In this document: piece by piece, positions 1-64,000 of the stretch | How positions within the stretch are numbered: the stretch's first letter is position 1 | Layout: every line of letters starts with the position of its first letter | DNA from: Arctopsyche grandis | Taxonomy: Eukaryota > Arthropoda > Insecta > Trichoptera > Hydropsychidae | Length of the DNA: 64,000 nt | Direction of reading: 5' to 3' | NCBI RefSeq assembly: GCF_051622035.1 | Contig: NC_135364.1 | Location: 21,231,001-21,295,000, forward strand | Notes under the pieces: generated by a model | Database searches by the model: none | What the model was told of the DNA's origin: nothing | Seen by the model: the letters and a program-made list of their open reading frames with translations, nothing else | Translations under genes and position numbers: made by a program

Positions 1-293
1 CTTAAATGTTTGGCTTATAATCTAATAAATATCAGGAAGACGTCAGGCCTACTTATGTACTTAATTTTTTGCCATTTTTTTTTTATGTATTCAAAGCTTA
101 GACAGATTTGTAAATCAAAATATAATTCTATTATCTTTTGTAAAGTACCAGTTTCTTCTTCTGTTGTCATTAGATAATATGCAAAGAAGATAGCATAATT
201 AGACGTATTATACAACGTACAATTAGTTCATTGTGAACTTTTGCCTAAGTATTACCTTTTTATACATGTGCATTATTGAATCTTCTATCGAGT

Positions 294-3200
294 ATGTCAA
301 TGAAGAACAGTTTAAGAAGTAAAAAAATAAGTGTCGATCAGGAAACCGTACCCAAAAATCTCGAGCCCAGTCTTCAAAATCAAATTATAGCAACAATAAT
401 ATGTGAGTCGCTACTGATACAAATTAACTAGAGAAACCATAGATATAGAATACCATAGATACGCCCTTACGCTCTAAGCCGATCACCCTGTTGGACCATG
501 CACACACAAAAAAAAAAGTACAGATCATGCACACTCTCTCTCAGTAGCTAGTTAGCTTCTAAGTAGGAAGGTAGATTGACATTTTTCGAAAATGCCAACG
601 TGTTCAGTGAAATTGTGTTACAATTACTCAAGAAAACATAAAAAGGCGGATGGCATCACATATCATATGTAAGAATTAATATATAATATCTTCAATTGTA
701 GTAGTATTTTAACATTAATGAAATATCGCCGCTATGTATGTAGTGTTTTATGCGTTGGTGGAACAGCGGTCGACAATCTCTGCCACATGTGTCACTAAAT
801 GCACGCGTATATCTTGTTGGCACTGAAGGAAATTCAGAAATCGACATTAAGCTTAAAACTACAAACAATGAACTAAATATTAAAGTGTCAGCTTTAAAAT
901 TGATCCTTGTGGAAGTTACTAATGTTTAAATATTGTAATAGTTAATGATGGTTTTATTATAGTAACATACATTTGTAGTTTAATATAGTGTGTATAGCTA
1001 AATATTTTTTTCTAAATATGGCTTTATTAGTTTGGTTCACTGTCACGCGGAATGTGCAATAAAATAAAGTTATGAATAAGATAAGACTTCATTGCATGTA
1101 CATATGTACATAAACTGGTTGCTGACCACTGCGTTTTTTGCGTTCCTTCCTTTTTTTCCACCACTTCCCCGCTAGTTAAACCCCCCGCCCCCCTCAGATA
1201 GTTGCGACAAGATCTCCAACGAAATTTGTATGTAATGGCATATCTAGGTTATTCTACATCTATGAGAGAAACACATTTTTAATTGATAGCATTTGATTAC
1301 TAGGCAATTTGGGAGCATTTGCAACCGGTGCCGCTATCGGATGGACATCTCCGTCCATAGGTAGTCTAAAAAAATCTGGATTCTTGACAGAAGCAGAAGC
1401 AGCCTGGTCAGGAGGACTCTTTCCACTCGGTGGATTGGCCTCAGTGCCTTTATTTGGATACATTGCAAACACCAAAGGTCGAAAACCAGCTGCTTTTCTT
1501 GCAGGCATTCCAATCACGGTAATAATTACTCTACAATTATGACCGTAAATATCTCTAACTGAAAATACATGTACATCTTCGTTTTCAAGATAGGATTGGC
1601 ATTGAAAGCTTGGGGTAACACATCATACTGGTTACTCATAGGTAGATTTTTATGTGGATTGGGAGGTGGGGCTGCAACCGCACTGCCGCCTCTCTACATC
1701 GGTGAAATTTCAGAACCGCGTGCTCGTGGATTGCTATCATGTTTTTTAATGATCGAGAATAGTTTAGGTTTGTTTTACGCGTATGTGCTTGGAGCTATCC
1801 TTCCCGACATCGATCTACTACCCCTTACACTATTACCTTTGCCGATTATCTTCCTACTGGCATTTTGGTTTATGCCTGAAACACCAATATTCAGATTAAA
1901 AAGAGGCCATGAAGAAGTAAGTGCTATTGTTTTTTATGTTGTTGTTGTAAGACAATTAAAAAAACAGAGATTGGTTGTATTAGAAAGCGGCTCGAGCTTT
2001 GGCTTGGTTGAGAAAGTTGCCATTGAATAGTAAAGAAGTCAAAAATGAACTAACACAATTGGCAACTCGACTTGGACTAAGACTGCCACTACCTCCTTTG
2101 CCGATTAAACGGCCACGACGAATTAGCAGAAGGAAGCCTCAGCCTATCTATATGAGAAGTTGCAGTAGTCCAGGTACATACATTAAGTAGTTATTATTAT
2201 AACTTATAACTTTCAGTGAAACGCACTTTAAAGCATCATTTTTTTCCTATTTCAAGAGATATGAAACGCATTATTTGAATTTATAAAAAGTCTTTTGACA
2301 CATTGATTCATAAACTTCATTGAGTTCAGTTTTATATTAAAACTAGTGTTGTACCCGATGAAATATAATCGTATGGGTGTTGGCCTATTAAGTTATTAAA
2401 TAAAAAAAATTAAAAGAAAGGTATCGGTCCTGTGTTTGATCCGCATGCGGTCGAATTTTTTAAAATACCCTTTAAATATATTTAATATAATGTTTATATT
2501 TAATTGTTTAATATGAAAAAAAAATGGTAAAACCTACCTACCTACCCACATATAAACAATAGAAAAAAATGATTAATTAATTAAATAAATTTTCAAAAGA
2601 TGGCGGTAAATGCTCAGAGACTTAGCGCCGTCTATAATTCTAGAGGAAATATTGGTAGCAAACAATATATATATAGAAGCTTTTTTCTTTTTTTATTACA
2701 TTCGTACGGTTTGTTGGCATTGTTTTAGCTGTGACGTACATATGTATGTCGAATCGATATACTATTATAGTATGGTGAGCGTTATCTTACACAGATACAC
2801 ACACACGGACACACAGAATAGCGATATTATATATATGATTGTTTTTGATTGAAGTCGAGTTATTTTTTTAGATTCAAAAAAGGAGCAAAATTTCGAGTTG
2901 GAAAAATTGAAAGCAAAAGCAGCAACAGCAACTGCAAAAGCCAAAAATGAAAAGTCAACAATGGAAAAATTCAAGCAATTAAGTTAGGCTTTATATACAT
3001 ATATTATCACATATGGGGTAATTTTAGTCAAATAGACACTTTTTACACTATTTTAATTAATTTCCATATGAAGTGTCTGATTTTCTGGAAACTATCCCAT
3101 ATTTTTTGCAAGATTATATCACGAGACATTAGCAATAAAGCTTTGATCATATTTTTTAAAAGAATTTTGATAATATTTTTCATGGGAAGGGATCTTCGTG

Positions 3201-4217
3201 CTTACCTTTTGATTTTCATTAATCATTTGTATATATTAATTAAATTTAAGCTGGTCAGTCATTATAATTGCCTTACTTGATGTATCACAATTAAAAAAAC
3301 CTTTTTGTGAGATTTTATATTGATTGTTTATGTATATATTTTGATTAAAAGTAAGTTCTGAAGCTGGAAGACGAGGCTTGGGTATTTGTTTTGCCTTGGT
3401 AACTACACAGACCTTCACTGGAATGTTTGCTGTATCAACGTATGCTGTGTACATATTTGAAACGGCAGGTAGTGCTGTATCGCCAAACGCATGTGCAATA
3501 TTATATGCCATAGTAATTATTTTGGGTTCGATTTGTGGCTCCTTACTGATGGACAAAGCTGGACGACGAGTAATACTTCATATTTCATATCATATTTGAA
3601 CGGTGTTTGAGTGAATTAATTTCGATTTATGATTGTAGATGATGCAAATCAGTTCGTGTTTAATTATTTTCATATGTCATTTGGCTATTGGATTCAGTTT
3701 AAAATCTGTAGCCAACGGAGAGAAGGGTGGTATTTTAGGCTGGCTGCCGCTGATTGCTCTTCCAGTTTGCGTTTTTATGTTTAATGCTGGAGCTGGAAAT
3801 ATGCCATTCGTGATGCTATCTGAAGTTTTTGCAGCAGAGGTTGTTTTTATTTTATACATATTCGCAATCATTTTCTTTTGTAGCTGGAAATTAGATTTCA
3901 ATTAATTTTTTATGTGCATATTTCAGGTGCAAGATATTGCGAATACCATAATTATGATATTTATATGGCTCACATCTTTTGTACTCATACAATTCTTCCC
4001 ATTGTGTGCCAGCCTGATCGGTCTTCACAATGTATTCTATGTGTTCGCTGTAGTGGCCTTTTGGTCTGCGGTTTATGCCTACTTCTGTTTAATCGAAACA
4101 AAAGGAAAAACTTTGGAAGATATCTTGATGGAATTGTCAAATGAAAAAACAAAAAATTCAACTGAAGTATTTTATGATAATTTGGAAAAGAAAAGTAAAG
4201 ATATCTCACAAGTGTAG
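294..4217 (+). CDS. Tret1-like MFS sugar transporter, copy A (8 exons)
   Basis: Predicted plasma-membrane facilitative sugar (trehalose/hexose-type) transporter of 553 residues. Exons I infer: 294-402, 1304-1518, 1590-1916, 1984-2173, 2872-2982, 3352-3569, 3639-3839, 3927-4217, all joined in frame by GT-AG introns. Motifs seen: the GRK loop after TM2, GRFLCGLGGG in TM4, YIGEISEPRARG, MPETP before the central loop, DKAGRR after TM8, SEVF in TM10 and a terminal IETKGK matching the PETKG signature. Length and about 12 hydrophobic segments fit the family. The start is set by alignment with the downstream paralogue at 5199: both first exons end in NQIIA..I plus a split Cys codon. Odd points: the TM7 motif QQxSGIN reads QTFTGMF, and the TM10 Trp is Phe. 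The intron 5 donor (GTTAGG) is weak. The central loop is basic and Ala/Lys rich. The substrate is inferred, not shown. Confidence 0.88.
592..668 (+). pseudogene. THAP zinc-finger first-exon remnant
   Basis: An ATG opens 25 codons beginning MPTCSVKLCYNYSRK and ending ITYH, followed directly by a GTAAGA donor-like site. This matches the N-terminal half of a THAP (C2CH) DNA-binding domain: initiator Met, C-x4-C, an Asn three residues after the second Cys, and the ISFH-like strand before the usual FP. No convincing second half (CxxH) follows. It lies inside intron 1 of the transporter on the same strand. It is probably a decayed THAP-containing gene or a P-element-type transposase relic. A 59-codon open frame at 750-929 follows but shows no THAP motif. 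Confidence 0.5.
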
Positions 4218-4347
4218 ATGACAATTTATAACATGATACATAAATACATACATACATATGTGCCTTCTAGATTTTATTTCAGTAAAATTAAATGTGTTAC
4301 CATATGTAAAAAAAAATAGAAATGTTTTATATATATTTTTATTATGA

Positions 4348-4353
4348 AATAAA
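4348..4353 (+). promoter_or_regulatory. Poly(A) signal of transporter copy A
   Basis: AATAAA about 130 bp after the stop codon of the first transporter, in AT-rich sequence. It is the first canonical hexamer after the stop. Confidence 0.5.
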
Positions 4354-5198
4354 CATCAGATAAATAATTACTACTACTACTAACATCAATGCTTTGATTT
4401 GGTGATTGATTACATATTTGTTACGTTTAAGGAAGATAAAGATTGGTTTTTAATAGGAAAAGCAATAAAAATCAACATTTTATCTTTTCAATTATTGTTC
4501 TTAACCATGTTATCATCATCATAAGTCCCTTAGCAAATAAAATACTGTAACACATCTCTGTTCTTCTCCGGCTCTAGGCAACACTTTTCTATGTTTCTAC
4601 ATATGTATGTACTTACATATTTTCCTTTCTTATTTTTATAACTTTTTCTTCTGCACTCCTAGAATATCATTTAATTGGCTTTTTTAAATGCCATATTTTC
4701 CTTTCTTGTCTTAATCTTCCAGTCGTATGTCCCAATTTTTTTCATTTCAATCTCCTCACTCGTTCCACTGTTATTACATATCCTGAATATATAATATTTA
4801 TTTTCTTACACATGAGCCTGACTTCCTGAACCTTGTGTAGAAGTTTAAAATGCAATGCTTAAATTTCGCATTCATACACCATTAATAGCAAAATATTTTT
4901 GAGCACAACAGAATTTTTTACTTAAATATAAGATTTACCTTAAGAAATAACTACTGACTAATTTTATATTGGCAAAACTAATTTAAATAGAAAATTTAAT
5001 TTTAAATCCTATTCATAAAACGCATTTAGAAACAAAATAATGTTTTGAAGTATTTCAATAATTCTCATTTGTTTTTATAACAACTGGAAAAAGTTCCATT
5101 AAACAAACATTTTTCCAATCCTGACAATCATCTTATACATCCCGAGACTGACATTTTCTTTATTATTTTATACACCATATTATATAGTAAAAACCAAA
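4354..5198. other. Intergenic spacer between the two transporters
   Basis: About 0.85 kb between the poly(A) signal of copy A and the start codon of copy B. No open gene is seen. The stretch 4620-4910 faintly resembles the minus-strand RTE 3' ends elsewhere in the window (for example at 40985-41510), but it is too decayed to call. The promoter of copy B must lie here; no clear TATA or initiator was identified. Confidence 0.4.
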
Positions 5199-8100
5199 AT
5201 GACATCTGTACAACGACAACCTGAAAAAAAAGTCGTCATCGTTGAAAATCCTAAAATGCCACCTCAAAACTTTTTTACAAAAAACACTATATACAAAGTG
5301 CGTCCACACAATCAAATCATAGCGGCTCTCATATGTAAGCTTTTAATATACCTACATATAATCACTTCATTATGATTTTTTCACGCTTACTGACGGAATG
5401 CTGAATTTAGGCAACCTTGGCATGTTTTGCTTCGGTTGTGCCATAGGATGGACTTCACCAACTGTCGAAAAATTGGAATCATCAGGATTTTTTACACCTG
5501 ACCAGGCCACTTTGAGTGGCTCGTTGGTGTCAATCGGTGCTTTGTTGGCGTTGCCCATTTTTGGCTTCATTTCTACAAAATTTGGACGGAAAGCTGGTGG
5601 ATATTTCACGGGCATAGTATTTGTGGTATGGTAAATTATATATTATATAATATAATATGAAATATTTCATTGTTAGAAGGAAGTAAAATTTAATTCTTGG
5701 AAAAGCATTTATTTTTCAGGTCTGAAAACAACTTTCGTAAGCGACTTTATGATCATTTTCTATTCATCACATTATTCAATTTATAACAATATATAACAAT
5801 TTGTTGTTTATTTTTTTTTTTAATATTGATTTAGATCAATGTAAATACAAAAATATACAAAAAAAACTTTCATTTAAATTTGACATTTAGGGCGAAATCA
5901 CATAGGGAAGAATGGTACATCGTGTTTTTGATTTTGATTTTTAAATGCTTTTTATTATTACGAAATTATGTTCACAATACATCTTATATCTATTTTAATA
6001 GCTACTGATCTACTGATCATTTTCTATTTTACAATTTAATTTAATTTGGTTAGTAATCATAGTATTATATTATTCTAATGTTAATCTACAATAGAGATTA
6101 TTATAGATGTTAATCTACATTAGATTAGCATAATAGGAAAAAGAGCTCAAAAACCTATTTACAATCCTTTTACATCGTGTGCTTGGCTCCCCACTGTGGG
6201 GGATCTCTTACATTTCTTCAAATATGAGATACACCGTTATCGATCACTGTCAAGCAAGGATAAATACAAGGATAAAATTTTACCGAAAACACTCCAGGGG
6301 GTGGTTTTGGGACGGTGTGTGCCTTGAATATGTGCTGGGCATGCCACATTTTTTTGGCATATTTAAAAGCATCTAAAAAAAACCATGTGCCGCGTTTTTT
6401 CCTGTGTGATTTGATATAAAAGTATATGCATTCGTTTGATTGAATTCACTACATATAATTGAAGCATTTCAGGATTGGAATAAAAGATTTTATCTGTTAT
6501 TGATTACAACAAATCAATGATGAAACAATATTACTTCTCCGTCGTTTTGCATTTACATACATACTTTACATTTCTACCGTACCACTAAAGTTTTTAACTT
6601 TCAGATTGGATTCTCGATGAAAATAAATGCCAGATCGCCTGCTATATTGCTGACAGGTCGACTCCTATGTGGCTTAGCTGGTGGTTCTTCCACCACCTTG
6701 CCGACTCTGTACATCGGAGAGACTGCCCAGCCAGAGTATCGTGGATTACTATCATCGCTGATGATGGTTGAGTACGGAGTGGGAATTTTATTCACCTTTA
6801 TAGTTGGAATGTTTGTGGATCCTCACCTGTTGGCTCTCATACTATTGCCGGGGCCGATATTTTTCTTGGTAGCATTTTGGTTCATGCCGGAAACACCCTC
6901 ACAGAAACTGCGACAGGGAGACGAGGAGGTGATTAATAAGTGGTTTATATTATATATTTCTTTTATGATTTTATTTTATTTGAAAATATAACTATCAGGC
7001 TGCTGCTAAATCGTTGGCCTGGTTGAGAAAGTTGCCGTTGAATTGTGAGCAATTAAGTGAAGAGCTTGCTGACACAGCCGAGCAGCTCGGTTTGGCTCTT
7101 CCTTTAGATCCATCTAAAAAAAAAGGGTTTTTCATTAAAAAATCACAAAGTGAGTAGTTTTAGAACACATAATATTTTTATATATATGTTACAAAATATA
7201 ATTGGAAATTATTATTTTATTTTAGAACCAACGTCATCACAAGAAACATACATTCCAATAACAAGAGAAGTTCCAAAAACATTAGAACAAGCCAAAAAAG
7301 GCAAAAACTTCATGCATATGATAAAATTACTATGTAAGTATATATAATTTTACTTTATGATTAGTTATAGTAATAAATGTATTAGTTTCAGATTTGATTA
7401 ATGTTTATAGTTACTACCAATGTTGGGCTTTCTGGATTGCATATCACTTTCACATTGGTCACTGCTCAAACCTTCACGGGTCTGTTCGCCGTAGCCACGT
7501 ACACGAAAAATATTTTCAATGACGCTGGAAGTCCTATATCTTCAGATTTGGCTTCCATCTTGTATGCTATTTTCTTCCTGGCAGGTTCGTCAATCGGATG
7601 TGTTTTGATGGATAAAGCTGGACGAAGAGTAAGTAATACATTCGGTATAAGATAGATGGTGATATTGTAAACAGTATAAAAGTTGTGCATATGGTTAATA
7701 AATGTGATGTTTTAAGATTTTGCAGATCACCTCTAGCGCAATTGTGTTCGTTTGTCACATGTCTCTGGGTATTAGCTTGAAACTGATGGGAGATGGACAT
7801 CATGGAGTAGTCAATTACATACCGTTGATTGCGTTACCTTTAGCGGTTTTCGCATATAATATGGGAATCGCTGTTATTCCTTTTGTCATCGTATCGGAAA
7901 TTTTCGATCTTGAAGTAATTAATCTCTGAAATTAAAGCGTTGTTTATAAATGTTTGTTTTTATTAACGTGTACTTTTTTCGTTCGCAGGTGAAAGATTTG
8001 GCTACCGCTATCATTATGACGTATGTTTGGTCTTCGGTTTTTATTTTGTTGACTTTCTTTCCAACATCAGTGGAGGCTATCGGGCTATCTTCTACATTTT

Positions 8101-8312
8101 GGATATTTGCTGTTGTGGCACTGTGGTCTACCATATACTTTTACTTTTTCCTCATCGAAACGAAAGGCAAACCTCTGGAACAAATTTTGTACGAACTGTC
8201 TGGAACTGAAAAGGTTCAACGTAAAAGCTTTTATGATTTGAGCAGACGCGAAAGATCGTCCAAACTCATATTGTACAGCTTCAGTGACGAAGACAAGAAA
8301 AATAAACCTTAA
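5199..8312 (+). CDS. Tret1-like MFS sugar transporter, copy B (8 exons)
   Basis: Tandem paralogue of the upstream transporter, predicted 557 residues. Inferred exons: 5199-5334, 5411-5625, 6605-6928, 6999-7149, 7226-7333, 7411-7628, 7717-7914, 7989-8312. Exons 2 (215 nt) and 6 (218 nt) have the same lengths as in copy A, and all seven introns share position and phase, so this is a gene duplication rather than retrocopying. Motifs: FGRK, GRLLCGLAGG, YIGETAQPEYRG, MPETP, DKAGRR, SEIF, IETKGK. TM7 reads QTFTGLF where QQxSGIN is usual, and TM10 has Phe for Trp, as in copy A. Exon 7 is started at 7717 rather than 7726 because ILQITSS then aligns with MMQISS of copy A. Intron 2 is enlarged to 979 bp by transposons, against 71 bp in copy A. 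The charged C-terminus extends past the last helix. Likely a membrane sugar carrier; substrate unknown. Confidence 0.9.
5890..6418. mobile_element. Possible MITE in intron 2 of transporter copy B
   Basis: Imperfect terminal inverted repeats: GGGCGAAATCACATAGG at the left and the complement of CAAATCACACAGG at the right (11 of 13 core bases shared). No convincing target duplication was found. It contains the jockey LINE tail at 5926-6170, which inserted later. Confidence 0.3.
5926..6170 (-). mobile_element. Jockey-clade LINE 3' end with target duplication
   Basis: A 245-bp segment homologous to the 3' ends at 15551, 17347 and (inverted) 29157. It starts with a T-rich run, the complement of a poly(A) tail. 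It is flanked by perfect 10-bp direct repeats TACATCGTGT at 5916-5925 and 6171-6180, the mark of target-primed reverse transcription. It is severely 5'-truncated and noncoding. It sits in intron 2 of the second transporter. Confidence 0.8.
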
Positions 8313-8400
8313 ACACGTTTTATCTAAGAAGTTTCATTCGATTTGAAAATATAAAATTTAAATGTAAACAAAAATTTAAAATAATACACAGTTCAATTTG

Positions 8401-8406
8401 AATAAA
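8401..8406 (+). promoter_or_regulatory. Poly(A) signal of transporter copy B
   Basis: AATAAA 89 bp after the stop codon of the second transporter, followed by T-rich sequence. Confidence 0.55.
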
Positions 8407-9228
8407 ATTTTAATACATTATTCATTTGTTGTTTTATATGTAATTTCTTCATTAATATTTTGACCACTGATTTAGTTTTTTTTTCTAAATATAATACTTC
8501 CATAATTAAAAACTAACATAAATAATTAATTTTCTTTAATGCTCTTATAAAATTCTTCACAGAACTGGTTTAAATTATGCTTATCGGTGAGCAAACATTT
8601 TAAAATTTAACATTCAATATTGCGTTTTATCACTGGACCACATATTGTTCATCAAAGAAAAAAATCCTTGGGCAGATGCATATGTTCCTGTTAAACATAG
8701 ACAATATTTGACTAATTTGCCAATATTTTCATAGGAGACATAATTTTCGTTGAAGGCTTTGTATATTTAAATTCATCTATTAGATAAAAAAGTGTACTGG
8801 TTTTATCTCACGACTTATCAGGACAGATACTAAAAAAAAATCCAGTACAGTTCTTGTAAAAACCTTATATTACTACAACATGAAAGCTTCTGTTATGAAA
8901 AATTCAAGTTTATAGTCTTATTATAAAATAAGTATAGACGAGAAATATATTATGCTACTCCTCCTTTATATATTATAGAATTAAATTACAATAAACTATT
9001 ATATGTATATTCATGAAACCATTTAAAAAATTTGAACAATGTTTTATGTACAACTGTACTCTTCGACGCTTTATTTGAAAATTCTTAATCCCAAGCGTTC
9101 TATGTATGTTATGTACATACTTGAGCATGCATATTTGCACCTGTGATAAAAATGTACCAATTTCACAAAAATCAGCATAAACTCGACAGGTAAGCATCAC
9201 CAAGAGACCAAGCCGGATTAGTACCAAG
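8407..9228. other. AT-rich intergenic sequence, nothing recognised
   Basis: No open frame, repeat family or RNA gene stands out in these 0.8 kb. Confidence 0.4.
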
Positions 9229-9468
9229 TTAATAGACACGAAATACATACATACATACATTCGTGAGCATGTTTATGTTTTGTAGTAGGTATGTGTGAGT
9301 CGACAACTTGGGTGGTCTATCCGAGGTCGGCGGTATTGTTCGACACGAGACGCCATCAGGTTCAGCCAGTTTCGATTTATCACCATTAACGGGGGCCCCC
9401 ATCTCAACATCATCATGCGAAATCGGATCGCCAGCATCAATCATCATCACCGCCTTCCATTTATCCAC
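9229..9468 (-). CDS. Candidate coding exon, unrecognised
   Basis: A GC-richer island in AT-rich DNA. On the minus strand an open frame contains an ATG-ATG pair and reads MMIDAGDPISHDDVEMG, then acidic and Ser/Pro-rich sequence. Composition and codon spread look protein-like, and the upstream GC-rich 9470-9620 could be a 5' leader. There is no clear splice donor, and I do not recognise the protein. If real, the rest of the gene would have to continue leftward past the transporters. Confidence 0.22.
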   Translation of the reverse strand: MDKWKAVMMIDAGDPISHDDVEMGAPVNGDKSKLAEPDGVSCRTIPPTSDRPPKLSTHTYLLQNINMLTNVCMYVFRVY

Positions 9469-9857
9469 ATGCTACGTGCATACGAGTACTTCAGATATAA
9501 TTACTGTGTATCGATCGGTCCATGCTCTCTGGGACACTTGCTTTTGAGCGAATTTGCTTTCGTTTGGAGATTGTTCGGTTGGGTGTTGCACCGTGGAGGC
9601 TGAGCAACCCCGTAATTAGGTGTTTTTTTCCTGGGGGATTTGAACTGGAAAAATAAAACGGCGGAAAAAAACTAGCCGGACGAGATTTCTTCTCCCCCTG
9701 GACCACAAAACTGGTTTATTCATGAGAATAGACTGAACCGTAGAAATGGAGTGCGTTTTTTGTGCAGGACGTGTCGCTCAAAGTGTGGCTCGCACGCGCT
9801 CTCCTTTGGCGATTTTCATCTGACCAGATTTTCTCAGATTGTAGTCATCTTATATAC

Positions 9858-10233
9858 GGGTCTACCTCACGGGCCCGAATGTGAAAAGCCCGAAAACGCA
9901 AATATCGGAAGGCAAAGATCGAAAATCGAAAGATAAAAAAAGAGTGCATGGTAAACGGTACATACTCACTTAATTTGCACGAGCAGGATAAAACAGGAAC
10001 AAGAGGAACAGGCTTTTCGTCCCGTATTCGGCGCGCGCACATTAATACGGGAGGAAAAGCCTGTTCCTCTTGTTCCTGTTGTATCCTGCTCGCGCAAATT
10101 AAGTCAGAATGTACCGTTTACCATGCACCCTTTTTTTTTTGATCTTTTGACTTAAGATCTTTCGATTTTCGATCTTTGCCTTCCGATATTTGCGTTTTCG
10201 GGCGTTTCGCATTCGGGCCCGTCACGGAGACCG
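9858..10233. mobile_element. Foldback element, copy 1 (9-bp TSD)
   Basis: A near-complete palindrome with two arms of about 170-190 bp around a short centre near 10030. The ends read GGGTCTACCTCACGGG at the left and the complement of CGGTCTCCGTGACGGG at the right. The flanks CTTATATAC (9849-9857) and CTTATATAG (10234-10242) are 9-bp direct repeats with one mismatch. Long inverted arms with a 9-bp duplication suggest a Mutator-like (MULE) or other foldback family. There is no transposase. The small open frames inside are by-products of the palindrome. Confidence 0.75.
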
Positions 10234-10253
10234 CTTATATAGATATGTATTTG

Positions 10254-10643
10254 GGGTGACCGTGAAAAAGTCAAAGTGAAAAAGTCGAAAATATTCGTTT
10301 ATTATGCATACATATGAAAAATGGTTAGTATGTATATATATCAGTGGCGTGCGGTAAAACTTTCTCTCCCCCCGTCATACATCCTCACTTAATTTGCGCG
10401 AGCAGGATACAACAGGAACAAGAGGAACAGGCTTTTCCTCCCGAATCACATTAAACAAGGCTGTGTGACAAAAAGAAAGATAATTTCACCGCATGCCACT
10501 GATATAGTATATATACATACATAGTACCGTTTACCATGCACCCTTTTTTTGATCTTTCGACTTAAGATCTTTCGATTTTCGATCTTTGCCTTCCGATATT
10601 TTCTTTTTCGACCTTTTCACTTTCGGTCCCGTGAGGTAGACCC
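10254..10643. mobile_element. Foldback element, copy 2 (perfect 9-bp TSD)
   Basis: Same family as copy 1 and almost touching it. Left end GGGTGACCGTG, right end GAGGTAGACCC. Flanked by perfect 9-bp repeats ATGTATTTG at 10245-10253 and 10644-10652. The right arm is intact; the left arm is disrupted around a hAT-type insert (10342-10501). Confidence 0.72.
10342..10501. mobile_element. Short hAT-type element inside foldback copy 2
   Basis: Inverted ends CAGTGGCGTGCGGTAAA and the complement of CAGTGGCATGCGGTGAAA. The CAGTGG start is typical of hAT elements. The interior includes a piece of foldback arm (about 10380-10445), so the history is compound: either captured sequence or a rearrangement. 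The flanks give only a weak 8-bp match in a TA repeat. Confidence 0.5.
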
Positions 10644-10652
10644 ATGTATTTG

Positions 10653-13650
10653 ATACATAATATATTTTTTTATATACCTACTCTTATTCGCTTTTAAATC
10701 GATTTTAAACACATCAATACATTTAATGCAACAATTTATTTTATTTTATTTCAATTTATTATTAAATTTAATAAATCAATAATAAATTTAATACAACCAT
10801 CAGTTTTCCATTATAAATTAAACCATATAAATTTTTGGTGTGGTCAAATGTTCCATTATTCTTAGAAACATCAACAAAATGGCGGGATATATAAAAAATA
10901 GATATATTACAAAATTCTTCAAAATAATACAGTGATTAGATTGCCATCTTTAATAGAAATATGTATTTTTGTATTTAAATATTTAATAAGAAAAACTCTT
11001 GTTCTACAAAGAATATAAATCATATAGTTTGACGTTAGGTTTCATGTATGTATGTGACCAATCCAGTTAAAAAAAAATTTTCTAATTATAAATATGTATA
11101 TATACATATGTATATCCCACAAGCGTAAACATACATATGCATGTATGTTATATATTGCCCAAATGATGTTTTAATAGAAATCAAAATATGGTTTTTCGCT
11201 TCAATGCTACTATATTTACGATATAAAAATCTTTCCTGCTTTCTTGATTTGCTTTATTGATAACCTGCTTAGTATAAGTATAATTTTTTTTTTTTTATAC
11301 ACACTACATACAGAGCTGTTAAATGAATAAATAATCATCCTCAAAACAGTTTTGAAGCCGCAGGTGCGTCTATTTTTGTTTAGGCCGAAAAGAATATGAA
11401 ATCTATGATAGGTCAGTTTGTTTAATTTCACGGACCTGTAATTATACGGTCTTAATCTTTTTTCGGCCAACTCTTTTACGACTTTTTTGTTCTTATTTTA
11501 AACCGCAACTATGTATATTACATAATATATTATAATATTAAATATATCGACCTTAACATCACAATCATTCAGAAATCTAATAAATTTACATAGGTATATA
11601 AGATAGCTATTCAATACATAAACTATGTTGGTAGAAAAAGGGTTGGGATATTTATGAGAATATCTAACAAATACATACATATATTTGCATAGAAAATGAG
11701 TTTAAAAAAAATGATGGAAAATATTTGCGCAGCCAAATTCTAGAAATTGACACATGGAATGATTTATAGCACCGTAAATTTCTTTGAATACGCTATTCTA
11801 ATATAATTTATTATTTTTTGATGAATATAAAATATTTGTGATATATTTATTTTAAGATCTTCAATTTAAAATAAAGGGCTTGCAACGATTAAATGTCATG
11901 AACTTAAAATCTTAATACATTTTGTTATTCATTATTGCTTTTACTGTTATCTTATTAATGATTATGAAACATAAAAAACGTCGATAACTGTGTGCATAAT
12001 GACATGTTTATCAAGACCACCCAGTAAGTCCACGTCCTCGTAAAATGCACACAATCAATGCTTACCCAGAAAAAGTCAAATGATTTATTCAACAATAAAA
12101 TAGTTTTAGTGCCCCTTTTTATTTTTACACCAGTGTTAAAAACCAACACTAAAACGTCTTCGCGATTAAAGTCAGACTGGAATTTCAGGAATTCAAAAAG
12201 CAAACTTTGGCAACGCTTCTGAAAGATAGTCCTTGTTTGTTTACCCAGATAGAGAGTACATTTTGAAATGTTGATTTTGGCAAAAATGTGAAGAGATCCG
12301 TCCGAATGTTTGCCGTCTGGTCGAGTTTTTGGCTACCAGTGTTCACCGAACAAACAACCATATACCAACAATCTCTAAACCTACTAGATACGCAGTCAAA
12401 ACACATACATAGTTGCTATCGCAGTGCACACAGATGAAAAAAAATTAGACCTAGATAAACAGACGAGAACCCTACGAAGCAGAAAAACAGCCTCAGTTAT
12501 TCCAGCACGTATGTAGGTGCATTAGAATTTAAAACCCCTTTACCCAGAAGTAAACGGTTTCCACTTACGACTCTTCAGTATGCACGTTCGCAATCATCAA
12601 AAGGGTAAGAGGTGCTGCTTGAAAGACACTGCTTAAACGTTCTAAGAGATAATTTGTGCAAATTGCACAACGAGAATTCCCAAGAAGGAGATTCTATAAC
12701 GGCAATGACAAAAACATTGCAACGCATTTGAATAGTATGCAATTCCTTCTTTATGTACGATCATATAATAAGAGTGGGTTGAGTTGATGATGCTCATCAA
12801 CAAGCATTTCTCCGAAGGCTAGTTTGAGCTAATTGCCAATTCGAATTGAACCGTTCGACAGTAAAGTGTGGTAAAGTATTGAGTTATTTTATTTTATTCA
12901 ACTCCAACGCTTCTTTCGCGTCAAAATTTTCCGAGAAATCCAACGATCACTATTTCTTTCTGGTCATATAAAGGTTATATTGGAAATATGTTATTCATTC
13001 ATTGAAACCACAACTGAATAATAAATTTGCCTTTCCTGTAGTCATTGTGCACAATTTTATTCGTGCACTTTAATATCCAACGTCAAGTTGTATTCAAAAG
13101 TTGTCTATAAACTGATTTTATAACCTCGACTGCGCAAAATCCCATTTAATATAAACGTTCGATACAAAAGGAGTCATATGAATTCATATTCCGATTTTGT
13201 ATTCACAAAAAAGCTTTTGATGTCAATGAAATTGAATGTTCAATCTATGTATGAATGTACATATGTATAGGAAGGCTAAGTTAATTTTGTATTTTAATTT
13301 AAAAGTATTTTTCTCCGAATTGATACTTTAATCTATATACATACATACTTCGTTTTCGAGTGTCACAAACTGACTTTTCATTTGTGTTATTAAGCTTTTT
13401 GTGCACATTGACGGGTCAGCGGGTGTTCCCGGATAATCTGTTTAGTATTCATTGTTCATTTGACAGGTATTCTTGAAGAGAGTAGATAAGATGCCAAAAA
13501 TAAAAATTAGGTTTTCTCATGTTCCGTCTCACGAGCAGGTGCACAATTGTACACATTACAAATTGAAATTCTATTTATAATAGAAGAAGCAAGACACAAT
13601 TGATAAAACGTTGTATTCTTTGAACATGAAATTTAAGCTGCTTTTAAATT
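10653..13650. other. 3 kb with no recognised gene or repeat
   Basis: AT-rich, with no long open frame and no match to the other repeats of this window. It includes scattered ACATATGT/ACATACAT tracts (about 11100-11150). The stretch 12000-12640 is less AT-rich and may be an unrecognised element or regulatory DNA; I can support no call. Confidence 0.35.
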
Positions 13651-13658
13651 AGGAAACG

Positions 13659-13768
13659 TGGCGCGCATGAAGACACAAGCGTACCATCGTCTACAGAACA
13701 CGAATGCACATGTCACGCACGGAGACACAGGGCGTATGCGAAGACACAACGCGCATGGAGACACGAGA
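13659..13768. repeat. Degenerate short tandem repeat (GRAGACAC core)
   Basis: A core GAAGACAC/GGAGACAC recurs near 13670, 13719, 13739 and 13757, separated by CG-rich CGCGCATG-like linkers, in otherwise AT-rich DNA. Confidence 0.4.
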
Positions 13769-14536
13769 ATAAAAGTCCTATTCATATTGAGATTTGTATC
13801 AATACATACATTACTCATGTCAATAAATAGCAATTGGAATAAGATTATCATCAACACGGATTGGAGATAAAAAATTCAATCAAATTAAAAGTGGAAAGAT
13901 ACAATTTTAGCAGTAAAGATAAAGTTTTGGTGGATTTGGAAACAAACCTGGCTATTAAGTCGAATAAAATAAGCAAAATTTATGAAACGATGAGCAATAT
14001 CATTATTAAAATTATAATTTTATTTCAAAACCACTGTATATATCATAAGAGTCAGTTAGCCTATAGGTCTGAATCGAAAGACACTGAAAATGATTAGCAC
14101 CGAGAAATTGAGAATACTAAACAGATTATAAATCATAAATTTTATATATATATATAGTAAATTTTATAAATTAAAAAAAAAAAATATATATATATAAATA
14201 GTAAATTTTACATCAATCTCTACAAATATACTGCTACTGCAAAACGTATTCGAACTGCAAATCGAAAATATCCAAACTTGAAATCACAATATTTTAATTA
14301 AATTTCTAAATATTATAATTTATTTTTAAATTAATTTTTTTTTTTTATTTATTAATCTAATTTTATATTCAAATATTCTTCAAATATCAATATTGATAAC
14401 TTATAAAGAGTATTATATTGAAGTTATAAAAGAGATTAAATTTTAATCTTTAAGTAAAAGGTTTATTAAGTTTCAAATATTATATTAAAGCATGATTCGC
14501 ATATCGTGGACATATTTCGCATGTGGGAAATAAACC

Positions 14537-14740
14537 AGCAGCATAGATCAATGGTTAGCGTGTAGTGCGTTCAATTGTGTGGTCATGGGTTCGATCCCTG
14601 GCGGTGCTGCTGGCCAGACCTTGGATATGTGACTCCAAGGTCGAACGTTTCCTATCAGAACTTACTCATTCATCTGATTTCATTGGAAACGGTTCCAAAA
14701 ACTTGGCAATTCTGTCACCGGATCACAAGTATATACAATA
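14537..14740 (+). mobile_element. tRNA-derived SINE, 5' portion
   Basis: The head carries a pol III A-box-like segment (ATCAATGGTTAGCGTG) and a B box (GGTTCGATCCC), then the body shared with the copies at 19436, 21855, 38110, 60655 and 62228 (CTTGGATATGTGACTCC, CATTGGAAACGGTTCC). This copy lacks the 3' hairpin tail. Confidence 0.8.
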
Positions 14741-15132
14741 TAAAATGCTTATTTCGTCCCACTTTACGCTAATTATTCGTACTGTCAGACATTGCTCAAT
14801 CTGTCCATTTTATTTGTTCTTTTGTTTTTGTAATACTCTTCAACGCCACCATATTGGACAATTCGTTATTCGAGTTCACGTTTTCTCTTCATAGATAAAA
14901 TGATAATAATCATAGAAAAATAGCAATCAAATTCGATAATAAGCTCGTGGTGAGCGCAGTGGCGTAACTTGGAATTTTGGGCCCGTAAGCAAAAGATCAT
15001 CAAGGCCCCCCCCCCTCGAATTTTAAAATCGAAATACCAAATTTTTGGTTTCGCAACGCAGTATTAATATAAATATAATTATTGTCAATATGTAGGTACA
15101 TAATATAATTTTATTAATTTAACTCATCTATT

Positions 15133-15378
15133 TTAAAATTTCTTCTTTCGAACCGTACTGTTTGCAAAATCATGAATTAATTGTTTGAGGTCCATTTTGG
15201 CTGCTTCTTTGTGCTCGATTGATAGTTCATGGAGTCTGGTTTGACCGATCGAATTTATTTTGTAATCTTTAATTATTTTTAATTTATTGAATGTTCTTTC
15301 CTCACTAGCCACAGTTACCGGAAGAGTAAAAAATAACATGAATGTGGTATATACTTCTGAAAAATCACTCTTAAACAA
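15133..15378 (-). pseudogene. hAT transposase C-terminal fragment
   Basis: The 81-codon frame reads FTLPVTVASEERTFNKLKII near its start and HELSIEHKEAA further on. This is the hAT dimerisation region of ZMYM1-like transposases (consensus around LPVTVASGERSFSKLK...LSIE). The N-terminal catalytic part is missing, and a few residues seem lost before LSIEH. It lies within the hAT element and reads leftward. Confidence 0.8.
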
Positions 15379-15550
15379 CTGTACTTGTTAATAAGTAATT
15401 CTTAAGATTGCCTTATGGTTATTGTTTCAGAAAGATCTTTCTTTATTAATAAAAGTACGTGTGTAAATTGAGATTCGAATTGATCTGAGAAAACTTCTAG
15501 ATATTTTTTCTGAGATTCGAACAATGGTCTGGAATATGTTTTTCCGTCAA

Positions 15551-16182
15551 ATTTTTTTTTTAAATGCTTTTTATTATTACGAAATTATGTTCACAATACA
15601 TCTTATATCTATTTTAATAGCTACTGATCTACTGATCATTTTCTATTTTACAGCTTAATTTAATTTGGTTAGTAATCATAGTATTATATTATTCTAATGT
15701 TAATCTACAGCATAATAGGAAAAAGAGCTCAAAAACCTATTTACAATCCTTATAAATGCTCATAATACATCTAATACATAATAGTAATTAAAGATTCTCT
15801 AAAGTCGATGACCTAAAGCAGATTGTGTTTAGGTAATCTGTGTTTATACCTGAAGGGTATAGACATTATGTTGTAATCACCGAAACTCTTCACAAGTGTG
15901 TTAGTATGGTTATTACTAAAGCCCGGACCCAGAGGGTGCCGCGTATTGTTCAAATGTTGTAAATGCATTGTTAAAGGTTTGCCGAACCTTTTTTACAAAG
16001 GATTTACAACAATGGAACAATGAGCGGCACCTTGGCTATCCTACCTCTAGTTATTAGTGATTCTGTCATATAATCTACTGGTTAGTTTGTTAGTAATATC
16101 TGTAACAAACGGAATATTATATACGGCACGCAGTTTTTTCAAGTTAGTATATATGGGTGTATTATAAATTATTTTTAGGGCA
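15551..16182 (-). mobile_element. Jockey-clade LINE 3' end, interrupted by a MITE
   Basis: Homologous to 17347-18345. A T-rich start (complement of poly-A) is followed by the shared 3' UTR and the last coding traces. A 133-bp hAT MITE sits at 15917-16049. Nested in the hAT element 14957-16506. Confidence 0.75.
15917..16049. mobile_element. hAT MITE (133 bp) with 8-bp TSD
   Basis: Ends TAAAGCCCGG and CCTACCTCTA, flanked by GTTATTAC (15909-15916) and GTTATTAG (16050-16057). The interior folds back on itself (AATGTTGTAAATGCATTG against CAAAGGATTTACAACA). Same family as 17697, 26761, 27669, 27779, 55733 and 60897. Confidence 0.8.
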
Positions 16183-16348
16183 TATTAATAATTATTATTC
16201 CGGCATATTAATAATTCTCCTAGGTACAAGAAAAACCGAAATATTTTATCATTACCTGCATTCCCGCAAAACGTGTCTTAATTTGAACAGTTATTTTTTC
16301 GATTTATGGCTCATCTCCGTAAGCATTGCTTACCCCCACTATATATAG

Positions 16349-16500
16349 ATCATTTTGTCGCGTGAACCAATTGTCGCGTGAACCAATTGTTGCGTGAACA
16401 TTTTGTCGCGGGTACATTTTGTCAGTGCACTAACTGTCGGGTACATTTTGTCGTTGAACCTTTTGGACTTGAACCAATTGTCGTGTAACCAGTAGTTACG
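16349..16500. repeat. Tandem array of about ten 15-16 bp units
   Basis: Successive units vary around CATTTTGTCGCGTGAAC / CAATTGTCGCGTGAAC. The array runs to the right inverted repeat of the enclosing hAT, suggesting it is subterminal repeat sequence of that element. Confidence 0.7.
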
Positions 16501-16514
16501 CCACTGGGTGAGTG

Positions 16515-17346
16515 ATCTTTTCACTTCATGGATTTCAAAAATTCACTTTTTAACAAAGTGAATAAATGTGTGCACTAAGGCCACTAGTAATGTAATAAAT
16601 AAGCTTGATGTTAACTTTTGATAAGATAACAGTCACACGCTGTTCGCGCGATTAAAACGAATGCACATTTGAATGCAGATCTCGGGACCACCGTGTAGCT
16701 GTACAAATGTACAGTGTAGGCACGCGTCTCGGTTTTATTTATATGTTTATAATTGAAACTGAGTACCGGGTGTTCTGTTCAGGTGAGGACCACCCACGTT
16801 GAACACGACCGTCACTCGGATGGACTATATGCAGGCCATACCAGGCCACTCCAGTCACATCCGACGAATTACCGAGTTGTTGCCGTCGCGTTTCCGCTAC
16901 GACATAACAATTTTGCAACAACTGCTAAATGCAGATAAGAGGCGGCCGGCTCGTTTTGAAGCTAATTGCCTCGAGCTGTCTGTTAAATTTAGCCGCGGAA
17001 CGGCTCGGAGATTGGAGATGTTTTGCAGCAGAATAATTAGTATGACAGCAGTTGCCACAATGTAGGAAAAACGTCGCATGGAATGGAGCGTTCGTTGAAC
17101 TGTTCGAGGAAGTCGTGAAATTTGCAAATGATATGTCTCGAAGAGCAGTAAACTGAAATAACAAATCGAGAGGGTACTTTTTTTTTACTCTGTTTTTATT
17201 GATTTTGTTGGCTATTTTTACTGCTCCTCACATGTATCATGGAAGATACAATCTGAACTAAAAAATCAGTATTCCAAAGGATTCTACACCGACTCTAAAG
17301 TGCATCAGTAATTTTGGTATTGTTTAAGTTATGTCAATGAGTCTTG
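16515..17346. other. Unresolved segment with overlapping open frames
   Basis: Around 16750-17130 several frames on both strands are open for 60-88 codons in GC-richer sequence, and a good acceptor-like TTCTGTTCAG ends near 16781. The frames contradict each other and none has a recognisable motif, so I do not call a gene. It may hold one exon. Confidence 0.25.
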
Positions 17347-18345
17347 ATTTTTTAATGCTTTTTATTATTACTAAATTGTGTTCACAATACATCTTATATA
17401 TATTTTAATAGCTACTGATCTAATGATCATATTCTATTTTACGATTTTAATTTAATTTTGTTAATAATTATAGTATTATATTAATCTAATGTTAATGTAC
17501 AGCATAATAGGAAAAATAGTTCCAAAAATATTTACAATTCATATAAATGCTCATAATACATTTTATACATAATATTAACTAAACACTGTCTAAATTCAAC
17601 GATCTAAAGCAGATTGTCTTTAGGTAATATGTGTTTATACCTGAAGGATATAGACACTGTTGTAATCACCAAGACTCTTCACACGTGTGTTATTAGTAGA
17701 GTTAGGACCGGAAGCGTGCCGTTTATTGTTCAATTGTTGTAAATCCTTTGTAAAAAAGGTTCGGCAAACCTTTAACAATGCATTTACAACATTTGAACAA
17801 TATACAGCCCCCTCAAGATCCGGGCTTTAGTTATTTCTAAAGCCCGGACCCTGAGGGGGCTGGTTAGTTTGTTAGTAATGTCTGTGACTAACGGAATACT
17901 ATTTATGGCATGCAGTTTTTTTAAGTTAGTATACATGGGTGTGTTATAAATTATTTTTAGGGATTTATTTTGTATTATTTGGAGCTTGGAAAGGTTAGTA
18001 TTGGAGGCGTTATTCCATACAGGTGAAGCATAGGTTAATAATGGAAATATGAGCGCGTGATATAATTTTATTTTATTTTGAGTTGATAAAGAACTAGATT
18101 AAATATTGGGTATATTGAGGATATACCCCGCATCGCCTTGCACTTCGCTGCCTAAATGTGAGGTGCCCATCTCATTATTTTATCGAACGTTACTCTTACA
18201 CGTTGGTATTCATTAATTAATTGTGATCCTTCTGGGCTATCGTGTATGGTAGGGGCTATAATTTCGCCTTTGCTTTCAGTGAATATATTGAATATAAATT
18301 CTGTATAAATGTATTGTATGGGGAAGCAGTATTGCATTTTTAAGA
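17347..18345 (-). mobile_element. Jockey-clade LINE, 3' third with RT C-terminus traces
   Basis: The longest copy of this LINE here. Reading leftward, the degraded frame shows LGVTFDK-like then RW.PHI motifs near 18150-18180, LYHALIFPLLTYASPVWNNA around 18000-18060 and KLQIIQNKSLKIIYNTP near 17950, the classic jockey reverse-transcriptase C-terminus. Several stops and shifts make it a pseudogene. It ends at 17347 in a T-rich run (poly-A complement). A hAT MITE sits at 17697-17829. Confidence 0.8.
17697..17829. mobile_element. hAT MITE (133 bp), plus partial second end
   Basis: Same family as 15917 but in the opposite orientation. Flanks GTTATTAG (17689-17696) and GTTATTTC (17830-17837), 6 of 8 matching. 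A 23-bp copy of the other terminus (TAAAGCCCGG...) follows at 17838-17860, apparently a broken second element. Confidence 0.72.
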
Positions 18346-19435
18346 TATTGGTTTGTATAGAACGGTATCATCAGTGCCAAAATGCATGGAACAAGTCGTC
18401 CGAAAGAAGTTATTGACGACCCAGAAGATTTAAGTCAAGTGGTGATATTCCAGAGACGATTCAGGACGAGTTCTCTCGGAAGAAACACGAGACATTAAAT
18501 ATAAGCAACCTCTTCCCAATTATGAAAACCACGTCTTTGAAAATAAGTTTTTGTGTACTTTTCCAGGTAAAAAATCAGAATACCCAAGACATTAAAAACC
18601 AACTTATATACGCAATTTAACTTTGAATCACCCACTTAAACCATTTTCAGTGCATCGTATCAACAATAAGGATATAGCTAAGTATTCCCTTTATTTATTT
18701 GTAAGTCTGTACGGTCATAATGTTTTCTCTTCTTACGCATTCGATTGACGCAATGTCCTGCCGAGTGCATTTCATGCATTACGCGACCGGATACATTAAA
18801 TGTGAATTTAAATACGAGTTTACATTTTATTTTTTGTCTTTTTGGCACACACATACACACTTTTTAAGTTGGGACCTCCCACGATCGTCAATAAATAGCT
18901 CGTTAAGCCGTAAAATATGTTTGCGAAACGTCAAAGTGACAATTGTGCGCGCGATGGATATTCGTGGAAGTCCAATTCGATGCACGCTTGTACAATAGCG
19001 GTTTTTGAAAAATTATCTCTTCCATGTACAAATTTCATGTTTGCGGTTCTGATAATGACACGTGAATAAATGGACCAAATAAATGACCAATTCTTGAAAA
19101 TTCACTACCACTCCATAATCGCTTCCATTATATGGAACGACAGAGAATCAATGTGAAAAATACTTATGTATGTATATAGACCAAGTACTCATCAAGTGTT
19201 CCCAAATTACGATTCGAGGCCCATAATATGTACCAAATCGTTAGCCTCTCATAAATGTTAAATATTATAGAATTTCCGAAAAATGTAGAATCTCACCCAT
19301 CCGGTCCTCAAATGTTATCCGTGAAATATGCTTATTCGGACCTCGTCGTAAAAAGTTTTGAAATCCCTAGTTTAAATTTTTATTTTATTTTTTATACATA
19401 CATATGTATGTGTACATACATATATGTATGTATAT
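18346..19435. other. No recognised feature
   Basis: About 1.1 kb of mixed composition. Short open frames on both strands near 18680-19000 lack motifs or splice context. Confidence 0.35.
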
Positions 19436-19797
19436 ATATATACCAGGAAAGCCTAACAGGTAACATCCAATGCGCTTTCCTGGCCAATTATAAAGATCGC
19501 TAAACAATTTACAGAGCGTCATAGAGAAATGTATTGACCAATTTGATAAATATTTTACAGCATTTTATATATCAGCAAATTCAAAATGCTATAAAATTGT
19601 GTTTTGTGAGAGATGTTGGAACCAATTGTTGGAACCGTTCCAATGAAATCAGATAAATTGGCAAACTGTGATACTGCGATCTGCGATCGACCTGGAGTCA
19701 CCTATCTAAGGTCTGGCCAGCAGTACCAGGCCAGGGATTAAACCCGTGACTAGTCTGTTGAAAGCATTACACGCTAATCATTGAGCTGTGCTGGTAG
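19436..19797 (-). mobile_element. tRNA-derived SINE with 3' hairpin
   Basis: Reads right to left: tRNA-like head (A/B-box region about 19730-19797), the shared body (complement of CTTGGATATGTGACTCC, here diverged), then the hairpin with stem CCAGGAAAGC (19443-19452) and GCTTTCCTGG (19474-19483). Confidence 0.72.
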
Positions 19798-19959
19798 TTG
19801 TGTGATATTTGAAATGTTTAATTGACATCTAATAGGTCAATATCAATCAAATTAAGCTGATGGACTCATACGTGGTCTACTCCCTCAAGTTGCACCTCCC
19901 ACAGCTGACATCATTTTGGCAAATTGGCCTACAACATTGCCTTACCGTAATTGTATGTT

Positions 19960-20035
19960 AAGCCATTATTTACCAGTAGAGAGGTAGATGGTTCCAATCC
20001 CGGCTAGAATCAAATAATTATTCGATTTATATATG
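19960..20035 (+). mobile_element. Second tRNA-like SINE head, weak
   Basis: A tRNA-like stretch with a B-box-like GGTTCCAATCCC preceded by CCAGTAGAGAGG. The latter also appears on the minus strand near 53490, suggesting a second SINE family. Its ends are not defined. Confidence 0.35.
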
Positions 20036-20453
20036 TACGTTGCAAGATTTGAATGGTTATTAAATCCATATCGACCACCTCCTGTTAGAATTTGTCATTT
20101 TATCTAACTTAATTTTTGTGACATATCCAATAAAATCAGCATCCCCTCTCCGCTTCTCGCAAGCTTGTATCAAATCCGAATTTTTTGATTGATAAATACA
20201 TCTACATTGTAGAATTTATTTACAAGTTTGGCCATAGGTGTCGCTTTAGGGCTACCTGTCATGGCAACCAAATATTGGATAGAATAGATTTTTACTCTAG
20301 TATATAGAATGAAAACAATTGGTCCCAATTTTATTTTGAATATATCATAAGTAAAAATCTATCTAAATTCAACATCATCCAAATCTCGATTTTCGAATCA
20401 ACTTTTTGATTTAGATAGGACTTGGCTTGAAACGTTATACATATAGGCACGTA

Positions 20454-20750
20454 TTAAATTTTAGATATGTTGATAGATGAAGTGTCTACTCCCTCGCTTA
20501 GTTCCAGTGAAAGTTGATATTCGCTGATTTGAATGAATCTGCTGGGGCTAGATTGCAATTGAGCACGTAGTACGCTCGCGTCGCAACAATCGGTCATTAA
20601 GACCGGTGGATCTGATGATGGACGATTTCGCCCCAGGTCGGCAAAATCGAGCTGATGATGCTTGAATCGGTTATTGGAAGCTCGAATTACCGATTTGTCG
20701 GACGGTGCAGTTATTGGCCGCGGGGTGCTCGACGACCCGCAATTAAACAC
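20454..20750 (-). CDS. Candidate coding exon, unrecognised
   Basis: An open minus-strand frame of about 100 codons (open back to 20774) with balanced, protein-like composition, including KHHQLDFADLGRNRP and SEYQLSLELSEG. It is distinctly less AT-rich than its surroundings. No domain is recognised. There is no obvious strong acceptor or donor, and the stop follows within AT-rich sequence. It is either an internal or terminal exon of a large gene or chance. Confidence 0.35.
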   Translation of the reverse strand: MFNCGSSSTPRPITAPSDKSVIRASNNRFKHHQLDFADLGRNRPSSDPPVLMTDCCDASVLRAQLQSSPSRFIQISEYQLSLELSEGVDTSSINISKI

Positions 20751-21177
20751 CGGTACTCCAAAGATATGTGAACCCTATTCAATTTAACCTCTTGAATTTT
20801 AACGGATCTGTGATTTGCAGACTTGCAATATTCAATTCATTTTTGGAAACACCAAATATACGAATAAAAAGTCGTTCAATCTACATATGTACATATGTAT
20901 GACGGCCTACCCCTACTCCCGGAAAAGATGCGCAAAGGTAACAGCCAGTACATAATTCCAGAGTGCGCATCGTTTCCATGACATGTAGGTGGGCCGCCGA
21001 CAATTACATACATGACTTTCGTATTATACGAAATCTTTTAGTATAGAGAATTATTCCACCATTTTATTTTGAAAACTGGAAAGTGTTGTAAATTAAAGTT
21101 TCACTTCCTCACTAATCTGTTCCAGGACATCAAAGAAAATACTGAAGAATAGGAATCCAAATGATAGCTGCAGTGGT

Positions 21178-21805
21178 GTAGTCGGGCCAGGTCGCCGCCC
21201 TGGTACTTATTTTTGAGCCAGGTCGCCGCTCTGGCACTTTGATTGATATAAACATTGTTTTTCGAATACAATTAAAAAATATTTTGACTTCACATCAAAT
21301 TTTGTATTCTAAATATTGTGAGCAGACTCTCGTTCTAACACTCGATGACCACAATCGAATAGTAATCTTCAAAACTTAAAAGAAGTTTAATGAAATTTAT
21401 TGGCTTTTTTATCTAAAACCACCCAAAACTTCGAAAGAAAACATTCGTTGATTGTTTGTTGATTGACCCGCACTTGAGGATAAATAAAATGAGGGAACTC
21501 ATCTTAAATGATTAGTCATCTCTAAATTCACATGTTAAAATTTGATAGTTTTTTGACATATGTATACATATTACATGGTTTTAGCATTGCTAAAAGGAAA
21601 TGTTGCTGTTGACACACAATCATGGGTTTTGCAAAATTAAAGACGTTCAGGAGGATGCATGTTAATTATTATTTGATTTTTTTTATAAATATTTGAACTA
21701 CCAATATTAGGATACAACTTTTTTTTAGTAAGGAAAAAAGCGGGGGGGGGGGTCTTAAAAATTAAACACCGACCTGGTTCTTTTTTATTTAGCACTACAC
21801 AGTAG
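21178..21805. mobile_element. Dispersed repeat with hAT-like ends
   Basis: Left end CAGTGGTGTAGTC, right end roughly GCACTACACAGTAG; the GTGTAGT cores are complementary. The interior (about 21370-21760) is homologous in inverse orientation to 59276-60650. Includes two copies of CCAGGTCGCCGC near the left end. The target duplication is not clear. Confidence 0.5.
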
Positions 21806-21854
21806 TCATGTCCAATGATTTAATTTTAAAGATCCGCTATATCTTGAGAATCAT

Positions 21855-22255
21855 ATTTATTTATTTTATGCCAGGAACGCTTAACAGGTAAACCCCAATG
21901 CGTATTCCTGGCCAATTATAAACATCGATAAATAATTTATAGAGAAATTTTACAGAGCATAATACAGATATCTATGGAGAAAGTTGACAAACATGGTTTG
22001 CACTTTTGCAACAAATTTATTAATCTGCAAATTCGAGATGTTGAAAATCCGAATTTCGCAAGAAATAGGACAATTTGCCAATTTGTTGGAACTTTCAATG
22101 AAATCAGATAAATTGCAAATCTCTGATAGGAAACGATTGAGCTGTAGTCACATATCCAACCCAGCCAGCACACCGCCAGCAGCACCGGGCCAGAGATTGA
22201 ACCCATCACCACTCAGTTGATGGGTTCACGCTAACCACCGATGTATGTATGCTGC
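21855..22255 (-). mobile_element. tRNA-derived SINE, nearly complete
   Basis: Reads leftward from a head near 22255 (GGTTAGCGTGAACCCATC complement; B box GGTTCAATCTC) through the shared body to the 3' hairpin at 21871-21911 and a (TAAA)-like tail. The body includes CTATAAATTATTTATCGATG, also found at 62620-62645. Confidence 0.75.
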
Positions 22256-22737
22256 TAGTTAAATATGCAAAATATACACTATGAGAAAGTCTGAAATGGA
22301 TTTCCAATATAATAATAATCATTTCCATGATTATTTAATAAAAACTGTAGTCATTATTTTCTCAGAAACTGGTAATTTGTATTGCACGAGATCTAGTTTA
22401 CTTCCCTGAGAGCATAATAGTGTAAAATTACCCTGTAATGAATATGCAAATTGCAATGCATTGCACTGCATTTTCAAATACAAATATACAATATTATTAT
22501 TCCTATAAGGCGCTTTTAAATCATTACATTTTGTTTTGTTTGAAAACAATCGATTTCTTCTTTTAAAAAGAATGGTAATATTATTGTCGGCAAATATAGA
22601 AAACTAGTTTCAAAATCAAAATCAAAGATTAATCCTTAAACTCGTCCGTATACATTTATGTATATCTTGACCCAGTTTTCGTCCATATTATATATCCATT
22701 TTTTATTATTATTTAAATACATAAAACAAACAAGTTT

Positions 22738-23196
22738 TTGTCGATCGATTTCGACTTTTTAGCGAATCTAATTAATCTAGAAAATAAAAACGAGTTGAAG
22801 TCTTTTTTACTTTTTTTTTCTCGTTTGAGATTTAGTATCATCGTTTGTGTGTGCTTTCTTCGATTTTATTTGGCACTTGTCAAACTGGTGGAGCTGAATG
22901 AACATAACGATCAACATTTACCCTCCTTTTATGGATCGGATGAATATCATTGTCGATGCTTAAGAAGCTCAAATAACAGCAGCTTATGTAAAGAACTTCA
23001 CACCCACGACCGTGTCGATTTTATTTTTTCAACGAGCGTAAGTTTAATATTTGAACGTTCATGTTTATTTATTTGTGTGTGTACGCATTTCGTCTTTTTA
23101 CTTTATTTTATTCTACTGACGAATGTCAAATATGCATTGCCTTTTAACAGAATGAATAAATTACATAAGATCGAATGTGTTTTTGGAATATTGTAA
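22738..23196 (+). CDS. Long open frame of doubtful coding status
   Basis: A 152-codon frame without a good ATG start. Most is hydrophobic low-complexity sequence rich in Phe/Leu, as expected from T-rich DNA. Only the middle (about 22890-23035, NEHNDQHLPSFYGSDEYHCR and onward) looks protein-like. No family is recognised and splice sites are not obvious. Confidence 0.2.
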   Translation: MSIDFDFLANLINLENKNELKSFLLFFSRLRFSIIVCVCFLRFYLALVKLVELNEHNDQHLPSFYGSDEYHCRCLRSSNNSSLCKELHTHDRVDFIFSTSVSLIFERSCLFICVCTHFVFLLYFILLTNVKYALPFNRMNKLHKIECVFGIL

Positions 23197-23199
23197 TAG

Positions 23200-24215
23200 A
23201 CATCCGGCTACTGCTGAAAAAAATGACAACAAAAACCCAATCAACTGCTGAAAAGCTTGTTAGATTTTATTGAAGATACTTCTTCTTCGCTCTCTACTCA
23301 TCCTTTATTGGATATAAAAGATAATTTTCACATTTTTTCTGCATTTGCCAGTCTCTGCCATTTTAACTACATGCTTAGAATTTCAATACTATGTATGTAC
23401 TATATAGGAATATTCTTAAGTTATATAGTTTGAATCGTTGTCACGAAGTCGTCCTTTTCCTTTAATATAAACTTAGATTCCTGCTAATTTTTGTACACTT
23501 TTATATATAATATACATAAGTATAGAAGTTATTGTAACTTCTGGATTTCCTCTAAAATACAAAATAACAATAAAAAAAATACAGATTTTATAACAACTAG
23601 ATGAGTTTTAGACCAGTCTTTGATGCAAAAAGGACCACTGGTCAAGGGCACCACTTTGAAGATGACCAACTCAAATCAAATAAGATGATTATAGATTTTA
23701 ATGCCCATTTTGAGTTCAAAATTATACATTTTTTGCAAATTAAGCCTGATTAAAAAATCGATTGATGATCTAAACTAAATTGCTCAATCAAAACAGTTAT
23801 GTATATAAACATGTAAAACATCCTCTAGTATCGAAATGGATTTAATGAAAACCGAATATTATTCGTAACGCTCATAAATATCTAATGTAAGAGAAGTATT
23901 TTCTCTGATATTCATTTTTTTTATATAATCTAAACCAATTACAAACATTCAATGATTGATACAGTTCAACAATTCACATTGTGGCTATAATTATCTATTA
24001 CATATTAACATTGCATATACAAAACGATTTACCAATAAATAAATACACATTTTATGTACTTACATCAATATATGTATGTATATTTTATATTTTATGTCCA
24101 TAAGTCCATATTTTATAATATTAACGAATTCTTATTTTTTAACATTAAAATTAACGATGTCTCAACGGAAAACTAAACGTTTATCGGGCGCATAATATAA
24201 ATTAATAAAAAATCT
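23200..24215. other. AT-rich sequence, nothing recognised
   Basis: No gene, repeat family or structured element identified. Confidence 0.35.
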
Positions 24216-24225
24216 AAATTAGAAG

Positions 24226-24297
24226 AAAATAAAAAAATATTCGGGATCCACAAACGATCGAACCAACCTCATCGTTTTTGGATCCCGAATATTTTTT
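24226..24297. repeat. Perfect-arm hairpin of about 70 bp
   Basis: Arms AAAATATTCGGGATCC and GGATCCCGAATATTTT continue inward through an imperfect CAAACGAT/ATCGTTTTTG. The loop is about 20 bp. Could be a very small MITE or a transcribed hairpin. It lies just left of the hAT element at 24464. Confidence 0.6.
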
Positions 24298-24649
24298 GAT
24301 CTCCATATGATTATATAGTATCGGGAAATAATAATGAAGTAATTGAAAATAGTGAAAGAGTTATTGAAAATGGTGAAATAATTAATTATTGAAAATAGTG
24401 AAATTGTTATTGAGGCAGCAAAAATATTTTTGACACAGGCGGCCGATCTCCTTGTGGCGTTTGCAGTGGTGTCACCCAATTTTGTAACAACGGGTTTCCA
24501 ATTTTTTTAAATTTATATATATGTACAATATATGTATACATATAATTTTTTTCGTCCAAGGCAGTATTATTAAAATAAATATAAATTTTAATTTTTACGT
24601 AACAGTGACTTGGATGAAATTTTTTCTTATATATTACTTGAATGTTATA

Positions 24650-24799
24650 TAGTGAGCGGACCCAAAGCGCGCCGTTCATTACTCAATTGTTCGCCGTGCT
24701 TTGTTAAATGTTCGCCGAACTTTTTTTTTCTGTACTCTAGCTTTGTAAATATAGCCAAACCGCCCCGATTCCTGGAAAAAGCACGCTCCCTATCCTTTA
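24650..24799. mobile_element. hAT-MITE-like element, long variant
   Basis: Starts AGTGAGCGGACCCAAAGCGC, ends CCCTATCCTTTA, with approximate GTTATA flanks at both sides. The interior shares GTTCGCCGAAC and TCCTGGAAAAAGCACGCTCC with 44443-44589. A related but distinct subfamily of the 133-bp MITE. Confidence 0.5.
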
Positions 24800-24933
24800 G
24801 TTATAATATTCCAAATTCTTATTTTTATACATCCACTAGCTGCTAAATTTTTATTCAATCGTGTAATTTGATTTTTTTACGTCGCTAATTTTAATACACA
24901 GACAGTGGGTTTTTCTTATTTTATGTAGTATCA

Positions 24934-25140
24934 TCACTCATCATCAGTGTGATGCCCCTGATGTAACCACGATTCAACAAATGGCTTTGCATCGAATTCA
25001 GAAAATGGCTTTCCAAGAAGTTTAATAGTCATTAAGTGGAATATGTTATCTACAGTTGCACAATTTCTTTGATCATTAGGAATATTATTCATTAAACTAA
25101 ATACCCTTTTCAGCTTCTGCAGAGCTCACAGCAAAAGTTA
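24934..25140 (-). pseudogene. hAT transposase C-terminal remnant
   Basis: Reading leftward: VSSAEAE, a one-base shift, then SLMNNIPNDQRN, LMTIKLLGKPF and WLHQGHHTDDE before a stop. This is the hAT dimerisation domain as in ZNF862/KIAA1586-like transposases (SSAEAERGFS.MN...RN...LM.I...G.P...W...GH). Only the C-terminus is readable. It identifies the enclosing element independently of its inverted repeats. Confidence 0.72.
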
Positions 25141-25872
25141 GCTATTTTCTTACCTTCTTGGATACTTTTCAGAATTCGATATATTGATAAATCGCTATCG
25201 TCGACATAATCTCAAAAGTAGTTAATCAAAATTTACGAGTTCATTGGATTTTTTGATTTTTAACAACGGGTTTCCGGAAACCCATGAAAACCATTAGGAT
25301 AGGGTTGTCAGGCGTCTCGATTAATCGGGATTGTCACCAGTTTTGTGTCTCGTGTCCCAGTGTCCCGAACAAACCTCTCGGGACGCCCAAATGTCCCGGT
25401 TTACTACTTTTTAACTTCCTACAAAAGTTTTTAACTCAGAATTAACATAAACTATAAACAAAAAGTCGATGTCTGGAGCAGACAGTCTGGTAAACACTGT
25501 GGCAATATTCGAAAATGAACTATTTGTCTGTGTGTTATACTTTCTGGAGAACTATGTGTATACAAAAAATTTGTATCAGACATCGATTAATTTATCTTGA
25601 ATCGATAATTTTCTCACACTCACACTCAGAATGATTCGTCACACGCAGACGCGGAATAGACACCGTCATAACAGAAAGACTAAAATATTTCTGTGATTTT
25701 GCCAATATTGAATATAAAATTCTACTCTCAAATTCAAAAACTAGGTGACTTTTGTCTATTACCTGCAATAGAACGCACTCTAAAGCTATTTGAAGCTTTA
25801 AAAGCTTTTTTCTGAACTGAAGAAAAACCACAAAAAAACCGTATTAGATTTTTTCACTAATCCTCTCATTGA

Positions 25873-26590
25873 AGTCTATTTATTTATTTAATATACTTGG
25901 GGGAGGCGGCAGAGCCGATAGACCCAAGGGGTTTGATCAAACATATTTTAACAAATTATACATATGTATATGCAAATAAAATGAGAAAAATTAAAATACA
26001 TTAAAAAAACAATATTAAAATAAAAATAAGAGAGCAAAAAAAATATATATAAACAAAAACAAACAGAAATACGATTATGGGAAAGAAGAATTACAGAAAT
26101 CCTTTAGTTTTAAAAAAAGTATCAAGTTTATTCTTAAAAATATTAACGTTATCAGAAGTTACTATATCATTGGGAAGATTATTCCAAACTGAAACCACTC
26201 TGTTTGAAAAGAAAGAATCTCTGATCAATTTATTAGATTTTTTTTTTGGAGTCTAAGCGAGTGATATCTGAGGTGAGTGTTTACGTTGAATGTAATAAGA
26301 TTAAACATATGACAATTATAGTGATTATTAAGTATTTTGTAGACTTCGATTAAGTCACCTCTAGTTCTTCTCGTCTCCAAAGTAGTGAGATTCATTATTT
26401 TCAATCTTTCGTTATTGTTATAAGAAAGTGATTTGAGTTCAGAAGGAATCTTTGTAATTCTCCTTTGAACCCTTTCAATACATGTAATATCCTTTTTAAA
26501 ATGAGGATTCTATATGTTAAAAGCGTATTCTAGTCTAAGTCTGATGAAAGTTTTATATATTTTTGAAAAAAAAAAAAAATTTAGAAAATT
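25873..26590 (-). mobile_element. CR1/L2-like LINE 3' end with RT C-terminus
   Basis: Reading leftward from about 26550: RLRLEYAFNI, DITCIERVQRRITK, SYNNNERLKIMNL, ETRRTRGDLIEVYKIL, then after a shift FFSNRVVSVWNNLPNDIV and NIFKNKLD before the stop. This is the C-terminus of a CR1/L2-type reverse-transcriptase polyprotein. The 3' UTR ends at 25873 with a hairpin (CTTGGG...GGC.GCC...CCCAAG, 25896-25928) and an (AATA)n tail. Stops and shifts make it inactive. Confidence 0.78.
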
Positions 26591-26760
26591 GGTTTCTTCA
26601 TTGTAATCATAGAATTTTTTATTTACATGTATTAAAAATAGAAAGAAAAAAAAAATTATATATATTCTTGATATACTTGAATTGAACATATATCTATAGA
26701 AAAGTCAAAGAGCTGATTTTTTTTTAGTGTCCCGGTTTGACTTGCATGAAATCTGATAAC

Positions 26761-26893
26761 TAGAGGTAGGACCGGAAGCGTGCCGTTTATTGTTCAATTG
26801 TTGTAAATCCTTTGTAAAAAAGGTTCGGCAAACCTTTAACAATTCATTTACAACATTTGAACAATATACAGCCCCCTCAGGGTCCGGGCTTTA
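26761..26893. mobile_element. hAT MITE (133 bp) with 8-bp TSD
   Basis: TAGAGGTAGGACCGG ... CCGGGCTTTA; flanks CTGATAAC (26753-26760) and CAGATAAC (26894-26901). Nearly identical in body to 17697-17829. Inserted into the right end of the nested hAT. Confidence 0.8.
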
Positions 26894-27009
26894 CAGATAA
26901 CCGTACATTAGGGTGACACCACTGGGCGTTTGTAATTAATATCTGAATACCTACATTGAATGATGTGCTTTTAATTTGTACACAGTTAGCCATCCATAGT
27001 ATCGATTGG

Positions 27010-27480
27010 GTGACCTGTCATAGCATGTATGTATGAAAAAAGAATCGAAAGTGCCAAGTTTATCATAGTCGCGTTTTCCAACAAGAATCGAGCTCACCGA
27101 TTCGTACCGATAGACACACACACACACAGAGAGAGAGAGACCCTGTATATATACAATGCACATAGTCTTTCTGTATATACATATAGTGTATTGGACCACC
27201 CACGCGTCGTCGTGTGCGGTCTGATCGCGGGTGGTCCAAAGCCCGCGGGCGCCGCGACACCACCTCAATTAGCGGCACACGCACACATTTGGCGCACATT
27301 GCACACATATATTACATATGAACGTGTATTACGTATGTAATTTTCATGTTTTCACATGTGTGTGTGTGTGTGTGTCGTTGAAATTTTCAGCAGGTGTGTA
27401 CTTTCAGATGCAATGTGTTAACTGTCACGGGTGATCGATCGACGTGTGAAATGTACTGGGTCGGTGAAACGCTCGTCGCG
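27010..27480. repeat. Microsatellite-bearing GC-richer segment
   Basis: Holds (CA)n then (GA)n at about 27113-27142 and (GT)n at about 27357-27376. Between them, 27200-27290 is CpG-rich. Open frames here are on both strands and dominated by the repeats, so no gene is called. Confidence 0.5.
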
Positions 27481-27668
27481 CTATGTTAAAGGATACTTTT
27501 AAGCAGTTCTGAGGAGTCATTGAATAAAAACACGACTTCGACATTTTCCAAACAATTCCACTCTGATTTAAAAATTAAAAGGGTCAAATTGTTTATTTTT
27601 TCCATCTGGCTAATTTTTAAATACAATCTCTGCAATAGGTACTATGTAATACGGTTGTCGCTTATAAG

Positions 27669-27770
27669 TAGTCACCGGAGCCTGAGGGGGCCGTGTATTG
27701 TTCAAAGGTTGTAAATGCATTGTTAAAGGTTTGCCGAACAATGGATAGCACTGTGACTATCCTACCTCTA
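27669..27770. mobile_element. hAT MITE, short form, unit 1 of a tandem pair
   Basis: TAGTCACCGGAGCC ... CCTACCTCTA, 102 bp, flanked by CTTATAAG at 27661-27668 and 27771-27778. Confidence 0.8.
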
Positions 27771-27778
27771 CTTATAAG

Positions 27779-27880
27779 TAGTCACCGGAGCCAGAGGGGG
27801 CCGTGTATTGTTCAAAGGCTGTAAATGCATTGTTAAAGGTTTGCCGAACAATGGATAGCACTGTGACTATCCTACCTCTG
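27779..27880. mobile_element. hAT MITE, short form, unit 2 of a tandem pair
   Basis: Nearly identical to unit 1 and separated from it only by the shared CTTATAAG. A third CTTATAAG closes the array at 27881-27888. Confidence 0.8.
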
Positions 27881-27998
27881 CTTATAAGAGCTGTTATATT
27901 TAAAATTGGACTGTGAGTCTACTTTTCATCATTTCGAAAAATATTTCGCAAAATAATAAATATAATGCACCTATATGGAATAACGCCTCCAATAATAA

Positions 27999-28429
27999 CA
28001 CTGAGCAACAAAAAATCACGTTTTTGAGTTACCAGAGCGGAGACTAACCAATCTTTACTAAGTTTGACCCACTGAATAAATGAAAAATAGCACGGAAATA
28101 AAATCCGTAAAAAAAAAATATATTTTTGACTTTTAAAATTCGCTAGACAATTAATTAGAAGTATTTTAAAGCAATTAAATATAACAATTAATAGGAAAAA
28201 TATCTGACTATTGATTCCAATACTCACTTTGAGCGTAACAATCCTAAATTTTGAGTTAAAGACCGCAAAAACCAAAAAAACTGTAAAAATCGCGGATTTT
28301 TTTAAACGCTCATATCTCGTAAACGATCACCCACCAACAAAAATCAACATCATATTCGAATTCAGTGAGTCAAACTTAGTAAAGATTGGCTAGTCTCCGC
28401 TCTGGTATTTTTTTTTTTGTTGCTCAGTG
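27999..28429. mobile_element. TAA-flanked DNA element, 431-bp form
   Basis: Ends CACTGAGCAACAAAAAA and the complement; inverted homology extends inward about 80-100 bp with a gap (ACCAGAGCGGAGACTA, ATCTTTACTAAGTTTGA). TAA on both sides (27996-27998, 28430-28432). The uninterrupted LINE copy at 18000 shows a single TAA, proving the duplication. A PIF/Harbinger-type TSD fits best; Tc1/mariner (TA) is the alternative. No transposase. Confidence 0.78.
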
Positions 28430-28587
28430 TAACCTTTCAAAGCTCCAAACAATAAATCCCGAAAAATAATTTATAACACACCCATGTATACTAACCTGAA
28501 AAAACTGCATGCCATAAATAATATTCCGTTAGTCACATACATTACTAATAAACTAACCAGTACATTCTATTACAGAATCACTAATAA

Positions 28588-28783
28588 CACTGAGCAACAA
28601 AAAAAAATACCAGAGCGGAGATTAATTAATCTTGACCCACCGAATACGAATATGATAATGATTTTCGTTGGTTCGCGATCGTTTACGAGATATGAGCGTA
28701 TTCAGTGGGTACATATTCGAATTCAGTGGGTCTAACTTAGTAAAGATTGATTAGACTCCGGTCTGATTTTTTGTTGCTCAGTG
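28588..28783. mobile_element. TAA-flanked DNA element, 196-bp form
   Basis: Same ends as the 431-bp form, with most of the interior missing. Flanked by TAA at 28585-28587 and 28784-28786. The related LINE copy at 15900-16060 supports one TAA before insertion. Confidence 0.78.
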
Positions 28784-29317
28784 TAATCATACTAACACAC
28801 TTGTGAAGAGTCTCAGTGATAATAGAATGTCTATATCTTTCAGGTGTAAACACATATTACCTAAAGACAATCTGCTTTAAATCGTCGACATTAGAGAGTC
28901 TTTAATTAATATTACATACATATGTATAAAATGTATTATGAGCATTTATAAGAATTGTAAATATTTTTTGAGCTCTTTTCCCTATTATGCTATACATTAA
29001 CATTAGAATAATATAATAATACTATAATTATTAACAAAATTAAATTAAAATTGTAAAATATAAAATGATCAGTAGATCAGTAGCTATTAAAATATATATA
29101 AGATGTATTGTGAACATAATTTAGTAATAATAAAAGGAATTTAAAAAATCAAAAAATCAAGACTCATTGACATTGAAATTGAACTTTAAAAATAACGAAA
29201 TTACGTTAGAGTCGCTAGAGATATTGATTGATTTGAACTCGGAATCGATCACTGATCACGTTTTCATGATATAGAAAAATGTGTGTGTGTGTGTGTGTAT
29301 GTGTGTCTGTGTATTTT

Positions 29318-29668
29318 GGGTCGATATTTCGAAAATCGAAAGATCTTGAGTCGAAAGATCAAAAAAAAATGGTGCATGGTAAACGGTACATACTCACTTT
29401 ATTTGTGCGAGCAGGATACAACAGGAACAAGAGGAACAGGCTTTTCCTCCCATATTAATGTGCGCGCGCAGAATTCGGGAGGAAAAGCATGTTCCTCTTG
29501 TTCCTGTTGTATCCTGCTCGCGCAAATTAAGTGAGTATGTACGTGAGTATGTACCGTTTACCATGCACCCTTTTTTTGAACTTTCGACTTAAGATCTTTC
29601 GATTTTCGATCTTTGCCTTCCGATATTTGTGTTTTCTGCAATTTAACATTCTGGCTCGTCACGTATAC
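29318..29668. mobile_element. Foldback element, copy 3
   Basis: Homologous to 9858-10233: the long inverted arms contain GAGCAGGATACAACAGGAAC and its complement. The centre differs slightly, and a TGAGTATGTACG unit is repeated in the right arm. The termini are eroded and no target duplication is visible. Preceded by (GT)n at 29279-29300. Confidence 0.7.
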
Positions 29669-29669
29669 C

Positions 29670-31300
29670 AGTAAGATACATACATATGTGCATCAATTCA
29701 TTTTAAGGAGCGTGATATAAGCACTAGCAATCTGGATTAGTTTTAGATAAAAGGAATACAGGAAGAAATTTGTCATTATTTTCGATTTTACTATCTTAGA
29801 TTTATATATTACTTATAAAATATTTTTTGAACGTAAAAGAAGTGCATTTGTAACTGTTTGCAATGATTTCAAAGATCTTCAACCACACTTTCAAGACACG
29901 CGATTGAAATATCATTAATGATTGCTGGCCTGCGACGAAACATAGCACTTATAACTGAAGAAGAGAGCTGAAGATTAATTATAACTGAAGAATCATACAA
30001 ATATACATACATATTCAAACTATCGGGTCATAAAATTTCAAGCCAGGAACTTTCATGTAAAGTATGCACCATCAAATGAATATATACTATAGGTAAATAC
30101 ATACATATGTAATATGCAGTCTACGAGTTAACCTTCATAACTAAACAAATTTTCGAAATATCGTAATATTTATTTTAACACTGTCCACTTTTAAAAGTCG
30201 ATTGCATAGCAATTCAACACGCATGAACGTACCCGATTATTGACACACCCCGTCATTTGAGAACCGCTGACGAGCGTATAGTAAACAATTAAAAGACACT
30301 CCTGTCACGCCACTCGAAATATCCAGCTCCGCATCGGCCACTTCCCAAGTGCCGTAACATACGCAAACACACACACAGTAAATCACAAACCCCTGCGTAA
30401 CATACGATCTCGTGTAATTACGATCCTGAGAGAATAGCACACGTCCTATCGGGAATCCGCTTATCTAAACTGCGAATCGACTTCTACTGTATCCGTTCCG
30501 AAACGAGCTGTGTAAAGATAAATAGATAGATATAACACACTGAGATTTTTTCCTACAAAGCGGAATGTCCGACGAAGGGTAACTCTCGTTTCCTGTTAAT
30601 TAAAAGTGAAATAAAAAAAAAGCTATCTGTTATCGATCGTCGATGGCGTTTGTCGGTCGGGTAACCACCACGCTGAATGCTCATATTTCAGGCAATCAGT
30701 TTAATGGTGCGTGTAAAAAAGTCATCAGCGCACAGCTGGAAAGTTTCGCGATCATCGAAAAGTCTGAAACATCCAGAACGATCAATCTTATCGATCAGCA
30801 GTAGTCAAACATTGTATGTACTACTGTAATTAAATAAAATGACGAAAAATTCAATCCTTTACAAATTATTTGTACCATAAGAAGCCAAGCCCAATATATG
30901 AGGTGTGAAGAATGTACTATACATACATACGGTGACCCATTTTTTTTTGGAGTATAGTCTATACATAGTGTAAGATTTATAACCTAGAATGCATGTATGA
31001 ATGATTAAGTTAGCATGTATGAGTAGAATGAATGATGGATTTTTTGAATCATGCGTTTATTGTACCAGTTCTACATACATACATATATTTGTTTAAGTTT
31101 ATAAGGATTAGTTCTCATCTTACTATTTTTTTTAGTTCGTCTGAATGTATTATTTCGAGCGGCAAATGAATTTAAATTACAATATGAAATGTTCTAGGTG
31201 GGTCATTCATCAGTCGCAAGTAGTGTTTCCAATTATTCGATTTCATCAACTATTCGAATATCGAATAGTAAAATTCGAAATATTCGAATATTCGAAAAAA
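29670..31300. other. No recognised feature
   Basis: Mostly AT-rich. The 30180-30480 and 30560-30790 segments are less AT-rich and could be conserved noncoding DNA, but nothing specific is supported. Confidence 0.35.
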
Positions 31301-31304
31301 TTAC

Positions 31305-31530
31305 AATCACTAGAAAAAACTTTCGACTATTGATTCACATTTGGCACATCGATACTAGATTTTGGGTTATAGATTGCAAAAGCCAAAATTCTGTAAAAAT
31401 TGTGCATTTTTTTAAACGCTTACAACTCGTGAACGAGAAGAAAACATCAAAAATCGTTGTCATATTCGAATTCAGTGGGTCAAATTTAGTTTAGGTTGAA
31501 TAATCTCCAATCCGTTGGTCTCCACAGTGT
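31305..31530. mobile_element. Diverged copy of the TAA-flanked element
   Basis: Matches the right half of 27999-28429 (TTTTTTTAAACGCT, CATATTCGAATTCAGTG, then a degraded CTCCAATCC). The terminal CTCAGTG is lost. Older than the two copies near 28 kb. Confidence 0.5.
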
Positions 31531-31612
31531 TGTTTAACAAGATTTGTTTTTCCTTGAAATCTCACTTTTCTACCTCATTAATACTTGTTTTGGTCTTCAT
31601 TCTGTATTATAT

Positions 31613-31925
31613 GGTTACCTGACAACTCGTTCACAGATTTTCCGTAAACCGATGATGCGCTCCAGGCATTACGTATACGGCCATCTCTTTCTCACCCCGT
31701 CTGTTCACCATGATCTTGTTTACTCTGCCATTATGCAGCCATCTCTTTCACAGACCATTTTTTCACCGATAACAGACGGTCTGTGAAAGAGATGGCTGCA
31801 TATGTAATGGCATAGTAAACGAGATCATGGTGAACAGACGGGGTGAGAAAGAGATGGCCGTATACGTAATGCCTGGAGCGCATTATCGATTTACGGAAAA
31901 TCTGTGAACGAGTTGTCGTGTCACC
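31613..31925. mobile_element. 313-bp foldback element with perfect 9-bp TSD
   Basis: Two arms (31613-31756 and 31778-31925) are inverted copies of each other around a 21-bp loop. Ends GGTTACCTGACAACTCG and the complement of GGTGACACGACAACTCG. Flanked by GTATTATAT at 31604-31612 and 31926-31934. Long arms, G-rich ends and a 9-bp TSD suggest a Mutator-like non-autonomous element. Distinct in sequence from the 9858 family. Confidence 0.8.
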
Positions 31926-31934
31926 GTATTATAT

Positions 31935-33080
31935 ACTGTACTTATAGTATGACTTCCTATTGCCTTTGATACGTGTGTCACTTTTCACTATTTCTTTACA
32001 TGACAACTTGGGCTAACGTATCATACGGAGTTACACTTCAAAAGTATTACATCTGTATCTCAGATTTCGAAATTTGTATACCCTAACTTTTGATTGACAG
32101 CCCTATTCAATAATGTCGAACGATAGAAATCACTTGATAGATCAATTTATATCGACGGAAACGACTTCATTTTTACAAGGGGGTTTTCTAAGGGTCATTT
32201 AAAAAGCTGTTATCACGTCATATTCTACGGAGGGTTTTGAAAAAAAACGGTTCCCAGACGTTTACGGCGCATACCTGAAATTAGGGGATGTAAATCGGGG
32301 ACGTTTAGATTAACCCGTCGAGCATGAAAAGCCAAGGGATACAATCTGTTTTTTTTTTCGATCTCTGGCAACAATGGCATAACAAATCGGAAGTTACCGT
32401 TCGCTTCGTGTGTGGTCCTGAGAGATCCTAATCTATGTATGTAAACGAAAATGTCAACCAAATTTACATTTCAAACGTAATAATAATAAGATCATTGAAC
32501 GCGGACGAGTGTGTGTAATTTAATTTATTAGACGTAGATCGAAAGGGTTTTAGACAGTGACAGGTTAACAAAAAAAAGAGGACAAACAACACGGATTGAG
32601 ATTTATAACGAAAATATTGGGGTAACTTAAAAGGTTACTCACGAGCTGATAAGTCCTAAGTCTGAGTTATCTATGGCTTTCGATTTGAAACAGAGCTTCT
32701 CAGAATTATTTATTACAATTAAAAATGTTTTTTCTGTTTACTATTTTATGAAATGTTTTGCCTGTGTTAAATATATTACCTTTCCTGAAATAGTATAAAC
32801 TGACTGATTATTTTATATTTGAACATAAATATTCAACATAAGCTACCTATTATCAACTGTAATATAGCCATAATGGTTTCCTATAGCTAATTTCCGGCAA
32901 TATATATACAGTGACATAATTTGTCGGCAGCTAATTTCCTGCCATTTAAGATCTAAAGCGACAATTTAATATCATTCAAGTTTATAAAATTCAATTAAGA
33001 AATATTTCACATGACGATGATGCATTTTTTGTCATCTCAATGTTCTTCTCCATAATTTTGTTTCAAATCTGAACTTCGTA
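31935..33080. other. No recognised feature
   Basis: No gene or repeat identified; one short minus-strand frame at 32225-32461 has no motif. Confidence 0.35.
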
Positions 33081-33084
33081 ACAT

Positions 33085-33930
33085 CAACAGCCACTCACCA
33101 TCCACTGTTCGATGAAGGCTTCTCCAACACGCTTCCATTCGTCAGTTTTGCGCAACTCTCATCCATCTTCATCAATTGATGTAATAAAATCTCACCCCCG
33201 ACATTTTCCTAATTTCCTTCACCCAATAATTTCCTTTCAGCCTTTCTTCCACCCTTTTAAATTCTCTCGGGTACCATTCTAGCACTTATTTTGTCCATTG
33301 AACGTGACCCGCCCATTTTTTGCGCAACTCTCATCCATCTTCATCAATTGATGTAATAAAATCTCACCCCCGACATTTTCCTAATTTCCTTCACCCAATA
33401 ATTTCCTTTCAGCCTTTCTTCCACCCTTTTAAATTCTCTCGGGTACCATTCTAGCACTTATTTTGTCCATTGAACGTGACCCGCCCATTGCCATTTCAAT
33501 CTCTTCACTCTCTCAACTGGTTCGGTGACTATTTCGCACATGGCGATCTCGCACTGGTCACAAAAATCTCGTCACCGAATATCTGGCACTCGAAAAACCC
33601 ACCCACTGAGAGACACCCACACGAACTATTATAGTGTGAGATATTCTGTTTTTGTGAGTTTTGTGGCAACGATTCTCGTGTGCAAGATCGAAATATGCAA
33701 ATTGCCCTATTCTCTCCACTTTATCCACTACCCTTGTCAAACTTCTTACACACATAATCCGTTTCCTATCTCTCCTCATTATGCCCAGCAGACTAAGCTC
33801 CACACTTCTTAATGAGCATTGGATTTTGTTTGGGATTTAATATATTGGTGTTTAATGTCCAAGTTGCACATCTATACGTCATCATTGGCAAAACGCATTG
33901 ATCGCAGATATTTTTCTTCAGGTAACTTCA
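33085..33930 (-). mobile_element. RTE-type LINE C-terminus, rearranged
   Basis: Reading leftward: LLGIMRRDRKRIMCVRSLTRVVDKVERI near 33710-33800, then (after a foreign segment, about 33515-33705) the complement of GAAGAGATTGAAATGGCAATGG, the WYPRE and RVAQ-type traces, and the terminal FIQQW-like end near 33090. This is the C-terminus of RTE-clade endonuclease/reverse transcriptases. Contains an exact internal duplication (33146-33489). Confidence 0.72.
33146..33489. repeat. Identical 172-bp tandem duplication
   Basis: The segment ending GACCCGCCCATT at 33317 is repeated with offset 172 and ends at 33489. I see no mismatch between the two copies. Confidence 0.85.
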
Positions 33931-34321
33931 TATTTGAACTACCAAATGTTGATCATATTGCTTTTTTGTGCACCAGGGTTTTATATGTACTTGCAGATGA
34001 TGCAGATTAATACCAGGATATATCATTTTACTGATTGCTTTGCATGTTTTATAACGCAATGAACCCAAATTGTAAAAAGTTGCGTCGGCATCTCATATGA
34101 AAATGGTACTAATTTCGATTTCCGTTCGGTGAAGTCGAACTAGAAAATGCAATTAGACACAATATAACAATATTAATAAAGTTTGAGGACTCCTAAAAGG
34201 TCGTCTGCGTGTAACTTATTGAACGATTAGGTCAGTTTGTCGTCGTTAAGACCACCGTACAGCGAGTTGTTTCGATTAGTTGACCAGGCAAGAATGCTTT
34301 TACGGCATGAACGAATTATTA

Positions 34322-34525
34322 TTATTTGTCAGAGGACTTGGACGTCTTCACCTCACTAATTGAGGAATTATTCGTTGACAGACAAAGATGCCGGCGTGCA
34401 AGAGGATCGTTAAGCGTGCCGCATGATTGAATTTTAAGACTTAACACACAGCCTCCGCGCGCGGGAAATCTTCTAAAATTATCAGTATCCATGTTCGATA
34501 TGTCGGCTCCTATATTATTTATCAT
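34322..34525 (-). CDS. Candidate coding exon, unrecognised
   Basis: A 67-codon ATG frame, MINNIGADISNMDTDNFRRF onward, with balanced composition in GC-richer DNA. A possible donor (GAG|GTGAAG) lies after NNSSISE. No domain recognised. Could be a first exon of a minus-strand gene extending leftward. Confidence 0.3.
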   Translation of the reverse strand: MINNIGADISNMDTDNFRRFPARGGCVLSLKIQSCGTLNDPLARRHLCLSTNNSSISEVKTSKSSDK

Positions 34526-34867
34526 ACTCCAATTTATTCATATTAATGAGTTATAAAAATGTCCGTCCACCCACTTTTACAACAAGGAAAGTTTTTTTTT
34601 CAAAAGAAAAAATAAAAGACAAGATCGTTTTAAATACATTGTTGTAACATTAAATTTTACGATTGGCGATTGGCAACATTTTAACTTGTAAAAGCATCGA
34701 AACCGGGTCGAATTCACAAAACGTTATAAAAATCGACCGTTGAACTTCGCATGTTCCTTTCAAAAGATAAACATCCGTTACACAAATCTGTCACAGCAAA
34801 TTTGCAGAGACCAACGAACCAACAGTACAATCGATCGGGTGATCCTAGCTATTTTATTTTATATATT

Positions 34868-35413
34868 ACTAGCTGAACCCGTCATGCGTCGCAATGCCAC
34901 AATAACGCATGAAATTCCCGTTCACGTTCCTCTTCCCGTTTCGATAAGTGAATGTTTCAGTTTCAAATTAATACTTAATAATCAAATTAAATTACAGTAA
35001 TGATAATTTGTCGGAAAAACGCAGGAGACGAACACATTTGAAATTATTCAATTGTTTGTTTATTTTACCCTAACAACGCAGGTGGCGATGCGAAAACATT
35101 TGAAATTATTGCGTTACAATTCCACTCATTCCTGTTTTCCCGTTCCCGTTCCCGTTTTTGGGTGATTTGTTTTTACAGAAACCATCGCGGGCATGCACAC
35201 AATAACTCATGTAAGTTTCATCGTAATCAATTGAATGGTATAGGAACGAACATGTGACAGACAGACAAACAGACAAACAGACAGACAAACAGACAGACAA
35301 ACGGACAGACAAACAGGCAGACAAACATACAGAAAGACAGACAGATAAACAGATAGACAAACAGACGGAAAAACAGACAGATAAACAGATTTTTATATAC
35401 ATATGTATATAGA
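34868..35413 (+). repeat. Dispersed repeat starting ACTAGCTGAACCCG
   Basis: Starts ACTAGCTGAACCCGTCATGC, contains (CCCGTT)n runs, and ends in TATATACATATGTATATAGATA-like AT sequence. Related copies at 42714-43055 and 61030-61170. Probably the 3' end of a non-autonomous retroelement; family not identified. Copies share GCAATGCCACAATAACGCAT. Confidence 0.55.
35255..35395. repeat. (CAGA)n/(CAAA)n microsatellite
   Basis: About 140 bp of imperfect ACAGACAGACAAACAG units inside the dispersed repeat. It produces long Ser-Val-Cys-Leu-Phe frames on the minus strand that are not genes. Confidence 0.9.
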
Positions 35414-35419
35414 TATTTC

Positions 35420-36620
35420 ATTTTTACCATAGGTGCCATGTTAATTTGGCTCAAGGTAGCAACTATAGCCAAACTTGTACATAAATACTAAACACATTCT
35501 ACAATGTACATATGTATGTACATATGTAGGTACTTTTTAGCAATCGACAATTTGTCGACGAAAATCGACAAAAGTATGGCTGCATTTTTTGTTTTTATAG
35601 TAGTGTTACACTTAATGATAAAACATTTTTTGTGATTAGTTCAAACTTGTGAAAACGAATTTATTGGCTTTTGATACTAAAGGTCACATTTAATATTCCG
35701 AATCACCGTAAACTTCATTGAGATAAAATCAAAGAAAATGAAATTTTAAAGAAAGCATTACCTATAGTTGAATTTGAATTAATGTAAAGTGTTAAATTTT
35801 ATTTGTCAAATGTTGAATTTAATTTGAAAAGTGTAGAATTTGATTTGTAAAATGTTGAATTTGGAGTGTTACAATATTACAATACTTACTGCCCAAATTA
35901 TTATTTTTAATGAACATATGTATATATTTTTAAAACATTCCCATGTAAATCCCAATTATGCTTGATTAATTGATGTCTTATAAAATAAAATAATATGTTT
36001 AATCAATCAATTCACAAATGAAGGTGTTTGTGCTTTTTTCAATATTAATAATATTTTTAAATTAAAGTTAATTAAATAAAAGGTTGATTAAAATTTGAAA
36101 ATAGCTCATTTTACTAAGAATTTGCGATTATGGTTTTACTGAAGATCCGGAGTTTATTTATATATATACGAATATTTATTTATATCATATAAAAAGGATG
36201 ATACTCTTGGATTTTTTAGTATATATGTAGATAAATCCGGTAATGAGCAATAGCTAAAGATGAAGTATAAAAGCTTTTAAAAAGAGACTTTTTTTCAAAA
36301 AAAAATCTTTGAAACGGAGTCGAGAAGTTTGTCTGTAATATGATCTGTCGTAGCATTTGTAGATACGATAAACGCTGTAGCCAGAAACCCTACGAGAGGC
36401 TTGTAAGATATATTTACGTGGATGACAATTCGAAGGAAACGCAAATAATTAATTAATCAGATTTCGAAGAATTTGAGTGTTGCGCTGTTTGAAATTCCAG
36501 GATGCAGAAGATATCCATCTTTCGAAAAATGTTTTTTATTAAAAATATTTGCCAACGTCACCGAAATGAAATTACAGAACGTTGTAACAGATAATATCCT
36601 TTTGGGAGCAAAATTGACAA
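35420..36620. other. AT-rich sequence, nothing recognised
   Basis: Includes short GAATTTGA-type repeats at 35770-35870; no gene or element called. Confidence 0.35.
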
Positions 36621-36689
36621 GTTTGAAGAGTGAGTGGAAGTCGAAAATATAATAACAGAGTATCGTTAGTTTGTTTTGTTTATCTCGAA

Positions 36690-36837
36690 CGAGATACAAT
36701 CGGCGAACGGGAGTCCGTTCCAAATAAAAAGTCGGGACAAAAACCCAGTGGCGTCCGTCTCACCGGCGACGGGGGCGTCGTGATATTGCAAAATATCAGG
36801 AAGAGGCGTCTCGACCGAAAGAGAGGTTCCTTTTCGG
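36690..36837 (+). CDS. Candidate coding exon, strand uncertain
   Basis: On the plus strand a frame reading SGQKPSGVRLTGDGGVVILQ then IRKRRLDRKRGSFS ends at a GTAATT donor-like site (36838). The minus strand is also open over the same bases (for example VETPLPDILQYHDAPVAGE). The island is clearly GC-richer than its flanks, so some coding or regulatory function is likely, but neither the strand nor a family can be fixed. Confidence 0.3.
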
Positions 36838-36959
36838 TAATTATGTACCGCGAACGACGAATTGGAAAAACAAACATATCCTGAACATGATTGATGTCCT
36901 GCGGCCACACGCCCGATCTGAACCACCCCAGACGGTTTGTTTGTTTTTTTCAACTATCG

Positions 36960-37320
36960 TCATTTAGAATGTTGACCGCAAATATGGCTCATTATTTGTG
37001 AGCTGGCCGATCATTATCTATGCATATTATGGAGTCTTTCCGAACGTTTAACGATAACGAGCCGATGCATTCGCAGAGATCCTGCGGGCAATTGAATATG
37101 AAAATCGAGACGCATTATAACAAATGTAAAATACAATAAGTATTATATACACTTACATATAGAGATGATATGTATGTTCCGTACATATCACATCATCATA
37201 ATATAAACTGAACTTTTATTAATGTAACTTATAGTTATAACAGACTAATACGGCTCTGGATATAGATATTAGAATTGTAGGAATAAAAATTAACGAAGAT
37301 AACACCAAAGTAATGTATAA
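36960..37320. other. No recognised feature
   Basis: Short spacer; nothing identified. Confidence 0.35.
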
Positions 37321-37324
37321 TAGT

Positions 37325-37618
37325 TATTGCCTAGGGGGCGCAAACCCTAGGGGGCGCAAACCCCGGGGGTGTACATTTAATTTTTTATAAGAGACTTACT
37401 ATAGATGTTTGTTTGTTCGTGACAGTCAATTTAATAAAAAAAAAACAAAAGAGTATTCAAATAAATTTATATAAAATAAAACTATTCAAATAAATTTATA
37501 TTAAATAAAAATATTCAAATAAATTTAATAAAATGTTTACTATTAGATTAGTCATGTTTAAGCATTTTATATTACAAATACCGAGCGAAGCCGGGTAATA
37601 AAGCTAGTTAGATAATAA
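37325..37618 (-). repeat. Dispersed repeat ending in AACTAGCTTTATTACCCGG
   Basis: On the minus strand it begins ACTAGCTTTATTACCCGGCT then GCTCGGTATTTGTAATA, resembling the head of the 34868 repeat class. It includes three about 29-bp tandem units (TTCAAATAAATTTATA) at 37453-37540 and a duplicated GGGGGCGCAAACCC at 37333-37365. Confidence 0.45.
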
Positions 37619-37634
37619 AATACTAGAAGAAGTC

Positions 37635-38115
37635 AGTAATTATTTATATTTAGGGAAAATAATAGATATGTCCGGTTGTAAAAAAATAAAATAAAAAAAC
37701 GTATGAAATTACGATGGAGTGCATTTGGGCTAATGAACGCCGTTTTTGAATAAAAAATGCCACTTTGCCTGAAGAAAAATATCTTCGATCATTGTGTTTT
37801 GCCAGTAATGATGTGTGGATGTGAAACTTGGAAATTGGACGCCATGGTGTTATATAACGTCCAATGCGTTCAAATAAATATGGAACGTTGTATGCTTGGA
37901 ATATAGAGGATAGATAGGAAACTGATTACATGGGTGAGAAGTATGACAATATACATAGTTGAGAGAGTGAAAAAATTGAAATGGCAATGATCGGGCCATG
38001 TATGTAAGTAGAAGAATGGACGAAAGGTGCACAAAATAAGTGTTAGAATGGTACCCGAGAGAATGTAATAGGGTGAAGGGAAGATGGATAGACGAAATTA
38101 TAAAAATGTGAATAA
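37635..38115 (+). mobile_element. RTE-type LINE C-terminal fragment
   Basis: Degraded coding reads LEEVSNYLYLGKIIDM, HCVLPVMMCGCETWKLDA, ERCMLGI, TWVRSMT, VERVKKLKWQ, matching the C-terminus of RTE reverse transcriptases (YLG...CETW...MLGI...W.GHV.R). Many stops. Truncated near the WYPRE segment, where a SINE follows. Confidence 0.8.
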
Positions 38116-38400
38116 ATTTGAGTTTTTGCAGCAATTTTTTTACTACAAATCGCTGAATTTCGACTTTCGTTAAACTCGAATTTTGCGATAAATAGGACAG
38201 AATTGCTAATTTGTTGGAAACGTTTCAATGAAATCAGACAAATTGGCAAACTCTGATAGGAAACGATCGACCTTAAGTCACATATCCAAGCCTTGAAGTC
38301 ACATATCCAAGCCTTTTAGTCACATATCCAGGGATTGAACCCGTGACCACACAATTTAAATCATTACACGCTCGCCATGGATCTATGTGTGTGACTTTTT
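38110..38400 (-). mobile_element. tRNA-derived SINE with internal duplication
   Basis: Reads leftward from the head at about 38395 to the body. The 21-bp segment around AGTCACATATCCAAGCCTT is present three times (38273-38331), an expansion not seen in the other copies. Confidence 0.68.
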
Positions 38401-40540
38401 ACCGTGGCTAAACATAAACTGTCTAGTATTAGGTAGCCGATCTTTTAAGAACTGTAAATATTAATAAATAAAAGACTAGCTTCTTTATGATTAATTCATT
38501 TTTTTATGAGTGACAAAATAATTTGCAATCCAACTAAAAATTCTCCGAAACAATTTTTATAATTATAAGTTGGGTGACTTATCGTAATGAAATCACTAGC
38601 TACGATACAAATATTGATGGCGGCAATCTTTACGGCAGAAAAATCTAACTATAAATAGGTCAGATTGAGTCCTTAATAAATGTAGCTTTGTCGAAAATAA
38701 TTTTTAAGTTATCATGATAGATCTACACTTCATATAATAAAGACATAAAAAAATTGCAAAACACGAACCTCCATACACATATACAAGATATAATAAATCA
38801 AGCTTAAATTCATATAATGATGAAAATCAAACTTGAACCGTTATATTTACATAATATTAAAATATATACTTTATGTGTGTGACTTTTTTACTATCATAAA
38901 CATACCCACGTAGTTTTTTTTTATAATATATTATACATAAGCATTATTAAATGACCCATTGAATGCGCGGCTCATTTGCATAACGGGCGTTTTCATACCG
39001 TATCGAAATTCGTAATAACCGTTACATCATAATATTTGCATTCGCAATAAATGCATTATAAATATTCAATCAACTCGCATTTTTTACACATATACATATT
39101 TGGATACGCACGCATAATATTTATTATGTTTAAAAATGTGGTACAATTAACTTTTTGTCGGTCTCGCCTTAATAGCCGTGTCTTCTCCGCTTTTAATGTA
39201 ATAACATATGTATTATACAAACGGTAACGTTCTTGAATACAAATTGCACAAATTTATATTCGTATTATGTATATGATAATAAATAGCCATCGGAGGAATT
39301 GAAAAACGCTCATTAAATTAAGGAAAAATCGAATCGATTGCTTCCATGAATTCACTCCAATCAATGTAACAATTGTGGTTTCGAAAGAGCGGAAACCCAT
39401 CTCGAAATATCTTGGGAATTGAGGTAAACTTTTACGAAAGGACAATATCAACCGGAAATGAATCGTTTTGGTCTGCCAGCTATCAAAGCAAGGAATAATC
39501 CTTCAACTGTTAAAATTTCCACACTTCATTACACAAATCGGCGCGGGAAAATTCCGGAAAAATTACACACTACAAATCGATCAATGAAAAAAATAAACAG
39601 ATAAACTTCCAGCTTCATTATAATTTATAGACACAACCCCGGTGATTATATTTTCAATGCTAGCATTAAATTTACGCAGAAAAAAATTATATGAGTAGGC
39701 ATTTGAGCGCGTATCCGGCGATAAATTGAATAAATAAAATAAAATTCCGACTGGTGGCTCGTTTATAATGGGTTAATAAAATATTACGAGATGTTTTCCG
39801 TATGATTATGCGAAAATATGACCATTTTTAGAAGCGAATCTTCGAGTGATGGAGCTCTGACGATATGGTTCTGGTTCGCCGAAGTGAGCTATACCGCGAG
39901 ACCACCCAAAAGCACAACAAATAAACTTTCAAGGGAGCAAAACAACAGTTGAATTATGCGTTTCTTTTGGGACAGTGACTGTTATCGACGGCTCGCAGAC
40001 CGAATTTGTACTTTTGGATACACGCCGAGTATCGATCTTTCGGTTATTCGATACTTGAAAGATGTTTTATTTGCGAACTCGTGCAAGTTTTTTCAATGTG
40101 GATACCGTGAGTGCATAGTTGAATTTCAATGTGTACAAAATTTATGAATGAACTTGAGTTGAGACGCAAACCGTTTGATATTTTTATTTTAATTGAATAG
40201 TATTTTATTTCGACAATAGGTGTCTCTTTAAATGAATGAAAATTTAATTGATTTTCATCTGAATGCTTATATTATATACAGTGTGGTTTGCAATAGAAGA
40301 ATTTACTCAATATATATTTTCTTTCAATTTCATTGTAACGTCACATTTAAAACCAGCCCCATATAATTTGTAAAATATGTACGCCTTTCTGAAATTAAAA
40401 CACAATCACTGAAAATGTGACCCTGATTGCAAGCTATTTCTTAGTTGAATAAGGAATCCCTTTATACGCGTAATTTTGCCTAGTGAAACCAACCCATACG
40501 AACAATATTTTGATGAAACCCTTTTATATAATACATTATT
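38400..40540. other. About 2.1 kb with nothing recognised
   Basis: No repeat family of the window and no convincing exon. A 63-codon frame at 39956-40147 (plus) is isolated and without motif. Confidence 0.35.
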
Positions 40541-40544
40541 TAGT

Positions 40545-40625
40545 ATATATTTATTTAAGTTTGAACCATTGTGATATTACAGGAATCCCGAATACACCAC
40601 AATTATATACTAGTTTGCTAGTATT
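40545..40625 (-). mobile_element. LINE/SINE 3' tail with hairpin
   Basis: TATTTATTT tail complement, then stem CATTGTGAT / ACACCACAAT around the loop ATTACAGGAATCCCGAAT. Only the 3' end is left. Confidence 0.5.
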
Positions 40626-40984
40626 AAATGAAAATTATAATGTAATGAACACTATGTATGTATATAATTATTCATTTTACTCAATTATTCATGCATGCAC
40701 ATTAAAAATGTCCATTACTGGTAAACTGGTTTACAGCTGAATTTACCAGTAAATCCATAAAACTCTTTCAAAATTTGATTATAATTAAAACGACTTTATA
40801 AACCGTACTTCAATGCGACAGTTATTATAATATCTGTACTATACATATGTACAAATGTAGTATAGTCAGAAAGAACATCAGAATGACTCAATCAGTGTAG
40901 TAAATCTTTATCTTTTAAAAATATATAATTTAAAATATAATAAAAGATTCATTTAACACTTCAACGAGATCTTCACCATCTATC

Positions 40985-41510
40985 CATCATCCACTGCTGG
41001 ATGAAGGTCTCTCCAACATGCTTCCACTCGTTTTGCGCAACTCTCATTCATGTCACCCCACACATTATCCTAATTTCGTCTACCCTGTTTCGTTCCCTGC
41101 GGTCTTTCTTTTATCCTTTTGCATTCTCTCGGGTACCAGTCTAGCACTTCATTTGTCCACCTTTCATCCATTATTCTTGCGATGTGGCCTGCCCATTGAT
41201 ATTTCAATCTCTTCACTATATCTACACTTGTCATACTTCTCACCTATTTGTTTCGTTTCTTGCCTTTCCTCGTTATGCCAAGCATACAACTTTCCATACT
41301 TTTTTGAGTACATTAGACTTTTTCTAACTTGGCGTTCAATGTCCAAGTTTCACATCTATACATCATCACTGGTAAAACACATCGTCGAAGATCTTTTTCT
41401 TCTGGCAAAGTGGCATTTTTCATTAAAAAACCGAAACAAATTCATAGGATTGAATGCATAGGATCTTGTGTATCAACTTGGCGTTCAGTGTCCAAGTTTC
41501 ACATCCGTTT
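40985..41510 (-). mobile_element. RTE-type LINE C-terminal fragment
   Basis: Reading leftward: a CETWTLN-type segment (41330-41360), ERCMLGI-like (41270-41300), VRSM..V..VERI (41200-41250), GH.ARRM (41160-41190), WYPRECKR (41120-41145) and a terminal IQQWM (40985-41015). Open on the opposite strand by chance. The segment CTTGGCGTTCAGTGTCCAAG is repeated at 41475-41495. Confidence 0.78.
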
Positions 41511-42192
41511 TAATGAGATAATATGTAGGAAATGCAATGAAATATAAACTTGCCCTCTCCCAGAACTGTGGAAATGTATAAACCATTTCAGTACTTAGCC
41601 AGAAATTATATTTTATACTAGTTTAAATCTAACTTGAGCTCGCATATCATATCATTGCAGATCTACCATATGTATACGACATTCTTACAGTTCAATGTTT
41701 AGTATCGATTTAATTCACACCAAATGAAAACGATAAATCAACCAACCTGGTTGATAATATTTTATCTTGACTGTGGCCCCCTAGAGCAAAGCATCGCGAC
41801 CTGGTGGCCGCGGCCCTTTTAGTACCGTACGCGCCAATTTGATCTAACGCGTGCGAGCGAGATCGCATGTGAGGGAGAAAACTGATGTTATTCAACGTTT
41901 CGTCATCTATGTATGTAGGGACTAGCTAGCGACTGCCGGTAAAGTACATCTGTATGTATATAGCTTACAAACTCGATGTGTTCTGCGAATATCAAAAGGT
42001 GCGTGGTTCTGCCCTAGAGTTTGCTATTCCTCCCCAAACGTTGATTTCAAGCTCGTGCCTCCCTTGTGATGTTCTTGGGCTCCAAAGGGACTCCAGCTAA
42101 GAAACGCATTAAAAAAACGCAAACAACGAGAAGACCAACTTATAGTACCTATATGTAGCTCAATGTACATATCCATCCCACTCGATCGTTAC

Positions 42193-42390
42193 ACAGCTAC
42201 CGTTCGCGCTTTCGATATCAAGTCATAGGCGACTTCGGACAACTTGTCCGCGATAACGTCGCATTGTTCCGACGCCAAGGTACAAAGCTGATCTCCTCTG
42301 GGTACACATATCTTGGATCGGAGTATGGCGAGGACCACACACGTGGTGACGCGGGCGGGGGCGCCAGTGTCGCCTCTCGGCCCACTAAAG
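42193..42390 (-). CDS. Candidate coding exon in a CpG-rich island
   Basis: On the minus strand an uninterrupted frame reads VVLAILRSKICVPRGDQLC then TLASEQCDVIADKLSEVAYD and ends LISKARTVAV before a stop. The composition is convincingly protein-like and the helix-forming tail regular. No family is recognised. The opposite strand also carries an 84-codon frame at 42313-42564, so the call is tentative. The island 42180-42560 is among the GC-richest parts of the window. Confidence 0.35.
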
Positions 42391-42713
42391 TCCCGCGATC
42401 AAATCCCGGCGAGCATTTCACTTATCGCTTTACAAATTAGCCCGGGCCGCTTGTGCAACCGGCCACTTGGGTGGGCCGCTCCAGACACAATGGCCGCAAA
42501 CGACCGAACCGCTAATTTTTCGGATAATCGAGACCGGCTTCGCGCTGGAAAGTTCACGCGATGATCAAACGCCATCTTCGAATGTTCTCGTTCTGTCAAT
42601 TATATCGATGAGCATTCATGTTTGTATAAATATTGCCTATATCCCAGTGGCGTCGCTAGGGGTGGTGTCACCTGGTGCGTGGTGGTGTCACCTAAAAAAT
42701 ATTTTTTATTAAT

Positions 42714-43055
42714 TACTAGCTGAACGTTGCAATGCCACAATAACGCATGCAATTCCCGTTCCCGTTCTCGTTCCCTTTCCCGTCCTCGTTCCCGTTCCCG
42801 TTCCCATTTTTCGGAACAACGCTGGCAGCGAACACCCTGGTCGCGACGCGATAACATTTGAAATTATAGCGAATGATACTCATTCCCGTTTTTCCCGTTT
42901 CCGTTCACGTTTTTCCCTTTTTTTTCACAGTAATCTTCCCTGACATGCATACAACAAATCCTGAAAGTTCCATCGCAATCGCTTCAGTGGCTTAGGAGCC
43001 TATTCGAGACACACACACACATACACAGACATTAATTTTTATATATATTTTTTTT
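42714..43055 (+). repeat. Dispersed repeat, ACTAGCTGAA class
   Basis: Starts ACTAGCTGAACGTTGCAATG, carries (CCCGTT)n, then GGCTTAGGAGCCTATTCGAG, shared with 61030-61170, and ends in (CA)n and T-rich sequence. Confidence 0.55.
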
Positions 43056-43065
43056 TTTTTTTTTT

Positions 43066-43150
43066 TTTATTTATTTCATACCAGGAAGGCATTACAGGTA
43101 AACCCCAATGCGCCTTCCTGGCCAAATTACAAACAATACAGCATTTTTTA
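43066..43150 (-). mobile_element. SINE 3' tail with perfect hairpin
   Basis: TTTATTTATTT then stem CCAGGAAGGC (43081-43090) and GCCTTCCTGG (43112-43121) around loop ATTACAGGTAAACCCCAATGC. No body present. Confidence 0.72.
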
Positions 43151-43159
43151 TTGTATATA

Positions 43160-44410
43160 GATTCTTCTTCTTGTTAATGCCTTGTCCGCATCCGGACGTT
43201 GGCGACCACCTCGTCGATTATTTGAATATATCCGCATCGGTCTTCAGCGGCTCGGAACAGCTCTTCGGCGCTCATATCGGTCCACATGCGCATGTTTCGA
43301 AGCCAAGATAACTTTTTCCTGCCAATCCATTTTTTTCCTTCTATTTTCCCCATGGTTATCAAACGGAGAAATTCGTATTTTGGACCCCGTATCATGTGTC
43401 CGAGGTACTCCATCTTTCTCCGCTTGATGACAGAAACAAGTCCCTGCCTCTCCCCATCATGCCGAGGACAGCTTCGTTTGATATTTTTTTGGTCCACGGA
43501 ATCTTCAGCATACGCCTATAGACCCACATCTCAAAAGCTTCAATGCGGCTGATCATCTTGGTTTTCAGAGTCCACGTCTCACATCCGTGTAGTAATACTG
43601 TCCAGACGTAGCTCTTCGCGAATCTCAACCGCGTATGAAGATTTAGATGCTTGTTTGTAAGCGCCGCCTTCATTTTTACAAATGCTGTTCTAGCCATCTC
43701 GATGCGGATTCTTAGATCTTCATCTGGGTCCATCTCTTCATTCAGCCAGGTACCCAGGTATTTGAATCTTTTAACTCTTTCTATCACCTCTCCATCCAAG
43801 GTTAGATTCCCGGTGTCTGTTTGCATTCTATCTACTATCATAAATTTTGTCTTCTTTAGATTTATGCGCAGACCTCTTCGATTGCTTTCTTGATGTACAC
43901 GGTCTAGAGATCTTTGCAGGTCTGCTAAATTTTCAGCGACTAGTGCCGTGTCATCAGCATATCTTATATTGGTGATCGTCTCGCCGCCCACCTTGATGCC
44001 CTCCGCCTCTTGGAGAGCATCGTGGAAGATGGATTCGGTGTAGGTGTTAAAAAGAGTAGGTGATAGGATGCATCCTTGCCTGACGCCCCGTTCTATAGGA
44101 ATCTCATCAGTGAATTGATCATCGACACGTACTACTGCAGTCTGATTCCAATAAATATTTCGTAGCAATCTGACATCTCTGTCATCCAGGCCAATATTTT
44201 TTAATGTTTCCATCAGGCGAGCGTGTTGGACACGGTCAAAGGCCTTTTCAAAGTCTATAAAGCAGATGTACACAGGTTTACGGACTTCTCTGCATCTTTG
44301 GAGTAGTGTTTTCAAACAGAAAAGGGCCTCTCGGGTACCCAAGCCTTGTCTGAACCCAAACTGCTCTCTATTAATCGCCTCTTCACACCGTGAGTAAATT
44401 CTGCCCTGTA
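43160..44410 (-). mobile_element. RTE-type LINE reverse transcriptase, 5'-truncated
   Basis: The best-preserved retroelement here: 317 codons then a one-base deletion near 43437, after which the original frame resumes to a stop at 43174. RT motifs in order: FGFRQGLGTREAL, FIDFEKAFDRV (motif A with its Asp), ERGVRQGCILSPTLFN (B), RYADDTAL (C, catalytic DD), KTKFM (D), FKYLGTWL (E), then CETWTLK and MEYLGHMIRG typical of RTE C-termini. The 5' half including endonuclease is absent. The single frameshift suggests fairly recent insertion. No promoter expected. Confidence 0.85.
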
Positions 44411-44442
44411 TATAGATTAATATTTGTTAATTGCTATGATCA

Positions 44443-44589
44443 TAGGTCGGCGCGACCCTGCGCATCATTATTCATTTTTATGGTGAACCTTTTTTTTGTT
44501 CTCTAGCTTTGTAGTTTACCCTGTTTCCTGGAAAATAGCCCTAAAACGCCCTCTTCCCTGGAAAAAGCACGCTCCACCGCCGAAGACTA
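44443..44589. mobile_element. hAT-MITE-like element, long variant
   Basis: TAGGTCGGCGCGACC ... CGCCGAAGACTA, followed by GTTATGAC (44590-44597), a perfect match to the family's target preference. The left flank is not a clean copy. The interior TCCCTGGAAAAAGCACGCTCC links it to 24650-24799. Confidence 0.55.
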
Positions 44590-44805
44590 GTTATGACTTA
44601 CGAGAGAGAAGCTCAAACTTAGAACTTAAACAAAAGAGAAGCTAAGTTCACACGTTGTTTCCGGATTGCGTCTCCGTCTGACTGAATCAGTTAAACTTCT
44701 CACCTTTAGGTATGTACATACACCGATTTCTCAGGAATTCGAAAAAAAACCAATTATGGCTCAAATTTGATGCAATATATAGCTGCACCATATGGATTTC
44801 ATGGT

Positions 44806-44890
44806 AGCTGTATATATACAGAAAGCTGTATATATACAGAAAGCTGTATATATACAGAAAGCTGCATATGTACAGAAAGCTGTATATATA
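44806..44890. repeat. 18-bp minisatellite, about 4.5 units
   Basis: Unit GCTGTATATATACAGAAA. A multiple of three, hence open frames on both strands that are not genes. Each unit contains the palindrome TGTATATATACA. Confidence 0.9.
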
Positions 44891-45311
44891 TCGCTCGAGG
44901 ACCATCATATTTGGTATCACCCCAAAAATAGTGTCACCCGGTGCAGACCGCACTCCCCGCACGGGCCTAGCGACACTACTACTATAATATATCCTATACA
45001 GAGACGTAACTCCAACAGTGGGTGAGTATTCCCTGAAGAATGTTGTTCTGAAATACCTACAGATGCTAACAGATTTTTCAAAAGACTTCTGCCTGTCGTA
45101 TACCAAAGACTTGCTGACTTTGTGACTTGCTGGCTTGCTGAGTCAAGACTTGCGGATAAGGATTTTGTTCACAACACTACAATTAGTTGAGCGATTCTAG
45201 TTGTGATCGTTGTTGTCTTTGAAACTCGAAATATTATTCAAAATAATGAGTACTACGCTTTTTTTATTGTTTATGTATAATATAAGTGTAATAGGTACAT
45301 ATGTATATAGT

Positions 45312-45480
45312 CGGGAGTATAGCTCGGTAGTTGCGTTACTGCTAACCACCAAAAGGTTCCTGAGTTCAAGCCCTGGATTGACCTCGATTGAAAAATATTT
45401 ATTTGGAGTTTTTATGCAGTGCTACTGACCTGACTTGGATATTTGTGACTCCAAAGTGATCGTTTCCTATCAGAGTTTTT
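45312..45480 (+). mobile_element. tRNA-derived SINE with a different head
   Basis: Head resembles a tRNA: GGGAGTATAGCTCGGTAG (A-box region) and GAGTTCAAGCCC (B box). It continues into TTGTGACTCC and GATCGTTTCCTATCAGAG of the common SINE body, so two head types share one body. Confidence 0.68.
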
Positions 45481-45484
45481 ATTG

Positions 45485-46880
45485 TTAAAACAGTTAAAAC
45501 ATCAAATTGATAACCAACCTACCCACCATTTAGATATAATTTCAAATTATTAATCTATAAATTTAAATATGTACCCGTAATGGCAACATAATGAAATGGA
45601 AAATAGAAAAAATGTATATAGTGGGGGGTGGGGACGAATTCCTGGGGCTCATACCATTTGAAAAGCTCTGATTCTTTAGAAAATCATAATGAGGATATAT
45701 AAAAAAAAATAATTGAAAACCGACCGCAAATACACTCGGTGGGTATCCTTCATTGAAATCTACATACAATTCTAGAAATATATAATACATAATATATAGT
45801 ATATAATTCTAGAAATGTTCTTTTATCAAACATGCTCTTAGTATTTTGCCTACGGCACAACTAAACTGCATGTATTTAGATTTTGATAAATAATATGTAC
45901 AGATGCTAATGGAAGGGAATAAAAAAAAAATCCCTGCGACGCATGCTTTTTCTTCCATAGTAATTAAACACATAAAAAAAGTCCCATATTATTATTTTCC
46001 CAGGGCTCGGGTTTAATTTATGTAACGTTGAAGTTTAGATGTTTTGTCAACATGGTCCTAAAATTGCATTTGACAAAAGAATTTTTCAATCGATTAAAGA
46101 TTTTTGAAAAAATAAACTGATAGATTTTCCTCTCTTAGTTTATTGAATACGAATAAATGTTTTCAAATGCGAATAAATGTCGTAGCTAGAGACCATATGG
46201 GGTAAGTATAATAAATATGACTGAAGCATTTGCAATAGTGGCTCAAGTTTATGGTTACGAAGGATGTAGTCAAAGTATGACATATTTCATATTTTATTAT
46301 TGCCTATATATTTTATTATTAGAAATTCATATTTTTGCCTAAATTTAAAAAGATCTACACATCAAAAGATAAGGAAAGTTCAACAATTTAAAAATCGCTG
46401 ACTGGATTTAAAAGCAAATTTTGTGTCATAAGATCGGAGCTTAACCTAACTTGTAGATTAGAATGACAAATGTTTTGGTCAACTTTACATTAGCTTCTTG
46501 TGTGTGTTTCTTCGTATTATATCCACATTGATGTAACGATAATGATAATAATGGCAATGCTCAATATCTGTGCCTCAATCCTATTCATTTTTTTACTGAA
46601 CAAAAACAATTTCAAACCTCGACCAATCAATCACGAGGCAAAAACCGAAAGAAGAAGAGACCCAGACAAAATAAATACACGATCGTTTGAGAGATGTGTA
46701 TTTAGGTAGGCATCTATGTACATACATGTTATGTACAATGAATCAATCATCGTGAGTGTTCACCGGCACCCAAAATTATTTTTACTGTATCTTCTGTCGA
46801 ATCCAGAACCGCTGGTAAGCTCTGCTGAAAAAGCACGCACATCTCAGATAAATCTCTCAGCGGAAGGATCATGAAGAAGT
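45485..46880. other. AT-rich sequence, nothing recognised
   Basis: No repeat family or coding segment called. Confidence 0.35.
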
Positions 46881-46977
46881 CGAATCGTGACGGATCGACG
46901 GCAACTGCGAATGCGTAAGAACTCCGTCGGCCATTTTTTACGGGAGCAAACGGCTCGGTTTAGCTTAACGCGACCAC

Positions 46978-47112
46978 CCAAGACGATGACGGCGATGATG
47001 ATGATGATGATGATGGAGAGCTACCGTCTGGTGTCGCGTGGCATGGCACGCTCTTTCTCTGTGTCAATGACATTTTGAGATTTATTCACAGTCATTTTCA
47101 ACTGTGAATAAA
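46978..47112. repeat. (GAT)n microsatellite and nearby hairpin
   Basis: About eleven GAT/GAC-type triplets at 46978-47014 in GC-richer sequence. At 47081-47112 an 11-bp perfect stem TTTATTCACAG / CTGTGAATAAA surrounds a 10-bp loop. The local 63-codon frame with a poly-Met run is a microsatellite by-product. Confidence 0.55.
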
Positions 47113-47789
47113 TTTTAAATGTTTAATTCCTCAACATTTTGTATGCTCGAATTTTCGAGCCAACGAAAAAATTAAAACGACAGAAGAAATTTAGATCATT
47201 AAACCATCAACGCATATTATTACAACAAGAAATTATAATACAACTTCAGAAAGATTGGGATACTGAATGGTTTGAAGTTGTGAAGTATTATTGATAGCCA
47301 CAACAATCGCTCGATCTATAGTGTTAGTTTGAATAATCTGAATAATCCATATAGCTAATGGTTTCTTTATAGTTGCTAGCAAGAATTACGACTATAATAA
47401 ATCCGGATCCAAATTGGACTATAATAAAAGGTGTTTGAATTTTCAGACCTGTGCAGTTCCTAAAATTGTTCTAAATTTAATTTGTTTCTAATAGGCAAAT
47501 CTAAAACTAAAAATCCATCTTTGGCATTCTCCAAATTTTAATACTCTACATATGTAGATATGTACATACATAAGTTACATTAAATGGGGTAAAAATGAAA
47601 AATTTTTGTAATGAAGCTTGTTTTTGTTTATTTAAATATTCTCACAAAACTTCTATCTCCGTTTGATTCCCTTTTTACACAAAAAGGTCATCTTCTTTTT
47701 CGGCATCATCTCAAATTCAATTGCGTTCGTTCGTTCGGTGCACTATAATATGTACATATAAAGTCCAATTTACTCCAATTAGAAAATAG

Positions 47790-48010
47790 ATTGAAAACGA
47801 AATAAGTGGGTGAAAGGCATGACAAGGATAGTTGATACAATTGAAAGAGTAAAGAAATTGAAATGACAATGGGCGGCTTACTTAGCTAGAAGAAATGGCG
47901 ATAGGTGGACGAAAGAAATGTACCCAACAGAATGTTAAAGCGTGCACGGAAGGCCACAAAGTAGAAGGAGGTGAATTAAATTAAAAAAAGAGAGTTGTGC
48001 AAAACAGAGA
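47790..48010 (+). mobile_element. RTE-type LINE C-terminal fragment
   Basis: Nucleotide match to 37920-38100 and 48540-48770: GGTGAAAGGCATGACAAGG, AAGAAATTGAAATGACAATG, GTACCCAACAGAATG, ending GTGCAAAACAGAGACGAATG. Confidence 0.65.
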
Positions 48011-48364
48011 CGAATGTAAGGGCTCAGACACATACACACGATATTTTTTTACATAGATTTGTATATGTAAAAAATGCTAACTCGCCTGCTCTATGCTATG
48101 ACAATCCAGGCTAAAACTCAACCCCTGGAGTATTTTCGGTGATATTTTATCCTTATATTGGCATGGGTTTAACAATGGTCGAAAACGATGATTCCTATAT
48201 TTAAAGGAATCTAGGAGTCTTGTCGAAATGTCTTGTAGACGTGAGTTCATAGTTGGAGTCTATCTAGGCAAGATATGGCGTGGCGTACGATTCAGTGTGT
48301 CTGCGCCCTAAACTGCATCCGGCAGCGGATGTCGAATGGCCGTAAATGATGATATATTTTCTGC

Positions 48365-48825
48365 TGAAAATAGATGAACGTAAAACTAATGTCAAGAATT
48401 TAGCAATTTAACTGTATTGTCTGAGAAAAAAGACCTTCAATCAATGTGTTTTACCAATGACGTATGGACGAGAAATATGGAAATTGACGCCAAGACATTT
48501 TTAACGCCAAGATAACGTTGTATGCTTGGCATAACGAGGAAAAACAGGAAGTGGAATACGTGGGTGAGAAGTATGACAAGGGTAGTCGATATAGTGGATA
48601 GAGTTAAGAGGTTGAAATGGTAATAGGCGGGCCACGTGGCAAGAAGAATGGACGAAAGGTACCCGAGAGAATGTGAATGGGTAAATGGAAGACCACATTG
48701 AAGATGGGTTGAAGAAATTAGGAAAATGTGTGGTGTGAGACGGATGAGAATTGCGCAAAACAGAAACGAGTAGAAGCGTGTTGGAAAGGCTTTCACCCAT
48801 CAGTGTACATATGTATAGTGAATTG
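48365..48825 (+). mobile_element. RTE-type LINE C-terminal fragment
   Basis: Degraded coding shows VVDIVDRVKRLKW, AGHVARRMDER, YPRECEWVNGRPH, RWVEEIRKMCG, MRIAQNRNE, KRVGKAFTHQ. This is the complete RTE C-terminal signature up to the family's terminal aromatic motif, with several stops. Confidence 0.8.
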
Positions 48826-48829
48826 CTGT

Positions 48830-51340
48830 AGATAATGATGACGACATCAAAACACTCCTCCTATCCTATATCAACTCGAAATAATTAATCAGTGATAAAT
48901 TTCATAGGTGGAAAGGTAGATATATATGTACAAACACACAAACTATATGTAGAATTATGACTCATCGTTGATGACACACTTCAAACGGTCATTATTGAAG
49001 CTTATTTAGAGCATTCAGTTACTATATGTACATATATATAAAAATGTTGATTTTCCTCCTTTTTCCCATGGAGAGTTATGTACATTTGGGGGGCGTGATG
49101 ATATGGTAATTACCAATTGGTCAAATTTCACGTGGTCAGCGTGCCCAGTCGCCTATGAAATTTTTTCGTGATTGCGAGACCGGTTTCGCTTCCTATCGAA
49201 CCGTACAAATTTCATTTAAAATACATTTTCGTATGATATTTCACAGGGGCCGGCCGAGAGCGTTTGCGGTCAAACTTGTTACCACAATAAATAATAATAA
49301 TATAGTTCGTTAATATTAAAAAAAATGACCTTAAAATTCCATATTTTTTTCAAGTACCTTCGTGGATGAATAGCCATGCGACAGATCAAAAATTTTCATA
49401 GTTTTCCGCAGTAAACCGTAAGACCACACAGAAAACCACTTATCACATATGAAAATGCATGTCAATCTTAATTCTACATAAAGCCTGAATTAAACGGAAG
49501 CAGCCCCGTCAACATGTCAGTAGAACTCGTTATAAACTTCAACGGGAAATATTTATGTGCACATAAGAAGTACGCATGTACCATGCTATGACAGAATGAC
49601 GTTTGACGTACATCGGCTTTCTCACATTACTTCATATTCCATGTTCGCTCTTTTGGTGTAAACTCATCATCGTAATAAAATTTGACATATACATATGAAA
49701 TCAATGACTTAATAACAACTTTCATATGTATATATTTATATTGAAATCAACAAAAACTTCATCAAATGTCAACATATACTTTTCAACTCCTGCAGCGTAT
49801 TGCAACTGCACATTTAAAGTCTACAGCACAAAATGGCAACACGTAAAATTCGGCAACACACCTACATACAGCGACTGTATTTTCGATACCTATTAAGATG
49901 ACTAATTGTTGACACTTGTTTCCTCTGTCTGCAACACGCAACGGACTATTTTTATGTTTCAAAAAATAACCACTAGACGTAAAACAAACATTTTGGTGTC
50001 AGAAATATCTTTCAGTTCATTGCCAGAGACAGACGCGTCTTGTAACTAATTTTCGTAATAATTTATTTCGGCCCAAGCAGATTTATAACTGTTACGTTTT
50101 ATGTCGCCGTATATAAACTTTGTATACGCAATGGCAATTAATAATAGCGAGCGTTATGCATACATTTCACAAACTATTATTTTGTCTCGCAAAGTGATTA
50201 ATCGCTCTATGACTAAAAATAAACGTATTAATTAAGCTAAATTGCTCGTATATTCTATTCCGGATGATTTACGATGTAATTTTTATAAATAAGATCAAAA
50301 CAAAACAAACCGTTTTGAAAATTAAATCTCATACATATGTATGCACACATAATATACGTACGTTTTAATTATATTTAAAATAAACGATAATTTTTGCAAT
50401 TTACAATTAAGTATATACTATTATTTATGTTATAAAAAAGGCTACGAGGTATAATCACATGAAACGATTTAAAACCTGTTGAATATACCAAGTAGGTATG
50501 ATATTATCAAATGTGTATTTATTTACAGATTATCTAAAATGCATCTATGTAATGTTTATGACTTAATATTTTGGTTTTAATACAGCTACATATGTAGTTC
50601 CGTTGAATGGCTAAGAATTTCAAGAAATATTATATATGTACATACATATGTATGTATGTAAGTACATATACAGAAAATAAATTGACACATTTCAGAACGC
50701 ATTACTATACAATTGGTAAAGATCAAATTAGATTGGTCAGTCAAAATAACTAAATAACAAAATAATTATTTTAGAAGTGTCGCTTTTCATATACATACAT
50801 ATGTACATAGAGAAATATAGAAAGTTACAATTTTACTTTAAAATTTAAAGCTCAATATGATCCTAATAAAGTAATCATTCTATGACTACTGCTCGGCAAT
50901 TCATATGTCTTATCTTCTCTTTCTACAACTATTTATTTTCATAATAAATACTAATAGAATGCTCGATGTTGATGACGGATCATTTAATCTTACTATGTGG
51001 TTGGAAACGAAAAGCAAATTCGATCTAACAAAAAATAAACTGGTCCATTTTTCAGCCGTTTCTTTGATCCATTTAATTTTAGGACAAGAAAAACAAAACC
51101 AAATGTTACGATACTTAAACTTTTATTCATATAAAAGCTCTTATCTTCCGTTTCGAATGAAACTTTGACACTTAATTATCAATTAAGACCTCGACGTTTT
51201 GAACCTTGACTTTTATCTCTGCAGTTCGATAAAGAGGGAGTCTGGGCTAACATAAAATCAAAATGCAAGTCTTCCACTCTATATACCGATATAATGAAAC
51301 GATAACTGAATATCGACGAATTTAAGTACATACATATCAT
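48830..51340. other. 2.5 kb with nothing recognised
   Basis: Includes palindromic ACATACATATGTATGT tracts (50330-50345, 50635-50665, 50785-50800). Open frames such as 50905-51168 are AT-driven. No gene or element supported. Confidence 0.35.
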
Positions 51341-51344
51341 CCTC

Positions 51345-51520
51345 ATAATTCAGTCATTTTCCATCCACTGCTGGATGAAGCCCTCTTCAACACGCTTCCA
51401 TTCGTCTCTGTTTTAAGCTACTGTAATCCATCTCATCCCACACATTTTTCTGATTTAATCCACCCATATCCTTTGTTACCTTCCTTAAATCCGTAAGAAA
51501 TACTTCTTGTATTAAGGTAG
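51345..51520 (-). mobile_element. RTE-type LINE 3' end
   Basis: Complement of the family's last codons: CATCCACTGCTGGATGAAG (IQQWM region), CACGCTTCCATTCGTCTC and onward. Confidence 0.6.
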
Positions 51521-52337
51521 CATTAAAATCCAAATACTGAAACGTTAATATATGAAAGGAATAAGGTGTTCAATCCTTAATGAATAGAATATTCAGAAAA
51601 TACATTAATTTGGGAGACCAAGAATGAAATGCCACTTACGAATAATAGACAGATTTCTTCGCGACTAGAAAGACATCCAAATCGTAAACTTCTACCCCTC
51701 GAACAGTATAGTCTACCAAATCAGTAAACTTATCCCATTCTGTATCATTATTTAATATTGAGGTCATATCATATATGTACATCGTGCATTAGGCCGATGT
51801 CATATCGATATCTTTGTACGATTACGATTACTGTGAGTTTTCTCCTATCGGCCAGTGGTTCCCGAATTTTAAGTGAGCCAGGCGCCCCCCTGTCCCGGCG
51901 GTGCGCGCATGTTTGTATAACGACAGTGTTTACATTTGAATATTTCATTAATTACCGGGGGCCACCTAGTACCGGGCCGACCCCGTAATTACCGAACTGG
52001 TTCTTAATAGCTCACCCGTTCGTTACAGAGAGAGAGATGCTGCACAGGTGCGTACCCACAGAAAAAAGGCATCCAGAGCTTCCCAAAGTCAAATGTCACT
52101 GACAAACTTCACCATTACGTATACCCAGAATAAATGTATATATATGTACTAACATAAAATGTATCAGTAGTGTCCCGTGGCAGAAAGTATAAAATATCCT
52201 TGTTAATGTGTGACCCAAGAGATGATAGCGCGGACACCAGAACGATCAACCAAACATCAGAAAATTCCGATTAAAAACATTTCTTAGCCTGTGTTATCTT
52301 TAACTATGTACATCAGCCTGATGATTTTACCGACTGC

Positions 52338-52620
52338 TCAACTTCTTCTTCTTCTTTCTCGTTTGCTCAATGCTGAGCGTCGTGGTCATGGTGTCTTCTT
52401 GGGTTTGATGGACGATCCGCTTCCACTCCTCCCGATTCTGTACCAAGTTAAAGGCAGCATTTAAGGGATGATCCTGCCAGTTCTTTGATTTGGTCAGACT
52501 ATCTCTTGGGGTACTTTCCTCTCGCTCGCCTTCCCTCCAGCGTTCCGGTGATTACCAGCCTATCCAGACTCTCCTCATTATACCTTGCCATATGGCCACA
52601 GTATGAAAGAACCCTTTTCC
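52338..52620 (-). mobile_element. LINE C-terminus, RTE-like, separate family
   Basis: Reading leftward: VLSYCGHMARYNEESLDRLV, TGTLEGRRARGKYPKR, a stop, SDQIKELAG, HPLNAAFNLVQNREEWKRIV, ending near 52345 in a Lys-rich CTTCTTCTTCTT run. Matches C-termini of insect endonuclease/reverse transcriptases; sequence differs from both other RTE families here. Confidence 0.7.
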
Positions 52621-52644
52621 TACATATTGTGGAGAGTTTCAGCC

Positions 52645-52735
52645 AATTATTTATTTATTTATTATATACCTATATATACAAATGTGCCATAACAGGAATT
52701 ACTCCCCAAAAGTGACACATATGGTTACATTATTT
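52645..52735 (-). mobile_element. SINE/LINE 3' tail with weak hairpin
   Basis: TTATTTATTTATT tail complement followed by CAAATGTGCC, loop ATAACAGGAATTACTCCCC, and GTGACACATATG. Probably the 3' end of the SINE whose head lies at 53440-53530, split by the piggyBac-like element. Confidence 0.5.
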
Positions 52736-52815
52736 TGTACATAACTACAAATAGTTTTTCAAACATAACAGTTCATAGAATACAATAGAGACATCTATGG
52801 ACAATCAACAATTAA

Positions 52816-53380
52816 CCCTTTGAGTGCTGACGTCTGTTGAAAGCCCGCTACGCTGTAAATTTCGACAACATTTCCAAATAGAATTAATTAGAAATCCAAT
52901 AGAAAGCATATATAAAAATTGTAGCCAATCCAAAAAAACCCTAGAGAACTACCGCCGAGGATTTCGAGTTTTGTAAAGGTGTTTTTAAACTCTTTAATAT
53001 ATCTTGCAACAATATAAAATAAACAAAAGAAGTCTATTAATGAATGTATTTTTCCAAAACTAGTTCCATCTTCTTCATTATTGATAAAATGTAATGCTCA
53101 CAATCTAAATGCCAAGCCACAGTCTAAAATACTCAGTAGTTAGGGATTTCCATCGGGAAATTCTGCTATGGTTATAAATTCAGAAATTCCGGTGTAAACC
53201 AGTCTTTATAAACGTTGACAAATGAATTAGTGGATTTACACGACCCATGTTCAATGCATATTTTTTCAATGCTACCTGGAAATACTCAAAATATAAACTA
53301 CAAAATACGCCGATAGGGGTATTTCAGATCCGTGGACTTGTTGGAAAAACGCCGATCGGCGTAGGTCAGCATTTCAAGGG
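52816..53380. mobile_element. piggyBac-like element (565 bp), TTAA-flanked
   Basis: TTAA at 52812-52815 and 53381-53384. Inverted ends CCCTTTGAGTGCTGAC and the complement of CCCTTGAAATGCTGAC. CCY ends with a TTAA duplication are diagnostic of piggyBac. The interior is noncoding; subterminal GCCGATCGGCGT near 53352 is palindromic. Confidence 0.8.
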
Positions 53381-53439
53381 TTAAGCTAAAAAAATCGGGA
53401 AATTCAAATAGGATACGGTTGATCAGTGTGTTTTTTTTG

Positions 53440-53530
53440 ACGGTCGATCAGCGTATTTGACCAGGACTTGAACCCAAAACCTCTCTACTGGCATGCTTCT
53501 ACCCACTGGCTCATCAACGGAAAGTCTAGT
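53440..53530 (-). mobile_element. tRNA-like SINE head
   Basis: Complement reads TGAGCCAGTGGGTAGAAGC then GGGTTCAAGTCCTGGTC (B box). Likely the 5' part of the element whose tail is at 52645. A (TCTAG)4 run flanks it at 53525-53544. Confidence 0.55.
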
Positions 53531-54321
53531 CTAGTCTAGTCTAGAACTTAAAATACATACAATGATATATGATAAACGTACACAAATTGAGTTTATACCT
53601 GTATGTGAATGTACAGGATTACTTTCATTCAAAGCGGACATTAAAAAAAAACATTTATTCACAAATGGCAATCATTAATTATAAATATTGCACACAGAAG
53701 CAATCACCTCAATAGACATTTAACGGCCTAGCTTAATGGTCACTTAAAACAACTATAAAACTAACTGAGAACCGAACAAATTTTATTATGAGTTCGATAG
53801 ACATTCGACCATAAGGAAGATGTGTATTTTCAACGACGCGAATACACATTATGTAAATTACAAATTTCATTCAAAATTGTTGAGAGCCGCCGTCGCCGAA
53901 ATGTATACTTATTGATTTTTTTATTGTGATCCGAAGGCTAGTCCGCCTAATAGACAAATCGAAAACTTACATCGAAAGGGTATCCGTACATTTTTGTATA
54001 CGATATTTTTATTTCTTCGTGTTTTATATATGCCGCCGAGATCGGTATCGAAACGGTCGCGCAAGGGTTAAAAAATAAAAATACTTTCGTGTCGTCAACA
54101 CAGGTATCAGTATCGTGATACGCACTCGTCCGTGAATACATTACGTACGATAACGACTTATTTATCATTAATTAACTTTTGCAAATTGCCCTTTATCGGG
54201 AGATTTATCCGACGATTTTCGTTTTTTAATTATTCTTAGCGACCGGTCGCTTTTTTTCCTCCGACTGACAACCGGTCCGTCCGGAAGTTGTCCTCGCAAA
54301 CGATAATTATTTAATAATCAA

Positions 54322-54601
54322 TTAGGCAAACGAGCCTCGCGATAAATTTCCCCGGGTCAAAACGGTCGCGACGCAGTTCAATTTCTCCATTAAAGTCGTT
54401 CTTTTCTTAGGAAAATTCGTGGCGGTGGCAACCCTGTTCGATGCCTGTGGGGCGTGATTATGTTGTTGTAATCGAATATTAGTGTAAATATCTTCTTCTT
54501 CTTCTAGGTGGTATTTTAAGATTGATGATGTTAATTCATCTTTTGAGACCGTCTCGATATACTGCCGGTATTTGGTCGAATAATTTTTAGTGAGATATCT
54601 C
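54322..54601 (-). CDS. Candidate terminal coding exon, unrecognised
   Basis: A 92-codon frame running from a possible acceptor (CTTGCCTTATTGAG) through YLTKNYSTKYRQYIETVSKD, an acidic EEEEDIYTNI stretch and a basic Ser-rich end to a stop. Codon choice and composition resemble real protein, and the island is GC-richer than its flanks. No domain recognised. The EEEE run is a (TTC)n repeat, a caution. Other exons would lie to the right on the minus strand. Confidence 0.4.
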
Positions 54602-54884
54602 AATAAGGCAAGTACATACTCACAGTGTGGGTCACTACTCCATTTTATTACAATAAATATAATAATATTACCATTTTGATGAAATATAAAAATATCAGCT
54701 GTTTACAAAACTAATGAAAAAGTATAAGCATTAAATTCTAGTTAATAAAAGTTGATTATAAAAAGCTTACATTTTAGTTAATTGAAATAACTGTAAATGA
54801 ACAGTCATTTTGCCTCTAGCAGAAAGCAACTAGATTTCCTACATTCAATGGACACAACATTTTTTCAAATATCATCATCATTAA

Positions 54885-55060
54885 CATTGACACCAATTTG
54901 CCATCTATGATTTGATGAAGGTCTCTCCAGCATGCTTCCTTTCCTATCTGTTTGGGGCACCTCTCATCCTAAGATTTAACAAACCCATCTTCCCTGTAGC
55001 CTTCCTTACACCCGTTTACATTCTCTCGGGTACTATTCGAGCACTTATTTCGTCCATCTA
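54885..55060 (-). mobile_element. RTE-type LINE 3' end, joined to an inverted piece
   Basis: Complement of the family's C-terminus (GATGAAGGTCTCTCCAGCATG, TTCTCTCGGGTACTATTCGA). At 55065-55115 a short plus-strand piece of the same family (AGATGGAGCGCATTTGGGTG) follows head to head. Confidence 0.65.
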
Positions 55061-55124
55061 TCGTAGATATATATGAAATTAAGATGGAGCGCATTTGGGT
55101 GAATGAATGTCATTTTAAATATAT

Positions 55125-55205
55125 AATTATTTATTTATTTAAGTTTAAGTTTGGACCATTGTGGCATTCATGTGGAGTTTCTGCGCCACAATGGTCGAAA
55201 ATATA
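55125..55205 (-). mobile_element. LINE/SINE 3' tail with perfect 12-bp hairpin
   Basis: TTATTTATTTAAG tail, stem GACCATTGTGGC (55154-55165) / GCCACAATGGTC (55185-55196), loop ATTCATGTGGAGTTTCTGC. Confidence 0.7.
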
Positions 55206-55732
55206 CAGATATTAGAAAAAAAAATATATATACATATGTACATATACAGACAAAAATAGATTTATACATTATCATAAAAAAACAATAGCATTATTATATT
55301 AGTAGGAAAAGAAAAAATATCAAATAACAAAATACATAGTAGGGAATGTCTTGCATCTACAGCCAGCACCAATATATACATGTGAACGAGCCCCAAATAC
55401 AAAACCTCCCTGCAAGGCCCAAGTGGAAGAGAGAAGATCAGAACTCCATTCATTCATCACATCCAATTATTAAAATAATGATGAGCGCAGGCTACCAGAC
55501 AAATAGGCTAAAATAATTTCCATTAAACTATACTGAAGTGGAAAATATTACATTAAGGTCAATTGCCACTGTGTCTTGGCCGTGATGACCAAAGATAAGC
55601 GGCCGACGATGCCACCATAAAATAGCAATAGACCTTTCCATTAACGTACAAAGCAAGAGAGCAAAATCATTGATAATAGTGAACCATTTTTTGTGCGAAA
55701 AGAAACCATCCACGCCGATCTCCGCTTATGAC

Positions 55733-55883
55733 TAGAGACCGGAGCCACTTTGCGCCGTTCTTTGTTCATTTGCAGAGCTTTGTAGTTTAAAGCTAGAGAG
55801 CAAAAAAAAGGTTCACCATAAAAATTAACAATGCACGGCAAACAATGATAACAATGAACGGCGCAAAGTTGCTCCGGTCTCTA
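55733..55883. mobile_element. hAT MITE (151 bp), best-preserved copy
   Basis: Perfect 13-bp ends TAGAGACCGGAGC / GCTCCGGTCTCTA; inverted homology continues through CTTTGCGCCGTTC. Perfect 8-bp TSD CTTATGAC (55725-55732, 55884-55891). TA(G)NG start and nTnnnnAn duplication are hAT hallmarks. Confidence 0.88.
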
Positions 55884-56034
55884 CTTATGACTATTGACTA
55901 GTCTTTGGCGTTGGCTGGGTACTTTTCAAATAATAGACCACTCCGATTTATGTAAAAAGAGAGAGGGCAAAAAAGCATGGGTGAAAATAGTAAATGGCAA
56001 AAATAGTGAACCTTTTTTTACAAGGCTCTTCGTT

Positions 56035-56285
56035 CATTGGTCTGACAATATATCCTACATTCTTCCGATCGTTTTGAAACTTTGCCATTTTGCGTGGTTT
56101 GTTCAACGATAGAAATTTAAATCGATTCTGATAGTTCGATGGTAAAAATAATCGTAATAAACACGTCTAAGATTGCGAAAATTTTAAATACCTTGACGTT
56201 TAGTAGTCAGTAGCCTTATATGTTTGACTTTCCGCCACCCACTTGCTTTGTCAGATTTTAATTGTTTTAACGCCTATAACTAAAC
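56035..56285. repeat. Dispersed repeat C, copy 1
   Basis: Homologous in the same orientation to 62805-63075 (TTCGATGGTAAAAATAATCG, TTTGACTTTCCGCC, TTTAATTGTTT, CGCCTATAACT). A third partial copy lies at 56728-56790. Identity not known. Confidence 0.6.
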
Positions 56286-56415
56286 TTCGGCGCGACGGTG
56301 CTATTTTTCAAGAAAGATAGTTTGCCTATTGTCAACCTACAACGATAGAGAGCAAAAAAAAGGTTCACAATAGAAATTGACAATAGACAACCCCTTTTTC
56401 CTGGAAAATAGCACC
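56280..56415. mobile_element. MITE-like insertion at the end of repeat C
   Basis: Inverted GACGGTGCTATTTTTC ... GGAAAATAGCACCGTC with interior TTGCCTATTGTCAA / TTGACAATAGACAA. Related in style to the long hAT MITE variants (GAGAGCAAAAAAAAGGTTCAC is shared with 55733-55883). Confidence 0.55.
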
Positions 56416-56453
56416 GTCAGAATTTTAAGTTTTTAACTGCTAAAAAAATCAGA

Positions 56454-56507
56454 TTTTTCCATTCAAGGTAATTTATGTATACACATAAATTATCTTGAAT
56501 GGAAAAA
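56454..56507. repeat. 54-bp near-perfect palindrome
   Basis: TTTTTCCATTCAAGGTAATT against AATTATCTTGAATGGAAAAA with almost no loop. Confidence 0.7.
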
Positions 56508-57758
56508 CCAGAATTATTCCAGCATCTTCTATCTTAAAATTCAGTACAAATTCCAAAACGGACATACATTATCTGTGCACCAAGTCATCGATATATGTAC
56601 ATACATGACAGCAGTGGCAGATCAAGTAAAGGGGGGGGGGGCAGGTGGATTTGAAATTTGAGGCCCCCACTTCAGTTAAAAAATGCTATCATCGTTTTTA
56701 TAAGGCATTTATTAGTTTTACTTTGCCTTTTGGTCTGACACTATTTCCTGCATTCTTCCGATCGGTATGACACTTTGCCATTTTGCGCGGTTTGTTTACC
56801 ATGCTTTTCATGATTTTACAAAACCATATTTTTTTTATTTATTTACTATATGTATGTACTTGAAACACTAGCAGTTTTTGGAATAAAATAGGTACTTTTA
56901 AAATACTGTGTAAAATAGGTAGTAATTTCATTTATTCTTGGCTTACGAACGTATTGTAGACAATGATAATAATTTGTATGTAAGTTGTAAGATTTGGGAG
57001 CAAAGATCCATTTCGGGGCCCCCAAGCTCACGTTGATTTTCAATGTATGATAAACCGCCGCTATATGACAGTATAAATGAATAAACAATATTTCAGATTC
57101 ATTATATTCAAGAGTGGAAAATCTTGGAAAACCGTTTCCTACTATTTATTTTTTTATATATACAATTTTAGCTATTAGCTAATTTAAAAAAAAATACATC
57201 TTAAAAACTTAACTCTAAAATTTTATATTTAACTTATATGTATGTACTGTCTCTCACAGAGGTGTCTCCTCGCACTTCGCAAGATTGCATGGTCTAAGAA
57301 GACCTAATGCATTATACATGAGCACACCCCTGTGAAAAACAACCCCGGCTGTTTTCCTTTTTACTTATTCTACTAATTTGTCCTCATTTCTAGTATAAAA
57401 ACTATGTATGTACATCTCTATTCCTTAACTTCTGACCTAACTTATAAACTATGCTACATAACACAAAAAAATTTTTAGACCATTATGTTCCGGCACTGGC
57501 TGAATTTCAACACGTTAAAACTCAATCGAGTACACTTCGTGCGAAGATTTCGAGCTCTGCCTCGATTCTGTGTGAACCAGAACTCAAAAGAGACGAGCCG
57601 AAGCGAGCCGTCCACTTGCGGCGAAAGTGTCGCAAATTTCTTCCACGAACGAATTTACAAATTTCGAAGTTGAGGCGCGTGTAGTGCGGTAGCCGTCGGC
57701 TGTTTAAAAAAAATAAAAAAGCAAAAATAAAATTAAAAAAGAGGACCTCCCGTAATTT

Positions 57759-57908
57759 ATGGCTGTGGTTCTCCGATCACCACAAAATCCGACGGCCGGA
57801 GGACCGACACCGGGAGGGCCGGTTTATTGCCTTTTTATTGCACCCGTTTTGAATAGGCTCGAACGCTTAAACGCCGACATTAAAGCTCCACCAGTAAATT
57901 CCTTCCCA
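57759..57908 (+). CDS. Candidate first coding exon, short
   Basis: ATG opens MAVVLRSPQNPTAGGPTPGG, then PVYCLFIAPVLNRLERLNAD and IKAPP, followed by a GTAAAT donor-like site (57909). Upstream 57480-57700 is GC-richer than average and could be a 5' leader. Unrecognised. If read through, the frame stops at 57929-57931 after 57 codons. Confidence 0.3.
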
Positions 57909-58568
57909 TGTCTTCCAGGTGATATACGGTGATATATCCGAGATGTCCACCTAAAGAGCCATAACCCATCGACACTTGCAGAATTCGAGATAGAGATAAG
58001 AACCAAGTCTCCAAACAGAAGAAAGAAACATATCCCCGAAACATTAAAACGCTCACAATTGTTCAGTGAATCCCCTGTAATAATGCTGCGTACGGACCAA
58101 ACCAACGACGATTTTGGTCCAACGTTTTAACCAGCAGGATAAAACCAGTAGCGTACAAAATATCGAAATAAAAATTAAATTTAAAAATTGAAATCAAATA
58201 TCAAAATTAAAATATTATTATTATATTAAAATTAAATTCAAATATCAAAATAAAATTATAATCAATATATTAAATTTAAAACAAAATATTGAAAGTTAAA
58301 ACAGAACATGCCCAATTTAAATAAATTTTCGAGATTGACCTAAAATTAGATCATCAACAATCACATACAGGTAATCCTCGACTTTTGTTTGTCGAAGATG
58401 TTTTGACTTACGTAGATACGCACTAAGATCGAAAAAAAAAATCAAAGAATTATTATTTTTACTTCCCCGTAATGCGCAGTTACTGAGAATATATCATGTG
58501 TTAGTATGGGTGACCGAGTGATGGTCCCAACCCGACACGTTGTCGGTTTATCAAACGAAATTTTTTTA

Positions 58569-58717
58569 GTCTTCAATTGTTTCTCTCGTCGAAATAAATC
58601 AATTAATTAAATCATTTCAGAGGTAAATTTTATCGGATAATGTCTTCAATTGTTTCTCTCATCGAAATAAATCAAATAATTAAATCCATCTCAGAGGTAA
58701 AATTTATCGGATAATGT
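58569..58717. repeat. Tandem duplication of a 73-bp unit
   Basis: Two adjacent copies starting GTCTTCAATTGTTTCTCTC and ending ATCGGATAAT at 58569-58641 and 58642-58717, differing at a few sites. Confidence 0.8.
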
Positions 58718-58808
58718 GTGATTATTAATTTTATTTCGACGAAAGAAAAAAAACCCTTTGAAAAATCACCGACATTTTTTTTGTTAAATATTTCATTCGA
58801 CGGCGAAA

Positions 58809-59275
58809 CACAGTAGTGTATCGTGACGACTCATAAGAAACAATAACAAGGTTTTTTTCGCTCGTAATTATAATATTTCTCTGGTTGTAATGCGTATCGT
58901 CGTAATTCAAAACATCGTTGTAATTCAAAACATCAACGATGATCTAATTTTAGCTCAATCTCGCTCGTTAGCTTAATTTTGATATTTAATTTAAATTTTT
59001 TTATTTAATTTTTATTTCGATATTTTGTACGCTACTGGTTTTAAAAGTTGGCCCAAAATCGTCGTTGGTTAAATATTTCCGAAGAGGGAAACACAGTAGT
59101 GTATCGTGATGACTTATAAGAAACAATAACAAGGTTTTTTTCGCTCGTAATTATAATATTTCTCTGGTTGTAATGCGTATCGTCGTAATTCAAAACATTG
59201 TTGTAATTCAAAACATCAACGATGATCTAATTTTAGCTCAATCTCGCTCGTTAGCTTAATTTTGATATTTAATCC
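58809..59275. repeat. Two 180-bp direct repeats plus an inverted flank
   Basis: 58809-58987 and 59090-59272 are near-identical (ACACAGTAGTGTATCGTGA ... TTAATTTTGATATTTAAT). The spacer 58990-59065 is an inverted copy of 58105-58200 (ACCAGTAGCGTACAAAATAT). The whole 58.1-59.3 kb block looks like a rearranged element with ends near ACCAACGACGATTTTGG. Confidence 0.7.
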
Positions 59276-60650
59276 CCCCCCCTTTTTCCTTACTAAAAAA
59301 AAGGTTGTATCCTAATATTGATAGTTCAAATATTTATAAAAAAAATCAAATAATAATTAACAAATATTCTTACTTATTGAAATTATGATGTATTTTCTTA
59401 TATTTTATAAAAACTATAATGCATCCTCTTCAACATCTTTCATTTTGCAAAACCCGTGTTAACAGCAACATTTCCTTTTAGCAATGCTAAAACGATGTAC
59501 ATACATATGTATACAGTGGCGGACTGGCCATACAAGCGAACATGCCCGATGGCATGTGGGCCCCACTATCTGTTAGAAAATATGGGCCCTCAGTAAAATT
59601 AAATAACTTTTTAACTATTTCACGTGTGTTAAAATTTATAGGATATTGCACTTTGGGACCTAAAGTTTGGGCATTTCAACAAAACAAATTTCTTACGATA
59701 TACATCCCACTTCTGGTTAATTAAATTTAATGATTTTTTTTATTATATTTTCATCACATTGATACAAGGAATTATACATAAAATCGTGAAGAGCAGACAT
59801 ATTTAAAGTGTATGTACGTATGTACATAGATAAAGTGAAAAGAAAGTAGAAAGTCGGTAGAAATTAAGTTAATTGATAGTTTTTTAGTGACTCAGTTTGA
59901 TGGTCGATTTTTGTTGACCATGTGAAGATTTTTGTAAAAAAATTTTCGCCTGCGGCGCTTTTTTCTCTTTTTACATAATATTTTTTTATAATTATTTTTT
60001 CAAAAATAAGCTTATTTTTTTCATATTTTATAACTCCATAAGGTGTATGCAAATAATATTTTCCATTTTTATTCCGATATAAAAAAGATTTTTTGAAAAA
60101 AAATTCAGTTTGACCAATCTTTGCCTGACCCCCCCCCCCCCCCCCCCAAGAAAAATCTGAAATGACGTCCCTTATTGCTTTTTACCGAAAGTAAAAGCCG
60201 CTTTTATGCCGCATTATTTAATGATGAATTCTATTTACCTAGGACAAGGGTTAAAACGAAATATACAATGTAATTTATGGATCTATTTTGCTTTTGCCAT
60301 TTTTCTTGTACCTAAATTTGTTTATTCCCATTTTTGAAAATTTTATTTATTTTTTGCCCTTGATTTTTAGCGTGATGGAAAGAAGAAAATTTTGTTATAT
60401 GGGGGGGGGGGGACAAATTTTTTTAACCCTGGGTGGGGCCCCCTTTGACTCCTGGCATGCACTGATTTCAGTCCCAGTCCGCCACTGTATGTATACATAC
60501 ATATTTCATAAAACTATCAAATTTTAACATGTGAATTTAGAGATGACTATTCTTTTAAGCTGAGTTCCCTCATTGTCAAGTGCGTATGCTCAATACTTCA
60601 AAGAATGTTTTCTTTCGAAGTTTTGGGTGTTTTTAGATAAAAAAAAACGT
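59276..60650. repeat. Dispersed repeat (inverse of 21370-21760), split by a hAT
   Basis: 59276-59505 and 60496-60650 together are the complement of 21370-21760 (GTTGTATCCTAATATTGATAG, AGCAATGCTAAAAC, TTTAGAGATGACTA, TTTTGGGTGTTTTTAGATAA). Confidence 0.68.
59514..60487. mobile_element. hAT element (974 bp) with perfect TSD
   Basis: Inverted ends CAGTGGCGGACTGG / CCAGTCCGCCACTG and perfect 8-bp flanks TATGTATA (59506-59513, 60488-60495). The flanks lie in a TATG repeat, which weakens them slightly. GGGCCCC-rich subterminal regions and long homopolymers (C at about 60129-60147, G at about 60402-60412) occur. No transposase readable. Confidence 0.78.
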
Positions 60651-60654
60651 CAAT

Positions 60655-60885
60655 AAATTGAAACATCATAGAGATATCTATGGATAAATTTGACAAACAT
60701 TTTATAAATCAGCAAATTTGAAATGCCGAAAACTCGAACTTTTAGAGAATTATTTCTCTTCTTATGACAAGGTTGCCAATTTGTTGGAACCGTTTCAATG
60801 AAGTCAAATAAATCGGCAAACTCCGATAGGAAAGGATCGACCTTGGAGTCACATATCCAAGATCTGGTCACCAAGTGCGTTATTA
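60655..60885 (-). mobile_element. tRNA-derived SINE body
   Basis: Complement of 62310-62600 without the nested insert: ATGATGTTTCAA end, TTCGAGTTTTCGGCATTTC, CTTGGAGTCACATATCCAAG. The tRNA head is missing beyond 60880. Confidence 0.72.
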
Positions 60886-60896
60886 CTAGAGGTAGG

Positions 60897-61024
60897 ATAG
60901 TCACAGTGCTATCCATTGTTCCATTGTTGTAAATCCTTTGTAAATAAAAAAAGGTTCGGCAAAGCTTTAACAATACATTTACAACCTTTGAACAATACGC
61001 GGCACCTTCTGGGTCCGGTGACTA
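60897..61024. mobile_element. hAT MITE (128 bp) with perfect TSD
   Basis: TAGAGGTAGGATAGTCAC ... GTCCGGTGACTA flanked by GTTATTAC at 60889-60896 and 61025-61032. Confidence 0.85.
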
Positions 61025-61029
61025 GTTAT

Positions 61030-61170
61030 TACGCATGCAATTCCCGTTCCCGTTCCCGTTTCTCGGACATGCATACAACAAATCCTTAAATGTCCATCGT
61101 CATCAGTTCAGTGGTTTAGGAGCCTATTCGAGACAGACAAACATTGATTTTTATATATGTATATAGATAA
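61030..61170 (+). repeat. Dispersed repeat, ACTAGCTGAA class, 3' part
   Basis: ACGCATGCAATTCCCGTTCC then GGTTTAGGAGCCTATTCGAG as at 42740-43010. The MITE above inserted into or next to its 5' side. Confidence 0.5.
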
Positions 61171-61189
61171 AAATGCTAATTATAATAAA

Positions 61190-61270
61190 CTTGTCTAGGA
61201 CGGCGCATTGGGGTCTTCCTGTCAAGCCTTCCTGGTATATATCTATTTAAAAATAAATAAATAAATATAT
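61190..61270 (+). mobile_element. SINE/LINE 3' tail with hairpin
   Basis: CTAGGACGGC (61195-61204), loop GCATTGGGGTCTTCCTGTCAA, GCCTTCCTGG (61226-61235), then an (AATA)n tail to about 61268. Two stem pairs are broken. Confidence 0.6.
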
Positions 61271-61354
61271 ACATACAAGAAAACATTTCATCCAAATTTT
61301 ATTCAGTATTCGAAACTTTTACCTAACATTGCATCTTATCCACTTTTCTTACAG

Positions 61355-61607
61355 TGCGACATACATACAATGTGTAATCATGTTTTCAAAGTCCCGATTG
61401 AAATCGTTCGTTGGTTCCATTGTCCGCCATATGGAAGAATGGTCTTTCACCGTACCAAATCTCGAAAAGAAGCTGTTCCTCCGACAATTGATTCGTCATC
61501 GGTTTGACAGTCGCTGGTCACACTGGGTGGCGCAAAGCCTCACAATGGCTACCGGCGATATGTCGAAGCCGCACACGTACAAACACAATACAATTCAGAA
61601 TGTATAA
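61355..61607 (+). CDS. Candidate terminal coding exon, unrecognised
   Basis: A strong acceptor (CCACTTTTCTTACAG) is followed by an 84-codon frame containing ATG at 61380 (MFSKSRLKSFVGSIVRHMEE, WSFTVPNLEKKLFLRQLIRH, DSRWSHWVAQSL) and a stop. Composition with several Trp and Arg residues is unlike AT-driven noise. No domain recognised; earlier exons were not found between the surrounding transposons. The best single-exon candidate outside the transporter pair. Confidence 0.42.
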
Positions 61608-61609
61608 AA

Positions 61610-62225
61610 TAATTGAAAGGTTACGGTGGTTTTATTACTTTTTTATGTTGGCTCATTTTAACGACCGGTGTACGTGTGCCGCTTCCGTGCGAAAAATATA
61701 CGTGCAAACTGCATATTTGTGTGTCCAGTCGGCCATCTATCAAACCATGAATGTCTATTCGGTATGTTTTCAATACATTCAGTGATAAAAATTTTAATTA
61801 TGTTTGAAAAATTTGTATTCAAGTGGATTTATGCGAATAAGGAAACTGCGAGCCGTGAAATTTAATAAGTACGTAGTTATAATAAAACATTTATTGATAC
61901 TGAATGCTGACTGTGAAATTTTCGAAAGCAAAAGCAATAAAATTTTTATGCGTATATATGTACATACATAAAGGTACTTTGTGGTTTTATTCAATGAAAT
62001 CAAATTATAGGTTCCGAATAGATTTAATTATAATTTTAAACGGCGCTTATCAAAATATATATACAAGATTGATATTTACATATATAAAAAAAATAATTCG
62101 TTTTAGTCGAAAATTCTTTATTGCTTTTAACGAAAAATATTGACGTGGCATCGAAACATGTATAATATTTAGCCTCAATCTATATGAACTCATTATTTTT
62201 TTTTATACATATGTATGTATATAGC
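61610..62225. other. AT-rich sequence, nothing recognised
   Basis: Short overlapping frames only; could be the 3' UTR of the preceding candidate exon. Confidence 0.3.
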
Positions 62226-62227
62226 AG

Positions 62228-62735
62228 AAGCATATGTAGATCCATGGTTAACATATAATGCTTTCAACTGTGTGGTCACGGGTTCAATCCCTGGCAGCGC
62301 TGCTGGCCAGATCTTGGATATGTGACTCCAAGGTCGATCCTTTCCTAACAGAGTTTTCCGATTTATCTGACTTCATTGAAACGGTTCCAACAAATTGGCA
62401 ACCTTGTCATAAGAAGAGAAATAATTCTCTAAAAATTCGAGTTTTCGGCATTTCAAATTTGCTGATTTATTTATTTATTTTATTCTAAACAGACCATTGT
62501 GGCATAACAGGAATTCCTAAAGCGCCACAATGGTCAAAAAATATAGCACAAAAAAAACAAAAATTTATAAAATGTTTGTCAAATTTATCCATAGATATCT
62601 CTATGATGTTCTGTAAAATTGCTCTATAAATTGTATATCGATGTTTATAATTGGCCAGAAAAGTGCATTGGGGTTTACCTGTTAGGCCTTCCTGGCATAA
62701 TATATATGTACGTATAAAAATAAAATAATTTTGAC
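62228..62735 (+). mobile_element. tRNA-derived SINE, full length, with nested insertion
   Basis: Head with A-box-like ATCCATGGTTAACATATAATG and B box GGTTCAATCCC; body CTTGGATATGTGACTCCAAG, GAAACGGTTCCAACAAATTG; 3' part CTATAAATTGTATATCGATG; hairpin 62655-62695 (CCAGAAAAGTGC / AGGCCTTCCTGG) and an A-rich tail. A LINE tail (62465-62578) is inserted in the middle. This copy defines the family's layout. Confidence 0.82.
62465..62578 (-). mobile_element. LINE 3' tail with perfect 12-bp hairpin, nested in the SINE
   Basis: TTTATTTATTTATTTTATT tail complement, stem GACCATTGTGGC (62492-62503) / GCCACAATGGTC (62524-62535), loop ATAACAGGAATTCCTAAAGC. ATTTATAAAATG-like sequence resumes the SINE on the right. 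Confidence 0.75.
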
Positions 62736-62804
62736 CTGCTTATATTTCTATAAGTTCGTCAAATTTTCGGTATTTTTTTATTATAAAAAGATTTTCTTAG
62801 CTTC

Positions 62805-63075
62805 GCTTCGCCTATCAGTGACAATATTTCCTAAATTCTTTCGATCAATTTGAAACTCTGCCATTTTGCGAGGTTTGGCAGCCGACAGAGATTTCAATTG
62901 CTTACGCTAATTCGATGGTAAAAAATAATCGTAATAAACACGTTCAAGAATGTAAAAATTTTGGAGACAGCTATCTAGCCTGTAGCCTTAAATGTTTGAC
63001 TTTCCGCCTCGCACCCACTCATTTTGTAAGATTTTAATTGTTTAAGCGCCTATAACTTTATCTTTTTCACACTAT
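62805..63075. repeat. Dispersed repeat C, copy 2
   Basis: See 56035-56285. Here CGCCTATAACTTTATC continues uninterrupted, giving the empty site for the MITE-like insertion at 56280. Confidence 0.6.
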
Positions 63076-63079
63076 ATCT

Positions 63080-63690
63080 AATAAACTTTGCATTATAGGC
63101 ACTCATTATCTCTCATATATATTTTTGCTTCACTAATAGGTTATATAATCAATCTTAAAATGTTTATATTATTTATGTTCGAATTTAAGCTACATACTCA
63201 GAGAAGCTCTCAACGACATTCATTTTAAAAAAAATGACGGAATCATGAAAAAAATGACGATTTTCTTAACAAATAGCGTGTGAGCGTGTAACGCTCTGAG
63301 GTAAATTGAGTTTCTGGTAAATGGCGACTATGAATTTTCGTTAATTATTCAAAACTTATCATTATCAACCCAATTAAACTGCATTAGGTGAATATTGAGT
63401 GTTTATTTATTTTTAAAACTATTCTAAAAAATACAATATATAATAAATGTTAAAATAATAGCTTTTCTAAACTATTCTAAAGCTATTTTTTCGAATCTAT
63501 TCTAAAAAAATGAAAAGACGTAACTCACAAAGATCCACTTTATAAATAGATCCACAGAAATAAATAGACAGGCTGGAGGCACCGAACATTGTTCAAAATC
63601 GATGGTTTCCTTAATACGACGCAAGTTTTCCGCTAAGTCCATTGATGGAAATCCAAATTTCACATTTTTCACTCCAGCCTAATGCACGTA
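63080..63690. other. No recognised feature
   Basis: AT-rich. AGCTATTTTTTCGAATCTAT-type direct repeats near 63455-63510 only. Confidence 0.3.
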
Positions 63691-63699
63691 CCTTATATG

Positions 63700-63985
63700 C
63701 ATTTAATACATCCTCCAAAATAACAAGAAAAACGCTGAATACATACATATAAGCATTCCCATACCCAAACAATCAAACTGCGCAAAGTTGAAAAAGTTCT
63801 ACAGTGATGTGAAGAGGAATAAAAATACACGAAAGAAACAGACGTATTCAAAAATTAGCCCCATAAGTCGAACAGCAGCTACGACAAGCAAGCACGTTAC
63901 AAATGAAGCAACGAACATTCACATATTGCATAGTCTGATAAACATCACTAATTTGTTTGATTTTGAAGAATTTGTCGGAAAATAA
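63700..63985 (+). CDS. Weak candidate coding exon near the window end
   Basis: An open frame without ATG: ...PIPKQSNCAKLKKFYSDVKR, Lys/Thr-rich middle, ending LINITNLFDFEEFVGK and a stop. About 90 codons in AT-rich DNA is longer than expected, but no motif or clear acceptor supports it. Confidence 0.22.
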
Positions 63986-64000
63986 TGAGGCAGCCAAGCC

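Follow-up and report, generated by a model that had tools for sequence, protein, structure and literature searches.

A 3'-terminal hairpin with a conserved core and varying stems on LINEs and SINEs of Arctopsyche grandis

Retroelement ends in the window

The window is the whole 64,000-nucleotide stretch of contig NC_135364.1 of Arctopsyche grandis (Trichoptera; positions 21,231,001 to 21,295,000 of the forward strand), and coordinates given below without a further label refer to it. Near its 3' end lies a SINE that is split by the 3' end of a LINE. Both elements carry a hairpin with an AATA-type tail, as an earlier note had reported for this spot (62492-62535, RNA sense minus; 62655-62697, plus). 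The following features were annotated, with stem classes numbered as described in the next section.

62230..62730, plus strand: tRNA-like SINE with a head carrying a B-box-like GGTTCAATCCC, a core and a LINE-derived 3' tail with a class-1 hairpin, split by a class-2 unit (alignment of window copies)
62655..62697, plus strand: class-1 hairpin ending SINE 62230-62730, with a decayed 5' arm (covariance model, 38.7 bits)
62471..62562, minus strand: class-2 unit of 92 bp, a 5'-truncated LINE 3' end inside the SINE (seen as a gap when aligned with SINE copy 60662-60873, which is uninterrupted)
62492..62535, minus strand: class-2a hairpin, core and stem the same as in LINE L170:4127-4166 (z -8.3; 41.8 bits)
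60662..60873, minus strand: SINE copy without the class-2 insert, its own 3' end missing (window alignment)
61195..61236, plus strand: class-1 hairpin of the CAAGCC subtype, then an (AATA)n tail (40.3 bits)
43080..43122, minus strand: intact class-1 hairpin in a 5'-truncated copy past the end of an RTE-like LINE (fold and covariance model)
19442..19484, minus strand: class-1 hairpin carrying AAAGC/GCTTT, a paired change; it closes a SINE at about 19410-19810 (fold, covariance model and alignment)
21870..21912, minus strand: class-1 hairpin that closes a SINE at about 21850-22270 (covariance model and alignment)
55154..55195, minus strand: class-2 hairpin with intact stem and lost core, LINE remnant upstream (fold and covariance model)
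52677..52724, minus strand: degraded class-2-like hairpin with an (AATA)n tail (17.3 bits, E 0.081)
40564..40606, minus strand: degraded class-2-like hairpin with an AATA tail (17.0 bits, E 0.1)

The class-2 unit 62471-62562 is flanked by ATTTA, a 5-bp duplication whose limits can shift by a few bases, given that the tail of the unit is ATTTATTTA. Since the SINE copy at 60662-60873 lacks the unit and ATTTA flanks it, the two adjoining hairpins come from separate elements, of which one has inserted into the other. The SINE head is named tRNA-like solely after its B-box-like sequence, because ARAGORN detected no tRNA in the window. Three of the five class-1 hairpins of the window terminate such tRNA-like SINEs, and a weak coding trace of a LINE (55473-55529, E 0.039) lies upstream of the hairpin at 55154.

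Nine sites had been proposed to share one layout. Seven of them matched a covariance model at E<=1.1e-4, with 43080 and 19442 matching by construction as members of the eight hairpins (three classes) used to build it; those at 52677 (E=0.081) and 40564 (E=0.1) matched weakly. The LINE-like 3' end at 25873-25910 (minus strand) does close in another hairpin, of the CTTGGG...CCCAAG type, which is followed by a AATAAATAAATA tail and lacks the core. In an Rfam scan of the 64-kb window, no family reached its gathering score.

The window holds further features. A LINE reverse transcriptase frame of 344 aa lies at 43395-44426 (minus strand; RVT_1 E=3e-36), with the class-1 3' fragment just past its end; by its motifs we take this frame to be RTE-like. 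Two similar-looking sugar-transporter frames at 1563-2030 and 6524-6991 (plus strand), the first matching PF00083 and the second assigned by eye, are perhaps tandem trehalose-transporter-like genes. Self comparison of the window also revealed long near-palindromic repeats (9851-10649, 29329-29690 and 31605-31933; self-inverted at 82-89%), perhaps foldback elements.

Architecture of the hairpin

In RNA sense, the hairpin comprises a lower stem of 10-13 bp, an internal loop, a short upper stem and a variable terminal loop of 4-5 nt, and is followed by the AATA-type tail. Its length is about 43-45 nt, with classes 3 and 4b longer. The internal loop is 3x3 or 4x4 and mostly reads GC[AU]U on its 5' side, and the letters of the upper stem are U[AG]G[GA]/[CU]CUG. 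RNAfold folded all four parts in 6 of 8 examples from classes 1-4b, classes 5 and 6 being judged by pairing; class-4 copies L150-L152 fold alike. An upper stem of 4 bp is predicted in 6 of the 8, with only 2 bp at 19442 and none at 55154. Folding energies compared with shuffles give weak support for class 3 (z -1.45) and for the damaged stem at 62655 (z -0.64; 55 of 200 shuffles fold as well). An alternative pairing of AUU/AAU with bulges was dropped; by reading, it fits class 2b and not class 2a.

The proposed "loop" is not a simple one; it is an internal loop plus the short upper stem, flanked by the most conserved letters, and the terminal loop is variable. Nor does every site have the ACAGG core as proposed, because 55154 carries the exact class-2 stem without this core and without a predicted upper stem. 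Similarly, the stems had been said to differ completely; classes 1 and 2 have the outer CCA....GGC / GCC....TGG in common, and just the middle four pairs are replaced (GGAA/UUCC versus UUGU/ACAA). The outer letters CCA....G.C are retained between classes. When seven classes are aligned, TT.G and CTGT.A.G do not vary in the core, nor do CA, G.C, C and T of the stem, and UU.G ... CUGU.A is kept in all seven class representatives. The letters of the terminal loop are free across classes, and the 5' side of the internal loop is not invariant among the seven LINE types (GCAT, GCTT, ATAT, GACT and GCGT). One SINE (L138) carries class 3, as does one copy of unclear kind (L147:4252). Class 4 (L182), class 4b (L181) and a class-3 variant (L138:1072-1114) have the GNRA-like terminal loops GTGA, GCAA and GCGA, respectively, unlike classes 1 and 2.

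Genome-wide abundance

Counts were made on the 475.7-Mb assembly, in which the window lies on C10 and most copies are known as pattern matches only. The class-2 arm GCCACAATGGTC gave 8,475 matches (4 for the reversed control) and a two-arm pattern gave 11,346 (0 for the reversed control). The two-arm pattern fixes CCA/TGG, G.C/G.C and the core letters, leaving five pairs free, four of them central; class 3 and others escape it because they lack CCA. The 100 of these 11,346 matches that were listed all lie on C1 between 0.54 and 3.3 Mb and are not a random sample. Among them, 481 of 500 free stem cells are paired, and all ten lower-stem positions are Watson-Crick paired in 76 (81 with G-U). They comprise 58 hairpins of class 1, 32 of class 2, five of class 6, three of class 5 and two of class 4, and their 23 distinct arm pairs have 100 of 115 cells paired, where 2,000 whole-arm shuffles average 60.8 and reach 84 at most. 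The hairpin is a genuine and widespread feature.

The usual AAGGC/GCCTT form accounts for 46 of the 100 matches listed, from which several thousand copies are estimated genome-wide. The reported double change within class 1, from AAGGC/GCCTT to AAAGC/GCTTT, is real at 19442 and recurs in varied backgrounds, its 23 genomic copies neither proving nor excluding an excess within the class. When the third central place holds T or C, the genome yields just 115 and 21 matches, respectively. Among the 100 and 21 listed, respectively, they are mostly single broken copies, the exception being the recurrent class 4b, CCACATTGAC/GTCTCTGTGG, with two mismatches.

Other searches were set aside. Scanning IMG/VR with the loop pattern gave no matches, and a 14-mer gave at least 120 stretches, treated as chance, as a matching second arm was present in none of the 120 listed. 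A structure-only descriptor (29 forward versus 16 reversed matches, many in TA repeats) was too weak alone, and a motif scan allowing up to five mismatches was noisy (80 versus 56). The pattern CCTGT..TAAATAAATAAA (9,238 versus 505 reversed, overlaps counted) also picked up L156, which shows no hairpin, and an unrelated family, L153-L155, a separate AATAAA-tailed repeat with a CCTGTCTGTTGATTTTTCAATTAAT-like end and without this hairpin. Comparison by the loop alone did not set a class-5 hairpin apart from shuffles (327 of 2,000 as good against class 2a and 91 of 2,000 against class 2b).

LINEs that end in the hairpin and SINEs that share their tails

The search for a LINE with each stem class, suggested by the earlier note, yielded LINEs ending in classes 1, 2, 4, 4b, 5 and 6. 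Four LINE families have long frames of 960-988 aa, lengths that are measured stop to stop and do not in themselves prove the families active. L170 (C2) has a 988-aa frame (RVT_1 E=4e-26) with the class-2a hairpin at its end. Its Exo_endo_phos match is weak (E=2.7e-4; 21.2 bits, below the curated cut-off of 24.5), and several homologues list PF03372. A 234-aa frame ahead of it (L170:361-1062) has no Pfam match and is a possible ORF1. L182 (965 aa) ends in class 4 and L181 (960 aa) in class 4b; class 6 ends L174-L176, L188, L189 and L192-L196, with a 298-aa frame and a 972-aa copy (hairpin in L188), and class 5 ends the C-terminal remnant L173. C-terminal protein identity is 40-60% among the five families compared, and the named relatives, all insect proteins that are themselves unnamed or uncharacterised, come from Spodoptera, Parnassius, Euphydryas, Manduca, Aedes and other mosquitoes. 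The carriers thus have the marks of LINEs: a single frame combines reverse transcriptase with a weakly matching endonuclease, copies are truncated at the 5' end, and an ATTTA duplication surrounds one of them.

Sixteen LINE 3' ends (L181-L196, for the most part of classes 4b and 6) were selected on protein similarity and nothing else, and the core was present in 16 of 16, in decayed form in L183, L187 and L191. For class 1, only relics were recovered, and none of the 150 scored among 9,104 candidates was a class-1 LINE with a long open frame. L183 has a LINE C-terminus that shares 60% identity with class 4, then a class-1 hairpin with a decayed stem; L190 has a perfect hairpin after a LINE match with five stops, and L191 is further decayed than L190.

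The stem-loop lies at the very 3' end of both LINEs and SINEs, ahead of short tail repeats, and SINE and LINE 3' ends of this genome are homologous. SINE 62230-62730 can be aligned over its last ~140 nt, 74 nt of which precede the hairpin, with the class-1 LINE relic L183, and by this alignment the two have a classic SINE-LINE common tail. The SINE core beside class-1 hairpins (L137, L147) also precedes the class-3 hairpin of L138 (86% over 79 nt), and class 4 is found on LINEs (L171, L182) and, by eye, on the SINE-like copy L150. Judging by these junctions, it seems that SINEs acquired their tails from at least two LINEs of the group.

Covariation between source families

The earlier note argued that paired changes around a kept core imply selection on RNA structure, and comparison of the LINEs supports this. 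Across seven LINE types (class 1, L190; class 2a, L170; class 2b, L122; class 4, L182; class 4b, L181; class 5, L173; class 6, L176), 95 of 98 stem cells pair, and six of the 14 pairs have changed on both sides. Fifteen cells are changed on both sides, and none of 20,000 column shuffles reached 15, or 95 paired, although these types are few and related, classes 2a and 2b have one stem between them, and column shuffles ignore relatedness. A set with class 3 and the SINE class 1 gave 95 of 97 paired cells (0 of 20,000 shuffles) and eight double-changed pairs (10 of 20,000). In the five-LINE subset of that set, 69 of 70 cells pair, and the number of double-changed pairs is not unusual (3,665 of 20,000 shuffles). 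A three-class alignment has 94.7% of cells paired, compared with 35.1-50.5% when slid. Paired differences number one between classes 5 and 6, four between classes 1 and 2, and five between class 1 and class 5 or 6.

The stem is therefore held by paired substitutions and the core is conserved, with fixed lower-stem mismatches in two of the seven LINE types (a T-T in class 4 and two in class 4b). One C-T mismatch is also present in class-6 copies from long open frames (L188, L192 and L193). These mismatches in classes 4, 4b and 6 mean that a perfect stem is not required.

The covariation proposed for genomic copies is found at another level. Relative to their class consensus, the 100 matches listed have 475 of 500 cells unchanged, 19 with one-sided breaks, six with one-sided G-U changes and none changed on both sides; copies therefore decay after insertion without repair of pairing. 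Covariation lies between the source lineages, where pairing is kept from class to class, and a genome-wide alignment of copies is apparently the wrong level, because copy decay shows no compensation.

Under chance or plain common descent, by contrast, the 3' end would have been inherited from a recent ancestor, and its stems would be inverted repeats of no consequence, or else the terminal repeats of a DNA transposon. The families are indeed related, their outer CCA/TGG and G.C pairs are common by descent, and perfect arms look like small inverted repeats. In five of 21 family pairs, alignment of the 130 nt upstream likewise outscores 95% of shuffles (no more than 10 of 200 as good); these 130 nt fail in the other 16, whereas the hairpin beats shuffles by the same measure in 16 of 21 and not in five. 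Against incidental repeats stand the six of 14 positions changed on both sides with pairing kept, for which slid and shuffled controls are far lower, and the location of the unit 3' of LINE frames, where it is found 5'-truncated with a retrotransposon-type duplication. Nor are the stems unrelated sequences at different positions, a possibility raised by the earlier note, since the hairpin is 3'-terminal on LINEs with homologous proteins and its core aligns. We regard chance or mere descent as very improbable.

Discussion

One group of stringent-type LINEs very probably has its 3' recognition element in this hairpin, as do the SINEs with tails borrowed from these LINEs; a role in protein binding and priming is proposed. 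The results support the plausible suggestion of the earlier note that a partner LINE enzyme recognizes it; we infer recognition by the enzyme itself. The LINE protein would read the conserved core, UU.G ... CUGU.A, formed by the internal loop and short upper stem, and the lower stem would be needed mainly as a helix. Reverse transcription would start in the adjoining AATA repeats during target-primed insertion. As LINE families diverge, the mid-stem would drift by paired substitutions while the core is held. A steady core with a stem changing in matched pairs would be expected if the enzyme reads the core and needs just stem pairing.

Instead of recognition by the LINE protein, the hairpin could serve 3' end protection, transcript termination or processing, or export. 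A strong 3' stem-loop beside an A/T-rich tail would also stabilise RNA, and the hairpin occurs on LINE copies, presumed to be Pol II transcripts, as well as on SINE copies, which have a Pol III-like head. However, a stability element would need no conserved letters in its internal loop and upper stem, and UU.G ... CUGU.A is kept in seven of seven representatives despite 40-60% protein identity (five families); reading of the loop is also established for other LINEs (PMC4176376). Such other roles are accordingly improbable as the main explanation.

The closest known systems are the zebrafish LINEs ZfL2-1 and ZfL2-2, as described by Hayashi et al. (PMC4176376), which also have a 3'-terminal stem-loop with an upper and a lower stem. 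There, the stem is exchangeable but must pair and the loop is specific, bound by the region between endonuclease and reverse transcriptase. Exchanged stems kept movement (at about half the rate in one case), exchange or mutation of the loop stopped or strongly reduced it, and binding followed the loop; for UnaL2, altered stems are stated in the same paper to have strongly lowered movement. The loops of the two zebrafish LINEs differ and their stems were swapped by hand, whereas here one core is combined with at least six stem classes that changed naturally. This natural stem pattern agrees with the prediction of the zebrafish mechanism.

Plant L1 elements and SINEs, according to Ohshima (PMC3747384), similarly have a common 3' hairpin with compensatory changes in a stem of variable letters and with conserved loop letters, but they belong to another LINE clade with a poly(A) tail, a UCU conserved within the loop and CGAG beside the stem, and their core differs. 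Given the zebrafish exchange (PMC4176376) and the plant L1 signature (PMC3747384), the principle is already known and is found here in an unusually complete set. Insect SINEs with LINE-derived 3' tails are described in Lepidoptera (HaSE1/HaRTE1, PMC3272025; PxSE5/PxLINE1 and SfSE1, PMC8010984) and are thought to exchange tails; the word hairpin is absent from the main texts of both papers, and these pairs are likened to the present ones by description rather than by sequence. BmCR1B and Maculinea CR1 (PMC1925062) are likewise insect LINEs with one long frame and a short 3' UTR, but they have a poly(A) end, and the main text mentions neither hairpin nor stem-loop. No description of this hairpin was found in the literature searched, including the available text of PMC4176376, PMC3272025, PMC8010984, PMC3747384, PMC5135761 and PMC1925062; most subscription papers lay outside the search.

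A further, tentative reading, which we consider possible rather than probable, is that the conserved core is a common ticket, so that one active LINE family mobilises the tails of others whatever their stem. If so, class-1 SINEs would be copied, now or formerly, by class-2, 4, 4b or 6 LINEs, whose full-length frames are still open, and the stems would have diverged by neutral drift beneath one lock. Alternatively, the class-1 SINEs and their own LINE may have died together.

The A. grandis genome amounts to a stem-exchange experiment made by nature, with at least six stem classes on one core, full-length open frames in four LINE families and, by estimate, several thousand class-1 hairpins, of which some at least are SINE tails. 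This set supplies ready-made RNA variants for asking which letters a LINE protein reads. It also lets one ask whether SINEs switch to the enzyme of a relative after their own partner dies.
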